Source: Pirellulales bacterium
GTDB taxonomy: Bacteria > Planctomycetota > Planctomycetia > Pirellulales > JAEUIK01
Direction of reading: 5' to 3'
NCBI GenBank assembly: GCA_019636335.1
Contig: JAHBXR010000008.1
Location: 124,001 to 188,000, forward strand
Length of the DNA stretch: 64,000 nt
Notes under the pieces: model-generated
The model's database searches: none
What the model was told of the DNA's origin: nothing
What the model saw: only the letters and a program-made list of their open reading frames with translations
Made by a program: the position numbers and the translations under genes
Part shown: positions 1-64,000 of the stretch, piece by piece
How the letters are laid out: every line of letters starts with the position of its first letter
Position numbering within the stretch: the stretch's first letter is position 1

Positions 1-2
1 GG

Positions 3-134
3 ACGTACCAGAGCTTCCTCGACGAAATCAAGGCGCAGATGTTTACGCAATACAATCAGATCCCGAATTACGTCTACTACGGCGCTCGGGACGACGATTT
101 CGAGTTGAAAGCCCGCACGCCGTTTCAACCGTAA
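3..134 (+). CDS. C-terminal end of an unidentified protein (partial)
   Basis: An open frame runs in from the left edge of the window and stops at TAA 132-134, giving about 43 residues rich in Tyr, Asp and Gln and ending in PFQP. The codon choice (G/C in most third positions) fits the neighbouring genes, so this is probably the true 3' end of a plus-strand gene. No domain can be recognised from so short a piece. It converges on rseP, whose stop lies about 45 bases downstream. Confidence 0.5.
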   Translation, partial: TYQSFLDEIKAQMFTQYNQIPNYVYYGARDDDFELKARTPFQP

Positions 135-179
135 GCATCTTCCGCGGCGCGCGGCGTGGCGGTCGCCGGCAAAGTCGGG

Positions 180-2369
180 TTAACGCTGCATCACCCAATC
201 GAGTCCCATCAGTCGACCCGCATCGAGCGAGAAGACGAACAACATGAGACTCAAGATGAAGCACAGCCCCACGTATTGCAGGGCGATCGTCACCCGCTCG
301 CTGGCGGGTTTGCCGCGGATACCTTCCCACAGCAACAGCACCATGTGGCCGCCGTCCAAAAGGGGGATCGGCAGGAAGTTCACCACGGCCAGGTTGGCGC
401 TGAGCATGGTGAGGAAGAGCAATAACTCGGACGGTCCTTCGAAGGCCGACATGCCCGCCGCAGTGGCGATGCTGATCGGCCCTCCGAGCAACTTCACCGA
501 CAGGTGCCGCTTGGCCAGTCCGCGGATGAAGCGGTAGACCTGCAGCACGGCGTCCTTGGTCTCAGTCAGGGCAAAACCGGCCGCCGCGCCGAGCGAATCG
601 GCCTTGCGCGTCGCCGTCAGCGGCTCGAGCATCAACTCGTACACCCGGGCCGGATTGAACTGCTCGCTCGATTCGGCCGGCAACAACTCGACCGCCGGTT
701 GCTCTTGGCCATCCTTCGACACGACGAGCTTGACACGCGTGCCCGGGGGGTAATCTTGCACGGCAAAGAAGAGCGCCGCGCCGTTGTGATGCTCGTTGTC
801 GAACGGGAGGGACTTGGCCTTTTCGAAGGCCTGCTTCTGCTCCGCGGTCGCATCTTCGGGAGGCAGGAACGAGGCCGAGACGAGTGCTTCGCCCGCGGCG
901 AGCCCCGCCTTGGCGGCCGGACTATCGGGCGCGACTCTCGCAATCTTGTTGTCGACCTTGTAGGCGACGCCCAGGGCGCCGGTGCCCACCGCCATGTTCT
1001 CGGTGACGACCACGCCCGGCCAATCGCTCGACAACGGTTCGCGCAACGTGGCCGTCAATTGCAGGGGCTCGTTCTGGTCGGGGCGATCGACCGTCAGGGT
1101 GACGGTCTGGCCCGCGCGATCGCGCAGTCGCCCGGGGAGCGTCAGGGCATCGCCCAGCGGCTCACCATCGATCTTGGTAATCAGGTCGCCCACTTTCAGT
1201 CCAGCCGAGGCGGCAGGTGAATTGTCTTGAATCGCCGTAATGCGGCCGACCCCCAACTCGAGGCCGAGCGTGCGCAGCGGGCTCGGCGGCAGGCTGATCT
1301 TCACCTCCTCGTAGGGGGCGGGGGTCGCCACTTCGCCGGGCTTCGTTGGCGTGTCTGGCTCGGCTTTCACCGTTGGGCGACGCACGACCACTTGGACCGT
1401 CTTGTCGGGCATGCGCGACAGAATGGCGTCGATCTCGGCCGAGTTCGACACCGGAGCGCCGTCGACCGAGATGATCTCATCGCCAGCCTGGAAGGGGGGC
1501 GTCGTACGGCTGGCCGCTGAATCGGGCAGCACGGCCGGACGTTTGTCGCGTTCATGACGCGGACGATGGATGACGTTCGTGCTCAGACTCGCCACGCCAA
1601 TGGTGGGGAGCAATTGAGTTTCGCTATCGGGTCGAAGCGTCACGTTGATCGGCTCGGTCACGCCCGGCCGCTGAATGACCAGCTTCACGCCATCCTTGGC
1701 GCCGAAGGCGACTTCCGAGCGCAGATCCTGCTTGAAGCGAGGATTCGCGATGTTGCCGATCTGCAGCACTTCGTCCCCGGGGCGGATATCGGCCCGCCAC
1801 GCGGGCTGGCCGGGAAGCACGCTTCCCACGACCGAGGGGGTGTAGTCGACGCCGATCACATAGGCCGCCATCGCGCAGAAGAAGGCGAAGATCAGGTTCA
1901 TGATCACGCCGGCCGAGATGATCGCCATGCGTTGCGGCACGCTTTTGGCCAGGTAGCTGCGCGGATCGTGCAGCGCCGCTTCGGCGTGGGCAATCTCACA
2001 GGCATTCGGCGCATCGCCCCCCACAGGGGCTGGCGCGCCCGGCGTCTTCGAACGTTCGATCTCTTCGGCCAGACGGTTGGGGTTGTCTTCCTGGCCGAGC
2101 ATCTTCACGTAGCCCCCCAAGGGGAGTGCGCCGATGCCGTACTCGGTTTCGCCCCACTGGCGCTTCCAGAGCTTGAGCCCGTAGATGTCGAAGCCCAGGT
2201 AAAACTTCTCGCACTTCACACCGCACCACTTGGCGACGGCGAAGTGTCCCAGTTCGTGGACGAAGATCACGGCGCCCAGCGCAAAGGCCACCTCGAGAAT
2301 GACGAGGAGGTACTCGACGTAATACATGAAATCAAAGCCACCGGTGGCGGCAATCAAGTGCATACCCAA
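180..2369 (-). CDS. rseP: RIP zinc metalloprotease RseP (site-2 protease)
   Basis: This is an intramembrane zinc protease of the S2P/RseP family, which cleaves membrane-anchored anti-sigma factors and leftover signal peptides. An N-terminal membrane helix carries the zinc-binding HELGH motif at residues 38-42, followed by the conserved GALPLGGYVKM stretch. The second active-site motif, PIPLLDGGH, lies near residue 670 in a C-terminal membrane region. Between them are about four PDZ-like segments (near residues 180, 290, 390 and 490), so the protein is 729 aa against about 450 aa for the E. coli enzyme. The start overlaps the end of dxr by 16 bases, implying co-transcription and translational coupling. 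The third-codon ATG is an alternative start. Confidence 0.95.
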   Translation of the reverse strand: MGMHLIAATGGFDFMYYVEYLLVILEVAFALGAVIFVHELGHFAVAKWCGVKCEKFYLGFDIYGLKLWKRQWGETEYGIGALPLGGYVKMLGQEDNPNRLAEEIERSKTPGAPAPVGGDAPNACEIAHAEAALHDPRSYLAKSVPQRMAIISAGVIMNLIFAFFCAMAAYVIGVDYTPSVVGSVLPGQPAWRADIRPGDEVLQIGNIANPRFKQDLRSEVAFGAKDGVKLVIQRPGVTEPINVTLRPDSETQLLPTIGVASLSTNVIHRPRHERDKRPAVLPDSAASRTTPPFQAGDEIISVDGAPVSNSAEIDAILSRMPDKTVQVVVRRPTVKAEPDTPTKPGEVATPAPYEEVKISLPPSPLRTLGLELGVGRITAIQDNSPAASAGLKVGDLITKIDGEPLGDALTLPGRLRDRAGQTVTLTVDRPDQNEPLQLTATLREPLSSDWPGVVVTENMAVGTGALGVAYKVDNKIARVAPDSPAAKAGLAAGEALVSASFLPPEDATAEQKQAFEKAKSLPFDNEHHNGAALFFAVQDYPPGTRVKLVVSKDGQEQPAVELLPAESSEQFNPARVYELMLEPLTATRKADSLGAAAGFALTETKDAVLQVYRFIRGLAKRHLSVKLLGGPISIATAAGMSAFEGPSELLLFLTMLSANLAVVNFLPIPLLDGGHMVLLLWEGIRGKPASERVTIALQYVGLCFILSLMLFVFSLDAGRLMGLDWVMQR

Positions 2370-3517
2370 CGGGAGATCTCCTCTCGTGCCCAGCGATCGA
2401 GCCGTTCGAGATCGGCCAGCGACGGCGCCGGATCGAAGGTGTGTTGTTCCAGCACGCTGCGGCAGGCCGGAACGATTTCGGTAAAGCCTAGTTCGCCGGC
2501 GAGGAAGCCGGCCACGGCGGCCTCATTGGCGGCATTCAACACCGCGCCGGCGGTGCCTCCCACCCGGGCCACTTCGAGCCCCAGGGCCAAGGCCGGAAAA
2601 CGATCGAAATCAGGAGGCTCGAACTCGAGCGACATCGCGCTCCGCAGGTCGAGCCGAGGCGCCACGCCCGGGCGGCGACGCGGATAGGTCAACGCATATT
2701 GAATCGGCAGGCGCATGTCGGGCTGGCCAAGCTGCGCCACCAGCGAGCCATCGACGAATTCGACGAACGAGTGGACGATCGACTGCGGGTGGACCACCAC
2801 CTCGATCTGCTCGGGGCGTAGATCGAACAGCCAGCGGGCTTCGACGATCTCGAGCGCCTTGTTCATCATCGTAGCCGAGTCGATCGTGATCTTGGGCCCC
2901 ATCTCCCAGGTGGGGTGGGCCAGTGCTTCGGCCACGGTGACCGTGGCCAATTGTTCCCGCGAGTGGCGGCGGAAGGGTCCCCCGCTGGCGGTGAGCACGA
3001 TGCGGCGCACCTCGTCGCGCCGTCCGGCCTGCAACGCCTGAAAAACCGCACTGTGCTCGCTGTCCACCGGCACGATCCGGGCGCCGCGCCGACTGGCCAA
3101 TTCTGTCACCAGCGGTCCGGCCACGACCATGGTTTCTTTGTTCGCCAGGGCGACCGACTTGCCGGCCTCGAGCGCGGCCCAGGTGCTGCGCAGTCCGGCG
3201 CTGCCGACGATGGCCGCCACGACGACATCGACCTCATCGTCGGCCGCCAGACGTTCGAGCTGTTCGGCCCCCACATGCAGATGAGTGCCCGGCGGAAGCG
3301 AGGACCAGTCGGCCTCGGCCGCCGCGTCGCCATCGCAGACGGCGATCCAGCGGGGACGATGTCGCGCCGCCTGCTGGGCCAGCAACTCGCAACGGCGATG
3401 CCCCGAGAGACCCACGGCGCGGAGTTCGCCCTGCGAGCCGGCGATCACGTCGAGCGTGCTGCGACCGATACTGCCCGTTGATCCCAGCACAGCGACGTTG
3501 GTCACGGGATAATCCAT
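2354..3517 (-). CDS. dxr: 1-deoxy-D-xylulose 5-phosphate reductoisomerase
   Basis: Dxr converts DXP to MEP with NADPH, the committed step of the non-mevalonate isoprenoid pathway. The N-terminus shows the NADPH-binding motif AVLGSTGSIGRSTLDV. The metal and substrate segments VPVDSEHSA and the flexible-loop region SGGPFR are present, as is the family signature around NEAAV. Length is 387 aa, normal for the family. I chose the ATG at 3517 because the open frame upstream of it lacks homology-like sequence and the NADPH motif then begins within ten residues, as in other Dxr proteins. It is the first gene of a dxr-rseP operon, a pairing common in bacteria. Confidence 0.96.
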   Translation of the reverse strand: MDYPVTNVAVLGSTGSIGRSTLDVIAGSQGELRAVGLSGHRRCELLAQQAARHRPRWIAVCDGDAAAEADWSSLPPGTHLHVGAEQLERLAADDEVDVVVAAIVGSAGLRSTWAALEAGKSVALANKETMVVAGPLVTELASRRGARIVPVDSEHSAVFQALQAGRRDEVRRIVLTASGGPFRRHSREQLATVTVAEALAHPTWEMGPKITIDSATMMNKALEIVEARWLFDLRPEQIEVVVHPQSIVHSFVEFVDGSLVAQLGQPDMRLPIQYALTYPRRRPGVAPRLDLRSAMSLEFEPPDFDRFPALALGLEVARVGGTAGAVLNAANEAAVAGFLAGELGFTEIVPACRSVLEQHTFDPAPSLADLERLDRWAREEISRWVCT

Positions 3518-4104
3518 TGGAGAGGCGAATCCTCGACACCTTCCGTACGGTGTCACTACCCCCACTACCGACAGCACCGGGGCACGCCCGGGGCGTTTCG
3601 CAAAACGTTCATTCGCTGCCGCGGGGCGTGTTCTTGGGGCGAAAATGGGCAGGGGGAACCCAAAAGTCTACCACGGCCTGCCGCTACAATCGGCCCATCG
3701 CCATCCCGCGGTGGATCAACTTTCTACGAACGGCGCGGCGAGATCGGCGGACGACGTTCGCCACGCGGCCGAAAAGAGGGGCGATTTTTGCCGGCCTGCG
3801 ATCCCTCGTCGCGCGGCGCAATGGCAAGGGCGCGTTAAGGTTCGAGCCAGACGCAGCGCATTCTAGGGGGGTCCGCCAGGGGGGACAAGCGAGCTTCGTC
3901 CGTTGCGAGCGACGCCAGCCAAAGAAATCTGCCGTATCGTTGTCGGAAAAAACCATACGCCATACTATTACGTCGTACTAGTATCGGGGGCCGTACGCTC
4001 CTTGGCTGGCCTCTGCCTTTGTCCGGCCGCTCCAAGTTGCCCACCACGCGCTGCTCGCTACGGCAGCTCCCTTCTTGAAATCGAGATCTCGAAAGCCTCA
4101 GCGC
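3518..4104. other. Intergenic region between divergent dxr and ftsH
   Basis: This 587-base non-coding stretch separates the divergent dxr and ftsH genes and should hold both promoters. Frames through it are short and have no coding character. A patch near 3940-4000 is clearly AT-richer than its surroundings and holds the only promoter-like hexamers I could find. A TTG at 4075 is in frame with ftsH but is less attractive than the ATG at 4105. Confidence 0.6.
3940..3968 (+). promoter_or_regulatory. Candidate sigma-70-like promoter for ftsH
   Basis: TTGTCG (3940-3945) and TACTAT (3963-3968) are separated by exactly 17 bases in an AT-rich patch about 135 bases upstream of the ftsH start. Each hexamer deviates from the consensus at a couple of positions, and planctomycete promoters are poorly characterised, so this is a weak call. 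Confidence 0.3.
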
Positions 4105-6165
4105 ATGAAGAATGATCAACCTGCCCCGCGCAAGCCGGGGGAATCGAAGAAACCGACCCAACAGGGCAACAACGTCGTCTGGTACCTGCTGATTCTGGGG
4201 GTGGTCACCCTGTTTCTCGTGAATCTGCTCACCAGCCGCACGGACACCGAGATCATCTACAGCGACCTGATCGCGCTGATTAAGAAGGGTCCCGGCGACA
4301 CCCAAGACCACGCGCTCACCGCCACCGAAATGCACGGCACCACGCCGCGCCAGGTCGAGTACAAGAATCTCGAAAATGTGAAAGTGGCTCCGTCCGAAGT
4401 GACGGGCACAGTCACGTACAAGATTGTTTCCGGCGACCCGCGCGACACCCCCCGCGAGAAGACCCCCTTCCGCACGGCGCGCCTGGGGCTCGAGGAAGAC
4501 AACGGCGAGCTGCGCCGCCTGCTCGAAGAGCACGGCTTCAAGTACCGCGCGGAAGACGCCGCCCCCTGGTGGAAGCTCTATACCCCGGTGCTGCTCACCA
4601 CCGGTCTGCTGTTGTTGATGCTGGTCTTCATCATGCGGCGGCTGGGGGGGGCGGGCTCGCCCATGGCCTTCGGTCGCAGCCGCGGCAAGATGTACGCCCA
4701 GGAAGACATCGGCGTCACGTTCGAGGACGTCGCCGGCATCGACGAGGCCGTGGAAGAGCTGCGCGAGGTGGTCGAGTTTCTCCGCACGCCCGAGAAATAC
4801 CAGATACTCGGCGGTCGCATTCCCAAGGGAGTGCTGCTGGTCGGCCCGCCAGGCACGGGCAAGACGCTGTTGGCCAAGGCGATCGCCGGCGAGGCGGGAG
4901 TGCCCTTCTTCAGCCTGTCGGGCTCCGACTTCGTCGAGATGTTCGTCGGCGTGGGGGCCGCGCGCGTCCGCGACATGTTCCAACAGGCCGAAGCCAAAGC
5001 CCCCTGCATCATCTTCATCGACGAGCTCGACGCGTTGGGCAAGACGCGCGGATCGAGCGTGGTCGGCGGTCACGACGAGCGCGAGCAGACGCTGAACGCC
5101 TTGCTCGTCGAGATGGACGGCTTCGACTCGAACAGCGGCGTGATCGTCATGGCGGCCACGAACCGGCCCGAGACGCTCGATCCGGCCCTCTTGCGACCGG
5201 GCCGCTTCGACCGGCACGTGCTCGTCGATCGCCCCGATATTCGCGGCCGCGAGGCGATCCTCAAGGTTCACGTGCAAAACGTGAAGCTGAGCGACAAGGT
5301 GAATTTGAAAGAAGTCGCCGGCATCACGTCGGGCTTCGTCGGCGCCGATCTGGCGAACCTGGTCAATGAAGCGGCCCTGCTCGCCGCCCGCAAGGGAAAG
5401 AGCACCGTGGGCATGGAAGAGTTCAACGACGGCGTGGAACGCGTGACCGCGGGGCTCGAAAAGAAGCAGCGCGTCATGCACCAGGACGAAAAGCAGCGCG
5501 TGGCGTACCACGAAAGCGGTCACGCATTGGTGGCCTACAGCCTGCCGAATACGGACCCGGTACACAAAGTCTCGATCATTCCCCGCGGCATGGGGGCGCT
5601 GGGCTACATGCTGCAGCGGCCCGAAGGGGATCGCTACCTGATGACACAAGGCGAGTTGGAAAGCCGCATCCAGGTACTGCTGGCCGGCACGATCACCGAA
5701 GAACTGGTCTTCAACGACGTTTCGACCGGCGCCCAGAACGACCTCGAGCGTGCCAGCGAGATGGCCCGCAGCATGGTGATGGACTACGGCATGAGCCGGC
5801 TGGGACGTGTCAATTATCGCGAAAGCGGCCGTTCTCCCTTCCTGGCAGGCAGCGGCGACTGGCCGCGCGAGCGCAGCCACAGCGAGCACACCGCCCGCGA
5901 AATCGATCAGGAGGTGAAACGCATCATCGACGAGGCAATCAGCAAGGTGCGGCACATCGTCGCCGCGCGGCGGACCTCGCTCGAAGCGATGGCACAACGG
6001 CTGATCGAAAAAGAAGTCATCGACGCCGACGAGCTGAAGCAGATCATCGAAGAGACTTCGCCCAGTCCCCAGATCGTACCGGGCACGCTCAGCGATCGGC
6101 GTCGCAGCACACCTGCCGAATCGAACGAAGAACGTCCCGAGTTGGGTCAGGCCGAAGGCACCTAA
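4105..6165 (+). CDS. ftsH: ATP-dependent zinc metalloprotease FtsH
   Basis: This is a membrane-anchored AAA+ protease that extracts and degrades membrane and regulatory proteins. Two membrane helices (about residues 24-42 and 160-180) flank a periplasmic domain. The AAA module has Walker A GPPGTGKT near residue 247, Walker [10 protein letters not shown] and the second-region-of-homology arginines (RPGRFDR). The zinc site HESGH is near residues 469-473, and the third zinc ligand lies in the downstream helix (NDLERAS). The length of 686 aa is slightly above E. coli FtsH. An in-frame TTG at 4075 would add ten residues; the ATG at 4105 is preferred. Confidence 0.97.
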
Positions 6166-6219
6166 GTCGGAGCACCGCCCACGGTGCTACCGCACGAAAA
6201 CGGGCGAACGACGAGTCGG

Positions 6220-6654
6220 CTACTCTTCCGACTCGCCAGCTTGGTTTTCGGGCCGGTGCAGGTCGCCGAGTTGCAGGTTGTACGTGCGTCGCAACGCCAA
6301 CTGCACGGTGACGGTGATTTGCCGCCGGCTCATGGGCTTGCACAACACGCGGAAGATCCGCATCGAGCGCGCTTCGCGCATCAGGTTCTCGTCGGCCGCG
6401 GCCGACATGAGGATGCATGGCAACAGGGCCCGCACCTGACGCATCCGGCGAAACGTCTCCAGCCCGGTCAGCTTGGGCATGTGCATGTCCATCAGCAGCA
6501 AATCGACCGGCTGCCGCTCGACGATGTGCAACGCCTCTTCGCCATCGCTCGCCAGCACGGTGCGGTAACCCTGCGGCGCAAGGACTTCCTGCAACGTCTC
6601 GCGGAAGTTGGCGTCGTCGTCGGTAATGAGAATCGATGGCTGTTGAATATGCAT
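6220..6654 (-). CDS. Single-domain response regulator (receiver domain)
   Basis: The protein is a CheY-like receiver with no output domain, expected to take phosphate from an unlinked sensor kinase. The acidic pair D12-D13, the phosphoacceptor D56 in DLLLMDMHMP, S84 and K106-P107 are all in the canonical places. The frame continues upstream to an ATG at 6762 and a TTG at 6777, adding a Pro/Gly/Ser-rich stretch unlike other receivers; I chose 6654 because the domain starts immediately after it. No histidine kinase is encoded nearby. It converges with ftsH. Confidence 0.85.
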   Translation of the reverse strand: MHIQQPSILITDDDANFRETLQEVLAPQGYRTVLASDGEEALHIVERQPVDLLLMDMHMPKLTGLETFRRMRQVRALLPCILMSAAADENLMREARSMRIFRVLCKPMSRRQITVTVQLALRRTYNLQLGDLHRPENQAGESEE

Positions 6655-6992
6655 GCCACTACCCGAACCGGCACCGCCGGAAGGAGGCAGAGGGGATGGC
6701 AATTTCCTGACGGCAATCGAGCAAGAAAGCAATTCGGATACCAAACGATTGGTTCTCCTCATCACTTTCCCGAGCAAATTGCACTAACCACTTGCTCTAG
6801 CATTATTTATAGCACGCAGACCGCCCTCAAACCAGAGAAACTGGGAAAGCTGCGTCGCATTGAGCTTGTTCGAGCCTTGGGCAAGGACTGTCAACTTGGC
6901 AGGCCGCCGACAACTGGGGTCGGGAGGATCTCGCGAGACGGTTACACTTCGCCAGCCGCTCTCCCTGATCGATTTCCCACGGGCCGTTCCGT
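6655..6992. other. Intergenic region, divergent promoters
   Basis: This 338-base stretch lies between the divergently transcribed receiver protein and the glycosyltransferase. The first part may encode an N-terminal extension of the receiver. An AT-rich patch near 6785-6835 is the likely promoter zone. I see no RNA gene or repeat. Confidence 0.4.
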
Positions 6993-8699
6993 ATGGAAAC
7001 ACATCCAGCCCTAGCGTTTGCGAGAGGAACCTTGCCCACGGCTCGCGCGCGAGCGCTGCTCCTGGCAGTGCTAGTCGTGGCGGCGTTCGCGCCGCGGCTC
7101 GCCATGCATCAGATTCGGCAGGTGGTCTGTACCGATGCCCCCTTCTTCATCGAACGGGCCGAGGCCTTCGAACGTGGCGACTATGCCGCGGGGCTCTCGC
7201 GCTTGGGACTGAACCCCTATCCCTTAGTGTTGGCTGGACTGCATCACGCGGGGCTCGATTGGGAGACCGCCGGTCGCTTGTGGAGTCTCGCCTTTGCGAC
7301 GCTCGCCGTGCTCCCCCTTTTCGGGTTCACGCGGCGACTGTTTGGGGAACGGGCCGCCGTGGTGGCCTGCCTGCTCTACGCCGTGCAGCCCGAGTTGATC
7401 GAGTGGAGCCCGGAGATCATTCGCGACCCTACGTTCTGGTTCTTGCTGCTAGCGACTCTCTACTTCGGTCATGTCGCGGCCTCGGCCGAGCGTTACACCC
7501 TGGCGTTGTACGCGATCGTTGGCTCGTGCCTGACGCTGGCAGGCCTGATCCGGTTCGAGGGATGGTTTTTGGTAGTGCCGCTGCTGTGGTGGGCCATCGC
7601 CCATCGTACGGCACGCGCGACGTGGCCGGCTGTTGCCGCCAGGATTGGTGTGGCCGCGGCGATGACTCCCCTCTGGCTGGTGGCGATCAATGTATGTTGC
7701 TTTCCGGGACACCACCGCTGGGAATGGGGACGCTTCGATCATTTGGCCATGGCGGTGAATTGGACCTTCGGCGCCGAGACCGCCACTCCCGCGCAGGGAA
7801 CGCACGTGTCTGATAACGGTGCGACGGCGACAAAGCCTGGCGCGCGCGTGCCCCTTTCGACCGAGAACTTCACTCCAGAAGATGCCAGCAAGCGTCCCAG
7901 CCTCAAGGTGATGTGCTGGGGCATGGCGCATACGTTCCTGCAAGGGGTCCACCCGCTGTACGTGCTGGCGATGGGCGTCGGATTGTGGGCCGTGCGGCGC
8001 CAGCATTTTCTGCGCGACCAACTCCCCCTGTGGATGCTGGCCGCGGTGAATCTCGGGGCGGTGTGGATCTATTTCTGGACGCACCACGAAATCACCTCCC
8101 GCTACATGCTGCTCATCGTGCTGGTGGGTCTGCCGTATGCCGGGGGGGGAGTGGTTTGGCTGGCGGAACAGGGGGCCCGGCTCGCTCGTACCGCGCCCGT
8201 CGCGCGTCGCGCGGTGCTGGTCGGCACGGTCCTGCTGGTGGCCGCGATCGGGGCGATCGGCTGCACGGACGCCTTGACGAGCGAATATCGCAGCCGCCAC
8301 TTGAAGGCCGATCTCGGGCGGTGGATCCGGCACTACTACGGCGAGGATCGCACGGTCCTTTGTTCCGAGAATCTGGAGCGTCTCGTGGGGTACTACGCCC
8401 AGGCGCGGCATCAGGGCATTTCGTCCGACGCATCGCCCCGCGAAGCGCTGGGACGCGTCGCGGAGGTCGAGCCCGACGTCGTTGCCCTGTGGCTCCAGCA
8501 GCCGAGCGAACAAGCATTGCTGGCCCACTTCGAGCAACAGGAGTCGGCGCATTACCAGATCTACCGAGGCAGCACGCTACCCGCTGGCTGCGAAGATGTG
8601 GCCGTGCTCGTGCGGACGAATCTCCCGGTCCGGCAACGGGTGGTGGAATCCGCCGCCGCTGGGGTCTCCTTGTCAGACCAGGCACGACCCCTATACTAA
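6993..8699 (+). CDS. GT39/ArnT-like polytopic glycosyltransferase
   Basis: This 568-aa integral membrane protein has about ten hydrophobic helices. It resembles the PMT/ArnT (GT-C fold) superfamily, which moves sugars from polyprenyl-phosphate donors to proteins or lipids on the outer face of the membrane. After the first helix the loop has CTDAPFFIERAEAF, the position of the acidic catalytic residue in this fold. It is followed by the typical LFGERAAVVACLLYAVQPE segment seen in many dolichyl-phosphate-mannose-type enzymes. A soluble C-terminal tail of about 130 residues follows the last helix. The acceptor cannot be predicted. It stands alone, followed by the SDH genes after a 190-base gap. 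Confidence 0.75.
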   Translation: METHPALAFARGTLPTARARALLLAVLVVAAFAPRLAMHQIRQVVCTDAPFFIERAEAFERGDYAAGLSRLGLNPYPLVLAGLHHAGLDWETAGRLWSLAFATLAVLPLFGFTRRLFGERAAVVACLLYAVQPELIEWSPEIIRDPTFWFLLLATLYFGHVAASAERYTLALYAIVGSCLTLAGLIRFEGWFLVVPLLWWAIAHRTARATWPAVAARIGVAAAMTPLWLVAINVCCFPGHHRWEWGRFDHLAMAVNWTFGAETATPAQGTHVSDNGATATKPGARVPLSTENFTPEDASKRPSLKVMCWGMAHTFLQGVHPLYVLAMGVGLWAVRRQHFLRDQLPLWMLAAVNLGAVWIYFWTHHEITSRYMLLIVLVGLPYAGGGVVWLAEQGARLARTAPVARRAVLVGTVLLVAAIGAIGCTDALTSEYRSRHLKADLGRWIRHYYGEDRTVLCSENLERLVGYYAQARHQGISSDASPREALGRVAEVEPDVVALWLQQPSEQALLAHFEQQESAHYQIYRGSTLPAGCEDVAVLVRTNLPVRQRVVESAAAGVSLSDQARPLY

Positions 8700-8892
8700 G
8701 GCGCAGTAACGGATTGTCGCCGGTCGGCGGCGAGTCTCTTTCGCCTCGCAGCGGCACTCGTTGCCCCCCCTCGCAATAGGCATTCGTCGCGCGTCGCGCG
8801 GTCCTTGGGCAATGGAGCCCTGGTGTTCGGCGGCGTGGCGATGACGTGCGGCGCTACCCACCGCGGTAGACTGGATTAGTGGAAGGCACGCC

Positions 8893-9717
8893 GTGGAAAG
8901 TTCGTCTTCGCCCTCGTTTTTCGCGCGCCACGAGTTCCTGATCCGGCGATTGCATTCGCTGAGCGGTCTGGTGCCGGTCGGGGCGTTCATGGTGGTTCAC
9001 CTGCTCACGAACGCGAGCGTGCTCGATGGGGCGCGGGCCTTTCAAACCCGCGTCGACATGATCCACAGCCTGGGCAAGGCCCTGCCGTTGGTCGAGTGGA
9101 CGTTCATCTTTCTGCCGCTGATCTTTCACGCGGTAGTGGGCGTGATGATTGCCCGGGGGGCGATCCCCAACACGAGCCAATACCGCTACGCGAAGAACTA
9201 CCGCTACACGCTGCAGCGGATCACGGCCTGGATTGCCCTGTTCTTTATCCTGGGGCACGTCTTCCACCTGCACGGCTGGTTCAAGCCGCTGGCGACCGAG
9301 GTGGGGGGGGGACAGTTCCAGGTCCTGTTCGCCACCAGCTCGACGGCCCAGGCCTTGCAGGCCTCGGTGCTGATTCAACTGGCCTATGTCATTGGCATTC
9401 TGGCCTGCGTCTACCACCTGGCGAATGGCCTGTGGACGATGGGCATCACCTGGGGACTATGGACCACCCCCGCCGCGCAACACCGCGCCAATTACCTGGC
9501 GCTGGCCGTGGGCCTCGCGCTGACGGCCGTGGGGCTGGGGGCCCTGTATGGAATGATCACCGTCAATCTCGAAGACTCGCTCGCCATCGAAAACAAGTTG
9601 AACGAGCACCGCGTCGCGACCGGTGAGGTCTCGGCGGCCGAAGTCGACGAGGAACGCAAAGCCCTCGAACAAGAAGAGGCGGACGACGGGACCGAAACCG
9701 CCGACGCCAGTCGCTAG
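8893..9717 (+). CDS. sdhC: Succinate dehydrogenase cytochrome b558 subunit
   Basis: This is the membrane anchor of complex II, a five-helix di-heme cytochrome b of the Bacillus type that passes electrons from SdhB to quinone. Conserved histidines sit in helices (RRLHSLSGLVPVGAFMVVH, FHAVVGV, GHVFHLHGW, YHLANGLW), matching axial heme ligands of this family. The start is GTG with a good GGAAGG ribosome site six bases upstream. The C-terminal 40 residues form an acidic Glu-rich tail beyond the usual end. It is the first gene of sdhCAB. Confidence 0.93.
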   Translation: MESSSSPSFFARHEFLIRRLHSLSGLVPVGAFMVVHLLTNASVLDGARAFQTRVDMIHSLGKALPLVEWTFIFLPLIFHAVVGVMIARGAIPNTSQYRYAKNYRYTLQRITAWIALFFILGHVFHLHGWFKPLATEVGGGQFQVLFATSSTAQALQASVLIQLAYVIGILACVYHLANGLWTMGITWGLWTTPAAQHRANYLALAVGLALTAVGLGALYGMITVNLEDSLAIENKLNEHRVATGEVSAAEVDEERKALEQEEADDGTETADASR

Positions 9718-9774
9718 CACACGCCCACGCCCGAGCACAGCGGGCGACTTCCGAACACGAGAAAGAAAGTCCTC

Positions 9775-11790
9775 ATGGCGAAACAACGGGTCATGATCGT
9801 GGGGGGCGGACTGGCTGGCCTGGCCGCCGCGATGAAGCTGGCCGAGTTCGGCATCGACGTCGACCTGATGAGCCTCACTCCGGTCAAGCGCTCGCACAGC
9901 GTTTGCGCCCAGGGTGGCATCAACAGCGTCAACTCCCTCACACGGCAGCAAGGCGATAACGAATGGCTGCACTTCGACGACACCGTCTACGGCGGTGACT
10001 TCCTGCAGCATCAGCCCCCCGTCAAGGAAATGACCGAGTGGGGTCCGAAGATCATCGACCTGATGGATCGTCTCGGGGTCCCCTTCAACCGCACCGAAGA
10101 GGGCTTCCGCGATCAGCGCCGCTTCGGTGGCACGCTCTTCAAGCGCACCGCCTTTGCCGGCGCGACGACCGGCCAGCAGTTGCTCTACGCACTCGACGAG
10201 CAGGTGCGCCGCTGGGAAGTCGCCGGCAAGGTGACGAAGTACGAATTCTGGGACTTCCTCGGTCCCGTGCTCGATGAGAACGGCGTCTGCTGCGGCTGCG
10301 TCGCGCAAGACTTGGCGACGATGGAGATTCGCGCCTTCCCGGCCGACGCCGTCATCGTGGCGTCGGGGGGCTGCGGCTTGATCTACGGTCGTTCGACCAT
10401 GTCGATGGTCTGCACCGGCAGCGCCGCCAGCCGCTGCTTCCAGGCCGGCGCGAAGTACGGCAACGGCGAGTTCATCCAGGTCCATCCAACGGCCATTCCC
10501 GGCGCCGATAAGCTCCGCTTGATGAGCGAGAGCGCCCGCGGCGAAGGGGGGCGCGTGTGGGTCCCACGCAAGCCGCAGGACACGCGCGATCCGAAGAGCA
10601 TTCCCGACAGCGAACGCTATTACTTCCTCGAAGAGCGTTATCCGAAGTACGGCAACCTGGTGCCGCGCGATATCGCCACGCGCGAAATCTTTGCCGTCTG
10701 CACCTACGAGGGATTGAGCGTCGAGCACGATCGGCAGTGCGTCTATCTCGACGTGACCCACATCCCGCGCGAGACCCTGAATCGCAAGCTGGGAGGCATT
10801 CTCGATATCTACGAGAAGTTCCAGGGGGTCGACCCGCGCGAAGTGCCGATGAAGATCTTCCCCGCCGTCCACTACTCGATGGGGGGGCTATGGGTCGATT
10901 ACGAAAAGTCGGCCAGCGGTGGGCTCGTGGTCGGATCGCCGCGCAACCAGGTGACGAACATCCCGGGCTTGTACGCCATCGGCGAGTGCGACTACCAGTA
11001 CCACGGGGCGAATCGCCTGGGAGCGAACTCGCTGTTGAGCTGTATCTTCAGCGGTTTGATTACCGCGCCGGGGATCGAGACGCTGCTCAAGGCCTCGAAG
11101 AAGACAGCGGCCGATCGCCCGTCGAGCCTCTACGAGACGGCTCGCCAGAAGCACCAGGATGCTCACGACCGCCTGCTCAAGCGCAGCGGCGGCGGCGAAA
11201 ACCCCTATCTGCTACATCAGACGCTGGGGCAGGTCATGACCAAGGGCGCCACGGTCGTCCGCTACAACAAAGACCTCGAAGCGGCGCTGGCTCAGGTTTA
11301 CGATCTGACCGAGCGCGCGAAGCATTGCTCGCTGTCGGACACCGGCAACTGGACGAACCAGAACGTCGTGTTCACGAAGTCGCTCATCGACATGTTCCCG
11401 CTGGCGAAGACGATTTTGAAGGGGGCGCTCGAGCGCGACGAATGCCGCGGCGCTCATTTCAAGCCCGACTTCGCCATGCCGGGGCTCACGGCGACCGATC
11501 CGGCGGAGCATCGCCGTCAGGCCGAGGAGTGGTGCGACCGGTTCGAGGCCAATTCGCGCAAGTGGTGCAAGTCGACCGTGGCCTCGCTGGGTGCGGATGG
11601 CGAGCCGCAGTTGGCCTATGAAGATGTCGATACGTCGCTGATCCCGCCGCGGCCGCGTCTGTATGGTCTGGTCGGCGCCGAGGCGATCGACGAGGCGTGG
11701 AAGGCACGCCAGGCGGCGCGCAAAGCAAACGGCACGGATGGCAATGGCGCGTCGGCGGGGCGTGCGGTACGGGCCGCGGTGGCCAACTGA
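9775..11790 (+). CDS. sdhA: Succinate dehydrogenase flavoprotein subunit
   Basis: SdhA oxidises succinate to fumarate at a covalently bound FAD. The Rossmann motif GGGLAGLAAAMK is at residues 9-20. The flavin-attaching His follows in RSHSVCAQGGINS, and the active-site region has HPTAIPG and the RGEGGRVW segment. Length is 671 aa, longer than the E. coli enzyme but normal for the Bacillus/PVC-type enzymes. The last 30 residues are Ala/Gly-rich and probably unstructured. It sits between sdhC and sdhB with a GAAAG ribosome site. Confidence 0.97.
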   Translation: MAKQRVMIVGGGLAGLAAAMKLAEFGIDVDLMSLTPVKRSHSVCAQGGINSVNSLTRQQGDNEWLHFDDTVYGGDFLQHQPPVKEMTEWGPKIIDLMDRLGVPFNRTEEGFRDQRRFGGTLFKRTAFAGATTGQQLLYALDEQVRRWEVAGKVTKYEFWDFLGPVLDENGVCCGCVAQDLATMEIRAFPADAVIVASGGCGLIYGRSTMSMVCTGSAASRCFQAGAKYGNGEFIQVHPTAIPGADKLRLMSESARGEGGRVWVPRKPQDTRDPKSIPDSERYYFLEERYPKYGNLVPRDIATREIFAVCTYEGLSVEHDRQCVYLDVTHIPRETLNRKLGGILDIYEKFQGVDPREVPMKIFPAVHYSMGGLWVDYEKSASGGLVVGSPRNQVTNIPGLYAIGECDYQYHGANRLGANSLLSCIFSGLITAPGIETLLKASKKTAADRPSSLYETARQKHQDAHDRLLKRSGGGENPYLLHQTLGQVMTKGATVVRYNKDLEAALAQVYDLTERAKHCSLSDTGNWTNQNVVFTKSLIDMFPLAKTILKGALERDECRGAHFKPDFAMPGLTATDPAEHRRQAEEWCDRFEANSRKWCKSTVASLGADGEPQLAYEDVDTSLIPPRPRLYGLVGAEAIDEAWKARQAARKANGTDGNGASAGRAVRAAVAN

Positions 11791-11852
11791 GCCGGCGGCT
11801 ATCGTGGATGTCACCAGTTAGAACCTAGCGTACGAGGCGAGCGGATTTCTCC

Positions 11853-12725
11853 ATGAGCGATCATCACGCGAGCGGTCACGGAAACGGCCATGCCAGCCAA
11901 CAGCCCCGCACCTTCATGGTGCGCATCCTGCGGCAAGACGCCCCAGGCGAAGCGAGCTATTGGGAACGCCACCGCGTCGAGCACGAGCCGGAGATGAACG
12001 TCATCAGCGTGCTGCAGCGCATCGCCGCGCAGGCCCATACGGCCGATGGGCGCGACGTCGCCCCGGTCGCCTGGGACTGTAACTGCCTCGAAGAGGTGTG
12101 CGGCGCCTGCACCATGCTGATCAACGGTCGCACGCGCCAGGCGTGCAGCGCGCTGGTCGACAAGTTGCTGACCGAGCAGCCCGACGAAATCGAGCTGCGT
12201 CCGATGAGCAAGTTCCCGGTCGTGCGCGATTTGGTGGTTTCCCGGGCGCGCTTGTTCCGCGCCTTGCAGAAGATCAAGGCGTGGATCCCGGTCGACGGCT
12301 ACTACGACATGGGCCCCGGCCCGCGCCAATCGCAGGCTGAGCAGGGGCAGGCTTATCCGCTCAGCGAGTGCATGAGCTGTGGTTGCTGCCTCGAGGCGTG
12401 TCCGCAATACGCCAAGGTCGAGCTCACGCAGGGGGCCGACGAGTCGGAGGACGACTTCGCCACTCGGCAGCAGCAGGCCTTCGACAGTGCCTTCGTCGGC
12501 GCGCATGCCATCAGCCAGGTGGTGCTCTTCAACAGCAACCCGACCGGGCGCCTCAACGCGGGCGAGCGTCTCGACGCGCTGATGGAAGAAGGGGGCATCC
12601 AGATCTGCGGCAATGCGCAGAACTGCGTGGCGGTCTGTCCAAAAAAGATCCCGCTCACGACGTCGATCGGCCGCGCCGGCCGCGCGACCACGGTCCGCGC
12701 GATCAAGAAGTGGTTCGACAGTTAG
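11853..12725 (+). CDS. sdhB: Succinate dehydrogenase iron-sulfur subunit
   Basis: SdhB is the electron-transfer subunit of complex II. Three cluster motifs appear in order: the [2Fe-2S] ligands in CNCLEEVCGAC plus a later Cys, the [4Fe-4S] motif CMSCGCCLEACP, and the [3Fe-4S] motif CGNAQNCVAVCP. The 290-aa length and an extended N-terminus (about 20 His/Gly/Ser-rich residues) match planctomycete SdhB proteins. It completes the sdhCAB operon, with 62 bases after sdhA. Confidence 0.97.
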   Translation: MSDHHASGHGNGHASQQPRTFMVRILRQDAPGEASYWERHRVEHEPEMNVISVLQRIAAQAHTADGRDVAPVAWDCNCLEEVCGACTMLINGRTRQACSALVDKLLTEQPDEIELRPMSKFPVVRDLVVSRARLFRALQKIKAWIPVDGYYDMGPGPRQSQAEQGQAYPLSECMSCGCCLEACPQYAKVELTQGADESEDDFATRQQQAFDSAFVGAHAISQVVLFNSNPTGRLNAGERLDALMEEGGIQICGNAQNCVAVCPKKIPLTTSIGRAGRATTVRAIKKWFDS

Positions 12726-12829
12726 CCTGGCGCCCGCATCCGCAAGCTCGGCGTGCCAGGTCCGCGCCGCAGTGGTGGACAAGCACAGCGACACGACGCA
12801 AGGGACCGCTTTCTCAGGGGAGATTCTCG

Positions 12830-13636
12830 ATGAGTGCCGTCTTGTTCGAAAAGCGCGGGCATGTGGCGCTCATCACGCTCAACCGGCCCGAGGCACACAA
12901 CGCCATCAGTCCCGAGGTGGCCGTGCGTTTGGCCGAAGCCTGGGAAACCGTCCGCACGGACGACGAGATTCGTGTGGCCATCGTCACCGGCGCGGGCGAG
13001 GGGGCGTTTTGCTCGGGCGCCGATCTGGCGCGTTTGATTCCGCTCATTACCGGGGCCCGGCAGCCCGAAGATGAATGGGATCAAAAGGTCGTGCAGGATC
13101 CCACGCTTTCGATGCGGGCACTGTTGCGCAACTTCGACCCGGAAAAGCCGATCATCGCCGCCATCAACGGCGCGGCGCTGGCCGGCGGCATGGAGTTCGT
13201 CGTCGGCACCGACATTCGCGTGGCTGCCGAGACGGCGCAGTTCGGCCTGCGCGAAGCGGTCTGGGGCTTGTTCCCCATCGGCGGTTCGACGGCCCGGCTG
13301 CCGCGGCAGATTCCGCTCTCCGCGGCGCTCGAGATCATGCTCACCGGCACGCCCATCGACGCGCGGCGCGCGTACGAGTTGGGCTTCGTGAATCACGTCG
13401 TGCCGCGCGAGCAGGTGCTCGACAAGGCGCTGGCCCTCGCCGACACGATCGCCGCGAACGGGCCGCTGGCGGTGAAGGCGATTCGACGCTCGGTACGGGC
13501 CTGTCTGGGTCTGCCCGACGTGCAGTCGCTCGAACGCGAATTGGAAATCGGCATGCCGGTCTTCGCCACGCGCGACGCCCGTGAAGGACCGCGCGCCTTC
13601 AAGGAAAAGCGAGCGCCGAAGTTCGAAGGGCGATAG
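12830..13636 (+). CDS. Enoyl-CoA hydratase (crotonase family)
   Basis: This 268-aa crotonase-fold protein probably hydrates enoyl-CoA. The oxyanion-hole segment INGAALAGGMEF is present. Both glutamates that act in hydratases appear to be kept: one in REAVWGLFP and one in ALEIMLTG, at the family's spacing. The start ATG has AGGGGAG nine bases upstream; a longer open frame reaching back into sdhB is not used. It follows sdhB by 104 bases and could be co-transcribed with it. Substrate chain length is unknown. Confidence 0.85.
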   Translation: MSAVLFEKRGHVALITLNRPEAHNAISPEVAVRLAEAWETVRTDDEIRVAIVTGAGEGAFCSGADLARLIPLITGARQPEDEWDQKVVQDPTLSMRALLRNFDPEKPIIAAINGAALAGGMEFVVGTDIRVAAETAQFGLREAVWGLFPIGGSTARLPRQIPLSAALEIMLTGTPIDARRAYELGFVNHVVPREQVLDKALALADTIAANGPLAVKAIRRSVRACLGLPDVQSLERELEIGMPVFATRDAREGPRAFKEKRAPKFEGR

Positions 13637-13803
13637 CCTCTCGCGCGCGATTCAATCTGCCACCGGCCCGCAACTAGACGCCAACTATTGTTGACACGTC
13701 GGGTGCGCGAGGCGTACGATGCGCCCCCATCGGATGCCAGGGCATCCGGTTTTCTTGCGATGACGACAAGATTCGTTCTGGCAGGCGTGCCCAAGGAGCT
13801 GGC

Positions 13804-14544
13804 ATGAGTGGTCCCACTGGTTTTCCGGCTGGCGAAAACCCGTTTCAAGCGCCGCTGGCGTCGTCGGGTCCCGACCCGTTCTCGCCCGCGGGAGGCATCC
13901 GCAGTGGCCCCCCCTGGGAACAGACCGAGCGTCCCCTGGTAGGGCGCTACGTCGAGACGGTGACGCTGGCCTACACGAACACGATGGTACTCTTCGCCGA
14001 CATGCGTCGCGAAGGAGGCTTTGGCGCACCATTGCTCTTCGCCATGATTGGCGGCGTCATCGGTGGTGTCATCGGCACCATTCCTCAGATCTTTCTGCAG
14101 TTGGTGATGACCGGCGCGCAGGCAGGTCAGGCTGACGCTCAGGCGGTAGGCCTGATGGCGGGCATGGGAGTCGGCATGGCCCTGGCCATGATGGTCTTTA
14201 TTCCCATTGGTGTCGTCATTGCCACTTTCTTGTGGAGTGGCATCTACCACCTGATGTTGCTGCTGCTGGGGGCGGCCAACTTCCCTTACGAAACAACCTT
14301 CCGCGTGATCGCTTATGCCGGTGGTGCTTCGTCGTTACTGCTCGCAATTCCGTTTTGTGGGCAGTACGTCAGCGGCATCGTGGGGATCGTCTTTTACATC
14401 ATCGGCTTGATGAAGGCGCAAGAGATCTCTGGGATGAAAGCCACGGCAGCAGTGCTTTTGCCCATGGTGATCTGCTGCGGCTTGATTTTCGCAGTGGTCG
14501 CGGCGGCGATTGGTATCGGCGTGGCAGCCGGATCAAACTTCTAA
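13804..14544 (+). CDS. Yip1-like multi-pass membrane protein with NPFxAP tag
   Basis: The 246-aa protein has a soluble N-terminus of about 75 residues followed by five hydrophobic helices. Its layout, and the FLWSGIYHLMLLLLG and AYAGGASSLLLAIPF segments, resemble the YIP1 family of bacterial membrane proteins, whose role is unknown. Near the start it carries ENPFQAP, a variant of the short NPY-type tag also seen in the gene at 18881. A strong AAGGAG ribosome site lies five bases before the ATG. It converges with the large PVC-type protein downstream. Confidence 0.75.
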   Translation: MSGPTGFPAGENPFQAPLASSGPDPFSPAGGIRSGPPWEQTERPLVGRYVETVTLAYTNTMVLFADMRREGGFGAPLLFAMIGGVIGGVIGTIPQIFLQLVMTGAQAGQADAQAVGLMAGMGVGMALAMMVFIPIGVVIATFLWSGIYHLMLLLLGAANFPYETTFRVIAYAGGASSLLLAIPFCGQYVSGIVGIVFYIIGLMKAQEISGMKATAAVLLPMVICCGLIFAVVAAAIGIGVAAGSNF

Positions 14545-14560
14545 TGGAAGTCCGCCTGCG

Positions 14561-17500
14561 TTACTCCCCTCCCCGCGTGGCCGGCTTATCCTGCGATTCG
14601 CGAGCCAGCTCAACCGTGGGATCCACCTCCAATTGAAAATCCTTGAAGCGCACTTCGGTCGCCGGGCCGGAGTGCAGTTGCAGGGCGAAGATGCCGCGTT
14701 TGGCGCCCGGCGCATCTTCGAGATCGACGCACAGCTTGCCGTTCAGATAGGTGCGCAGGCGATCTCCCACGGCGACGACTTCGTAGTCGTTCCATTCGCC
14801 GGGCTTCAAGTGCTTCTCGCCCGAGGCCTTCCACAGCAGGCCGCGGCCGTTCTCTTCGTACAGCTTGCCCCACCAGCCGACGCCGATATCGGCCTGATAG
14901 CCGCGCATCTCGCCGTGCTCGAGTGGCTCGCTGCGGAACTGGATGCCGCTATTGCCGGCGTTGTTGACGAGCTTCACCTTGAGCTTCAAACGGAAATCGC
15001 CTGCGGCGAGGTCGCTCATCAGGAACTCATTGTGATCGAGCCCCTGGCTACGGCCCACCAGTTCCCCCTCTTCGACGCTCCAGAGAGACGTGTCGCCGCT
15101 CCAACCGGCCAGATCCTTGCCGTTGAAGAGGGACGTCGCGTTGTCCGCGGTGGCCAGCATGGGCACCTGCGCGGGGCTCGCCAGGTAGGCGATCAAGGCG
15201 CGAATGTCATCGTCCGAGAGTGGCTTGAAGATGTCATCGGGCATCATCGACTGCGCGCTCAGCTCGCGCTGGTCGATTTCCCCCTGGGGAATGACGATCG
15301 TCTCGTTCGCCGTCACGACCGTTACCGCCTGGTCGTTTTCCTGCTTCACGATGCCGGTCACGACGCGGCCGTCGTCGGTCGCGATGACCGTGGCCGTATA
15401 ATCCTTCGAGATCAAGGCGCTGGGATCGAGCACGTTCGAGAGGACGTATTCGAGATTGGCACGATTCGAGCCCGTGAGCTCGGGTCCCACCTTTCCGCCG
15501 GCGCCAAAGAGGGCATGGCACTGGGCGCACGTCTTGGCGAAGATCGCGCGGCCGTGCGTGGGGTCGGGCTCGATCGCCGGCTTGCGTTCGAGACGCTGCT
15601 TGTACTCGGCGATGAGCTTCGCGCGGTCCTCGCTCGTCTCGCGCACGGTGCCCCAGACTTCGCCCAGGCGGGTATCGATGTCGGCATGCTTCAAGTTGCG
15701 CATCTGGCGCACGAGATCGGCCGAGATATCGGACGAGGCCACTTTGCCGGCGGCGATCGCGTCGAGCAGCGCGAGCGTGTAGGGCGCTCGCGCGGCCAGC
15801 GTGTTGAGCGCATCGCGGCGTTCGGCCGGGGTGAGCCTGGCATAGACGGCGATGATCGCCTCGGCCGTTAGCGGATCGTCGTACAGGGCCAGCCCGCGCA
15901 AAGCCTCGGCCCGCAACGTCTCGTCGGCGAGCAGCTTCTGTAGCACGCCGGCTAGCTCCGGATCCTTCGCTCCCAAGAGCGTGGCCAGCGCCACGCGGCG
16001 TGTGGGAAGATCGGCCGTACTGTCGACGACCAACTCGCGGACGCGCGCGAGCGCGGCCGGATCGCCGAACGTCACCGACAGCGACTCGACGAGCGAAGTC
16101 AGATCGGGCGACTTGCTGGCCATGAGCCACTGGGCCACCTCCGACCACCCCTGGGGCATGTCGACGCGGCGCCGCCCCTTGAGGGCCTCGTTGATGCCGC
16201 GCACGTAAACGAGTTGCCGCGCTTCGTCGTCGTCGCAGGCAGCGAGCCCGGCCACGAGCGTGTCGAGCGCCCGCGGCGTGCCGATCGCCCCGACGCGGCG
16301 GACCATGAACTCGAGCACGAGCGGAATCTTGCCGTCGCTGGCCACGGCCAAGGCCTGGCTCATGTCGGGCTCGGCAAGCGGCTCGGCCGCGTACCAATAC
16401 ATCAGCGGCAGATTGTGATCGCCGGCATCCTCGCCATGCGCCACCAGCGCCTGCACCAATTCAGACCGCTTGTCGATGGCCACCTTCTGCGCCGCCGAGG
16501 CAAGATAGAGCCGCACGACGGGGGAATCGTCCGCGCGGGCCATCCTTACCAGTCGCGCGAGCAACGCCTCGTCCGGGGGCGATTGCTCGAGCGCCAACTG
16601 GATCGTCCAGGCGCGGACGAAAGGACTATCGTTGTCGAGCAGTTGCGCCACACGCGTGGGAGTGACGCCCCCCACGGCGTGCAAGGCCCACAATGCCCGC
16701 AGACGGCGAGTCTCGTCGGGATGGGCCAACGCCAGCTCCATCAGCTTGTTCTGCGAGGCGGCATCGACCTGGCCGGCCTGCGCGCGCTCTTGCAGCAAAC
16801 GGCGAGCATGGCGCACGTACCAGTCGTTCTCGTGCGTCAGCAGACCGACCAGCACCGCGTTGTCGAGCTTCTTGAGATCGACTGCGACGGGTTGAGGATC
16901 GCCGTAGACGATCTTGAAGATGCGGCCATTCGAACGGTCGTGTACGTCGATCTCGAGCCGATGGCACTGATTGTTGTCGTACCAGTCGATCATGTAGGCC
17001 TGGCCATCGGGACCGTAATACAAATTCAGGATCTGCGACCAACTGTCGTTGGCCAGACAGAAGTCGGGCCCGTGGTGACCGACCAATCCCGAGCCGCGCG
17101 GCTCGAGAATGTCGGTATTGATCCGCGCGCCGTGGATATTGTTCATGAAGATGCGGCCGCGATATTCCTCGGGCCAGGCGCCCCCCTGGTAGATCATCGC
17201 CCCGGCGTGCGCGTGACCGCCCCCCGCGGCATCGGAACGGTTGTTGCCGGCGTGGGGTCGTTCGCCAAGCCAGTGTACGTGGTCGGCCACGGTCTTGATG
17301 TCGTCGTAGGTGTAACGCTCGAAGTGCTGCCCGGCCTGACGGTGATAGCGCGCCCCTTGGATGATGTGGAAGAGGTGGGGAATCACGCAGGCCGTGCAGA
17401 CCGCCTGGCCATGTTCGTCGAAATCGACCCCCCAAGGGTTGCTCGTGCCGTGGGCAAAGACCTCGAACTCGTGCCGCGTGGGATGATAGCGCCAAATGCC

Positions 17501-18658
17501 CGCGTTGATCGGCGTGCGTTTTCCCTTGGGCGTGTCGGGCTTGCCGACCAGCGAATGCGTAAACACGCCGTGGCAACCATAGAGCCAGCCGTCGGGGCCC
17601 CAGGTGAAGGCGTTCAGCGTTTCGTGCGTGTCTTGATAGCCCCAGCCATCGAGCAGGATCTGCGGCGGGCCGTCGGGAACGTCGTCGCCATCGGCGTCGG
17701 GAATGAACAACAAATGCGGCGCCGAGCCGACCCACACGCCACCAAAGCCAAGCTCCAAACCACTGACCAGGTTCAACTTGTCGGCAAAGACCTTCTTCGA
17801 GTCGAAGTGCCCGTCGCCGTCGCTATCCTCGAAGATAAGAATCCGGTCCGCCGCCTTGTCATCCTTGACACGCTGCGGGTATCCGTAGGCCTCGGCCACC
17901 CACAGGCGGCCACGATCGTCGATCGCCATCGCGATCGGCTGATGCACGTCCGGTTCGCCCGCGAAAAGCTGCACGCGGAAGCCCTCGGGCACGGTCATTG
18001 CGAGGGCGGCCTCTTCCGGCGACAGGCCCGCGTTGGCGATCACGTCGAGCGTGCCGGCGCGTTCGCGTCCCGGAAAGCTGGGCTTCGAGGCATGAAAGCG
18101 GAAATGATCGAAGTTGATGTGTCCCCAGCCGCCGCCTGAATTGTCGACCAGACGGATGAAGATCTCCTCGCCCACGTGCTGGCCGAGATCGGCCACGGCG
18201 GGACGCATGTCTTCGGCGTCTTCGCCCGAGGCCTGGAACAAGACGGTCTTGTCCTTCGCGCTCACGAGCTCGACGCGCGAGGCGTTCGCATTCTGTCCAC
18301 CACCTACCAGAAAGCTGGCGAACGGGTGCGTCACCTTGAAGGTGGCCGAGGTCAACGTGCCGCGCGGACGATCGCCGGCGACTTCAAACGTGCCGATCCA
18401 GAAATCTCCCTCGTGGCGGCTGTGCGAGTCGCCACGGCGAGCATGGACCGTATCGCCGCGCACGGGCTGGCCTTTGAACGCATCGCCCTGCGCGACCCAA
18501 CCTTCGAGCGTGCCCGACTCGAAATCGAGATTCAGCCGTTTGCCGTCGTCGTCGATCGGGGCGATCCCCTCCGGCGGATCGGCGGCCAAGAGCAGGGCGG
18601 GGAACGCCATTGCCAGAATCAACGACAGGGGCATGAAACGCCCGACTCGAAATCGCAT
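14561..18658 (-). CDS. Secreted PVC-type dehydrogenase-like / cytochrome c / DUF1080 protein
   Basis: This 1365-aa exported protein has at least five parts. A signal peptide covers residues 1-26. A beta-sandwich of the LDFESGTLEGW type spans about 40-190. A PVC-type membrane-bound-dehydrogenase beta-propeller starts near 212 (EAALAMTVPEGF, then MAIDDRGRLWVAEA), with calcium-like DSDGDG and DADGDD loops. HEAT-like helices fill about 620-1020. A c-type heme site CAQCH near 1044-1048 is followed by the PVC heme-domain signature (GPELTGSNR, MPDD). The last 190 residues are a DUF1080/3-keto-disaccharide-hydrolase-like lectin fold (LFNGKDLAGW). Such proteins are plentiful in planctomycetes and are thought to act on polysaccharides. 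I chose the ATG at 18658 because it gives an immediate signal peptide. Confidence 0.9.
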   Translation of the reverse strand: MRFRVGRFMPLSLILAMAFPALLLAADPPEGIAPIDDDGKRLNLDFESGTLEGWVAQGDAFKGQPVRGDTVHARRGDSHSRHEGDFWIGTFEVAGDRPRGTLTSATFKVTHPFASFLVGGGQNANASRVELVSAKDKTVLFQASGEDAEDMRPAVADLGQHVGEEIFIRLVDNSGGGWGHINFDHFRFHASKPSFPGRERAGTLDVIANAGLSPEEAALAMTVPEGFRVQLFAGEPDVHQPIAMAIDDRGRLWVAEAYGYPQRVKDDKAADRILIFEDSDGDGHFDSKKVFADKLNLVSGLELGFGGVWVGSAPHLLFIPDADGDDVPDGPPQILLDGWGYQDTHETLNAFTWGPDGWLYGCHGVFTHSLVGKPDTPKGKRTPINAGIWRYHPTRHEFEVFAHGTSNPWGVDFDEHGQAVCTACVIPHLFHIIQGARYHRQAGQHFERYTYDDIKTVADHVHWLGERPHAGNNRSDAAGGGHAHAGAMIYQGGAWPEEYRGRIFMNNIHGARINTDILEPRGSGLVGHHGPDFCLANDSWSQILNLYYGPDGQAYMIDWYDNNQCHRLEIDVHDRSNGRIFKIVYGDPQPVAVDLKKLDNAVLVGLLTHENDWYVRHARRLLQERAQAGQVDAASQNKLMELALAHPDETRRLRALWALHAVGGVTPTRVAQLLDNDSPFVRAWTIQLALEQSPPDEALLARLVRMARADDSPVVRLYLASAAQKVAIDKRSELVQALVAHGEDAGDHNLPLMYWYAAEPLAEPDMSQALAVASDGKIPLVLEFMVRRVGAIGTPRALDTLVAGLAACDDDEARQLVYVRGINEALKGRRRVDMPQGWSEVAQWLMASKSPDLTSLVESLSVTFGDPAALARVRELVVDSTADLPTRRVALATLLGAKDPELAGVLQKLLADETLRAEALRGLALYDDPLTAEAIIAVYARLTPAERRDALNTLAARAPYTLALLDAIAAGKVASSDISADLVRQMRNLKHADIDTRLGEVWGTVRETSEDRAKLIAEYKQRLERKPAIEPDPTHGRAIFAKTCAQCHALFGAGGKVGPELTGSNRANLEYVLSNVLDPSALISKDYTATVIATDDGRVVTGIVKQENDQAVTVVTANETIVIPQGEIDQRELSAQSMMPDDIFKPLSDDDIRALIAYLASPAQVPMLATADNATSLFNGKDLAGWSGDTSLWSVEEGELVGRSQGLDHNEFLMSDLAAGDFRLKLKVKLVNNAGNSGIQFRSEPLEHGEMRGYQADIGVGWWGKLYEENGRGLLWKASGEKHLKPGEWNDYEVVAVGDRLRTYLNGKLCVDLEDAPGAKRGIFALQLHSGPATEVRFKDFQLEVDPTVELARESQDKPATRGGE

Positions 18659-18880
18659 AGATGTACCGCCTGCGCCTTGCGATGCGTGGGTGGAGTGATG
18701 GTGTGCTGAACTGCGGATGGGGTGGATAATTCCCGGCTCACGAACGGGAAACAACCCTCGAATACCCCACACGATGGTACTCGAACGAATTGCCGGTGGC
18801 GAGCATGCTGCCGCCGGCCGATGCCGGGCCAGGACCTCGTCGACGACAGGCATCCGCGGGGATCGGTTACGATACCTGCC

Positions 18881-19192
18881 ATGACGACGAACCCCTACGA
18901 ATCGCCGCAAGCTCCGGAGGTGAAACCGGCACGTCCCAGCCTCGCGCGAGTCTGGTTCGCCGTGGCGACCTTTACGATGTTTAGCAGCGTCAATTTCACC
19001 GTGGGCACGTGGCTGACGTACTCGGTCGACTGGCCCGTTTCGTGGCGCAGTGGCCAGATCGTCCCACTGACGTTCGGCCTGACGAGCCTCGCCTGCTTCC
19101 CACTCTCGGTCTGGTTGGCGATAAGATTCTTGCGGCTGGCCAGAGAGCTTGCCGCGACGCCCAGCGAGGACTTGCCTCCGCCGACCGATTAA
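18881..19192 (+). CDS. Small membrane protein with N-terminal NPYESP tag
   Basis: A 103-aa protein with two hydrophobic segments (about residues 25-45 and 60-80) and a Pro-rich acidic tail. It begins MTTNPYESPQAP, the short motif that heads many small planctomycete membrane proteins of unknown function. The ATG at 18881 is preferred over upstream in-frame starts because the tag follows immediately. Its stop overlaps the stop of the convergent gene at 19189 by four bases. Confidence 0.7.
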   Translation: MTTNPYESPQAPEVKPARPSLARVWFAVATFTMFSSVNFTVGTWLTYSVDWPVSWRSGQIVPLTFGLTSLACFPLSVWLAIRFLRLARELAATPSEDLPPPTD

Positions 19193-21129
19193 CGTCGCGG
19201 CGAAGCAGTGGCAGCACTGGTCGCCGAGGGGGCGGTCTGCCGGTCGCCCCACCATTCGAGCAGGGCCTCACGCTGGTGGGCTTGCGTAAAACGGTGCCCC
19301 TGGCATCCGACGTGAATGAGCAACTGCCGGCCGATCGGTTCGAGGCCGTAGACGCTCGGCGCAATGCCATGGCGACGCAGCAGGATGGCTGCGGCCGTCG
19401 CTCCCAGGTCGGGATACATTTCGCCGATCTCGGGGGCATCGTCCTCGCTGTTGATTTCCTCCGGCTTGACGTTGCGACGCGGGAGCACGAGTGGCTCCGT
19501 GCGCGGGACGAGGCTGGCGAGCCAGTCGTCGACATCGGGCCATTCGCGGCGCTCCTGCACGCGACTGGCAATGGCCAACGCGGCGATCCACGGCATGTCG
19601 CAGGGCCCGCCCGGGGTGGGCGGAAGAATGCGTTTGGCCTCGATCGCCTTAAGCAATCCGGGAATGGCCGTTGGCGTGCCGCGGTCCGCCAGCATCAAGC
19701 AGATCAGACCATGACGACTCGTCTGCCCGGCCGGCGTGTTAGCCGCCAACTCAATCTCGAAGGGAGTGTCGTCGACGGCCATGAAATAGGGCCCGACAAA
19801 ACGCGAGAATTCCTCACGATCGACGGCGCCCAGCATGAGAATCTCGGACGGCTGCAACGGCGACTTGCGCGCGGCGATGGCCTCGAGCGTACGGCGACTG
19901 AGGTCGCGCGCACGCTGCTCCTCATCGGTACGCAGATAGTGCTCGTACGCCATACGGCGGCGCGGTGCGGGAAGATTCACTAAATGAAAAAACGCACTCT
20001 CCTGCTGCGGATGAGGAAACAGCACCCCCACGGGATAGTTCCCTTCGGAAAGTGCATTGCCGCTCACGCAGTGCGCCTCGCGATCGTCGATGCGGTCGAA
20101 GTGACTGGGGCGTTCGGCCCCTTCGCCCAGGCTGGGCACTCCGACTAGCAGATACTGGACGCCGCCGTGTCGCAGTTCGCCCGTCGAAGTGTTACCGGCC
20201 GAAGGATCGACGAACCAGAACTCCGCCACCAGAGCGGGTTTCGTCCAGTGCAGCAGATTCTCGATTCGCTGGAGGGCATCGTCGGTCAGCCCGGGCTTGG
20301 CGAGTCGCTCGCCGAGTGCTTGCGCGACCTTGTTCACGTAGGCAGCTCGCGCCAGCAGGTCGAGCACTTCCTGCTCGGCCTGGCGCCGTTGCGCGCGACG
20401 GCGATCGTCGCGATCGGCCGCCAAGGGCATGGCGAGCAGATCGATCCAAGCCACCATCTGTTCGTCGGACACCGGACCGAGCACCGCCTCGTCATCGGGC
20501 CCCAGCAGCCAGGCGCCGCGGGCGCGCTCGAGCACCGGCGCGATATCGCGACGCCCCGACTCACCGAGCGTGGGATCGGCCATGCGCCGCTTGAGCGTGG
20601 CATAAATCTGGGGCACGTTCTCGCGATGCCGCAGCAGCCAGTCGAAGCGTGCTATCGCACCGACACGCACTCCGTACTCGTCATCGGTCAGCGCCGCGGC
20701 CAGTCGGTCGATCTCTTCGGGCGTGGGGGCTTCTCCCTGCTGCGCTGGCAGAGCGTTCTTGCCGCTGGACGGTTCCGCCCGCAATTGTTCGAGGATGGGG
20801 GCGATCCGCGTGCGCACCTCGAACGACGTCGCCGGATCGAGCGAAACGCGACGCAAATTCGCAGCCAGGGCAGCGAGGTATCGAGGAAGGGACGCCAACT
20901 CGCCAAGCCGCCGGGCGGCATCCTCGCGCACCGCGAAATTTTCGGAGTCGAGCTGCGAGAGCAACGTTGCGATTTGCTGTTCGGAGACTGGCGCCGTTGC
21001 CGCGTCGGACGGCGCCGCATCGAGCGGCGCAGTCGCCTCGGCGGCTGGCTCGCCAGCGGTCAGAACGCCGCTAGCCAACGAAAGCGCGAACGCAAAGCAG
21101 AGGGGCGCAAGGAGGCGGGAAATCGTCAT
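19189..21129 (-). CDS. Secreted HEAT-like protein of unknown function
   Basis: The protein has 646 aa with a signal peptide (residues 1-25, cleavage near LTAGEP) and an Ala/Glu/Pro-rich linker. Helical repeats follow in the first 260 residues (NFAVREDAARRLGELA and similar), recalling the wall-repeat proteins common in planctomycetes. The C-terminal 380 residues contain no motif I recognise. Probably periplasmic or surface-located. The DNA has coding-like third-position GC throughout. No neighbour suggests a function. Confidence 0.75.
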   Translation of the reverse strand: MTISRLLAPLCFAFALSLASGVLTAGEPAAEATAPLDAAPSDAATAPVSEQQIATLLSQLDSENFAVREDAARRLGELASLPRYLAALAANLRRVSLDPATSFEVRTRIAPILEQLRAEPSSGKNALPAQQGEAPTPEEIDRLAAALTDDEYGVRVGAIARFDWLLRHRENVPQIYATLKRRMADPTLGESGRRDIAPVLERARGAWLLGPDDEAVLGPVSDEQMVAWIDLLAMPLAADRDDRRRAQRRQAEQEVLDLLARAAYVNKVAQALGERLAKPGLTDDALQRIENLLHWTKPALVAEFWFVDPSAGNTSTGELRHGGVQYLLVGVPSLGEGAERPSHFDRIDDREAHCVSGNALSEGNYPVGVLFPHPQQESAFFHLVNLPAPRRRMAYEHYLRTDEEQRARDLSRRTLEAIAARKSPLQPSEILMLGAVDREEFSRFVGPYFMAVDDTPFEIELAANTPAGQTSRHGLICLMLADRGTPTAIPGLLKAIEAKRILPPTPGGPCDMPWIAALAIASRVQERREWPDVDDWLASLVPRTEPLVLPRRNVKPEEINSEDDAPEIGEMYPDLGATAAAILLRRHGIAPSVYGLEPIGRQLLIHVGCQGHRFTQAHQREALLEWWGDRQTAPSATSAATASPRR

Positions 21130-21294
21130 GGGCCGCGTCAGGCAGGAGGTGTTGCCCGAGCCATCTTCACCGGTGGGATTAGGAACGTTGCCCGATGTTC
21201 CCTAGACACCATGATATGCCAAGCTGCCGGAGGCGGCCAACCTCGCTTCGCTCTCGGGCAATTTGAGTGGGAAAATAGCCGGAAAACGTGCGAC

Positions 21295-22152
21295 TTAGCG
21301 GCCAGCTTGCTCGGCGAGAATCCGCTTCACGTCAGCCGGCTTGTTCGTGATGATGCCGTCGATGCCCAGGTCGATGAGCTCCTGCACGCGCTGCGGATGG
21401 TCGACCGTGTAGGCCCAAGCCTTGAGGCCACGGTTGTGGATGCGGCCGATCGATTCGGACGAGAGCGAGGCCTCGTGCCAGGCCGCGATCCTGGCGCCGG
21501 TCTTTTCGATCAGGTCGAGCCGCTTGCCGGTAATCTCGTCGCGGCCGAGTGCCGCCAGGGCCAACTCGGGGGCCAGCTTGTGACAATCGGTCACATAGTT
21601 CCAGTCGAACGCCTGCACGACGACATTGTTCAGCAGTCCCTTGGCACGCAGGTAATCGACGCACGTCTTGGCGTCCCCCGCCTTGCGCTCGATCAGGGTC
21701 ATCGAACCGGCTTGAATCGCGGTGACCGCATCGTCGAGCGTCGGCAGCCGCGCTCCGGCAAACTGCTCCCCCTTCCACAATCCTGCATCCAGCCCCGCGA
21801 GCTCCTCGAGCGTGCGCTTGCTGATCAGAAGCCCCTTGACGCCAAATTTATCTCGGGCGTTGGTCGTGCGATCGAGCGTCGGATCGTGCAGCACGATGGG
21901 CACGGCGTCGGCCGTGTGGTGATAGTCGAGCTCGACGAGATCGGCCCCGACCTTGACCGCCGACTCGAAGGCCGGCAATGTGTTCTCGGGGTACGCGGCG
22001 CTATCGCCCCGGTGCGCAATCACCAGGATGCGATCGGCCTCGACCAGCGAAGCGGACGCCGAGGCGACACGATCGGCGGCCTGGGCCTGGACGGCCACCA
22101 CGGCGAACGCCAGCCAAGCAACGACCAAGACAGATCGAAAGTTCGAGCGCAT
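21295..22152 (-). CDS. Secreted glycerophosphodiester phosphodiesterase
   Basis: The protein hydrolyses glycerophosphodiesters to glycerol 3-phosphate and an alcohol and is likely exported. After a signal peptide (residues 1-25) come the catalytic AHRGDSAAYPENT motif, the metal-binding VELDYHHTADAVPIVLHD segment, and the C-terminal GLKAWAYTVD and GIDGIITNKP segments of the GDPD TIM barrel. Two substitutions are worth noting: YHH in place of the usual DVH after ELD, and IERK where many members have EIK. The ATG at 22152 gives a clean signal peptide; earlier in-frame starts add non-homologous residues. Confidence 0.92.
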   Translation of the reverse strand: MRSNFRSVLVVAWLAFAVVAVQAQAADRVASASASLVEADRILVIAHRGDSAAYPENTLPAFESAVKVGADLVELDYHHTADAVPIVLHDPTLDRTTNARDKFGVKGLLISKRTLEELAGLDAGLWKGEQFAGARLPTLDDAVTAIQAGSMTLIERKAGDAKTCVDYLRAKGLLNNVVVQAFDWNYVTDCHKLAPELALAALGRDEITGKRLDLIEKTGARIAAWHEASLSSESIGRIHNRGLKAWAYTVDHPQRVQELIDLGIDGIITNKPADVKRILAEQAGR

Positions 22153-22329
22153 GACAGCAGGTAGCCTGGATTCAGATGGGATGACTCTCACCGCACAGAT
22201 TGCCAGCCTGTCCGAGAATCGACACGAATGCAAGTCGAGCGAACAGAATCTTCATCCGCACGGGTGAAGCGCCGGCAGCATGGTTTGCCAACCGCCCTGC
22301 GGCCGGCGATGGCGCAAGGCGCCGCTCGC

Positions 22330-22890
22330 TCAGTCTTCCATGACCTCGACCTCTTTCTGGCGTGCCAGATCCGAGGCCTGGTTCTCGAACTTCTTCGTGA
22401 GCTCCTGGATCTCTTCCTTGACCGATTCGCACTCGTCCTCGGTCATGAGCTTGTCTTTTTGCTCCTGATCGGCCAGCTTGTTGCCGTCGCGTCGGATGTT
22501 GCGCACGGCCACCTTGGCCTCTTCGGTCAGGTCCTTGATGCGCGCCACCATCTTGCGGCGAACTTCGGTCGACAAGGGAGGAATGTTCAGGCGGATCACG
22601 CGGCCGTCGTTCATCGGGTTGAAGCCGAGCCCGCTGGCCTGGATCGCCTTCTCGATATCCTTGAGCGTGCCGGGATCGAACGGCCGGATGACGATCTGCG
22701 AAGGCTCGGGGCAGCCGACCGAAGCGAGTTGCTTAATCGGCGTGGGAGAGCCGTACGCCTCGACGCGGAGGCCATCGACGAGCCCCGGATTGGCGCGCCC
22801 CGTGCGGATGCCCGTCATGGCATGCCTGAGCACGCCCAGGGCCTTTTCCATGCGTTCTTCGACGTCGAACAGAATTTCTTCAGCGCTCAT
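22330..22890 (-). CDS. frr: Ribosome recycling factor
   Basis: RRF splits post-termination ribosomes together with EF-G. The 186-aa length is standard. The hallmark segments [22 protein letters not shown] and [22 protein letters not shown] are present, as is the C-terminal coiled coil ending in Glu/Lys-rich helices. Its ATG overlaps the pyrH stop in an ATGA junction, so it should be translationally coupled as the last gene of the rpsB-tsf-pyrH-frr block. Confidence 0.97.
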
Positions 22891-23669
22891 GAGGTTGCCC
22901 TTCCGCCGGCGGCCAATTCGGACGCCGCACGGCTGGTAATCAGCGTGCCGACCTTTTCGCCATGCACGGCACGCTCGATGTTGCCTTCTTTCTTGTAATT
23001 GAACACCAGGATCGGCATGTCGTGCTCCATGCACTGGGCAATCGCGGTCGAGTCCATTACCCGCAGGTTCTGCTGCTGCACGGTGTGATAGGTCAACTCG
23101 CTGTAGAGCACGGCGTGCGGGTTCTTTTCCGGATCGTCGCTGTAGACACCATCGACGCGGGTCGCCTTGAGCAGGACGTCGGCCTCGAGCTCGAGCGCCC
23201 GCTGCGCGGCGGCGGTGTCGGTGGTGACGAAGGGACTGCCGGTGCCGGCCGCCAGGATGATGATGCGACCTTTCTCCAGGTGGCGCCGCGCGCGCCGGCG
23301 GATGTACGGCTCGGCCACGCCATCCATGCGGATGGCGGTGAGTAGCCGCGTCGCACAGCCGATCGATTCGAGCGCATCCTGCAGGGCCAGCCCGTTCATC
23401 ACGGTGGCAAGCATGCCCATGTAGTGGGCCGTCGCCTCCTGGATGCTCGAGCTGCTCGAGGTGAACTGCGCGCCGCGCAAGATATTGCCGCCGCCGATGA
23501 CGATGGCCATCTCCGCGCCGCGCTCGGCCGCCCGACGCGTCTGCTCGGCGATGAGCGAGACCTCGGGCATGCTGATGCCCCGTTCGCCCGCCTGGCTGAA
23601 GCTCTCGCCCGAGATCTTCAGCACGACGCGGCGTGGACGCGTTCGGTCAGCGGTCGTGGTATCGGCCAT
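22887..23669 (-). CDS. pyrH: UMP kinase
   Basis: PyrH phosphorylates UMP to UDP using ATP and is a hexameric amino-acid-kinase-fold enzyme. Visible signatures are [10 protein letters not shown] at the N-terminus, [11 protein letters not shown], the [16 protein letters not shown] loop and the MDSTAIAQC segment. Length is 260 aa with a short Thr/Arg-rich leader before the fold begins. It lies between tsf and frr as in most bacteria. Confidence 0.97.
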
Positions 23670-23735
23670 GATGACTTGATCCCTTCTGCACCGCCCGCCG
23701 TCGGTATCCGCGCCCCGGGTCGAACGTACCCCGCA

Positions 23736-24563
23736 CTACTTGCCAAGCTTCCAGTGGATGAAGCGACGGATCTTGCCCCCCTGGGCGGCGGCGAACTTGG
23801 CCACCGTCTGCTTGTCGTCCTTCACGTAAGGCTGCTCGTTCAGCACGCGCTCGGCGTAGTAGTTGCGCAGGCGGCCTTCGACCATCTTGCCGATGATGTT
23901 CTCTGGCTTGCCTTCGGCACGAGCGGCTTCGGAGAGAATCTCCTTCTCCTTGGCCACCACGGCTGGATCGAGATCCTCGATCGAGACGACGTCGGGCCGC
24001 ATGGCCGCGACGTGCATGCTGATGTCGTTGGCCAACTGTTGATTGCCCCCTTCGAGCTCGACGAGGACGCCGTTCGTGCCCGTGTGGTGGGCATAGCCCC
24101 CCGTCGGGCCGTCGATGCGCGCAATCTGGGTGACCTGGAACACCTCGCGAATGCGATTCGTCAGGTCATCCAATTGAGCCTTGAGCGTCGTCTGCGGATT
24201 GCTCGGCGACGGCTGCGCGAGCAGGTCGTCGGGAGTTTTGGCGCCGGGACCGGTGGCGAGTTGCCTGGCCAGGTCGGAAGCCAACTGCTTGAACTCGTCG
24301 TTCGTCACCACGGGAGCGCTTTCGCAGCGCAGCTCGACCATGGCGCCGACCTGCTTGTCGAAGTCGACGTAGACGCCCATGCGGCCGAATTCGGTGGCGC
24401 GGCCGGCGCGGCTTTCCATCGTCTTCAGGCCCTTCTTGCGGAGCAACTCCTGCGCGGCGACTTGATCGCCACCGGTCTCCTTCAAGGCCTCTTTACACTC
24501 CATCATCGGCAAGCCGGTCTTGTCGCGGAGCGACTTGACCGCTGCTGCAGAAATCTCTGCCAT
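23736..24563 (-). CDS. tsf: Translation elongation factor Ts
   Basis: EF-Ts recharges EF-Tu by displacing GDP. The N-terminal UBA-like helix set with LRDKTGLPMMECKEAL and LLRKKG is diagnostic, and the core GRMGVYVDFDKQVGAMVELRCESAPV follows. The 275-aa length is normal. It sits 149 bases downstream of rpsB and ahead of pyrH. Confidence 0.97.
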   Translation of the reverse strand: MAEISAAAVKSLRDKTGLPMMECKEALKETGGDQVAAQELLRKKGLKTMESRAGRATEFGRMGVYVDFDKQVGAMVELRCESAPVVTNDEFKQLASDLARQLATGPGAKTPDDLLAQPSPSNPQTTLKAQLDDLTNRIREVFQVTQIARIDGPTGGYAHHTGTNGVLVELEGGNQQLANDISMHVAAMRPDVVSIEDLDPAVVAKEKEILSEAARAEGKPENIIGKMVEGRLRNYYAERVLNEQPYVKDDKQTVAKFAAAQGGKIRRFIHWKLGK

Positions 24564-24712
24564 GGTTCCAATATCTCCCTTGCGCTAGGCGCTCTTGTAG
24601 GTGGAAACGGACGACGCTCGCCTCCAGGCCAGGACGGCGGATCGATCGCGCGGATCGCTACCGCCGAAAATGCGCGAGGCGCGGGGCGCTTCGTCCGTCG
24701 GGCAGGTACGGG

Positions 24713-25468
24713 TTAGTCCTTGTCCTCGCCGTTTTCGGCCGGCTCGCTCGAGTAGGCCTTGGCGTGGGTCGCTGCCGCTTCACCCCGGTTGGCGTTCCCT
24801 TCGATGATCGCATCGGCCAGATGACGCACGACCAGCTCGATCGAGCGAATGCTGTCGTCATTGCCGGGGATGGGCAGATCCACCAGATCGGGATCGCAAT
24901 CGGTATCAATCAAGGCCAAGGTTGTCACGCCCAGCTTGCGAGCCTCGCGCACGGCGTTGTGCTCTTTGCGAGGATCGATGATCACCAGGCATTCGGGCAG
25001 GCGGTTGAGCGTACGCATGCCGTTCAGGTTGCGCAGCATCTTGCGGTGCTCGCGCGTGAGCGCCGACTGCATCTTCTTCGAGTAGACCGAGATCTGACCG
25101 CTCGACATCAACTCGTCGAGCTGTTCGAGACGGGCCAGGCGGCTGCGAATCGTGCGGAAGTTCGTGAGCGTGCCCCCCAGCCAGCGCTCGCTGACGTAGG
25201 GCATGTTGCAACGCGCGGCCTCGCGCTGGATCGTTTCGGCGGCTTGCTTCTTGGTGCCGACAAACAACACCAGACTGCCGGCCGAGGCGACCTGCGAGAG
25301 ATACTTACGCGCCCGCAACAGGCCGCGGATCGTCTCGCGCACGTCGATGATGTGAATCAGGTTGCGCCGGCCAAAGATGTACGGGGCCATCTTCGGGTTC
25401 CAGCGGCTGGCACGGTGGCCAAAGTGGACGCCAGCCTCGATCAACTCCTTCGCCAATACGTTCGCCAA
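24713..25468 (-). CDS. rpsB: 30S ribosomal protein S2 (TTG start)
   Basis: S2 binds the 30S body and helps recruit S1. Signatures include [25 protein letters not shown] near the N-terminus, the GTKKQA segment and [24 protein letters not shown]. The frame is open further upstream, but homology begins at [13 protein letters not shown], where a TTG at 25468 lies seven bases after a GAGGAG ribosome site; I take this as the start. That gives 251 aa, normal for S2, plus an acidic C-terminal tail. It is the first gene of rpsB-tsf-pyrH-frr. Confidence 0.95.
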
Positions 25469-25777
25469 GGGAAACTCCTCGTCATAGGCACACCGGCTCT
25501 TGGCCCGTGTCGGATGCGTGGCATCCGAGGGGCGTCCGGCGTTCTGAGCGGACATCCGGCCAGATGATTGCGACGCTAAAGGAAAGCGCCATACCGCCTT
25601 GGGCCGTTCAAGGCGATAAGCGACTCATGCTACCCGCGCCGGCGCGGGTGGTCAATCGCTCCCTCGGCATGTTCTCTCAAGGAACTCGGGGCGCACCAAT
25701 GGCACCACAACCATTGATCCATAAATAAGTTAGGCTGTCAGCACCGGCCGAAGATTCGGAGCGCGGCCTCGCCCCGC
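25469..25777. other. Leader/promoter region upstream of rpsB
   Basis: This 309-base gap separates rpsB from the frameshifted HTH gene. It must contain the rpsB promoter and perhaps an S2-responsive leader. The AT-rich segment 25700-25740 is the best promoter candidate on the minus strand (a CTGACA-like box 17 bases before ATCAAT), but this is too weak to call separately. Confidence 0.35.
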
Positions 25778-26129
25778 TTACTGGCTCGTCAAGCTCAAGA
25801 AGCGTCTGCGGAAAGCGGCCGGGGCGTGTGCGATCTCGTCCATGAAGCGGCATGCCAGAGGCGAGGGAGCTCGGTCACCTTGCTCCCACGCCTGAACACT
25901 GTTGGTTGATACGCCCAGGGAACTGAGCGAACAGGGCCTGACTGAGCCCCAACATGTCTCGCACCGACTTGACGCGATCGGGGGTATAGGCCACGGATTC
26001 GATGTTCAGACGAACGGTGCGGCAGTTGAAGCGATCCTCTAGCCGTTCTCCCTTTTCCAGGGCATCGGCAACGCTTTGTAAGCCTGCGACAATTCGTGCT
26101 TCGACAGACGGCTTCTTTTTGCGTGGCAT
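25778..26129 (-). pseudogene. HTH (XRE/antitoxin-like) gene broken by a frameshift
   Basis: From the ATG at 26129 the frame reads MPRKKKPSVEARIV, then VRDMLGLSQALFAQF, the first helices of an XRE-type HTH, and then breaks. Dropping one base from the C run on the minus strand (plus-strand GGG at 25918-25920) restores LGVSTNSVQAWEQGDRAPS and a coherent C-terminus ending at TAA 25778-25780. The restored protein of about 116 aa resembles HigA/MqsA-like regulators that bind DNA and often pair with a toxin. No toxin gene is recognisable next to it. The unshifted frame ends nearby at 25875 with non-homologous sequence. Either a true one-base insertion or a sequencing error explains it. Confidence 0.7.
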
Positions 26130-26187
26130 GTTAAAAACCGAATCGACGCTGACCCCGAACTCAGCGAGGCAGGTGCCGGGCGGCGAA

Positions 26188-26532
26188 TCAGCCTGTCGGC
26201 ACGCCACTTGGATCGAGAGAGTCGCGGCGTGTGGGGCCATCCGGTCGAAGTTTTGAGAAATCACGAGCGAGTCTTCGTCGATATCGCTCGCGTCTTTGCA
26301 GGTGATGCAGATGACCGTTCGCCGCGAAGTAGTTCGAGAGGCCGATCAATGCGACAAACAGCGCACTGAGGGCCAAGATCCAAAGCCCAACCATCGGTAA
26401 GACGACAGCGAGAATCGCACCAATCGCTGTTAAAGCTACCGACTTTGTTCTCTTCGAGGCGAACCGCGCCTGCTGTGCGCGTTCGCGCGAGGCGACGGCT
26501 TCCTGTTCCGTGGAGTAAGACGCGTCGGGCAT
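26188..26532 (-). CDS. Small two-helix membrane protein, unknown
   Basis: A 114-aa protein with a charged N-terminal helix (about 30 residues, Glu/Arg/Gln-rich), two adjacent hydrophobic helices (residues about 31-70), and a basic C-terminal tail. An AAGGAAGG ribosome site five bases before the ATG supports translation. No family is recognised. It belongs to the lower-GC patch of small genes between rpsB and the kinase. Confidence 0.55.
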   Translation of the reverse strand: MPDASYSTEQEAVASRERAQQARFASKRTKSVALTAIGAILAVVLPMVGLWILALSALFVALIGLSNYFAANGHLHHLQRRERYRRRLARDFSKLRPDGPTRRDSLDPSGVPTG

Positions 26533-26543
26533 GATCGCCTTCC

Positions 26544-26765
26544 TTACCGTTCGCGATAGTCCAGCAGATCGACGGTAGTCGACTTGGCCACGATTATAGC
26601 CAAGTCCAGAATCTGTGTAATCTCAGATGGGGTAAACTGCGCATCGTAGAGCATCGACTCGCACTCCGATTTCCATTCGTCGTCCGTGAGTTCTTTGGGA
26701 TGGCGATCGTGCTTCAGCAGCAGTTTTTCGGCCCAGTCGTTGAGGTCATCCTTGAAGTGCGCCAT
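26544..26765 (-). CDS. Small acidic soluble protein, unknown
   Basis: A 73-aa protein starting MAHFKDDLNDWAEKLL and predicted to be almost entirely helical and soluble. It ends 11 bases before the next small membrane protein gene, in an operon-like arrangement. No clear ribosome site is visible, but the amino-acid composition is protein-like. Function unknown. Confidence 0.5.
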   Translation of the reverse strand: MAHFKDDLNDWAEKLLLKHDRHPKELTDDEWKSECESMLYDAQFTPSEITQILDLAIIVAKSTTVDLLDYRER

Positions 26766-26896
26766 TGTCGGAGTTGGGCATTACGCCGCACGACTGCTAG
26801 CAAGGCAGCACCAAAGATTGCGGCGAGCCCGAGGCCCGCAACAACATCGATGATGGGTTTGATTGCCGTGGCCGCTTCGCTGAGTTGTTCAAACAA
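26714..26896 (-). CDS. Possible tiny one-helix membrane protein (TTG start)
   Basis: A 60-aa frame starting with TTG at 26896, with AGGGGG nine bases upstream, encodes one strong hydrophobic helix (residues about 16-36, IIDVVAGLGLAAIFGAALLA) followed by a basic tail. Its last 52 bases overlap the start of the gene at 26765 in another frame, so one of the two may be wrong or the true stop of this peptide is simply coupled to the next start. Function unknown. Confidence 0.35.
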   Translation of the reverse strand: MFEQLSEAATAIKPIIDVVAGLGLAAIFGAALLAVVRRNAQLRQWRTSRMTSTTGPKNCC

Positions 26897-26956
26897 CGGA
26901 CATTGCCCCCTAAAAAGTTGAGTTCGGCGCTCGCCGTCTGTGAATGTGTCAGACTC

Positions 26957-27322
26957 CTACTGGCCAAGTCGTTTTGGACGGGCAGGATCATGCCAGTCCA
27001 TTTGGCAGTGTAGACATTGCATGGCCAGCGCCGTTCGGAGCGGCTGGCCGCAATAAGGACACGGACTGGTTGTGCCCTGGGTGTCAGGCCGCCCTTCATG
27101 CAGTACCCAGAGTTTTGCCAAGGCGATTGAGCAACCAGTGGACGCTCGAAGTTCCTGCATCGCCATCATCTTCCGACCGTTTCGAATTAACGAGACGATA
27201 CGCTGCCGATCCGCGTCAGACAACTCGACAAATTCAGGAATGTGCTGATGGCATTTCGGACAAATGCGCGCGGGGAGCGCGGTGTCCTCCAATTCCTTAT
27301 GACGGTAGGGTTCGTCACTCAT
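26957..27322 (-). CDS. Zinc-ribbon protein with L7/L12-like helical segment
   Basis: The 121-aa product starts MSDEPYRHKELE. It has a first Cys pair CPKCHQHIPEF, a helical middle (DADRQRIVSLIRNGRKMMAMQELRAS and ALAKLWV) that resembles the C-terminal fold of ribosomal L7/L12 as used in several DUF families, and a second zinc ribbon CPYCGQPL plus CLHC. It may be a small adaptor, but the partner is unknown. The ATG at 27322 is preferred because upstream residues are Arg-rich with no homology. It lies 67 bases downstream of the kinase gene. Confidence 0.6.
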   Translation of the reverse strand: MSDEPYRHKELEDTALPARICPKCHQHIPEFVELSDADRQRIVSLIRNGRKMMAMQELRASTGCSIALAKLWVLHEGRPDTQGTTSPCPYCGQPLRTALAMQCLHCQMDWHDPARPKRLGQ

Positions 27323-27389
27323 CTCTGCGACCCTGGCATCATGCTGCCCACCGGTCAACATTCGGCGTCGAGATCTACATTCTGCACGC

Positions 27390-28268
27390 CTACCCCTCGT
27401 CCTCACTTTCCACTTTCTGCACCATTTTCAGAAAGTGCTCCATCGAGGGACACCGTTTGTCCGGCTCGCGTCGCAGGCAACTGTGGATCGCCTCGGCCAG
27501 TCGTTTGTTGATCTGCGGCCGGTATTTGAAGATCTCGGTCGCGGGACGCTGGGCGTGTCCCATGGCGGCCTGTCCCGTGGTGCCGCGATCCCACGGCAGT
27601 TCATAAGTACACAGCTCGTAGGCCGTGACGCCGAAGGCGAACACGTCGAGCCGCTGGTCGGTCTTCTGCCGTTTCACCAGTTCGGGAGCCATGTAGTTGG
27701 GGGTCCCGGTACGATTGCCCGGCTGCATGAACTCGGGAGTGGCGGGCACGGTGAGACCGAAGTCGATGAGCTTGAGCACGCCGCCGTTCGGATCGATCAT
27801 CAAGTTGCGCGGGCAGATATCGCGATGGATGTAGCCCGCCTTGTGTACCGCGGCAATCGCCTGCGCGATCTGCTTGATCAACTCGACGCGGATGCCATCG
27901 AGCACCTCGTCGTTGCGGCCGATGATGAGCGAGTTCAGCCCGGGGCCTTCGATGAACTCCATCACCAGGTACTGCTCGCCCTTCGTCGTCCGACCGTGCT
28001 CGTAGGTCTTGACGATGTTGGGATGCTCGAGCGACATGGCAATCTCCCCTTCCTTGGGGCGATTGAGACCACGGAGGCGTGCTTCGAGATCGGCCAGCTT
28101 TTGCGGATCAAGAATCTTGAGCGCGACGATCTGATCGTTGCGCCGGTCGCGGGCGCGATAGGTCTGCGACATGGTGCCCGAGATCGCCTCGCGCAGCAGC
28201 TCGAAGCGCGACTTGACGTTGCACTTGCCGCCGGAGAGCACCGTCATGAATCGATCGAGCAAACTCAT
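27390..28268 (-). CDS. Ser/Thr-type protein kinase with atypical catalytic loop
   Basis: This 292-aa soluble kinase-fold protein contains little beyond the kinase domain. The ATP-anchoring Lys is K51 (IVALKIL). The catalytic loop reads HRDICPRN (148-155), so the Lys usual in Ser/Thr kinases two residues after the Asp is Cys. Arg occupies the +4 position, as in the tyrosine-kinase HRDLAARN. DFG (169-171), GTPNYMAPE and the DVFAFGVTAYEL helix are intact, while the Gly-rich loop is degenerate (AISGTMSQTY). No membrane anchor or sensor domain is seen. It may be an active dual-specificity enzyme or a weak kinase. It lies upstream of the small-gene patch. Confidence 0.9.
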   Translation of the reverse strand: MSLLDRFMTVLSGGKCNVKSRFELLREAISGTMSQTYRARDRRNDQIVALKILDPQKLADLEARLRGLNRPKEGEIAMSLEHPNIVKTYEHGRTTKGEQYLVMEFIEGPGLNSLIIGRNDEVLDGIRVELIKQIAQAIAAVHKAGYIHRDICPRNLMIDPNGGVLKLIDFGLTVPATPEFMQPGNRTGTPNYMAPELVKRQKTDQRLDVFAFGVTAYELCTYELPWDRGTTGQAAMGHAQRPATEIFKYRPQINKRLAEAIHSCLRREPDKRCPSMEHFLKMVQKVESEDEG

Positions 28269-28376
28269 CGGGCAGAAAACTCCCCAGCCATTCCGCGACA
28301 GCCAGCGATGCGCACTTCAATCGTAGTTGAAGGGGCCAGCAGGGGGTAGTGCGGCGCGGTCTGCCAGGGGGCGGGG

Positions 28377-29222
28377 CTACTTGCCGCAGTAGTCGATCGC
28401 CCGGGCAATCTCCGACTTCAGATCGGCGCGGCTGACGATGCGGTCGATGAAGCCGTGCTCGAGGAGGAACTCGCTCGTCTGAAATCCCTTGGGCAGTTCG
28501 AGGCGAATCGTGGCCTTGATCGTGCGCGGACCGGCAAAGCCGACCAGCGCGCGGGGCTCGGCGAACATGAGATCGCCCAGCGAGGCGAAGCTGGCCGCGA
28601 CGCCCCCCATCGTGGGATTGGTGAGCACCGAGATATACAGCCCCCCCGCCTCGTGATAGCGCGCCAGCGCGGCCGATACCTTGGCCATCTGCATCAAGGA
28701 GAGGATGCCTTCGTGCATGCGGGCGCCCCCTCCCGATCCGCTGATGATGATCAACGGCAGGTTCTGCGTCGTGGCGCGTTCGATGGTGCGGGTCAGCTTT
28801 TCGCCGACAACCGAACCCATGCTGCCCATCAGAAAGGCGGAATCGGTCACGGCGAAGGCGACACGCCGGGCGCGAATCATGCCGGTGCCGGTGACCACGG
28901 CGTCGCGCAAGCCGGTCCGGGCCCGTTCAGCCACGATGCGCTGGGCGTACGGCTTCACGTCGACGAATTCGAGCGGATCGCCCGGTTCGAGGTTCTCGTC
29001 CCATTCTTCGAAGGTCCCGTCATCGAGGACCTGCCGCACGCGTTCGCGCGCCGACACATACCAGTGATAGTCGCACTCGGGACAGACGCCGAGACGACGT
29101 TCGACCTCTTTGCGGAAGATGATTTCCTGGCAGCCGGGGCAACGCTGAAACAACCCTTCGGGCACGCCACGTTTGGGCTGCCGGGTCGTGCGCGTGCGCG
29201 ATTCGTTGTTGTCGCTGGACAT
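28377..29222 (-). CDS. accD: Acetyl-CoA carboxylase carboxyltransferase subunit beta
   Basis: AccD with AccA moves the carboxyl group from biotin to acetyl-CoA, making malonyl-CoA for fatty-acid synthesis. The N-terminal zinc ribbon [23 protein letters not shown] is complete. The crotonase-like core has the [11 protein letters not shown] and [12 protein letters not shown] acyl-CoA binding segments and [15 protein letters not shown]. Length is 281 aa. I chose ATG 29222 because the zinc ribbon then begins about 28 residues in, as in other AccD proteins; a longer frame exists upstream. Confidence 0.96.
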
Positions 29223-29260
29223 CGTAAGACAGCTCCGACGCGGCGCGAGGCCGCGGAAAC

Positions 29261-29842
29261 TCAGGTATGGGCCGAAACGCCTTGCGGCTCGAGCGAGATC
29301 AACTCCCACACGCCGTGGGAATCGCTCGCCCGCCACAAGTCTCCCAAACTCTGCCCGTTCAATTGCTGGCGCACGAGCGAAGCCAGCGGCTCGGGGGCCA
29401 CCAGGCCGATCATACCATGCTTGTGTTTCTTGATTAGCCGCTGCACGGCGGGGCGGATCCGCTCGGCGACTTCAGCCACGGTCTCGCCTTCGGGCGGACG
29501 CACGCTCTCGGGCTGCTCCTGCCACTGGCGATAGACCTTCGGGTGCTTACGCTTCACCTCTTCGATCTGCATGCCCTGCCAGAGCCCGTGATCGAGGTTC
29601 TCCATGTGATCGAGCCGTTTGACCTTGATCCCCAGCCCTGCGGCCAGCGCGTCGGCCGATTCGCCGGCCGGCTCGGCATCAGAGCAGTAGATCACCTCGA
29701 CCCCCTTGTCTTTCAACTCGCCAATGACGCGGGCCATTTCATCGTTGCCCTGGGGGCTGAGCGGGATGTCGAGCGTTCCCTGGATGCGGCCCTGCTCGTC
29801 GAAGTCAGTGGCTCCCGGCCGGATCAAAACGATTTGCACCAT
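29261..29842 (-). CDS. Histidine-phosphatase-fold protein lacking catalytic histidines
   Basis: The overall sequence follows the phosphoglycerate-mutase-like branch: [27 protein letters not shown], then [17 protein letters not shown], then [15 protein letters not shown]. However, the RHG motif is RPG (R8-P9-G10), and the second catalytic His region reads [11 protein letters not shown] with Pro150 where His is expected. The usual Arg in the SPLxRAxQTA segment is also gone ([14 protein letters not shown]). It is therefore likely a pseudo-phosphatase with a binding or regulatory role. At 193 aa the fold is full length. It sits between accD and rpe, 7 bases from rpe. Confidence 0.85.
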
Positions 29843-29849
29843 GGATGTC

Positions 29850-30551
29850 CTAGCGACTCGTCATAGACGCGGCGGCGAGCTGGGTGAGATGCGCCACGCG
29901 CGGTTTGTAATCAGGGTGTCGAAAAATCGCCGAACCAACAACGAACAGATCGCCCCCGGCGGCGGCACAATCGCCGATGGTTTCTTCATTCACGCCCCCG
30001 TCACACTCGATCAGCAGTTCCGGCGGAGCGATCGCGCGCAACTCGCGCATCTTGTCGAGGGCGACGCGCTCGAACGACTGCCCGCCAAAGCCCGGCATCA
30101 CGCTCATCACGAGCACATGGTCGCACAGGTCGAGATATTCGACCACCGCGCTCACGGGCGTGGGGGGATTGATCGCCAGTCCGACGGCGGCGCCGCTCGC
30201 GGCGAGCTCGGAGAGCAACGGACGGGGCTCGGGCAGCGTCTCGAGGTGAACGATCAGCCGATCCGCGCCCGCCGCGAGAAACTGGGGGGCGTACTGCACG
30301 GGATCGTCGATCATCAGGTGTACGTCGACGACCAGCGAGGTCAGACGCCGCACCGCCTCAACCAGGGGCATGCCGTACGTCAGATTCGGCACGAAGTGGC
30401 CATCCATCACATCGAGATGAAGCGCGCCGACGCCCGCCTCCTCGAGTCGTCGCACCTCGCGTTCGAGATTGCCAAAATCGCACATCAACAGAGACGGCAG
30501 GATCACCGGCCCGATTTGGCGAAGTGCGACAAGGTCATGACGTGCGGACAT
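29850..30551 (-). CDS. rpe: Ribulose-phosphate 3-epimerase
   Basis: Rpe interconverts ribulose 5-phosphate and xylulose 5-phosphate in the pentose-phosphate pathway. The TIM-barrel metal and catalytic segments ILPSLLMCDF, LHLDVMDGHFVPN, VDVHLMI, MSVMPGFGGQSF and ECDGGVNEETI are all present. The 233-aa product from ATG 30551 fits the family; a start eight codons upstream is possible. It probably shares a transcript with the pseudo-phosphatase and accD. Confidence 0.95.
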   Translation of the reverse strand: MSARHDLVALRQIGPVILPSLLMCDFGNLEREVRRLEEAGVGALHLDVMDGHFVPNLTYGMPLVEAVRRLTSLVVDVHLMIDDPVQYAPQFLAAGADRLIVHLETLPEPRPLLSELAASGAAVGLAINPPTPVSAVVEYLDLCDHVLVMSVMPGFGGQSFERVALDKMRELRAIAPPELLIECDGGVNEETIGDCAAAGGDLFVVGSAIFRHPDYKPRVAHLTQLAAASMTSR

Positions 30552-30969
30552 GCGTTCCACCGGCGCGCATGGCACCGGCCGAGTTCATCATCAGGGAGAA
30601 AGAAAACCAAGAGGGTAGGCCGCAAAGGCACTCAGACGGCGTCAAAGCCGCTCTGCCGATTCCGACGTCGAAGCCGGGATCCCGGAAGTGAACTTCCCAC
30701 ATATATTCGTCAGCCGTGGCAATCCAGCGCTCAAGCGGCCGCGTCCTCAATCCTTCCCGCCGTACGGCGAGGCACCAGATGCCCGCCCGCTGACGGAAGC
30801 ATCAAGCATATCAAGTACACCGGCTGGCGTCTGCATGTATCTCGGGGGATTCCCCGGCCACTTTTGGGGGTCTGCGCGGGGCTGAACAACGCCGCTGGAA
30901 CCAGCTCAACCCCGCGCCATCAAGCTAGCGAGGCGCAGGGGGCAGGCGTTTGTTAGCGTCTGAGGGCAC
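30552..30969. other. Intergenic region upstream of rpe
   Basis: About 420 bases between the rpe start and the terminator of the DUF6263-like gene. No reading frame has coding character and no repeat or RNA fold was noticed. It should hold the promoter of the rpe operon. Confidence 0.4.
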
Positions 30970-31014
30970 GAAAAAAGGCCCGCCCCACGGGAAAAGCTCC
31001 CCCCGGGGCGGGCC
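30970..31014 (-). terminator. Rho-independent terminator after the DUF6263-like gene
   Basis: A perfect 10-bp GC stem (30977-30986 pairs with 31005-31014) is followed on the minus strand by six T (30971-30976). It lies 26 bases beyond the stop codon at 31040, the classical layout of an intrinsic terminator. Confidence 0.85.
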
Positions 31015-31039
31015 GTGCCGATCTCGATTGCCGGACGAC

Positions 31040-32065
31040 TTACTTGTCCGACTTTTCGTCGGCGGGCGCCTCTTCGGCGGCTTCCTCGTCCTTCGGCAGA
31101 TTGTCGCTCGTGCCCAGGACGACGACGACCTTGTTCTCGGTCTCGAAGGCGACTTCGTTGCCCATGAACTCACCCTCCATCGAGCTCTTTTGCACCGAGG
31201 TCGACGAGACGGTCTGGCCGGCGGCGGCATCGAAGAGGATCGTGCCGGAGCCTTCCTGCTCGATCAGCTCGAGGACGACGTCACCGTCTTCGGCGCCATC
31301 GGCCAACTCGAGAGTCATCTCGGTCTTCGACTCGATCTTCTGCAGCTCCTTGCCATCCTTCTTCTCGGTGCCGGAGCGGACGTACTTCGTGTCGAACTTC
31401 ATCGTGGCGAACTCGCCCATCTTCTCTTCGACGACGTGCGTCCATTCCTGGTCGGCCGACTCGGGGAAGATCACGATGCCGCGCTGGATCGTGTCCTTCA
31501 TCGCCTTCTCGCCGAACATGTTGCCCCCCATGAACAGGGCGCCGGCACCGCCACCGCCGCCACCCTGCTCCGACTGCTCCTTGATGATGTCGAGCAGATC
31601 CTGCGGCAACGTGACCTCGGTGACCTCACCCCGCTTGGTGACCTTGACCTTGAACTGACCGCCCACCATCTTCTCGATGGCGGGGCCCATGCGTTCCCAG
31701 ATCGGGCCTTCGGGGGCCGGGGAATCCTTATCGCCCGAGTCGAAGCCGAACTCGCCCGTGAAGGGCGTGTTCACCTTGAGTTGCACGCGGTCGATCGTCT
31801 GCGTCAGTTCGGCGCTGCCATCGGCGTTGACCTTGTCGACCACCCAGGTGACGTCGGTGGTGAAGGCGAAATCGATGTCGAACTCGGCGCCGCTGGCGTC
31901 GATCAGACGGTGCTGCGCGTTCAACACGGCGTACTGAACCTTGTCGCCTTCCTTGAACTTCCAACCGAGCGCGTCGGCCGCCTGGGCGCGGGCACCGAAC
32001 GAAATGGCCAGCGCCAGTGCCGCCCACAGCCCGACGCGTGCCGTAGTGCTAATTGTCTTCCGCAT
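31040..32065 (-). CDS. Secreted DUF6263-like protein
   Basis: The 341-aa product from ATG 32065 has a signal peptide (residues 1-30) with an Ala-x-Ala-like cleavage site (RAQAADA). Its body resembles the DUF6263 family of planctomycete exported proteins (WKFKEGDKVQYAV near the N-terminus, then repeated beta strands), whose function is unknown. A Gly-rich loop lies mid-protein and the tail is Asp/Glu/Ala-rich. AAGAAAGG is placed seven bases before the ATG. The gene ends with a strong terminator, so it is probably monocistronic and well expressed. Confidence 0.8.
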   Translation of the reverse strand: MRKTISTTARVGLWAALALAISFGARAQAADALGWKFKEGDKVQYAVLNAQHRLIDASGAEFDIDFAFTTDVTWVVDKVNADGSAELTQTIDRVQLKVNTPFTGEFGFDSGDKDSPAPEGPIWERMGPAIEKMVGGQFKVKVTKRGEVTEVTLPQDLLDIIKEQSEQGGGGGGAGALFMGGNMFGEKAMKDTIQRGIVIFPESADQEWTHVVEEKMGEFATMKFDTKYVRSGTEKKDGKELQKIESKTEMTLELADGAEDGDVVLELIEQEGSGTILFDAAAGQTVSSTSVQKSSMEGEFMGNEVAFETENKVVVVLGTSDNLPKDEEAAEEAPADEKSDK

Positions 32066-32472
32066 GAGTGAACCTTTCTTGTGCTCTCTTAGCTGATAGA
32101 CCGCCGAGTCGAGGCTGCGCGCGAACAAGGGCGGCCGAAGTACGCGCGAGGAGAACGGGGAGCGGGAAGCACGAGCGCCGCCGATCCACGGTCAGCGTCA
32201 ACATAGTGGCCGGAATAGGCCCTGGCAACCGCTTCGACTTGCGCGCAGTGCGTCCCCGAAACAGGACTACCCGAAGCCGCGCGGCAAGGTTTCACGCTGG
32301 CGTCATTCCTGGCCGAGTCTGCCCATCCGGCCCGTCGCCAGGGGCCATCCTTGCCACGCCTGGCCAGACCGCCTGGGGCACCCGCACTTGCCGCGAGAAA
32401 ATCGCCCGGAGACAATCTCTTGGTTTCGATCGGGTCTCGGTTGGTGCTAGCACCTCGCACGCAACGGTTCGG
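32066..32472. other. Intergenic region between divergent genes
   Basis: About 400 bases separate the DUF6263-like gene from the SelA-like gene. The frame of the SelA-like gene is open through here, but the encoded residues are Arg/Pro/Gly-rich and not protein-like. Promoters of both genes should be here; I could not pick convincing hexamers. Confidence 0.4.
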
Positions 32473-33657
32473 ATGTCACAGATCTATTCTCGCCTTGGCG
32501 TTCGCACGGTCATCAACGGCGCCGGTACGTTGACGCGTTTGGGCGGTTCGCTGATGGAGCCCGAAGTCGTGGCCGCCATGGCCGAGGCGTCGCGCAGCTT
32601 CGTAAGAATCGACGAGCTGCAGGTCGCCGTGGGAAGACGCATTGCCGAGGCGACCGGCGCCGAAGCCGGCCTCGTCACCAGCGGCGCCGCCGCGGCCGTG
32701 ACCCTGGCGGCGGCAGCCTGTCTTGCGCGGCTCGACTTTGCGCGGATGGACCGCCTGCCCGACACCCGTGGCCTGCCGAACGAGATCATCGTCGCGCGCT
32801 CGCATCGCAACGGCTACGACCACGCGCTCCGCGCCGCCGGTGCAAGAATCGTCGAGGTGGGGGTTGCCGAGCGGACTCGCGACCCGCAGCCTTGGGAGAT
32901 CGAGGCGGCTATCCACGATCGAACGGTGGCCGTGGCGTTCGCCGCGGGCTTTTCGGATCTTCGGCTGGACGAGGTCGTGCGCGTGGCCGAGCGGCATTCT
33001 CTGCCTGTCATCGTCGATGCCTCGGCCGAATTGCCGCCACGATCGAATCTACGAACGTTTATCGCTGCCGGCGCGAGCCTGGTGGCCTTCAGCGGCGGCA
33101 AAGGACTGCGCGGACCGCAGGCAAGTGGCATCCTCTGCGGTCGACGGGAATTGATCGCTTCGGCCGCGCTGCAAATGTGGGACATGGACCACCTGCCCGC
33201 CTTGTGGAACCCGCCGGCGGAACTCGTCGATCGTGACGTCGTGACGCGCGGCGTGCCCAATCATGGCCTGGGGCGCGCGATGAAGATCGGCAAGGAGGAA
33301 ATCGTGGGCCTGGCGGTCGCGCTCGAACGTTTCCTCGCGCGCGACGAAGCGGGCGAACGCGAACGGCTCGATCAGGTTGCCGTCGAACTCGCGGCGGGGC
33401 TGAAACGCATCACGGCCCTCGACGTCTCGCTGGTCGAACACGCGGGCCGCTGGCGGCAAGTGCGTCTTCAATTCCCCGACCAGCCGGATCGCCAGACGGC
33501 CATCGTGGTCGCTCGCGAGCTTGCCCAAGGATCGCCAGCGATCTACCTGGCAGACGCTGGAGCGCAAGCCGGGGTGCTCGTGATCGATCCCTTCTGCCTC
33601 CAGCCAGGAGACGCGCAGGCGATCGTGGCTCGCCTCGACGAATTGCTCGGGGCCTAG
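32473..33657 (+). CDS. SelA-like PLP-dependent enzyme (SelA/DgaE superfamily)
   Basis: This 394-aa fold-type I PLP protein begins with SRLGVRTVINGAGTLTRLGGSLM, the hallmark of the L-seryl-tRNA(Sec) selenium transferase / D-glucosaminate-6-phosphate ammonia-lyase group. The PLP lysine is K210 in AFSGGKGLRGPQASG, with Asp182 in VIVDASAELPP contacting the pyridine nitrogen. It lacks the N-terminal tRNA-binding region of true SelA and is shorter. No selB, selD or SECIS-like context is nearby. I therefore think it is a sugar-acid or amino-acid lyase rather than SelA; the substrate is unknown. The start is chosen by homology, as no good ribosome site is seen. Confidence 0.8.
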   Translation: MSQIYSRLGVRTVINGAGTLTRLGGSLMEPEVVAAMAEASRSFVRIDELQVAVGRRIAEATGAEAGLVTSGAAAAVTLAAAACLARLDFARMDRLPDTRGLPNEIIVARSHRNGYDHALRAAGARIVEVGVAERTRDPQPWEIEAAIHDRTVAVAFAAGFSDLRLDEVVRVAERHSLPVIVDASAELPPRSNLRTFIAAGASLVAFSGGKGLRGPQASGILCGRRELIASAALQMWDMDHLPALWNPPAELVDRDVVTRGVPNHGLGRAMKIGKEEIVGLAVALERFLARDEAGERERLDQVAVELAAGLKRITALDVSLVEHAGRWRQVRLQFPDQPDRQTAIVVARELAQGSPAIYLADAGAQAGVLVIDPFCLQPGDAQAIVARLDELLGA

Positions 33658-34041
33658 CGGCTTCCTTTCCGCGGCATCGACAATGCCAGCTACTATCGTC
33701 TGGCCCCCAATCCGCTGGGGATTCGAACGTCTATAAGCTGCAAGCTCGCTCGCTGGCGCTGTTTGCCACGCGACGCCTCGCGGAGACGAGGCAGGCCGCG
33801 TCGGAAAGCCCGTTGGAAACGATCCGCCGCAATCACGCAGTCAATGGTCTACCGAGGGCGTCACACCCCCGGCCGGGCCGGGAGCGCAAGTGCCACGATG
33901 AGGGCCGATTTGTTGGCAGTCGGCCCCGGCGGAGCATACCATAGCAGGCGCAGTGGCGTATGCTTGCCCCAGCGGCAGCAGGGTGCCCGCGCTACTGGCT
34001 GGGGGAAGTTTGCACTTGGAAATCGTCTGGGGAAGCTCGCC
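33658..34041. other. Intergenic region before WD40 gene
   Basis: About 385 bases with no credible gene. The WD40 frame stays open upstream of 34042, but residues there are Arg/Gly-rich and precede no signal peptide. Likely holds the promoter for the WD40 gene. Confidence 0.4.
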
Positions 34042-35310
34042 ATGATTCGCCCGATCACGTCCCGTTCGTCGGCAACCTTGTTGGCCGCGACGCTGTTGTT
34101 ACTCGCGGTCTCGCCGGCAGTCGCCGAAGAGGCCCCCTCGCTGGGAACGCACAAGCGTTGGGTTTCGTCGCTGGCCTTCTCGCCCGACGGCGCCACGCTG
34201 GCCACCGGCGGCGGCGACTCGCTCCTCTATCGCCCTGGCGATGTCATCTTGTGGGATGTCGCCAGCGGCGCGCAGAAGAAGTCGCTCGCGGGCGCCGAAA
34301 GCGCCGTCTGGTCGGTGGCGTTCTCGCCCGACGGCAAGACGCTCGCCACCGGCGGATATGCGCACGAGTTGAAGCTCTGGGACGTCGAGTCGGGCGCGGT
34401 GAAGTCGAACCTCGAAGGACACAAGAACTGGGTCACCGCGGTGGCCTTCTCGCCCGATGGCGCGACGCTCGCCTCGGCCAGCGAAGATGGCAGCGTGCGC
34501 TTCTGGGATGTGGCCTCGGGCACACCAAAGTCGGCGATCGAAGGGGCTCACGGGGCGATGATCCGTGGCGTGGCCTATTCGCCCGATGGTTCGCTGCTGG
34601 CCACGGCGAGCGCCGACAAGACGGTCAAGCTGTGGGATACCGCCTCGAACGCTGAAAAAGCAAAGCTCGAAGGACATACCGACGCCGTGGCGGCGGTGGC
34701 GTTCTCGCCCGACGGCAAGACGTTGGCCAGCGGCGGCGCGGATCTCACCGTGCGGTTGTGGGATGTCGCCGCGCCGGCCGAGAAGGGAATCCTCGGCGGA
34801 CATACGAACTGGATCACCGACATCGCATTCTCTCCCGATGGCGCCGCGCTGGCCTCGATCGGCTACGACCGCGCGGTCAGGGTGTGGAACGTCGAGCGGC
34901 GCGAATTGAGTGCCTCGCTCGGTGGTCTGGAAAACACCGGCTGGGCCGTGGCCTACGCGGCCGACGGCAAGACGCTCTTCGCCGGCACGCAGGGAGATTC
35001 GATCCGCGCCTGGGAACTGGGCTGGCAACCGAAGGATCTCGCGGTGTTAGCACCGGTCGCCGAAGCAAAGCCGGCAGAACCGCCAGCGGCCGAAACGACC
35101 GCCGAGGCCCCGCCGGTCGAAGAGGCCAAACCTGAGGAAAAGCCGGCCGAAGAGGCCAAACCAGAAGAGAAACCGGCCGAAGAGGCCAAACCCGCTGAGG
35201 AAGCGAAACCTGCGGAAGAGGCCCAGCCGGCTGAAGAAGCTCCACCGGCGGAGGAAAAGCCTGCCGAGGCCGAACCCGCCGAGAAGCCGGCCGATGGCGC
35301 TCAAAACTAA
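34042..35310 (+). CDS. Secreted WD40-repeat beta-propeller protein
   Basis: The 422-aa product has a signal peptide (residues 1-28, ending AVAEEAP) and seven WD40 repeats, each with an AFSPDGxxLA core and a KLWD-type end, enough for one closed seven-bladed propeller. After the propeller comes a low-complexity tail of about 65 residues built from Pro, Glu, Ala and Lys (PAEEAKPEEK units). The propeller is likely a protein-interaction platform in the periplasm. A GGGGAAG ribosome site precedes the ATG. The penicillin acylase gene follows 59 bases downstream and may be co-transcribed. Confidence 0.88.
   Translation: MIRPITSRSSATLLAATLLLLAVSPAVAEEAPSLGTHKRWVSSLAFSPDGATLATGGGDSLLYRPGDVILWDVASGAQKKSLAGAESAVWSVAFSPDGKTLATGGYAHELKLWDVESGAVKSNLEGHKNWVTAVAFSPDGATLASASEDGSVRFWDVASGTPKSAIEGAHGAMIRGVAYSPDGSLLATASADKTVKLWDTASNAEKAKLEGHTDAVAAVAFSPDGKTLASGGADLTVRLWDVAAPAEKGILGGHTNWITDIAFSPDGAALASIGYDRAVRVWNVERRELSASLGGLENTGWAVAYAADGKTLFAGTQGDSIRAWELGWQPKDLAVLAPVAEAKPAEPPAAETTAEAPPVEEAKPEEKPAEEAKPEEKPAEEAKPAEEAKPAEEAQPAEEAPPAEEKPAEAEPAEKPADGAQN
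35118..35290 (+). repeat. Degenerate tandem repeat coding the Pro/Glu/Ala/Lys tail
   Basis: Within the WD40 gene, units of about 30 bases (GAGGCCAAACC and GAAGAGGCC motifs recurring) encode the PAEEAKPEEK-like tail. The first three copies are nearly identical and later ones are diverged, which indicates expansion by slippage or unequal exchange. Confidence 0.65.
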
Positions 35311-35369
35311 TTCTGTCTGGCTCTGCCCGTTCGTCGCGCCAGGCACTTCACGTTCGTAAGGATTGCGAC

Positions 35370-37724
35370 ATGCTCGTGCGTTCGATCGAGAGTTCACCCG
35401 CCACTATCGTCGGATCGAATTCGTGGTGGAGGGCGCGCAAAAGGAGCGCGGCCTGGCGCGGCTTCTCTTGTCTGCTCGTCGTTGGGATGCTGCTGGGCTT
35501 CTGCACTACCGGCGTTGTACCCGCCCTGGCACAGGACGCCTCGACCGAGTTCGACGCGGACCAACTCGCCCAGAGCGTGAAGATCTATCGCGACAGCTTT
35601 GGCGTGCCGCACATCGACGGCCCCACCGACGTGAGTGTCGTCTTCGGCCTCGCCTACTGCCAGGCAGAGGACTATTTCTGGCAGATCGAAGACAGCTACA
35701 TCCTGGGCCTCGGTCGCTATAGCGAGATCTACGGCCGCAAGGGTCTCAACTCCGATTTGCTCAATCGCGCGTTCGAGATCGTTCCCTCGGCCCAGCGCGA
35801 CGAGAAGACGATGGAGCCGGAGCTGTACAAGCTCGCTCGCGCCTATACCGCGGGGCTGAATTTCTTCCTGGCGAAGAACCCCGAGGTGAAGCCACGATTG
35901 ATCGACAAGTTCGAGCCGTGGATGGTGCTCGCCTTCGGCCGGCAATTGATCCTCGAGATGGGCTTCCGCTACACGCGGCTGACCGACGAATTCATGCCGC
36001 GGTCGAACAAGGAGATCTGGACGGCGCAGGCCGGCGCCGCGACGCAGCCCTACAACGAAGAGTTCCGCCAGCACGTGGGCTCAAACGCCTGGGCCATCGC
36101 CCCCAGCCGCACGAAGTCAAAGCACGCGATGCTCTTCATCAATCCTCACCAGCCCTGGTTCGGCTTCGGCCAGTTTTACGAAGCGCACATGCGTAGTGGC
36201 GAAGGCTGGAACTTCACCGGCGCCACGTTCTTCGGCAACCCGATGCTCGCCCTGGGGCACAACGAGTACCTGGGTTGGGCCTTCACCGTAAACGAGCCCG
36301 ATATCGCCGACGTGTGGCGCGAAACGTTCGACGATCCGAATAACCCGCTCGCCTACCGCTACGACGGCGGGTATCGCGTCGCCACCGAGTGGAAGGACAC
36401 GGTGCGCATCAAGAAGGGGACGAAGTTCGAGGACAAGGTCTTCACCTTCCGCAAGACGCACCACGGTCCGATCGTGGCCAAGGAAAACGCCACCACGTTC
36501 CTCTCGGCGAACGTGGCCAAGCTCTACGAAGCCAACCTGCTGCGGCAGGTGATGAAGCTGGTGCGGGCCAAGAACATCGACGAGTTCAAAGCCGGCATGT
36601 CGCTGCTGAACTTCCAGTTCATGAACACGGTCTACGCCGACCGCGACGGCAACATCTTCTATCTCTACAACGGTATCATTCCGCGCCGCGAGACAGGCCA
36701 TAACTGGAGCAAGCCGGTCGACGGCAGCTCGCCCAAGACCGAGTGGAACGGCTATCACGAACTGGCCGACCTGCCGCAGGTGCTGAATCCCCCCAGCGGT
36801 TTCGTGCAAAGTTGCAACTCGAGCCCCTTTACCGTGACCGACGACGGCAACGCGCACGAGATGGACTTCCCCCCCTACATGGCTGAGGACAAGCACGACG
36901 ATAAGCGCCGCGCGAAAATCTCACGCTACCTGCTGCGCCAGATGCACGATATCACGTTCGACGACTGGCAACGGGCCGCCTTCGACACGACGCTCTACTG
37001 GCCGCTCACCGAATTGCCGCGTTTCCAGGAGGAATTCGAGACGCTCCAGGCCACGAACCCCACGCTGGCCAGGCAGGCGCAGCCCTACTTCGAGCACTTG
37101 CTCGATTGGGATTGCCGCGGCGGGAACGATTCGACCCAGGCCACGCTTTGCTATGGCTGGTACGAGGAGCTGTACGGTTTTGGCTATCCGGCCGAAAAAT
37201 TGAAGCCACAGTTCGTCAACTCGCCCGAGGCCAGGTTCAAGGCCCTCATTACCGCGGCGGGCAAGATCAAGGCTCTGTTTGGCGATTGGAAGATGCCCTG
37301 GGGCGAAGTCTACCGCCTGCAGCGCCACGCCGACGTGGCGGATTTCTTCGACATTCCCTTCAACGACAACGAGCCGAGCCTGCCGAGCCCCGGCTTGCCC
37401 GGCCCTCTGGGCGTGGCGAACGTGGCGTACTACACCCCCAGCGTCTCTATTCCCCTGGTGCGTTCGATGAAGAAGCACTACGGCGTAGTGGGGAACACCT
37501 ACATGTGTACGGTCGAGTTTGGCCCGCGCGTGCAAGGAGCTTCGCTAACGCAGTTTGGCAGCAGCGGGCATCCCGACTCGCCCCATTTCTTCGACCAGGC
37601 GAAGTTGCTCTCCGAAAGCCGCCTGAAACCGGAGCTCTTCTATTGGGAAGATGTCGAGGCGCAGGCGAAGGTGGTTTACCACCCTGGCGAAAAGCCCCAG
37701 GCCGTGGCGACGGGAGCGAAGTAA
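35370..37724 (+). CDS. Penicillin acylase family (Ntn) hydrolase
   Basis: This secreted 784-aa precursor belongs to the peptidase S45 family, which cleaves amide bonds in penicillins, acyl-homoserine lactones or related N-acyl compounds. After an N-terminal signal anchor (to about residue 55), the alpha chain has IYRDSFGVPHIDGPTD and AYCQAEDYFWQ. The autocatalytic site is G-S238 in HVGSNAWAIAPSRT, making Ser238 the new N-terminal nucleophile of the beta chain. Downstream are NPHQPW, LGHNEYLGWAFTVN and the conserved Asn segment. Natural substrate unknown. The start ATG at 35370 yields a long basic n-region. Confidence 0.92.
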   Translation: MLVRSIESSPATIVGSNSWWRARKRSAAWRGFSCLLVVGMLLGFCTTGVVPALAQDASTEFDADQLAQSVKIYRDSFGVPHIDGPTDVSVVFGLAYCQAEDYFWQIEDSYILGLGRYSEIYGRKGLNSDLLNRAFEIVPSAQRDEKTMEPELYKLARAYTAGLNFFLAKNPEVKPRLIDKFEPWMVLAFGRQLILEMGFRYTRLTDEFMPRSNKEIWTAQAGAATQPYNEEFRQHVGSNAWAIAPSRTKSKHAMLFINPHQPWFGFGQFYEAHMRSGEGWNFTGATFFGNPMLALGHNEYLGWAFTVNEPDIADVWRETFDDPNNPLAYRYDGGYRVATEWKDTVRIKKGTKFEDKVFTFRKTHHGPIVAKENATTFLSANVAKLYEANLLRQVMKLVRAKNIDEFKAGMSLLNFQFMNTVYADRDGNIFYLYNGIIPRRETGHNWSKPVDGSSPKTEWNGYHELADLPQVLNPPSGFVQSCNSSPFTVTDDGNAHEMDFPPYMAEDKHDDKRRAKISRYLLRQMHDITFDDWQRAAFDTTLYWPLTELPRFQEEFETLQATNPTLARQAQPYFEHLLDWDCRGGNDSTQATLCYGWYEELYGFGYPAEKLKPQFVNSPEARFKALITAAGKIKALFGDWKMPWGEVYRLQRHADVADFFDIPFNDNEPSLPSPGLPGPLGVANVAYYTPSVSIPLVRSMKKHYGVVGNTYMCTVEFGPRVQGASLTQFGSSGHPDSPHFFDQAKLLSESRLKPELFYWEDVEAQAKVVYHPGEKPQAVATGAK

Positions 37725-37753
37725 GCAGCGCATTTCCGCGTGCCTGCGTTCAC

Positions 37754-37855
37754 CCACAGATTACGCAGATCACACAGATTCGGTGCTGGCACTTCCGTGC
37801 ATCGCTAGCCCGCTTCGACGAGAAAGCCAATCTGCCGAATCTGCGTAATCTGTGG
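37754..37855. repeat. Palindromic intergenic repeat, CCACAGATTACGCAGAT type
   Basis: CCACAGATTACGCAGAT at 37754-37770 is matched by its exact reverse complement at 37839-37855. Inner arms (CAGATTCGG and CCGAATCTG) also pair, so the whole can fold into a long hairpin. The same 17-mer recurs at 45522-45538, in another intergenic gap. Confidence 0.8.
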
Positions 37856-38022
37856 ATAATCCAATTCTGCCGATGGATGCCAGCAGTGCCATGCGTGCGG
37901 CGTCTTGTCTTGCGGCGATCTGGACGGCCGGGTAAAGAGTCGCCTTGCTGGTCGTAGTCTGCCCTGTTCTGGGGCAGCAGCGTTCACTCTCGCCGCAACC
38001 TCAGCCCAACGAAAGTCGGCTC

Positions 38023-38844
38023 GTGATCGGCTGCGCGCCGCGTCTCCTGCGCCTGCTGTTCGTCTCGCTCGCCCTGGTGGCGACCGCGGGCTGTGGCGCC
38101 CTGCGCCCCTCGAACTACCGCGACTGGTCGCCCGATCAGGCCGTGCTCCCCTACGCCGAGTTCCGCGGCGACACGGTACGCATCTTCAACATTCGCAACT
38201 GCGAGTACCGCTCGACCCAAGATTACGACGTCCACCACTACGACCGTACATACCATCTCGACGATCTTTCGAGCGTCGACTTCATCGTGGTGCCGTTTCG
38301 GCTCTCGCCGGCTTTGGCGCACACGATGATGAGCTTCGGCTTTGGCGGGCAAGACTACGTCGCGGTCTCGGTCGAGATCCGCAAGGAAAAGGGGGAAGAG
38401 TACGCGCCGCTGGGGGGCGTCGCCAACAAGTTCGAGATCATGTACGTCGTCGGCGACGAACGCGACCTGATCGGCCTGCGCACCAACCATCGACTCGACG
38501 ACGTGAACATCTACCGCGCCAAGGCCACCAAGGAGCAGGTACGGGTGCTGTTCGAAGACGTGTTCGCCCGGGTGAACGATCTGCACGAGCAGCCCGAGTT
38601 CTACAACACGCTGACGAACAACTGCACGACGAACATCCGCGCTCACATCAATCACATGTCGCCGGGACGCATTCCGTACGACTACCGCGTGCTGCTGCCC
38701 GGCTACTCGGACAAGCTGGCCTACGAGTTGGGGCTTTTGGCCGAGGAGGGCTCGTTCGAACAAATCCACGCGCGGGCCCGCGTGAACGAGCTGGCCTATC
38801 GCTACCGCGATGATCCCGACTTCTCGATGAAGATCCGCCGGTAG
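38023..38844 (+). CDS. DUF4105-like predicted lipoprotein
   Basis: From GTG 38023 the product is 273 aa, starting with a signal sequence and a possible lipobox (VATAGCGAL). The body matches the DUF4105 pattern found at the N-terminus of Lnb-type periplasmic proteins: RIFNIRNCEYRSTQDYDVHHYDRTYHLDDLSSVDFIVVPF near the start and YNTLTNNCTTNIRAHI near residue 200. The pattern of Cys, His and Asp/Asn residues suggests a papain-like or phospholipase-type active site, but no function is proven. A TTG at 37945 would give a longer form with no lipobox at its start. Confidence 0.75.
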   Translation: MIGCAPRLLRLLFVSLALVATAGCGALRPSNYRDWSPDQAVLPYAEFRGDTVRIFNIRNCEYRSTQDYDVHHYDRTYHLDDLSSVDFIVVPFRLSPALAHTMMSFGFGGQDYVAVSVEIRKEKGEEYAPLGGVANKFEIMYVVGDERDLIGLRTNHRLDDVNIYRAKATKEQVRVLFEDVFARVNDLHEQPEFYNTLTNNCTTNIRAHINHMSPGRIPYDYRVLLPGYSDKLAYELGLLAEEGSFEQIHARARVNELAYRYRDDPDFSMKIRR

Positions 38845-38898
38845 GTCGTTACTTCAAAAAAAGATTCTCACGCTGCCACGAAAGAGATCAAACAGAGC

Positions 38899-38945
38899 GG
38901 CCTGGTGGCGGTACGCTTGTCAGGGAGCGTACGCACCACCAGGCC
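38899..38945. terminator. Imperfect hairpin between convergent genes
   Basis: GGCCTGGTGGCGGTACGC at 38899-38916 pairs with the reverse-complement-like arm ending at 38945 with one slipped base. It lies between the stops of the DUF4105-like gene and the oxoamine synthase gene, so it can serve both strands. There is no T run, so termination by it is only inferred. Confidence 0.45.
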
Positions 38946-38978
38946 TGAGCCACGATCCGTTGGTTCACAGATTGCCGG

Positions 38979-40421
38979 CTACTCGATAACCCCCGCGGCT
39001 CGCCCTGCCTTGGCCAGCGCCTCGAGCGCCCGCACGAGCTGTTCCCGCGTGTGATTCGCCGTCAGGCTGATGCGGATGCGTTCGCTGCCGTGCGGCACGA
39101 CGGGGAAGGGGACCGAGTTCACGCAGACGTTGTCGCGATGCAGGTCGAGCGTCATCTGACGCAGGCCGGCCATCGTGCCGACGATCACGGGGATCACCGG
39201 GCTGGGCTCGTCGTTGACCGTGAAGCCCAGCTTCTTGAGCTCGGCGTGCAAAAAGCGGCAGTTCTCCCACAGGCGGGCCTGACGCTCCGGTTCGTCGTGC
39301 AGTACGTCGATCGCCGCGCTGGCGGCGGCCATGACCATGGGGGACGGGGCGGTTGAGAACATCGCCGAGCGAGCGAAGTAGCGGATGTAGGTCACCAGGT
39401 CGGCCGATCCGGCCACGAAACCGCCGCAGGCGCCGATGGCCTTGCTGAGCGTGCCGATGTGCAGGTCGATCTTGCCTTCGAGGCCGAACTGCGAGGCGGC
39501 GCCCGCTCCGTTCTCACCCAGCACGCCGGTCGAGTGGGCCTCGTCAACCAGCAGCAACGCGTTGTGCTTCTGGCAGACCGCATGGATATTGTCGAGCGGG
39601 GCGATGTCGCCATCCATGCTGTAGATGCCTTCGACGCAGACCAGCTTCAGCCGGGCGTCGCGATTGCGCTCAAGCACGCGATCCAAGTGCTCGGCGTCGT
39701 TGTGCTTGAAGACCTTAACCTGGGCGCCCGACAATTTCGCGCCATCGACCATGCTCGCATGGGCGTAGCGGTCGAGAATAACGACGTCGTTCGGTCCGCT
39801 GGCCACGGCCGAGATGACGCCGACGTTCGCCTGGTAGCCGGTGGCGAAGACGCACGCCTCTTCCGCACCCTTCAACTTGGCGAGCTTGGCTTCCAGCTCA
39901 CGCGTGACGGGGAACGTGCCCACCAGCAGGGGCGAGCTGCCCGAGCCGGTGCCGTACTTCGCCGCGGCCTCCTGAGCGGCGGCGATGACGCGCGGATGGC
40001 TCGTCAGGCCGAGATAGTTGTTCGAGGCCAGGATCACCATTTCCCGTTCTTCGGTCTCGCGGGGATAGTGGACCAGGGCCTCGGCGTCGCTCGGGCCGAG
40101 CAACGAACGGCGATACAGGTTGTGGCCGGTTCGTTCGTATTCCTCGAGTGCCGCGCGGAAGAACGCCGCGACCGTCTTCAGGTCGACGCCGTTGTCGCGG
40201 GCACGCATCATGTCGATGAGAGAGGTCTCTGCGTTGACTTCGAGCTGGGGTTGCGGCTGCGGCGCAACTGGCTTTTGGACCGGCGGAGTGGGAACGCGGC
40301 GCGTCGAAGTCGTCCGCCACGTGTCGCTCGAGAAACGTCGGCTGGGTGTGAATTGATCGCGGACCGGGTTGGTCAGCTTGCCTTCGAGTCCCATCGTCTC
40401 GTGGATCGTGACGGTTGCCAT
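38979..40421 (-). CDS. Alpha-oxoamine synthase (SPT/KBL/BioF family)
   Basis: This PLP enzyme joins an amino acid to an acyl-CoA with loss of CO2. The family signatures are clear: ASNNYLGLTSHPRV, GTGSGSSPLLVGT, DRYAHASMVDGAKLSG, VDEAHSTGVLG, and the PLP lysine K327 in GTLSKAIGACGGFVAG. At 480 aa it has about 75 extra N-terminal residues rich in Pro, Gln and Thr before the catalytic domain. The family covers serine palmitoyltransferase (sphingolipids), 2-amino-3-ketobutyrate CoA ligase (threonine) and BioF (biotin), and sequence alone does not decide between them. No biotin genes or threonine dehydrogenase lie nearby, and the divergent GNAT gene favours the sphingolipid option. Confidence 0.88.
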   Translation of the reverse strand: MATVTIHETMGLEGKLTNPVRDQFTPSRRFSSDTWRTTSTRRVPTPPVQKPVAPQPQPQLEVNAETSLIDMMRARDNGVDLKTVAAFFRAALEEYERTGHNLYRRSLLGPSDAEALVHYPRETEEREMVILASNNYLGLTSHPRVIAAAQEAAAKYGTGSGSSPLLVGTFPVTRELEAKLAKLKGAEEACVFATGYQANVGVISAVASGPNDVVILDRYAHASMVDGAKLSGAQVKVFKHNDAEHLDRVLERNRDARLKLVCVEGIYSMDGDIAPLDNIHAVCQKHNALLLVDEAHSTGVLGENGAGAASQFGLEGKIDLHIGTLSKAIGACGGFVAGSADLVTYIRYFARSAMFSTAPSPMVMAAASAAIDVLHDEPERQARLWENCRFLHAELKKLGFTVNDEPSPVIPVIVGTMAGLRQMTLDLHRDNVCVNSVPFPVVPHGSERIRISLTANHTREQLVRALEALAKAGRAAGVIE

Positions 40422-40940
40422 CTTGCACTCCGCTTTCTACTGCGGCTCGCGCCGGTGTTCGTGGTCTCTGTTAGCCGGTCGACATGACCGTCTACCAGGC
40501 CAAGCGTGAGGCCGGCAGCCTTGTTACAGGCCGGCTTTTGACGCTGGCAGGAATCGCCCCTCTAGAGGTCTGTCAAAGCCAGAAGTTCGAGAACCTCCAT
40601 CACAAGCGCGAAGCGTCCGTTTTGAAGTTGCGCTTTTCGCGGAATCGTAACCCGAAGCGTCAGCGAGGGAGCATCTCGATCGACGCCCTTTCCAGGAGTC
40701 CCCTCGCTGACGCTTCGGGTTGAAATTCGACGGCACCCGAAAATCAAGGTTTGACACAGCGCTAGCCAGGGCCGGGCGTTATTGCGTTCCTCTCCACCCC
40801 CCGGCAAGCCGTGCCGGATGGGCGGCCTGTAACAAACCAGTCCGGGGCACGCTCGACAGATCAGAGCGAATGAATCCCCCGGTCAGGAGCGGCCGCGGAA
40901 TCCTATCCCAGCACGTACGAAACGGCACGAGGAGATCACC
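40422..40940. other. Divergent promoter region containing a REP-like hairpin
   Basis: A 519-base non-coding stretch lies between the divergently transcribed oxoamine synthase and the GNAT gene. It contains one REP-like hairpin (40649-40721). Short GC-rich self-complementary pieces such as the repeated GGCCGGC near 40512-40537 could also act in transcript control. No gene is supported here. Confidence 0.55.
40649..40721. repeat. REP-like palindromic element, copy 1
   Basis: The arm AACCCGAAGCGTCAGCGAGG (40649-40668) is repeated exactly in reverse complement at 40702-40721, with a 33-base spacer containing CTCGATCGA. The same arm sequence occurs in hairpins or half-sites at 42404-42486 and 45701-45722, so this is a dispersed repeat family. 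Confidence 0.85.
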
Positions 40941-42356
40941 ATGCACGGCCTGGAACACGAGGCGACCTGGACCAACCGGCAGGAGGGAACCATCACGGCC
41001 GATCGTCCCTCGCGACGTCGCACGACCACCGCTTCAGAGCGAACGGCCCAGCGTCTTGCCCGGGCCAAGGCGGCCTATCAGGCGGCCGTCGAGGCGCATG
41101 CCAGCGTGCTCGTCGTCGACCGGAGCGAAGACACGGTCGTACGGCCGATCCATCGCGTCCCCCGCGACTCGCGGAGCAACACGCCGGAACAATCTGCGCC
41201 GGCGCGCGTCGGCCGTGCCGTGGGGGCGCCGGTCGAGGTGAGCAAGGTGACCACCCGTCGCGACCGGCACGACTTCGTGGAACTGCCGTTCGAGATCTAT
41301 GCCCACGACCCCCACTGGGTCGCCCCCCTAGTGCGCGACGTGAAGGCCTTCATCGACCCGAATCAGCACCCCTTCTATCTGCACGGGTCGGCCCAGGCGC
41401 TCGTCGCGCGGCGCAACGGCAAAGTGGTAGGCCGGGTACTCGTCAGCGACGACCCGCGCTACAACCTGCAGCACGATTCGAACGTCGGCTGCTTTGGCCT
41501 GTTCGAATCGATCGACGACGGGCAGGTGGCCGACGCACTGCTCGACGCCGCGCAAGACTGGCTCAAGAGTCGCGGTCGCACGCAGATCATGGGGCCGATC
41601 GATTACTCGACCAACTACGCGTGTGGCCTATTGATCGATGGCTTCCAGACGCCGCCGCGGGTGATGATGAATCACCAGCCCGCCTACTACCGCGGACTGC
41701 TCGAGTCGTGGGGACTGGCCAAGGCGAAGGATCTGTACGCCTGGTGGTTCGAGGACGAGCTCAACATGCTCGAGCATTGGCGCGACCGCGCCAAGCGATT
41801 GGCTACCCGTAGCGGCATCACCATCCGGCCCTTCCGCCGCGACGATTTCGACGCCGAGGTCGAACGCTGCATGGAGGTCTACAACCAGAGTTGGGAGAAG
41901 AGCTGGGGCTTCGTAAAGATGACCGAGGCCGAATTCTACCACCTGGCGGCTCAGCTTCGCAGCCTGGCCGAGACCGATCTGCTGTTTCTGGCCGAGGCCG
42001 ACGGGCGCCCGGTCGGCTTCTCGATGACGCTGCCCGACTTCAACGAAGCGTTGAAGCCGGTAAAGGGACGCCTGACCACGTATGGCGTGCCGGTAGGTCT
42101 GGCGCGTCTGCTGTGGGCCAAGCGCCGCATCCGCACGGCCCGTTTCGCGGTGCTCGGCATCCTCGAGGCGTTTCGCCGGCGGGGTGTCGCCGAGCTGTTG
42201 ATCCTGAACACGCTCGACACCGGTCGCAACAAGCTCCACTACACCGGCGCCGAGTTGGGCTGGACCCTGGAAGACAACGACCTGATCAACCGGGCCATCG
42301 AAAAGGTAGGGGGGCGCCGCTACAAGACCTACCGCCTGTTCGCACGGAACATTTAG
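40941..42356 (+). CDS. GNAT-fold N-acyltransferase, bacterial-ceramide-synthase-like candidate
   Basis: The 471-aa soluble protein has an Arg/Ala-rich N-terminal region of about 95 residues, then two GNAT-like halves. The core shows FEIYAHDPHWVAPLVRDVKAF, GSAQALVARRNGKVVGRVLV, CFGLFESIDD, GPIDYSTNYACGLLIDGF and a later RRRGVAELLIL acyl-CoA-binding-type segment. To my knowledge this large GNAT group includes the ceramide synthase of Caulobacter, but I cannot confirm orthology here. A GAGGAG ribosome site lies seven bases before the ATG. It is divergent from an alpha-oxoamine synthase, which would supply the long-chain base. Confidence 0.7.
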   Translation: MHGLEHEATWTNRQEGTITADRPSRRRTTTASERTAQRLARAKAAYQAAVEAHASVLVVDRSEDTVVRPIHRVPRDSRSNTPEQSAPARVGRAVGAPVEVSKVTTRRDRHDFVELPFEIYAHDPHWVAPLVRDVKAFIDPNQHPFYLHGSAQALVARRNGKVVGRVLVSDDPRYNLQHDSNVGCFGLFESIDDGQVADALLDAAQDWLKSRGRTQIMGPIDYSTNYACGLLIDGFQTPPRVMMNHQPAYYRGLLESWGLAKAKDLYAWWFEDELNMLEHWRDRAKRLATRSGITIRPFRRDDFDAEVERCMEVYNQSWEKSWGFVKMTEAEFYHLAAQLRSLAETDLLFLAEADGRPVGFSMTLPDFNEALKPVKGRLTTYGVPVGLARLLWAKRRIRTARFAVLGILEAFRRRGVAELLILNTLDTGRNKLHYTGAELGWTLEDNDLINRAIEKVGGRRYKTYRLFARNI

Positions 42357-42403
42357 GAAGATCGTCTGCCCAGCAGACCAGAACTGGGTACTTCCGAAAA
42401 AAA

Positions 42404-42486
42404 ATCATAACCCGAAGCGTCAGCGAGGGAGTTCTTGGAGAGGTCATCGATCGAAGTGCCGCCTCGCTGACGCTTCGGGTTATGAT
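42404..42486. repeat. REP-like palindromic element, copy 2
   Basis: Arms of 25 bases (42404-42428 and 42462-42486) are perfect reverse complements, containing AACCCGAAGCGTCAGCGAGG. The spacer contains CATCGATCGA, related to that of copy 1. It lies 47 bases after the stop of the GNAT gene, where it might also stop transcription or stabilise the mRNA end. Confidence 0.85.
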
Positions 42487-42639
42487 GCTCGTACTAGGGG
42501 TTTTTACAAGGAAAGGAGCCGGCGACGGCAGTAAGCCGATTGCCTTGAGACCCTTGGCGCCGCATGTTAAAAAAGAGCGTCGGGCCGAGATCCCGATCCG
42601 TTTCGCTGCCGTGCGTGGCAACCACGTCTCTCAGGTCGC

Positions 42640-43302
42640 ATGCCCACCGTCACGATCCAGATCATCGACGGGGCCGAGCGTGGTCGCGTCTACGAAAACA
42701 TTCCCCTTCCGGTCACCGTTGGCCGCGAGGAAGGGAATTCGATTCAATTGAATGACGAGCGGGTCAGCCGCTTTCATCTCAAGATCCAGGAGGACCACGA
42801 CCAGGTGGTCCTGACCGACCTGGACAGCACGAACGGCACCAAGGTCAACGGCGAAGACATTCGCCTGCGCATTTTGCGCCACGGCGATCTGATCGCCGTC
42901 GGTCGCTCGGTGATGGTCTTCGGCTCGCGCGAACAGATCGCCACGCGGCTGCGCCAGCTCCGCGGCAGCCTGGACGAGCGCACGCTGAGCCCGGAGGAAG
43001 AGCAGGGAGAGGTGAACGGGCATTCGCTCGATTTCGAGCTCAGTTGGAGCGAGCACGCCCAGTCGACGCTCCACACCCTGGTTCCGCCCGAGCTACCGGC
43101 CCGGCTCAGTCCCGGTCAGGCGGCGCAACTCTCGGAGTTGATCGAGTACCTGCACATTCGCATCCGCCTGCTGATCGAGACAGTGCAGGTCGACGAAGAC
43201 GCTGAAACGGTGCAACTCGATCAGCGCCAATGGCAGGGGCTGGTCGAGCTGCAGTCGCGACTGGCAAGCTACCTGCGCACGATCGGCGAGCCGGGCGCGT
43301 AG
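42640..43302 (+). CDS. FHA-domain protein
   Basis: The 220-aa protein carries an N-terminal FHA domain (about residues 20-95) that binds phosphothreonine. The classic residues are GR at VTVGREEGNSI, S-R-x-H in VSRFHLKI, and the STNGT loop in DLDSTNGTKVNG. The C-terminal 100 residues are helical, with LIEYLHIRIRLLIETVQ likely forming a coiled coil or dimer interface. It is a natural partner for a Ser/Thr kinase such as that at 27390, but no direct link is visible. Confidence 0.9.
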   Translation: MPTVTIQIIDGAERGRVYENIPLPVTVGREEGNSIQLNDERVSRFHLKIQEDHDQVVLTDLDSTNGTKVNGEDIRLRILRHGDLIAVGRSVMVFGSREQIATRLRQLRGSLDERTLSPEEEQGEVNGHSLDFELSWSEHAQSTLHTLVPPELPARLSPGQAAQLSELIEYLHIRIRLLIETVQVDEDAETVQLDQRQWQGLVELQSRLASYLRTIGEPGA

Positions 43303-43421
43303 AGGCACCGTCTGCGGTGTGCCCGCGAAGAGCGAGGCGTCCCTCGCTCGGCATCCGGCGATTCGGTTGACGGGAAGCTCGGCGCGCCGTCGCGCACCGC
43401 CGGAGAAGACCGGTCGGACGT

Positions 43422-43652
43422 CTACTTGCCCTTGCCCGGCTTGGCCTTGGTATCGCCTTCGTCCTCTTCCTTCTTCTTCTTTTTCTTCTTCATCGAGAGC
43501 TTGATCACGCGTACCTTGGGCAGGCCCAACGGCGATTGCCCATCGGCCCAGCGATCCCCCTCTTGCAGCTTTGCAATACGCTCGGCGCGCGTCAGCACGT
43601 TGCGCGAGCGAACGAGCGCCGTGCGGCGCTTGAGGCTCTTGTCCATCGTCAT
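43422..43652 (-). CDS. PVC-type small basic protein with poly-Lys tail
   Basis: The 76-aa protein reads [20 protein letters not shown], then [15 protein letters not shown], then [20 protein letters not shown] and a run of seven lysines. This matches the small basic protein family described for Planctomycetes, Verrucomicrobia and Chlamydiae (TIGR04137 as I recall it). The role is unknown; high Lys/Arg content suggests RNA or ribosome association. GGAG is placed ten bases before the ATG at 43652, with a second ATG two codons on. Confidence 0.9.
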
Positions 43653-43701
43653 GTCAGTCGATCTCCAGCGTGTGTCCTGCGATCCGACCCGTGGCCTGTA
43701 A

Positions 43702-44019
43702 TCAACGGCCGCGGTCGACTTGAAGTTGTTCGTAGGGGACGGGTTCCTGTCGGCGGACGTCGTCGAGCGTATTGCTCGCGGCGGGCTCCACCGGTCGCGC
43801 CCGGAGCGGGTCGTGGCGGCCCAGCGTGTAGACGAAGGCCAGGACCGACACGGCCAGGGCCGCCGCGGCAAACGCCGTCCAGGGCGAAAGCACGAGCATC
43901 AACTGCCGCCGCTGGGCATCGACCGGCCGCCGGTCGAGCATCGAAGGATGCCCGGCCTCATCCGCCCGTTGGCGGTCGCGAACCAGGATTTCGTACGGCT
44001 GCAGCGTGCCACGCACCAT
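43702..44019 (-). CDS. Small single-pass membrane protein, unknown
   Basis: The 105-aa product from ATG 44019 has a GGAGGGG ribosome site eight bases upstream. It contains a soluble first half ([20 protein letters not shown]), one hydrophobic helix ([24 protein letters not shown], residues about 45-68) and a charged tail. No family is recognised. It lies 49 bases upstream of the small basic protein gene and may form an operon with it. Confidence 0.65.
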
Positions 44020-44158
44020 GCCGGCATCCCCCCCTCCATGGGCGACGAGCGCGAGGAATCCGAACCAGTGAGTATAGGGGTCGCGGGGCGGGGCTTCAAG
44101 ACGAGGAGGTTCGCCTATTTCGGCCCATCTCAGGCTGGCGGGTGTGCAGAATTCAGCC

Positions 44159-44917
44159 TTACTCCCGCCGCTTGATATTCCGCGCGGCGAATTCCTCGAT
44201 CTGCCGTAACACCTCGGGGGAGCACCAGTGGGCGAGGACCGCGGCGTCGGTTTCACGAGCGATGCGCTGAGCGGCCTCGATCATGGGGCGGCGGACGGCG
44301 CGTTTCGTCTCGGCGAAGGTGGCCGGCAGCACGGCCCCCAGCTCGGCGGCTACCTCGCAGGCGCGGTCGAGCAATTGCTCCGGCTCGAGCAGTTCGTCGA
44401 TGAAGCCGCGGGCAAGTGACTCCTCGGGACCCCAGGTGCGGCCGGTGACGATCGCCGATTGAAAATGTTGCGGCGGCGTGGCGAAGCGGGCGATCTCCAA
44501 GGCCCAGGCCGGGAAGACGACCCCGACCAGGACCTCGGTCAGGCCGAAGCGGGCCGTTCCCCGCACCATCAGTCGCTGATCGCAGGCGAGCGTGAGGATT
44601 GCGCCGCCGGCGATGGCATGACCATTCACCGCCGCGACGACCGGCTTGGGAAAGGTCGCCAACCGCTCGAAGGAGCGCTGCATGACGGGCAGGAACTGGC
44701 GAAGGTACGGCGCGCCCCCCGCCACGAGAGCCGGGAGATCCACACCCGCCCCAAACACATTACCTTGCCCGGTGAGCACCACGGCGCGAGTCGAGGCGCG
44801 TTCGAGTCGCTCGAAGGCCTCGATCAGGGCCGTGCAGAACTCGAGGTTCAGCGCATTCCCCTTGCCGCGCGCCATGCGGAGAATGGTAACCTCGCCGCGG
44901 TGTTCGAGTTCGAGCAT
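44159..44917 (-). CDS. Crotonase-family protein, probably not a hydratase
   Basis: The 252-aa protein has the crotonase oxyanion-hole segment VNGHAIAGGAILTLACD and GAGVDLPAL. The first hydratase Glu position is kept (GLTEVLVGVVFP), but the second catalytic Glu of hydratases is replaced (HFQSAIVTG), so an isomerase, hydrolase or other crotonase reaction is more likely. The start is ATG 44917, which has GGGAGA nine bases upstream. It is divergent from the CoxG-like gene, with a 118-base shared promoter region. Confidence 0.85.
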   Translation of the reverse strand: MLELEHRGEVTILRMARGKGNALNLEFCTALIEAFERLERASTRAVVLTGQGNVFGAGVDLPALVAGGAPYLRQFLPVMQRSFERLATFPKPVVAAVNGHAIAGGAILTLACDQRLMVRGTARFGLTEVLVGVVFPAWALEIARFATPPQHFQSAIVTGRTWGPEESLARGFIDELLEPEQLLDRACEVAAELGAVLPATFAETKRAVRRPMIEAAQRIARETDAAVLAHWCSPEVLRQIEEFAARNIKRRE

Positions 44918-45035
44918 CGAAACTGTCTCCCAGCAAACGAAGCCTGAATGCCGACGTCGCAAGACACCTGGCGTTTGTGTACTACAATGGTCACAGAGTC
45001 AAGTTAACCAATACCGCGATGCGACACACCCAGCC

Positions 45036-45494
45036 ATGCCCAACGAAAAAGATCTCACCTTCGGCGGCGAAGAACGTTTCGATGTGCCAGCCGCAAAGGT
45101 GTTTGGCCTGCTGACGGATCTCGATCAGTTTGCCAGGAACATTCCCGACCTGGTGAGCGCCGAGCAGGCCGGCGAACGCGTGCTCCACTGCGTGGTAAAG
45201 CCGGGGTTTTCGTTTCTGCGCGGCACGATGAAGCTGGCGATCGAGATGGCGGAGCTCGAAGCGCCGCGACATGCGAAGATGACCATTCGCAGCTCCGGCA
45301 TCGGCGTGCAGATGCTGGTCGAATCGACGTTGAAGATTGCCGATGAAGGGACAGGCTCGCGACTCAACTGGGAGGCCCGAGTCACGGAAATGAAGGGACT
45401 CGTGGCGACCGTCAGCCCGTCACTCGTGCGCGGCGCAGCGGAACAGATCATCCGCACCTCGTGGAGCAAGATCCGCGAGCAACTGGCTGGCTAA
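45036..45494 (+). CDS. SRPBCC-fold CoxG-like protein
   Basis: The 152-aa protein has the START/SRPBCC fold of the CoxG (carbon monoxide dehydrogenase subunit G) family. It shows EERFDVPAAKVFGLLTDLDQFARNIPDL at the N-terminus, a central GFSFLRGTMKLAIEM strand pair, and a C-terminal helix SPSLVRGAAEQIIRTSWSKIREQL. CoxG proteins recruit molybdenum hydroxylases to the membrane, but no cox genes are present here, so the role is open; lipid or ligand binding is possible. The chosen ATG begins MPNEKDLTFGG. Confidence 0.85.
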   Translation: MPNEKDLTFGGEERFDVPAAKVFGLLTDLDQFARNIPDLVSAEQAGERVLHCVVKPGFSFLRGTMKLAIEMAELEAPRHAKMTIRSSGIGVQMLVESTLKIADEGTGSRLNWEARVTEMKGLVATVSPSLVRGAAEQIIRTSWSKIREQLAG

Positions 45495-45521
45495 CAATGC
45501 TCACTCGCGAACGGGATTCAT

Positions 45522-45538
45522 CCACAGATTACGCAGAT
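45522..45538 (+). repeat. Single copy of CCACAGATTACGCAGAT repeat
   Basis: This 17-mer is identical to the left arm of the palindrome at 37754-37770. No exact partner arm lies nearby, though related CTGCGT/ACGCAG words form the hairpin immediately downstream. Confidence 0.75.
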
Positions 45539-45591
45539 TTCGTCGGTTGTTTCGTCGATGCTGACGAAAGCCCTCTGGAATCCTTTTACTA

Positions 45592-45666
45592 TCCGCAGAT
45601 AAACGCAGACGCACGCAGATAGGAAAGGATTGAATTCATCTGCGTGCATCTGCGTCCATCTGTGGA
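45592..45666. repeat. Imperfect hairpin related to the CCACAGAT repeat
   Basis: Two 29-base arms (45592-45620 and 45638-45666) are reverse complements with a few mismatches and contain the related words CGCAGAT, ACGCAGA and ATCTGTGGA. The spacer is 17 bases. It appears to be a diverged version of the palindromic family at 37754. Confidence 0.7.
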
Positions 45667-45700
45667 TCAATTCTTTCTGTGCAAGAATCGTTTGCCGGAT

Positions 45701-45722
45701 TCCCTCGCTGACGCTTCGGGTT
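45701..45722 (-). repeat. Half-site of the REP-like element, copy 3
   Basis: The 22 bases match one arm of the elements at 40649 and 42404 (CCTCGCTGACGCTTCGGGTT). No second arm is visible, so it looks like a decayed remnant. Confidence 0.75.
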
Positions 45723-45795
45723 GTGATGGCGCGAGTACGTCGTGTCGTTGTGCCGTCGTGGTTAACTTACGTCATCCATTGCTTTGCGTCGTCGC

Positions 45796-46977
45796 TCAAT
45801 GGAACGCGGCAAAATCCTTGCCGAGCAGGGCCGAGGCGATCTTGAGTTGCATGATCTCGTCGGTCCCCTCGTAGATGCGGCAGACGCGGACGTCTTGCAG
45901 GTGGCGACCCACGCGGTAAAGCTCCGAAAAGCCGCGGCCGCCGAAGACCTGCACCGCGCGATCGGCCGCGTCCCAGGCGGCGTTCGTCGCAAAGAACTTC
46001 GCCTCGGCCACGCGGAAGTCGGCCTCGGCGCGCAGGCCGGCATCTTTTGGATTCTCGTCGCTCGCCTGCTTCGCCAGCGCCGCGCGTTCGACCAGGGCGT
46101 CGCTCGCCGCGCGATCCATCTCGATGTGCGCGATGTGGGCCTGCACCAATTGATGCTTGCCAATCGGCTTGCCGTGCTGGTGGCGCGTGCGGCTGTAATC
46201 GAGTGCCTCGGCGAGCAGATCCTCGATCACGCCCAGGCAACCGGCGGCCACGCTCAAGCGACCCGAGATGAGGGTGCCCATCGCCACGCGGAAACCGTTT
46301 CCTTCTTCGGAAAGCAGGTTCTCGAGCGGCACCGGGTGATCGGTCATCTGGAACATACCGGTGTCGGCGGTGAACATGCCCAGCTTCGAGGGAAGCTCCT
46401 CGGTGGCGAACGTGTCTCCCGTCGTGTCGACGACGAAGGCGCTCATGCGGCGCTTTTCCGTTGGGGCGTCCCCCGGGTAAGCGAACACCACGACGGCGTT
46501 GGCAATGGAGCCGTTCGAGATGAGATACTTCACACCGTTGAGAATGAAGTGATTCCCCTCGCGGCGGTAGGTGGTGGTGAGCTCGAGCGGGTTGGAGCCG
46601 GCGTCGGGCTCGGTGAGGCCGAAGGCCATGATGCACTCGCCCGAGACCGCCTTCGGCAGATATTTGCGCTTGGTCGCTTCGCTGCCGTAGCGCCAGACCG
46701 GGTATTCACCGATCGAGGTATGGCCCGAGAAAAACGTGCGCACGCCGGTCCCTTCGCGGCCGATGCGGGCGAGCGCGCGGGCGTAGGTCAGGGCATCGGC
46801 CCCGCGGCCGCCGTACTCGACGGGGAGCGGCATACCGAGCAGATCGTATTTCCTGGCCAGCTTGAGCGTCTCTTCGTTGTGCCGATGTTCGAGGTAGCAG
46901 AGATCCTCGATCGGACGCAGTTCCTGACAGTAGGCGTCGACATCGGCGAGCAGCTTGCGGCTGAGGTCGTCTTTCAT
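45796..46977 (-). CDS. Acyl-CoA dehydrogenase
   Basis: This FAD enzyme introduces the first double bond in acyl-CoA oxidation. The 393-aa product from ATG 46977 shows MPLPVEYGGRGADAL, the FAD segment MAFGLTEPDAGSN, RLSVAAGCLGV, FGGRGFSELY and the catalytic Glu370 in YEGTDEIMQLKIA. Upstream in-frame starts would translate a palindromic intergenic repeat, so they are not used. Together with the fadJ-like and fadA-like genes at 60-64 kb it can complete beta-oxidation, though the substrate chain length or branching is unknown. Confidence 0.93.
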   Translation of the reverse strand: MKDDLSRKLLADVDAYCQELRPIEDLCYLEHRHNEETLKLARKYDLLGMPLPVEYGGRGADALTYARALARIGREGTGVRTFFSGHTSIGEYPVWRYGSEATKRKYLPKAVSGECIMAFGLTEPDAGSNPLELTTTYRREGNHFILNGVKYLISNGSIANAVVVFAYPGDAPTEKRRMSAFVVDTTGDTFATEELPSKLGMFTADTGMFQMTDHPVPLENLLSEEGNGFRVAMGTLISGRLSVAAGCLGVIEDLLAEALDYSRTRHQHGKPIGKHQLVQAHIAHIEMDRAASDALVERAALAKQASDENPKDAGLRAEADFRVAEAKFFATNAAWDAADRAVQVFGGRGFSELYRVGRHLQDVRVCRIYEGTDEIMQLKIASALLGKDFAAFH

Positions 46978-47028
46978 GGGCAGATTAACCGGGTGGTGCA
47001 GAGGCTTGAGCGAGGCGGAAAGCAAGTG

Positions 47029-47049
47029 GCACAGACTGTCAGCCTGTGC
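47029..47049. repeat. Short palindrome GCACAG-type upstream of acyl-CoA dehydrogenase
   Basis: GCACAGACTG and CAGCCTGTGC flank one T (47029-47049), giving an almost perfect 21-base palindrome 52 bases upstream of the dehydrogenase start. It could be an operator or a member of another intergenic repeat family; only one copy was noticed here. Confidence 0.45.
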
Positions 47050-47201
47050 AGTTCGATCCACCTCCATTGTAACGCCTGCGGGGCTGTCGCTTGAATCGCC
47101 TCGCGTCAATCGGCGGAACGCTTCACGCCACGCGGTTTTTGCACGTTACAGCCTGCACACTCGGTGAAAACAGACTTCCTGGTGAGTTCCGCGCAAGAAG
47201 A

Positions 47202-47253
47202 AGGGCGACCGAGGAGGGCCGCAGCACCATCCCCGGTCGCCCAGTCTTTTTTT
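47202..47253 (-). terminator. Intrinsic terminator after the Cys-rich protein gene
   Basis: GGGCGACCG (47202-47210) pairs with CGGTCGCCC (47233-47241). On the minus strand, beyond the Cys-rich gene ending at 47297, the stem is followed by TTCTTCTT. On the plus strand it is followed by eight T (47246-47253 region), so it could stop transcripts from either side. Confidence 0.7.
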
Positions 47254-47296
47254 TGACAACGCAGCGCGGCGAGCATCGCCGCGTTAGCAGCCGCGC

Positions 47297-47566
47297 TTAG
47301 GCAGCGCAGTGACCGCAGCCGGCGGGCTTGGCGGTCGTGGCGTCATCGCTGCAGCAGGGGCTGTCGCAGCAAGTGCCATCGCACTCGCAGCTTCCCGTCG
47401 CGCAGCAGCAGCCGTCGCTGGGGCAGCCATCGGCGCAGCAGGCGCAGGTGCAGTCACACGCACCCCCTGCGGAAGTCGACCCTGCTTGTGCCCAGGGTCC
47501 CGCGGCGAACGCCAACATTGCCACCAAACCGAAGACCGCCCCGATCGAAAGCAAAGAACGCAACAT
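47297..47566 (-). CDS. Secreted Cys-rich, metallothionein-like small protein
   Basis: The 89-aa product from ATG 47566 (AAGGA eight bases upstream) has a signal peptide ending near GPWAQA. The mature part of about 60 residues contains 17 cysteines, many as CC or CxC pairs (CDCTCACCADGC, CCCATGSC), plus a terminal CGHC. The pattern suggests binding of soft metals such as copper or zinc outside the cytoplasm, by analogy to metallothioneins. No homologous family is certain. An intrinsic terminator follows. The gene at 47733 upstream encodes another Cys/His-rich exported protein. Confidence 0.7.
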   Translation of the reverse strand: MLRSLLSIGAVFGLVAMLAFAAGPWAQAGSTSAGGACDCTCACCADGCPSDGCCCATGSCECDGTCCDSPCCSDDATTAKPAGCGHCAA

Positions 47567-47732
47567 GGTACTGATCCTTTCAGGATGGAAGATCTCATTC
47601 ACCTGGCTCGGCGGGGCATTGCTTGCGCCGACATGGCGCAACGAAAAGGCAACGACTCGCGAGCAACAAGAGTCGGCTGCCAGGGCAGAGGTCGCCGCGA
47701 GCCTTTTGGCGCGTAGCGACGTGCCGAGCCGA

Positions 47733-48215
47733 TTAGATCAACCAACTGCAGTACAGGACCCGCAGCGGCAAGGTGTGAGGCGGAGCTTCATCGAGGAGTT
47801 GGGACGGCGCCAGACGCGACACCATGACCAACTCCGCCGAAGCATTCCAGTCGATGATCGCCGGGAGGACGAAATCGTGACCGCTGGCAAGCTCGCGCTC
47901 ACTCAACTTTGGTACGACCCAGGCCGCTCGCGATCCCACACAGCAATCGCAGTCTCCACCGCTTTGTCCCTGCGAAGTGGACTCGGAAGAGGTGCGGCAG
48001 CAAGCGTGCGGGCCAGTGGTGAGCGTCGCCTCCGCCGGATCTGCCTGGGGAGCAGCAGCATGCTGACAGCAGGAATGCGACCCCCGCGGCGATGCGGCGT
48101 GAGTACCCTTCTCGACGGCGCAGCACACGCCACAGGGAGACAGAATGGCCGCAACAAGCAGCACCGGCGCCAACGTCCAGGCGAGCCAGCGTGATTGATG
48201 TCGTGAAGCGGACAC
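47733..48215 (-). CDS. Exported Cys/His-rich protein, possible metal-related
   Basis: From a GTG at 48215 (CGGAG upstream) the product is 160 aa. It has a hydrophobic signal segment (LAWTLAPVLLVAAIL), a Cys/His cluster (CGVCC, HSCCQHAA, HACC, CDCC) and a C-terminal half without cysteines. Frames further upstream are open but non-homologous. By composition and by proximity to the Cys-rich gene at 47297 it may act in metal (for example copper) handling; no family is recognised. Confidence 0.6.
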   Translation of the reverse strand: MSASRHQSRWLAWTLAPVLLVAAILSPCGVCCAVEKGTHAASPRGSHSCCQHAAAPQADPAEATLTTGPHACCRTSSESTSQGQSGGDCDCCVGSRAAWVVPKLSERELASGHDFVLPAIIDWNASAELVMVSRLAPSQLLDEAPPHTLPLRVLYCSWLI

Positions 48216-48331
48216 GGCCAAACTCCGGGCAAAGAAACAACTCACGATTTCAGCATACGGTTCTACGGCGGATCGGCCAAGATTGTTCTCGGAAACCGAC
48301 GAGAAAGCCCCCCGGCCGGGTGGCGCACGAG

Positions 48332-49291
<960 letters not shown>

Positions 49292-49797
49292 GGGGGGACA
49301 CATTCTCGTGGCTTGGCGGCAGTCGAGGCCAGGCGGCTAGCGAATCGTAGCGCCGGGGGAGGTGGACTGTCAAACCGACGCCAGGCGTAACCCACGGTGA
49401 GGACGTCAGTTGCGAACTGACCGGTCGCCCCGCGCGATCTCTCTTGTACGGCTAAGCGAACTTGACGCTGGCCTCTGTGGATGAGTACCCTAGAAGTGGC
49501 CACAAGTGATTGTCTTGCCGATATTTGCCGCACCCGAGTCCCTTCTGGTGGGTGCCGCAAGAGCGGAGAGGGACGAGTGGCCCGAAGAGGCGACTCGTCG
49601 AAAGTTGCGCGATCGCGCGATGAATGGAATACCGCGAGGGTGCATCATGCAAGGCATCCCCGCTGCTTGGCGCTACGCGACCGTGCCTGCATCGTAGACA
49701 CTGGGTATTGCGCCTGCTTGCCGTTTGTTAGATTGATCCACGCCCCGCGGCTTCCGGAACTCCGCCAGGCGACTGCTGGAATTAAGGGACTTCGTCG
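49292..49797. other. Gene-less region, nothing recognised
   Basis: About 500 bases between divergent genes. Short frames here are Arg-rich or overlap one another and look random. Promoters of the deacetylase-family gene (left) and the secreted HEAT-like gene (right) should lie here. No repeat or fold noticed. Confidence 0.4.
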
Positions 49798-50625
49798 ATG
49801 GCACTTCGTCATCTCCTGATGTGCAACGGGTGGCGCCGTCGAGCCGTGCCGCTCGCGGCCGTGCTCGGTATCGCCTGGGGCAGCTTGCAGGCGAACGTGG
49901 CTTGCCTGGCGCAGGCTCCCGCGGCACCACCTGCCGCCGCACCTGCTGCTGCGCCGGCGCCGGCCGCTCCGGCACCTCGCTTCAAAGAGCAGTCGGAATT
50001 CAAGGAACCGACGGGTTCGAAGATCGGGATGATCAAGGTCCTGGCCGAAGGGCAGATCACCGATCCAAAGATGTTCGACGACTGGTGCCGGTTCCGCGTG
50101 GCCGAATTCACGCTCGGCAAGAACGCGGCGCTGCTGCCCGAAATGCGGAAGAAGCTCAAGCAGGATATGCAGCGTGCGAAGGATCCGGCGCGGACGCAGG
50201 CGGTGAACCGGTTTCTTGCGCACACGCGCGAGATCATCGCCGATGGGGCGTACTCTCCCACGGCCCGCGTGAACGCCATCTTGATCTTGGGTGATCTCAA
50301 CAAGACGGAGCCCAATTTTCAGGGCTCAGGCACCGTGCCTCTGCCAGAGGCGCAGGTCGAATTGCTCAAGCTCATCGACAACGCGGGGCCGGTGGACGAT
50401 CTCAGCGATGCGCTGCGGGCGGCGGCCTTGATCGGGCTCCAACGTCACGCCGCCGGACCGATGAGCGAAGACGTCAAAAAGAAACTCAGCGACGAGTTGC
50501 GTGCCTTGGCTCAAGCGCAGACGCCTCCCGCGGGCCGCTCTCCCGATGTTCATGATTGGCTCTCGGGGCGCGCGAAGGGGATTCTCGAGGCGCTAGGCGC
50601 CGGCGCCAGTGCCACGTCTCCCTAA
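49798..50625 (+). CDS. Secreted helical-repeat protein, unknown
   Basis: The 275-aa product has an N-terminal signal segment (RRRAVPLAAVLGIAWGSLQ) and an Ala/Pro-rich linker (residues about 40-60). The rest is a helical domain (RVAEFTLGKN, ILGDLNKTEPNF, LRAAALIGLQRHAAGP) with HEAT-like character. Function unknown; likely periplasmic. It precedes another, much larger repeat protein by about 110 bases and may be co-transcribed. Confidence 0.65.
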   Translation: MALRHLLMCNGWRRRAVPLAAVLGIAWGSLQANVACLAQAPAAPPAAAPAAAPAPAAPAPRFKEQSEFKEPTGSKIGMIKVLAEGQITDPKMFDDWCRFRVAEFTLGKNAALLPEMRKKLKQDMQRAKDPARTQAVNRFLAHTREIIADGAYSPTARVNAILILGDLNKTEPNFQGSGTVPLPEAQVELLKLIDNAGPVDDLSDALRAAALIGLQRHAAGPMSEDVKKKLSDELRALAQAQTPPAGRSPDVHDWLSGRAKGILEALGAGASATSP

Positions 50626-50732
50626 CGTCGCCGTTGTTCGTTCGCTCGTGTGGTTGAAGTTACAGTAGTTACGGATAGATGTCCTGGCGTTGATCTCGTT
50701 TCGTGGCTCGTGGCGAATGGATTTGCCCGACC

Positions 50733-53552
50733 ATGTCCCACACTCTCTCATCACCAGCGTGCATGGATGCCCGCTCTTGCTCCATCGCAAGTGCCGCGGC
50801 TCTCGCTACGCGCGCTTGGGTCCGACTGTCGCCGTGCCTGCTGTGCCTGGCGATCGTCGGTTGCCAGACGCTGAACCTCAGTGAGCGACCCGACGCGCTG
50901 GCGACAACGTCCGAGGCGCCCGATGCTGACGCCAGCGCGCCCTCTTCAACCGCGGCCACGAACGCCGCCAGGTCGAAGGGGGAGTCGAAAGGGGAAAAGC
51001 TCGCGCCCGAGGAAGTCGAGCGCGAGGCGGCGCTGGCCGACGTCGAACGTCAACTGGGCAGCGACATCTGGTTTCAGACTTCGCGCCGCGCGGGGGAGAT
51101 CGACTGGCTGCGCGATCACCTCAACGATCAGGCGCCGGTGCTGCAAGCAGGGAGCGCCGCGGCGCCGAACCATCGCACTTCAAAACCGACCGCCAGCGCT
51201 CCGAGCGAATACCGCTGGCGTCACGTCGGCGTGGAAGAAATCCTCGCGCGTCCTGCCAAGAAACGACCGAACCTGCGCGTGGCGTTGAATTCGACGCGGC
51301 GGGTGGTGGCGGCCAACGCGGCGATCGCCCTGGCGCGCCAGGACGACACCACTTGCCTGCCGACGCTGATTGCTTCGGTGGAAAGCAGCGAATTGAATCT
51401 TCCCTGCCGCCGCGCGGCGGCCGAGGCGCTCGGCTACCTGGACACAGCCGCGGCGCAACCGGCCCTGCACGAGTTGCTCGACGAGTATGGCCGCTTTGGC
51501 GAGGGAGTTCGTAGTTATCTCCCCGAGTTGCACGCGGAGTTGTTGCGGGCACTCGCCCAACAAAATGCACCTGGCGCCGAGCAGCGTTATGCCGCCGCCC
51601 TGAAGAGCCAGGCCGCCGAGGTGCGGATCGTCGCGCTGGCGGCTCTGTCGCAGAACCCGGGCGTGACACTGCCTCCGCAAGCCCACGAACTGCGTTACGA
51701 TCCCGATCGCCGGGTACGTCAGGTAGCGCTCCTGGCGCTGGCCAAGTCGGGCTCGCCGGAGGCGGTGGCGACCATCGCTTCAGGCCTGCGCGATCACGAG
51801 TTGCCCGTGCAGCTCGCCTCGATTCGAGCGCTCGGGCAACTGGGAGGCGAGGGCTCGCGCGTGCCGCTCGAAGAGCAACTGGGCGCTCAGCGTCCCGAGG
51901 TGATTCGCATCGCCGCGGCCGAGGCACTGGTAACGATGCAATCGGAGTCGTCCTTGTACCTGGCCGTGCAGGACCAATCGTGGCGCGTGCGCGCGGCGGT
52001 GGCGCGCGGCATCGGCGGGTTCCGGGGAGCGGGACCGGGCAAGCTCGCCGCGCGGCTTCTGACCGATCAGAGTCCGATGGTGCAGGCCGCCGCGGTCGAG
52101 GCGATTGCGGCGTGGCCTTTTGAAGAGGCGGCCCCCTTGTGGCTGCTGGCCGTGCAGCGGCCGGGCTATGCGACGAAGAAAGGGGCGCTCGCGCACCTGG
52201 CCGAGCGCTGGTCGGAGGCGACCAACTTCCCGATCGATGCGCCGTTCGACGCGCAGCGCGAGGCGTTGGGTGCCCTCGAACGTCGCGCGGCCACCGAACA
52301 GATCGTTGCGGCCGCGGTCGATGAAGAAACGGACCTCAAATCACTCACCACGCAGGAAGTCGACGCGCCGCAAGTGGCACAGGTTGCCTCGCCGGTGCAG
52401 CCCGTGGCTGGCGCGAATGCGGGCGCCTCGCTCAACACGGCTACCTTGGCTCCGCAGACGAGCGAGACGGCGTATAGCATACAACTGGCGCGGGTCGATC
52501 AACTGCTGTCGATCGTCGATCAGGCTGGCGCGAACGCGAACGATCGCGCCGCAGCCCTGGCTGCATTATCGGCCATGGAAGATGATTTGCTTGCGCCCCT
52601 CACGGTGCTCGCGCTCGAGCGTGGCCGGCCCATTCCCGAGGCCCTCTACCGCCACGTGCTCCCCGAGCGCGATGCGGTCTTCGAGGTGCTGTTGCAACTC
52701 GACGCCGCGGAGATCGTCGAGCGGCGTCGCGCGGCGAGCTCGCTGGTCGCACGAGTCCGTGAGCGCCCGCTATCGCGTTTGGCGCTCGTGCGCCTGGTCG
52801 AGAAGGTCATGGTCGAGCGCGATGCCGACGTGTGGCGGAGCGCGCTCGTGGTTACCGCCTCTGAACCGGACGAGGCCGCGGTGCGACTGGCGTATGCGGC
52901 ACTGACGCACGAAGCGCCCGACGTGCGCCGCCGCGGCTGCGAGTATCTGGCCCAGCATGCCGACCCGCGCCACGTGACGGTCTTGCTGCCGAGCTTGACC
53001 GATGCCGATCCAACCGTGGTGCGAGCGGGCGTTCGCGCGCTGGGGGAACCGGGCATGCTGGCCGATCCGCGGCCCGTCGAAACGCTGCTCGCCACGCCCG
53101 ATCGCTTCGTCCAGCTCGAAGCGGCACGAACCCTGGCCCGCGCGGGGCACGAGAGTGGCCGCGCGGCGCTGGAGCGTCTGGTGTACGATCTCGATCTCGA
53201 CGTGCGCATGCAGGCCGTGCGGATGATGGGCGAAGTTCCCCACGCCGAATACACCGCGGCGCTGATGAATTCGCTCGACGGGCCGCCAGGGTTGAAACGA
53301 GCCGCCGCGGCGAGTCTGGCCAATGTCGTGGGACAGAACATCGGCCGCGGCAACGACGTCACGCCACCCACGCTCGACGAACAGGCCATTCGCTGGCGGC
53401 GCTGGTTCGAGCGTGCGAACGAGTCGGCGGCGGTACAGCCCGCCGTGGCCAGGCGCCCGTCGGCGAACGCTCCGCTCTCCGTGGCCGCGCCGGCGAGCGA
53501 TCAAAGCCAGAGCCGGGCCACGTCGTACCAGCCGCGCAGCGACGGGCGGTAG
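50733..53552 (+). CDS. Large predicted lipoprotein with HEAT/armadillo repeats
   Basis: About 939 aa. The N-terminal signal segment ends with a lipobox-like LAIVGCQTL, and an Ala/Ser/Glu linker follows. From about residue 170 there are many HEAT-like repeats of the type ALARQDDTTCLPTLIASV, RAAAEALGYLD and VAAVEAIAAWPFEE, continuing to near the C-terminus. Such repeats form elongated scaffolds. The first start could be GTG 50703, ATG 50733 or ATG 50763; I chose 50733 without strong evidence. The last 52 bases overlap the 3' end of ecfT on the other strand. Confidence 0.7.
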   Translation: MSHTLSSPACMDARSCSIASAAALATRAWVRLSPCLLCLAIVGCQTLNLSERPDALATTSEAPDADASAPSSTAATNAARSKGESKGEKLAPEEVEREAALADVERQLGSDIWFQTSRRAGEIDWLRDHLNDQAPVLQAGSAAAPNHRTSKPTASAPSEYRWRHVGVEEILARPAKKRPNLRVALNSTRRVVAANAAIALARQDDTTCLPTLIASVESSELNLPCRRAAAEALGYLDTAAAQPALHELLDEYGRFGEGVRSYLPELHAELLRALAQQNAPGAEQRYAAALKSQAAEVRIVALAALSQNPGVTLPPQAHELRYDPDRRVRQVALLALAKSGSPEAVATIASGLRDHELPVQLASIRALGQLGGEGSRVPLEEQLGAQRPEVIRIAAAEALVTMQSESSLYLAVQDQSWRVRAAVARGIGGFRGAGPGKLAARLLTDQSPMVQAAAVEAIAAWPFEEAAPLWLLAVQRPGYATKKGALAHLAERWSEATNFPIDAPFDAQREALGALERRAATEQIVAAAVDEETDLKSLTTQEVDAPQVAQVASPVQPVAGANAGASLNTATLAPQTSETAYSIQLARVDQLLSIVDQAGANANDRAAALAALSAMEDDLLAPLTVLALERGRPIPEALYRHVLPERDAVFEVLLQLDAAEIVERRRAASSLVARVRERPLSRLALVRLVEKVMVERDADVWRSALVVTASEPDEAAVRLAYAALTHEAPDVRRRGCEYLAQHADPRHVTVLLPSLTDADPTVVRAGVRALGEPGMLADPRPVETLLATPDRFVQLEAARTLARAGHESGRAALERLVYDLDLDVRMQAVRMMGEVPHAEYTAALMNSLDGPPGLKRAAAASLANVVGQNIGRGNDVTPPTLDEQAIRWRRWFERANESAAVQPAVARRPSANAPLSVAAPASDQSQSRATSYQPRSDGR

Positions 53553-54385
53553 AACAGCTCGGCCAGGTAGAGCCAGTACAAGAGCTTCACTGTCGCGATG
53601 CCGATCCACGTCGCGGCGAGCGTGCCGAGCATGAGCCACTCGATAGAACGGAAGCGGAGTGCCGGGTAGTAGGTGCGGCGCTCGAGCGGATCGAATCCTC
53701 GACTGGCGACCGAGGCTGCCAGGGTCGTCGCGCGGCGCAATCCCGCGGCGAGCACGGGATAGAACAGCGCCACTTCGCCGCGGAGCGAGAATCGCGTGGT
53801 GCGAGACCCGCCGTAACCGCGTAGTCGGCGCGCCCGGCGGACAGTGGCCAACTCGTCGGCCAAGAGGGGAAGAAACCGCAGGGCCGTGACCGTGGTAAAG
53901 CCAATCGCCACCGGCACGCGCAGGCGCCCCAGCGCCGCCAGCAATCGCTCGGGACTGGTCGATAGGCAGACGGTGAGACCTGCCATCATCACGGCGAGCA
54001 ATCGCAACGATTGCGTCAGACCGTACAGCGCGCCCTCGCGTGAAAGGGACAGTCCCGACCATACTCGGCCGTTCCATTCGAAGGGTGGAATCAAGCGCAC
54101 GAGCACCGTGCGCGGCAATTCGGCATAGAAGAGCGCCTGGCTGAGCAGCGTGCTCCACACGATGGCTAGCAAAAGAGCGAACACGACCAGCCATGCCGTT
54201 GCCCTCATGCGGAGTGCGACGACCGACAGCGCGGCCACGATGAACAAGGTCGCCAGCGCGGCGGTGCTGTCGAGAACGATGCTCAGGGTCGAAACCCAGG
54301 CCAGCCAGGCCAGCTTGAGGCGCGGATCGAACCGCGTGAGCCACGGCGCGCCGTGCGCGTCGGAGAGAATGAGTCCGCCACTCAT
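53501..54385 (-). CDS. ecfT: ECF transporter transmembrane protein EcfT
   Basis: EcfT is the membrane coupling subunit that joins the ATPases to the substrate-binding S component. The 294-aa protein has about five helices in the usual arrangement and two coupling motifs with the x-R-x pattern: RRARRLRGYGG and ASVASRGFDP. The start at 54385 overlaps the stop of the upstream ATPase gene in an ATGA junction, so it is translationally coupled. A longer frame upstream begins inside the ATPase gene and is not used. Confidence 0.9.
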   Translation of the reverse strand: MSGGLILSDAHGAPWLTRFDPRLKLAWLAWVSTLSIVLDSTAALATLFIVAALSVVALRMRATAWLVVFALLLAIVWSTLLSQALFYAELPRTVLVRLIPPFEWNGRVWSGLSLSREGALYGLTQSLRLLAVMMAGLTVCLSTSPERLLAALGRLRVPVAIGFTTVTALRFLPLLADELATVRRARRLRGYGGSRTTRFSLRGEVALFYPVLAAGLRRATTLAASVASRGFDPLERRTYYPALRFRSIEWLMLGTLAATWIGIATVKLLYWLYLAELFYRPSLRGWYDVARLWL

Positions 54386-56049
54386 GCTCGAAGCTCCTGG
54401 GCCAGCTCCGCTGGAGTCCAACCGAGCAGCCCGCGTTGTCTGCGCAGCTCGAGCAGTGGCGTGCGCAGCAGTCGGGCTTGCCGCAGAAGCTCGTCGCGGG
54501 CGATGAACTCTTCGGGCGTGCAGTCGGCCAGCAGTTGGCCACCCGTCAGCACCAGCACGCGATCGGCATAGCGCGCGACAGAGCGCAAATCATGCGTGGC
54601 GAACAGCACCGCGCCGACCGGCGCGGGACCTTGCAAGGCGGCGGTGATGGCCTGCATCACGCGTTCGACCTGGCGCAGGTCTTGTCCGGTCGTCGGTTCG
54701 TCGAGCAGCAGAACGCGCGGCGCGAGGGTGAGCGTAGCCGCCACGGCGGTGCGCAGCCGCTCTCCCTGGCTGAGGGCCATCGGCGGCTCGTCGAGCATGT
54801 CGACCAGGTCGAGCGCTCCAGCGGCATTGGCGACGCGTCGATCCACCTCGCCGGGATCGAGCCCCAACTGCCGCGGCCCGAAGGCCAGTTCCTCGCACAC
54901 GGTGGCCGAAAAGAGCATCAGGTCGGGGTTCTGCAGCACGAGCCCGATCGCCGCGCGGTCGCGGTCGATCGCGGGCGCGTCGACCTTTCCTTCGCTGGGC
55001 CGCATGACTCCGGCCAAGACGGACAGAAGGGTGCTCTTGCCCGAGCCATTCGGTCCGACGAGTGCCACGCGCTGGCCCGATCGAATGGCAAAGCTCAACG
55101 AGTTCCAGATCGGTTCCGCGCGTCGCGAGAAGCGATGGGTGAGTTGCTCGACGCTCAGCAGCCGTGACGGCGAATTTCTCTTGGTGACTGAGTGTGAAGG
55201 CCCGCTCGCGGTCGGCTCCTCTCCCGCCGGGGATGAGGGGATGTCGCCAGCATGAGAGAACAAAGCATGCAGCGATTGTCCGCTTCGCACGGCCAACTCG
55301 TAGAGTTCCGGCGGATCGAGGTCGTGCTGCGCGAGCGCGGCGTGTACGCGTGCGACGTCGCGCGGATCGAGATCGGCCACGAGCAGGCCTTCGTCGATCA
55401 CGAGCAGCCGATCGGCATGGTCGATGATCTCGTCCAACCGATGCTCGGCAGTGACCAGGGTCAGCCCCGCCTGGCGCAAGTCGTCGAGCGTTTGCAGCAG
55501 TTCGCCCGCGGTGGCGCGATCGAGCTGGCTGAGGGGTTCGTCGAGCAGCACGATCTGGGGTTCCATCGCCAGAATGCTCGCCAACAGCAGGCGCTGCTTC
55601 TGACCACCGGAGAGATGGGCCGTGCGGGCATCGCGGAATTGGGCGAGTCCGACCCGTGCGAGGGCCGCGGCGACGCGCTCGCCGATCTCGGCCTCGTCGA
55701 CCGAAAGATTCTCCAACCCGAAGGCGACTTCGGCCGCCACGGTGGTGCTGCAGATCTGATCGTCGGGCGATTGGAACACGATGCCGACGGTGCGGGCAAG
55801 CTCGGCCCTGGTGATGTGGCGCGTGTCCCGGCCATCGAGTTCGACCCGTCCCCGCATGGTGCCCGCGGTGTGATGCGGAATGAGTCCCGCCAGCGCGCGC
55901 AGCAGCGTCGACTTGCCCGAGCCGGTGCGTCCCGCGAGGAGAGTCCACGTGCCCGGCTCGAGTGTGAAATCGATCTCGGCCAAGGACGGAACCGTTCGGC
56001 CGGCGAATGTGTAGCCGAGATCGACGACCTGCAGGGGGGGAGTACTCAT
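54382..56049 (-). CDS. Fused double ATPase of an ECF transporter (EcfA-EcfA')
   Basis: This 555-aa protein contains two ABC ATPase domains in one chain, comparable to YkoD. Domain 1 has Walker A GRTGSGKST (40-48), LSGGQKQR and IVLLDEPLSQLD. Domain 2 has GPNGSGKST, LSQGERLR and VLLLDEPTTGQD. A linker of about 60 residues separates them. Both domains keep all core motifs. The start ATG overlaps the stop of the upstream gene (ATGA) and its stop overlaps ecfT, giving a tightly coupled operon. Confidence 0.93.
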   Translation of the reverse strand: MSTPPLQVVDLGYTFAGRTVPSLAEIDFTLEPGTWTLLAGRTGSGKSTLLRALAGLIPHHTAGTMRGRVELDGRDTRHITRAELARTVGIVFQSPDDQICSTTVAAEVAFGLENLSVDEAEIGERVAAALARVGLAQFRDARTAHLSGGQKQRLLLASILAMEPQIVLLDEPLSQLDRATAGELLQTLDDLRQAGLTLVTAEHRLDEIIDHADRLLVIDEGLLVADLDPRDVARVHAALAQHDLDPPELYELAVRSGQSLHALFSHAGDIPSSPAGEEPTASGPSHSVTKRNSPSRLLSVEQLTHRFSRRAEPIWNSLSFAIRSGQRVALVGPNGSGKSTLLSVLAGVMRPSEGKVDAPAIDRDRAAIGLVLQNPDLMLFSATVCEELAFGPRQLGLDPGEVDRRVANAAGALDLVDMLDEPPMALSQGERLRTAVAATLTLAPRVLLLDEPTTGQDLRQVERVMQAITAALQGPAPVGAVLFATHDLRSVARYADRVLVLTGGQLLADCTPEEFIARDELLRQARLLRTPLLELRRQRGLLGWTPAELAQELRA

Positions 56050-57971
56050 CGCGCGGTGCTCCGCAATCGTTGCCCGAGGGCCGCACCGGCGAGCGCGCCG
56101 ATCGTGCCGTAGAGCACCCCCACGATGAGCGCCACCGCCGTGACGTACCAAGTGGCAAAGAAAAGGCGCACGAGTAATTGCATCAGGCAGAACTGGGCAA
56201 ACAGCACGAGCCCATTCGCCAGGCCGATGGCGCCGGCGGTACGCCAGCGCGTCGACCATCTCGAGAACGTTGTTGCCTCATCATGAGCAAAGGTGCTGCG
56301 CGTCGTCACGCCGGCGAGCGCGAGCAGCGTTTCGTTGCAGACGATGCTCACCGTGACGAAGACGACGTCGAGCAGGCCGAACTGCCCGCTGAACATGGCG
56401 TTTAACAAGAAGACCGTGAGGCTCGACACCGTGACGGTGCCGGGGCGAGGGACGAGCACGACCAAGGCCGCCAGCACGAGACAGGTGAGTCCTTCGTTGC
56501 CGACACCGGCAAGGAAGATGGCAAAAGGACCCGCCACGGCGGCGATCACGTCTCCTGCGATGCGCGAGCCGAACGACACGGCAAAGTGGAGGGCCGCCAG
56601 CATGCCGATCACGGCCAGGCTCGTCGTGCCAAGCGAGCCGATCCAGCGTCGCCCGACGCAGAAGAAGAGGAGCCACGCCACGGCCGAAACGACCAGCGAC
56701 GCAGCCGCCACCGTGGCCACGACCGGGTTGCCCCGCACGACGCGCAGCGGCGCATCGATCGAGTAGAGCGGCGCGGCGCTCCCAGCGAGCGAAACGCGGA
56801 TCTGGCGCACGTAGTCGCCGGGGGACGTCTCGGGACGCACAAAGAGCGGGATGACGGCCCAGGCGGTCTCGCGCGGAGGCACGCGCAACAGGTGTACGGC
56901 CGTGGCCGACTCGCGCGGCGCCGCCCAAACGGGCGGGGCGAAGTTCAACAGCGGCGCGTCACCACTCGCGGCGACCACCTCCGACTCGAGAAGCAAATTG
57001 AGCGGTACATCGCTGCGATTCTCGATCGGCAAGCCCTGGTAGGCGTACGGCCCATGAAAGTTGAAGACCCGTTCGGTCGGCTGCAACCAGCGCCGCACGG
57101 TCGCCCAGACCGCGTCGGGAAGCGTAACGGTGTCTCCCTGGCGTTCTGGCCGAGGGCGCCCTTGGGGATCGCAGGGGAAGGCCACGTTGCCCGGCGCGAT
57201 CAGTTCACGTAGTCGTTCGCGCGACACCCGCTGTAGCTCGAGCGTGATCGACTGTTCTTCCGGAGGCATGGCGTCAACGCGTCGCACGATCACCTCGATG
57301 CGCGCCGTGTCCGCGTCGGCGCGCAGGCGTGCCTCGCCGAGCACCTGCGCGTAATCGTGCTGCACGTTCAATCCGAGCGTGCGAACGTAATCGCCTGCGT
57401 CGGTGTGTTGCAGATCCGGATCTTCGCTGTTGAGATCCATGCTCTGCTCCGGGCGCAGCATGATCTCGAATCGCGCGGGCGTCTGCACGAGATTCTCGAG
57501 CACGAGGCCGAACGAGAGCTGTCCATCCTCGGGCAGCAGCGCCCGCCAGACAGGGGGCTCGCCCAAGGGGACGCCCCCCTGACCCCAGGGGGCCTCGAGG
57601 GTCCCCCGCCACGTTGGTTTTTCCGGCGGCGCCGTGACGGTGGTGTGAAGCTGGCGGTCGGCAAGCTGCCATTCGAGCACGTACGTCGTGCCGGGCTGCC
57701 AGTCGAAGGGGACGTCGAACGCACGACGTTGTCCGGTCAGCGGAAGCTCTCGCTCGAGCGTCCCCCCTGACGTGCGAACCAAGAGTCGCTCGGCGGCGAC
57801 GGGCTGGGAAAAGTGGACACTCAGGCCGAAGTGGGTGAATTCGACCTGCGGAGGCGCGAGTTCCGCCTGCGAAGATTGCCGCTCGCAACCGCCCCCCAAC
57901 AGCACGCACACGACGAGCGCGACGATGCCGCGCGCGGCGCTAATGCACAATGTGAACCTGGTGCGTGCCAT
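56046..57971 (-). CDS. Extracytoplasmic domain fused to an ECF S-component-like membrane region
   Basis: The 641-aa protein starts with a signal or lipoprotein-like segment (LLGGGC, Cys29; the lipobox is imperfect). A large extracytoplasmic beta-rich region of about 400 residues follows (VEFTHFGLSVHFSQPV, ENRSDVPLNLLLESEVV, ETSPGDYVRQIRVSL). The last 200 residues contain about six hydrophobic helices (for example AGDVIAAVAGPFAIFLAGVGNEGL and FGLLDVVFVTVSIVCNETLL) in an order compatible with ECF S components of the MptD/YkoE type. The substrate is unknown; the position before the ATPase and EcfT genes implies it is the S subunit. The fusion seems unusual. M1 at 57986 is an alternative start. 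Confidence 0.65.
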   Translation of the reverse strand: MARTRFTLCISAARGIVALVVCVLLGGGCERQSSQAELAPPQVEFTHFGLSVHFSQPVAAERLLVRTSGGTLERELPLTGQRRAFDVPFDWQPGTTYVLEWQLADRQLHTTVTAPPEKPTWRGTLEAPWGQGGVPLGEPPVWRALLPEDGQLSFGLVLENLVQTPARFEIMLRPEQSMDLNSEDPDLQHTDAGDYVRTLGLNVQHDYAQVLGEARLRADADTARIEVIVRRVDAMPPEEQSITLELQRVSRERLRELIAPGNVAFPCDPQGRPRPERQGDTVTLPDAVWATVRRWLQPTERVFNFHGPYAYQGLPIENRSDVPLNLLLESEVVAASGDAPLLNFAPPVWAAPRESATAVHLLRVPPRETAWAVIPLFVRPETSPGDYVRQIRVSLAGSAAPLYSIDAPLRVVRGNPVVATVAAASLVVSAVAWLLFFCVGRRWIGSLGTTSLAVIGMLAALHFAVSFGSRIAGDVIAAVAGPFAIFLAGVGNEGLTCLVLAALVVLVPRPGTVTVSSLTVFLLNAMFSGQFGLLDVVFVTVSIVCNETLLALAGVTTRSTFAHDEATTFSRWSTRWRTAGAIGLANGLVLFAQFCLMQLLVRLFFATWYVTAVALIVGVLYGTIGALAGAALGQRLRSTAR

Positions 57972-59685
57972 ACAAGTCGAAACCATCGGGCGTCGGTGCG
58001 GGAACTTCCGTCACCGCGATCCAGCGCCCGTCGGCGCTGATGTCGGCATTGAAGATGACGGGACCTTCGGTCGCGTAGTAGTACACCAGCTTGTCGCTCC
58101 CACCGCCAGGACGGGCGAGATCGAAGAGCAGAAAGCCGAACTGCCCCGGCTCGCCTGCGCCCGGCAGTTCGCGGCAGGTCACCATCAGCCAGCGAGGATC
58201 GGCCTCCCCCTCGGCTCGATTGCACCACACGCCCGACAGCGCGAACGGACCACGATAGCGCCAGCGGACGGAGCCTTCGAGCCCCAAGGCCGTCAGCATG
58301 TTGGCCCCGCGATGGGGCGCGGGGGCCTGATGGGCCGCCTGCGGGCTGCCGAAGGGGACGTGCGAGTTTTGCGTCTCGAAGTAGATGGTGTCGCCAAAGG
58401 CCCGCGTGTAGCTGCAGGCGGCAGCGACGGGAAGGCCCCCGACCAGCACCGGCGTGCCGAGTTCAAAGGTCTCGACTCGCGGCGGCCGACCTGCTTGAGG
58501 CAGAAAGAGCAAGGCGCGACCATCGGCCAATCCGAGACCGAAGCGATCTCCTCGTGGCGAGACGGCCACCGAATCCCAGGCCTCGAGTCGTTGAAAGTGT
58601 GGCTCGAGCGGGTTCGGCGAGTAGCGGTAGACGACCTCTCCCGAGAGTCCGTCGAGTTGATAGAACGTGTTGCCGCGGACGCGCGGTTCCGCCTCGGGGG
58701 AGATCGGCGGATTCGCCAGGAAGACGAGCTTCGTACCGGCCGCATCGATCGCGGCATGCGTGATCGACAGTTCCGCGGCACGCTCGCCCGGGAATTGCCA
58801 GAGCGTTTTCCCATCGGCAGAGACGGAATAGAGCATCGAGCGGACGCGGGGCGTGCCGCCGACCGACCAACTGTGCAGTCCCACCACGAACAGCCGGCCA
58901 TCGTCGCTGACGGCGAGATCGTGTACGGCCGGCAGCGAGTAGACTCCGTATCGATCCCCCGGCGGTAGACGGCTCGACTCGAGTTGATCGGCCAAACGTA
59001 ACGTCCAAATCCGCCGGAATGCCTTGGCGTTACCATGCTCCGAGGGGAGGGCGAGGGCGAAGAGATTCGCATCGGGACTCTGCTCGCCGACGTAGAGCTG
59101 CCGTCCATCGGGGGACCAGGCGAGCTGCTTGATCTGCCCTTCGCTGATGCGCTGGTGATGAAGCAGCTTGCCGGTAAAGATGTCGACCACGCGGAGATGC
59201 CCCGCCAACGTGCCGATGGCGAGGAGTCGATTGTCGGGCGAAAAACGCACGACACTGTCGGGGGGCGTGCCCGTGGCGGCTCCCATGCCGGCGCCGGCCG
59301 AGGCCGAGGCGTCTTCGAGCGGGATGGTGCGCACGAGGTAGGGACTCGGAGCAGCCGGAGCACGCATGGCTTGCTCTGCTTTACGATCGACGGTGATGCG
59401 ATACTCGGCGCGCGGTTGCCAATCGAAGAAGAGGATCTGCCGCTGGCTCGATCCCTCGTCGAGCGTGACTGAATCGTCGATATCGATGGCGTTGCCCGCG
59501 GCATCGCGGATCGAAACGTCGCCGGGAACGCTAACGGAAAGGCCTTGGCGAACGAATTGCACAGGGTCTTGGGCCATTGCCTGATTGACAATCAAGCAGA
59601 GCAGCAAAGCCAGCCGTGGCACGCGGCGCCAAATTATCAGCGCGAATGCGTTGGTTCGCGCACCACGCGCACCACTGCGGACCAT
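57940..59685 (-). CDS. Exported beta-propeller protein, first gene of the ECF operon
   Basis: About 581 aa. A signal-type hydrophobic segment (PRLALLLCLIVNQAMA) is followed by WD40/YVTN-like repeats: RFSPDNRLLAIGT, AWSPDGRQLYVG, AVSDDGRLFVVGL, AVSPRGDRFGLGL and ISADGRWIAVTEV. It is predicted to be periplasmic or surface-exposed. Its last bases overlap the next gene by 32, so it belongs to the operon. The start is uncertain because the preceding codons are made of a 10-base repeat; GTG 59622 or the ATG at 59895 are alternatives. Function unknown; perhaps it presents or senses the transporter's substrate. Confidence 0.75.
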   Translation of the reverse strand: MVRSGARGARTNAFALIIWRRVPRLALLLCLIVNQAMAQDPVQFVRQGLSVSVPGDVSIRDAAGNAIDIDDSVTLDEGSSQRQILFFDWQPRAEYRITVDRKAEQAMRAPAAPSPYLVRTIPLEDASASAGAGMGAATGTPPDSVVRFSPDNRLLAIGTLAGHLRVVDIFTGKLLHHQRISEGQIKQLAWSPDGRQLYVGEQSPDANLFALALPSEHGNAKAFRRIWTLRLADQLESSRLPPGDRYGVYSLPAVHDLAVSDDGRLFVVGLHSWSVGGTPRVRSMLYSVSADGKTLWQFPGERAAELSITHAAIDAAGTKLVFLANPPISPEAEPRVRGNTFYQLDGLSGEVVYRYSPNPLEPHFQRLEAWDSVAVSPRGDRFGLGLADGRALLFLPQAGRPPRVETFELGTPVLVGGLPVAAACSYTRAFGDTIYFETQNSHVPFGSPQAAHQAPAPHRGANMLTALGLEGSVRWRYRGPFALSGVWCNRAEGEADPRWLMVTCRELPGAGEPGQFGFLLFDLARPGGGSDKLVYYYATEGPVIFNADISADGRWIAVTEVPAPTPDGFDLYGTHQVHIVH

Positions 59686-59686
59686 G
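59658..59686. repeat. Three tandem 10-base units (GCGSACCA)
   Basis: Units GCGCACCAC, GCGCACCACT and GCGGACCATG lie in a row and include the candidate start codon of the propeller gene on the minus strand. They are related to the four-unit array at 59793-59832. Confidence 0.6.
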
Positions 59687-59792
59687 CGGTCGTTCCGCAA
59701 GCCGCGGATCTGGCAGCAAGTTGTTGGGCAGTGGGTAGTTGCGCAGCGAAGACCGGGCTGTGCGCTGAAGCCTTGATGAGGCATCCGAATAC

Positions 59793-59832
59793 GCGCACCA
59801 TCGCGGACCACCGCGCACCATCGCGCACCAGC
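59793..59832. repeat. Four tandem 10-base units upstream of the ECF operon
   Basis: Units starting GCGCACCATC, GCGGACCACC, GCGCACCATC and GCGCACCAGC follow one another with a strict 10-base period, equal to one helical turn. This would place identical faces for a DNA-binding protein on one side of the helix. It may also be a simple slippage array. Confidence 0.6.
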
Positions 59833-60270
59833 GATCGCTCGGGCCGAGGCATGCAGGGCGGCATTCGATGGCAGGCTGGGCGTTGTCGCGGTCATGGCCT
59901 TGGGTAGACGAACGTGACTTTGGGATACGCAGCGTGGGTAGACGTTTCATCCTGGGGGGAAACGACGCGCGCGATGGCTAGCGGCGTTCACTTTACCTGT
60001 GGTCGCGCCTCGCCGCGCCTGCGATTTTCGGCCACCGCGATGGCGACGGCGGGACGCCGGAGGGACCCGCCGTAGATGATGAAAGGGGGCCGGCCGAGCA
60101 TTGTCTAGATTTATGATGATTATAGAAAAAATTGCCTACCTTAACCCCTGCCTGCCTGGGAGGGGTGTGTTATAAAAACACCTTACTCAATCTTGCGAGA
60201 TTCTTTGCGCGGTGTCGAACGGAAGCAGTTCGGCCGTCGCGCTGGTTCGATATCGTAGCCGACGAGCGCC

Positions 60271-60387
60271 GTAGGTCAGGTACTCCGTACCGGACATTCC
60301 ACGGAGACGGCCCCGTCGCAGCGAGCTGGCGAAGGTGAACTCGCCGCGCTCCAATAGGTTGTGTCAGGTACGGAGTACCTGACCTAC
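60271..60387. repeat. Pair of palindromes upstream of the fadJ-like gene
   Basis: Two 21-base sequences at 60271-60291 and 60367-60387 are exact reverse complements of one another, each containing GGTACTCCGTACC or its complement. The second, with neighbouring bases, forms a palindrome GTCAGGTAC-GGA-GTACCTGAC (60363-60383); the first has one mismatch. They lie 72 bases upstream of the fadJ-like start at their nearest. Confidence 0.75.
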
Positions 60388-60458
60388 AAGACACGAAGGT
60401 CGCCGCCGAGCGACTTTCCACCGCACACCAACTACATCTTTCCGAGGAACTATTTGCG

Positions 60459-62600
60459 ATGGCCGACGCACCCAGCATCAAGCTCGAGATGGTCGAAGGG
60501 GACATTGCCGTCCTCACGTTCGACGCCCCCGGTAAAGGGGCCAATGTTCTCTCATCTCACGTGATGCTCGAACTGCAGAATCACCTCGACGAGCTCGAAA
60601 AGCGCAAGGGTCTGGCCGGGATCATCCTTCGTTCGGGCAAGCCGGGCGCGTTCATCGCCGGAGCCGACATCACCGAGTTCGCCTCGGCCAAGGAGGTGAC
60701 CAAGGAACAGATCGTCGAGATGACGACCCGTGGCCGGCAGCTCTTCCAGCGGCTGTCGAAGGTGCCGTGCGTCACGGTCTCGGCCATCGACGGCGTCTGT
60801 CTCGGCGGTGGCGCCGAGATGTCGCTGTGGTGCGATCGCCGCATCATGGCGAACGATCGCAAGACGCAGTTCGGCTTTCCCGAGGTGAAGATCGGCATCT
60901 ATCCCGGCTGGGGGGGCACGGTCCGGGCCCCGCGCGTCGTCGGTCTGGCCAACGCCGTCGAGTTGGCCTGCAGCGGCGAGCCGTGCGATGCGGAAGCGGC
61001 CTACAAGATGGGGCTCGTCTCCGACGTCGTCGCTCCCGAGAAGATTCAAGACGCGGCGATTCGCCTCGTCCGCGCCGAGCAGAAGTCGGGCGAGTACAAG
61101 CAAGATCGCGAGCGTTGGAAGGGGGGGCTGCCGCTCGACGACACGGAGCTGACGTTCCTCTTCGCCACCTCGCAGGGCTACATCCAAGGGCAGACGAAAG
61201 GGCAGTACCCGGCGCCGCTGGCCTGTTTGAACGTGATGGTGCAGTCGGCGCGACTCGACGAGGACGCCGCTGGCACGGCCGAGAGCCAAGGCTTCGCCGA
61301 CCTGTTCGGTTCGCCGGTGAATCGCTCGCTGATCAACGTCTTCTTGCTGACCGATCGCAACAAGAAGGACACCGGCGTCGCCGATCCGACGATCAAGCCG
61401 AAGCAGCTCAAGTCGGTGGGGGTGTTCGGGGCGGGCATCATGGGGGCCGGCATCGCGGCCGCCACGCTCCGCAAGGATTACACGATCACGATTTCGGACG
61501 CGATGCCCGCCGCGCTCGAGAAGGGGGTCAAGAACGTTCTCGAGGCGGTCTCGTACGACAAGAAGCTCCGGGGACCGAGCCCGAAGAAGCTGCTCGAGAA
61601 TGCCCCGCGCGTGAATGGCACGCTCAGCGATGCCGAGTTCGCCGGTTGCGATCTGATCATCGAGGCGGTGGTCGAGAACCCGACGGTCAAGAAGGATCTG
61701 TACGCCCGGATCGAGCCGCTGCTGAAGGACGACGCCATCCTGGCGACGAACACGTCGACGATTCCGATCAGCCGGCTGGCCGAGGGGCTCAAGCGTCCCG
61801 AGCGATTCTGCGGCATCCACTTCTTTAATCCGGTGCGCAGCATGCCGCTGGTCGAGGTGATCCGCGGCGCGAAGACGAGCGACGAGACGGTGGTGACCGC
61901 CGTGGCCTACGCCAAGGCGATCGGCAAGTCGCCGATCGTGGTGAACGACGGCCCGGGCTTCCTGGTGAATCGCCTGCTGTTGCCCTATATGAACGAGGCG
62001 CTCGAGTTGATCCTCGACGGCGCCGAGATCAAGGCGATCGAGCGTGCGGCGAAGAACTTCGGCATGCCGATGGGTCCGATCACGCTGTACGACGTGGTGG
62101 GCATCGACACGGCGGTCTTCGCCGGCTCGGTGCTGCGAGACGCCTTCCCCGATCGCGTGGTGGAGTCGCCGCTGTTGCCGGCGATGTACACGGCGGGCCG
62201 CTTGGGGCAGAAGTCGGGCGTGGGCTTCTTCTCCTACAAGGATCCCAAGAAGAAGGGCGCGCCGGATCCGACGCTGGGCGACATCATCAACCCGCTGATC
62301 CGCAAGCAGGAGAAGTTCACCGACGAGCAGATCGTCTCGCGGTTGTTCCTGCCGATGCTGCTGGAAGCGACGCGTATTCTCGACGAGAAGATCGTGCGCG
62401 ATCCGCGCGACGTGGATCTCGGGCTGATCTTCGGCACGGGCTTCCCGCCGTTCAAGGGGGGCCTGCTGTTCTGGGCCGACACGCTCGGCGCGAAGAAGAT
62501 CCTCGAAATGCTGAAGCCGCTCGAATCGCTGGGTGCCCGGGCCAAGCCCACTCCCATGCTCGAACAACTGGCCAAGGAAGGACGCGGCTTCTACGGCTAA
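60459..62600 (+). CDS. fadJ: Bifunctional enoyl-CoA hydratase / 3-hydroxyacyl-CoA dehydrogenase (FadJ-like)
   Basis: The 713-aa multifunctional beta-oxidation protein combines hydratase and dehydrogenase. The N-terminal crotonase part keeps both hydratase Glu positions (FPEVKIGIYPGWGG and AVELACSGEP) and the oxyanion segment IDGVCLGGGAEM. The dehydrogenase starts near residue 320 with the NAD motif GVFGAGIMGAGIAAATL, followed by IIEAVVENP, NTSTIPI and FFNPVRSMPLVEV. The C-terminal domain is complete. It is followed 109 bases later by a thiolase gene. Confidence 0.92.
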   Translation: MADAPSIKLEMVEGDIAVLTFDAPGKGANVLSSHVMLELQNHLDELEKRKGLAGIILRSGKPGAFIAGADITEFASAKEVTKEQIVEMTTRGRQLFQRLSKVPCVTVSAIDGVCLGGGAEMSLWCDRRIMANDRKTQFGFPEVKIGIYPGWGGTVRAPRVVGLANAVELACSGEPCDAEAAYKMGLVSDVVAPEKIQDAAIRLVRAEQKSGEYKQDRERWKGGLPLDDTELTFLFATSQGYIQGQTKGQYPAPLACLNVMVQSARLDEDAAGTAESQGFADLFGSPVNRSLINVFLLTDRNKKDTGVADPTIKPKQLKSVGVFGAGIMGAGIAAATLRKDYTITISDAMPAALEKGVKNVLEAVSYDKKLRGPSPKKLLENAPRVNGTLSDAEFAGCDLIIEAVVENPTVKKDLYARIEPLLKDDAILATNTSTIPISRLAEGLKRPERFCGIHFFNPVRSMPLVEVIRGAKTSDETVVTAVAYAKAIGKSPIVVNDGPGFLVNRLLLPYMNEALELILDGAEIKAIERAAKNFGMPMGPITLYDVVGIDTAVFAGSVLRDAFPDRVVESPLLPAMYTAGRLGQKSGVGFFSYKDPKKKGAPDPTLGDIINPLIRKQEKFTDEQIVSRLFLPMLLEATRILDEKIVRDPRDVDLGLIFGTGFPPFKGGLLFWADTLGAKKILEMLKPLESLGARAKPTPMLEQLAKEGRGFYG

Positions 62601-62709
62601 GGCCACGCGTCGACTTCCTGCTGAAAACAAACACCCCGACCAATAAACTTCACAAGCGCCGCACGACGAGACCCGAACGCGGCACTCATTGCACCGGAGA
62701 TAGAAATCG

Positions 62710-63867
62710 ATGAAATCGGCCGTCATCGTTGATTGCATTCGCACTCCCGTCGGACGCGCCCACAAGGAGAAGGGCTATTATCGCGACGTCCGCTCCGATG
62801 ACCTGGCGGTCGCCGTCTGCAAGGCGCTGATCGAGCGTTCGGGCGTCGATCCGAAAGAGATCGAAGACATCGTGCTGGGCAACACGCAGCAGACGGGCGA
62901 GCAGGGCATGAACGTGGCCCGCGTCGTCGGCCTGATGGCGGGGTTGCCGATCGAGTCGGGAGGCACGACGGTGAATCGCCTGTGCGGCTCGAGCCTGCAA
63001 GCGCTGCACCAGGCGACGCACGCCATCATGTCGGGCTTCGAAGATTGCCAGATCGTGGGTGGTCTCGAGCACATGGGTCACTTTCCGATGGAAGCCGGCG
63101 CCGACCCCAACCCGAAGCTCTTCCACCGCACGTCGAAGGCCGCGCTGGGCATGGGCTTCACGGCGGAGTTTCTGGCCATGACCCAAGGCATCTCGCGTCA
63201 GGAGCAGGATGCCTTCGCCGTGCGCAGCCACCAGCGTGCCGCGGCCGCGCATGCCAAGGGAGAATTCAAGCGCGAGATCATCCCCACTTGGGGCAAGGAT
63301 GAAGAGGGCAACCGCGTGTTGCTCGACACCGATCAATGCGTGCGTGCCGATTGCAGCATGGAAGGACTCTCGGCGTTGAAGCCGGCCTTCGTGCCGGGCA
63401 TGGGCACCGTGACGGCGGGCAACAGTTCGCCGCTGAATGACGGCGCCGCGGCGATGTTGGTCATGTCGGAAGAAAAGGCCAAGTCGCTGGGGCTCAAGCC
63501 GCTCGTGCGCATCAAGGCGACGGCCATTGCGGGGGTCGACCCGGCGGTGATGGGCTCGGGCCCGATCCCCGCCACGAAGAAGGCGCTCGAGCGTGCCGGC
63601 ATGAAGATCGAAGACCTCGACGTCATCGAGCTCAACGAGGCCTTTGCCGCCCAGGCGCTGGCCTGCATTCGCGGTCTGAAGCTCGACGAGGAGAAGATCA
63701 ACGTCCGCGGCGGCGCGGTGGCCATCGGCCATCCGCTCGGCGCCAGCGGTGCTCGCATTACGACCACCCTGGTAAACAACATGATCGATCGGGGCGCGAA
63801 CGTCGGTCTGGCAACGATGTGCATTGGTGTCGGCCAGGGCATCGCCACTATTTTTGAACGAGTGTAG
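62710..63867 (+). CDS. fadA: Acetyl-CoA C-acyltransferase (thiolase, FadA-like)
   Basis: Thiolase cleaves 3-ketoacyl-CoA to acetyl-CoA and a shortened acyl-CoA. The 385-aa protein has the nucleophile Cys92 (RLCGSSLQALHQA), catalytic His341 (AIGHPLGASGAR) and the second Cys371 (MCIGVGQG). VKRLEELNEAFAAQAL-type segment DLDVIELNEAFAAQALA is also present. With the upstream fadJ-like gene it forms the trifunctional-type pair of beta-oxidation. The start ATG is preceded by a purine-rich GGAGATAGAA stretch. Confidence 0.94.
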   Translation: MKSAVIVDCIRTPVGRAHKEKGYYRDVRSDDLAVAVCKALIERSGVDPKEIEDIVLGNTQQTGEQGMNVARVVGLMAGLPIESGGTTVNRLCGSSLQALHQATHAIMSGFEDCQIVGGLEHMGHFPMEAGADPNPKLFHRTSKAALGMGFTAEFLAMTQGISRQEQDAFAVRSHQRAAAAHAKGEFKREIIPTWGKDEEGNRVLLDTDQCVRADCSMEGLSALKPAFVPGMGTVTAGNSSPLNDGAAAMLVMSEEKAKSLGLKPLVRIKATAIAGVDPAVMGSGPIPATKKALERAGMKIEDLDVIELNEAFAAQALACIRGLKLDEEKINVRGGAVAIGHPLGASGARITTTLVNNMIDRGANVGLATMCIGVGQGIATIFERV

Positions 63868-64000
63868 GACCGAGCCCGTGGGTTTCGTTGCCCGGTCTCT
63901 GACACCCGATTACCATAACTCCGGTATGAGATACATGGCCTGTTGACGCGGAGTGCGCGTCGGTCAAGCAGCCGCAACAACACAAGGCATGACTAGACAA

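Follow-up and report, generated by a model that had tools for sequence, protein, structure and literature searches.

The planctomycete operon described here contains genes for an S component, a fused double ATPase and EcfT. As predicted from the genes and the modelled fold, these three genes form the core of an ATP-driven group I (dedicated-module) ECF importer, whose S component, the C-terminal membrane domain of a larger protein, represents according to the model a family that is absent from Pfam and NCBIfam. The large domains that this protein carries outside the membrane, and an exported β-propeller protein encoded next to it, are a separable accessory pair, and both are absent together in the genomes with a bare S component that were tested. 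The assignment to a group I core with a new S family is supported by the S fold and by the gene neighbourhood, since each of the 24 loci that were read (the window included) has the double ATPase gene beside the S gene, and 21 of them have the EcfT gene; the remaining three stop at a contig edge. The recurrence of the order S, ATPase, EcfT in 24 loci indicates that it is not due to chance.

The window, i.e., the whole stretch of 64,000 nucleotides that was analysed, carries the four overlapping genes on the minus strand between positions 53501 and 59685. The layout given in the preliminary description, with overlaps of 32 bases between the propeller and S-fusion genes and of ATGA at the S fusion/ATPase and ATPase/EcfT junctions, was confirmed to the base when starts and stops were placed on the window:

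57940..59685, minus strand: exported β-propeller protein, 581 aa (ATG at 59685, stop at 57940-57942)
56046..57971, minus strand: S-component fusion protein, 641 aa (ATG at 57971, stop at 56046-56048; AlphaFold2 models)
54382..56049, minus strand: double ECF ATPase (EcfA-EcfA' fused), 555 aa (ATG at 56049, stop at 54382-54384; PF00005 in two stretches)
53501..54385, minus strand: EcfT, 294 aa (ATG at 54385, stop at 53501; PF02361)

As read from the sequence, the N-termini of the propeller protein and of the S fusion are signal-like. Residue numbers and models of the S fusion were counted from an upstream ATG at 57986, which gives 646 aa; subtraction of 5 gives the numbering of the 641-aa form. 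At the other end of the operon, the EcfT gene (minus strand, ending at 53501) overlaps tail to tail, by 52 bases, a HEAT-repeat gene of the plus strand that ends at 53552.

The membrane domain, the ATPase and EcfT

With the full-length model of the S fusion, the fold search was swamped by the Ig-like domains; therefore, the membrane part (positions 56049-56714 of the window) was predicted separately with AlphaFold2, using 23 aligned sequences. The resulting model has a pLDDT of 91.6 and a pTM of 0.87, and the following elements were assigned to this part of the protein:

56634..56711, minus strand: extra transmembrane helix TM0, the link between outside domains and S core (helix 2-27 of the model; hydropathy)
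56049..56630, minus strand: six-helix S-component core of an undescribed family (AlphaFold2 model and fold searches; Glu552 invariant in 23 sequences)
56580..56594, minus strand: AxxxA motif in helix 1 (A465 and A469, counted from the ATG at 57986), equivalent to the motif by which S components contact EcfT

The best PDB match of the membrane model in Foldseek was 5edl (E 0.018, probability 1.00), and the same entry, YkoE, was the best match in VIA-align, with a Z of 14.9 over 172 aa at 3.0 Å. All of the top nine rows of the latter comparison are S components (Z 10.8 to 14.9, those after YkoE at about Z 10-12); from the entry titles, we take these rows to be YkoE, ThiT, NikM, FolT, RibU and BioY. 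Unrelated folds reached a Z of 7 or less, with the exception of methane/ammonia monooxygenase chains. The preliminary description had called this domain S-component-like, a view that is borne out by the model and by its nine best matches; the case that it had raised against itself, a match of the helices to a membrane family foreign to ECF transporters, did not occur, as the helices match S components. As a separate observation, the S core reaches a Z of 10 to 10.7 with chains of the particulate methane/ammonia monooxygenases, scores similar to those of several true S components.

At the level of sequence, searches of Pfam, NCBIfam and the PDB with the membrane domain gave nothing beyond chance matches, even at E 10, and no Pfam or NCBIfam family was found for the whole S fusion. 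The sole ECF family that surfaced for the S domain was PF09819 (YkoE), at an E of about 1 (best approx. 0.97) and in 2 of 23 members; the comparison with ECF families by HMM, recommended earlier together with structure prediction, yielded just this one, and the S fold itself comes from the model. No match to the CbiM family of Pfam was obtained at E 10 among the 23 S members, and no protein over the PF09819 cut-off was found in the window's genome. Of the 23 S sequences, 22 have a small residue at the first position of the AxxxA motif and 11 have Ala at the second. It has been reported that S components dock on EcfT with this motif of helix 1 and that receptors with the S fold lack it (PMC11109136); in group I ECF systems the motif is not strict (PMC5037267).

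The two genes named beforehand as a double ECF ATPase and EcfT proved to be just that. The ATPase has two ABC domains (PF00005 in two stretches) and lies above the cut-off of TIGR04520 (E 2e-111) and of TIGR04521, and EcfT was identified as CbiQ (PF02361) with an E of 2e-24 in the Pfam search. EcfT carries two Arg-Gly coupling-helix motifs, LRG and SRG, that are largely kept in relatives, and a genome search revealed exactly one EcfT in the window's genome.

The outside domains, the propeller and their distribution

The extracytoplasmic region of the S fusion is real and large, as first described, except that its size in the AlphaFold2 model is some 380 residues instead of about 400; it consists of an N-terminal β domain of approx. 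75 residues and two Ig-like sandwiches. These domains, and the N-terminal domain of the propeller protein, are located as follows:

57627..57857, minus strand: first outside domain, shared with the propeller protein (AlphaFold2 model; hhalign; shuffles)
57225..57620, minus strand: second outside domain, an Ig-like sandwich (VIA-align Z up to 11.5 over 106 aa)
56733..57215, minus strand: third outside domain, Ig-like (VIA-align Z about 10, model range 262..417)
59365..59568, minus strand: N-terminal domain of the propeller protein, approx. residues 40-107 (hhalign; shuffle z 5.5)

In structure, the second domain matches macroglobulin-type domains (complement C3), whose fold is widespread. In the relatives at loci L018 and L019, the third domain bears a weak similarity to NEW3/NPCBM-associated domains (PF10633, E 0.026-0.05, below the cut-off). 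In several relatives a Cys follows the signal of the S fusion (VVGC, IGGC, LAGC), which suggests that these proteins may be lipid-anchored.

The propeller protein is formed by a Sec-type signal, the N-terminal domain and a WD40/PD40/PQQ-like propeller; in Pfam the propeller of the window gives only generic WD40-type matches, and its relatives match PQQ_2/WD40 models. When the N-terminal domain was compared by hhalign with the first domain of the S fusion, small alignments on both sides gave a Prob of 84.6 and an E of 6.9e-6 over 77 columns. Against shuffled sequences, the pair within one genome reached a z of 5.5 in the window and of 7.0 in G669, and two other genomes gave no signal. In the window, both N-terminal domains show the motif GLSV...FDWQPxxxY. 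The two domains are probably homologous, with a sequence signal that is moderate and, pair by pair, patchy; a shared N-terminal domain supports the idea that the S fusion and the propeller work together.

Of the 396 genomes of the order, 21 contain the S domain, which was also detected in four further genomes, belonging to other classes, from the phylum sample. Among the loci whose neighbourhoods were read, the S component is fused in nine (the window, G130, G297, G299, G059, G664, G669, G715 and G851) and bare, with about 200 to 280 residues, in 15 (families f4, f8, f23, f24 and f26, and G298 of f1). A full-length propeller, always as one match per genome, is present in eight of the nine genomes with a fused S component; the exception is G299, where the contig starts just upstream of the S gene. 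No full-length propeller was found in the 12 bare-S genomes tested, where the only matches were of the generic WD40 kind, 60 to 100 residues long. The position of the propeller gene varies, as it lies on a different contig from the S gene in G664 and G715 and comes after EcfT in G059 and G851. That the four genes always travel together, a point to be checked by a genome survey, does not hold, given the 15 bare S loci and the lack of the propeller from the bare genomes tested; conversely, homologous operons devoid of the ATPase and EcfT, which were to be looked for, did not appear, the ATPase being present in every locus and EcfT wherever the contig allows. In the phylum sample (n = 294) the propeller occurs in six genomes, five of which are exactly the five S carriers of the sample; in the sixth, G744 (91% complete), no S domain was found. 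The full-length propeller of G744 (L103, G744:C84:12084-13436) lies near a small HEAT-repeat gene, as in G715.

On a tree of the ATPase, the fused and bare states require four changes, with one independent pair on supported branches. A p-value for the raw co-occurrence (8/8 versus 0/12) was dropped because the tree supports this single independent pair, and the association of the outside domains with the propeller may have been inherited rather than repeatedly selected. A scan of sequence collections with the S protein gave no named relative; with FadA, encoded beside the operon, it gave one close match, on a Planctomycetaceae MAG contig that is too short to hold the operon, and a scan of viral contigs with FadB gave none. 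Some particular loci deserve a mention: at L016 (G047:C2, 9487-10115, in an assembly of 40 contigs) the gene of the bare S component is broken into two frames, by a frameshift or a sequencing error, and a selenocysteine tRNA is located at 15274-15369 of L048, near the G304 locus.

Possible function and ligand

ECF transporters are characterised by the absence of an extracytoplasmic binding protein, and it is the S component that catches the substrate. In the operon described here, the outside domains of the S fusion and the propeller most likely form one unit for ligand capture or docking. We consider it rather probable, with due reserve, that the whole is a group I ECF importer in which this extracytoplasmic unit binds a ligand or its carrier and passes it to the S core. 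The three outside domains would be held by the signal or a lipid anchor plus TM0 and, together with the propeller, would capture the ligand or its carrier and hand it over to the six-helix core, which would bind a small nutrient at the outer face or leaflet of the inner membrane. The core would then dock on EcfT via helix 1 and topple, driven by the fused ATPase, and TM0 may let it do so with the outside domains staying put. Capture would not be essential to transport, since 15 relatives work without the outside domains. A more specific form of this proposal, which we put forward tentatively, is that the Ig-like domains in the S fusion and the propeller, with the N-terminal domain common to both proteins, constitute a fixed two-protein receptor. 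This would take the place of the free solute-binding protein known from classical ABC importers, and would serve a ligand (e.g., bound, polymeric or carrier-held) that is too large or too scarce for a bare S component.

The main competing explanation, somewhat doubtful but with appreciable weight, is that an ordinary group I core is accompanied by outside domains and a propeller that act as a scaffold, as an anchor (to the wall, the outer membrane or other proteins) or as a gate, and not in capture. Both Ig-like domains and propellers serve as binding folds of a generic kind, and NEW3-like domains, which the third outside domain weakly resembles, are common in surface proteins; the Cys after the signal in several of the relatives' S fusions and the retention of the transporter in bare-S relatives also fit this explanation. 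However, the outside domains and the propeller travel with the transporter and probably share a domain, and an anchor of general use should also turn up in other places of these genomes, each of which gave a single full-length propeller match. It has also to be considered that the S-fold protein could be a sensor, as in the 5TMR kinases, with the ATPase and EcfT used for signalling or for mechanical work outside, and no transport at all. The S-component fold is common to receptors (PMC11109136), the outside domain is large and the 5TMR receptors too have an extra helix before the core; nevertheless, we regard this as very improbable, as the ATPase and EcfT are constantly adjacent, helix 1 is of the AxxxA type missing from receptors, no relative bears an output domain, and the bare-S relatives resemble plain ECF systems.

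Regarding the ligand, thiamine-related compounds had been guessed from gene order. In YkoE, thiamine is contacted by Tyr46, Trp49, Glu77, Gln95 and Asp131 (PMC5037267). In a MAFFT alignment of the 23 S sequences with that of 5edl, which represented YkoE in the sequence comparisons given here, these positions are mostly S/D, G, N, S and R, so that none of the five contacts is kept, in a low-identity alignment with its register set by sequence alone; in the same alignment the Glu of helix 4 is kept in 23 of 23. As expected with one sequence, hhalign of the S family against the single YkoE sequence gave nothing. No TPP riboswitch (THI-box) matched at the gathering score of Rfam in the window or in 23 relative loci, and of the 23 S carriers tested, 21 have ThiC (38 of 40 genomes tested overall). 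These results lend the guess no support, although the closest solved fold is nonetheless YkoE, and binding of the ligand probably differs from that of thiamine in YkoE. A transporter for thiamine or HMP, equivalent to YkoEDC plus extra outside domains, would agree with the order of the S, double ATPase and EcfT genes, with YkoE as the nearest solved fold and with the PF09819 matches of two of the 23 members (E about 1). It would agree as well with the lack of a ThiC match in the window's own genome (G000, 99% complete), a possible HMP/thiamine auxotroph or a possible assembly gap; against the contacts not kept in the alignment, the riboswitch not found and the frequent ThiC, we judge such a transporter to be improbable.

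A different ligand could be suggested by the neighbouring genes. Positions 48332-63867 of the window hold an HDAC-like gene, a small secreted gene, the HEAT-repeat gene, the ECF operon, fadB and fadA, a block that is conserved across the order. Among the carriers of the order whose flanks are long enough, nearly all have FadB and FadA next to the operon and divergent from it, in line with import of a fatty-acid-related substrate or a cofactor of β-oxidation. However, the HDAC-HEAT-fadBA block persists without the ECF genes in G257, G212 and G005, which lack the S domain, and there is no link to fadBA in G059 or in the carriers outside the order. Adjacency to fadB-fadA was therefore rejected as a functional clue and is explained as inherited gene order; a role in fatty-acid metabolism seems slightly less probable still than one in thiamine uptake.

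Comparison with known ECF systems

Within the group I ECF transporters, the operon is novel in its S family and in its domain layout. The preliminary description had suggested a new class of importer; the new family and layout stand, but the term is too strong for what is a variant of group I. A limited literature search found no description of ECF S components with outside domains, with propellers or with a link to planctomycetes; such descriptions may exist elsewhere. A lineage in which the S component acquired a large receptor outside the membrane along with a partner propeller, or lost them, would be a test of how toppling proceeds when the outside domain stays fixed, and would hint at ECF substrates of a new class.

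The system most alike is YkoEDC of Bacillus subtilis, a group I transporter of thiamine/HMP that likewise has an S component, a fused double ATPase and EcfT in a single operon. YkoE is the best structural match to the membrane domain (Z 14.9), and the PG and Glu anchors align by sequence; however, there is no significant sequence relation between the two (none by hhalign with a single sequence; PF09819 at E about 1). In contrast with YkoEDC, the operon described here has the extra helix TM0, about 380 outside residues and the propeller; no TPP riboswitch was found for it, and the thiamine contacts are not conserved in the low-identity alignment.

The nickel and cobalt systems NikMNQO and NikKMLQO are also of group I, and their S component NikM has an extra N-terminal helix (Z 11.8). 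These systems carry the additional components NikN, NikK and NikL (PMC2667541). Their accessories are separate proteins of other families, whereas here Ig-like domains are fused to the S component and a propeller is added; besides, unlike NikM/CbiM, the membrane domain is not recognised by the CbiM model of Pfam. The group II S components (ThiT, RibU, BioY, PanT and FolT) likewise have the six-helix fold (Z about 10 to 12) and a helix 1 of the AxxxA type, but they are bare and share a common module, while the module found here is encoded with its own fused S component. Finally, the 5TMR sensor kinases have the S fold with an extra helix, H0, and the N-terminus outside (PMC11109136); their outputs are cytoplasmic signalling domains, in contrast to the large outside domain and the ECF module of the operon described here.
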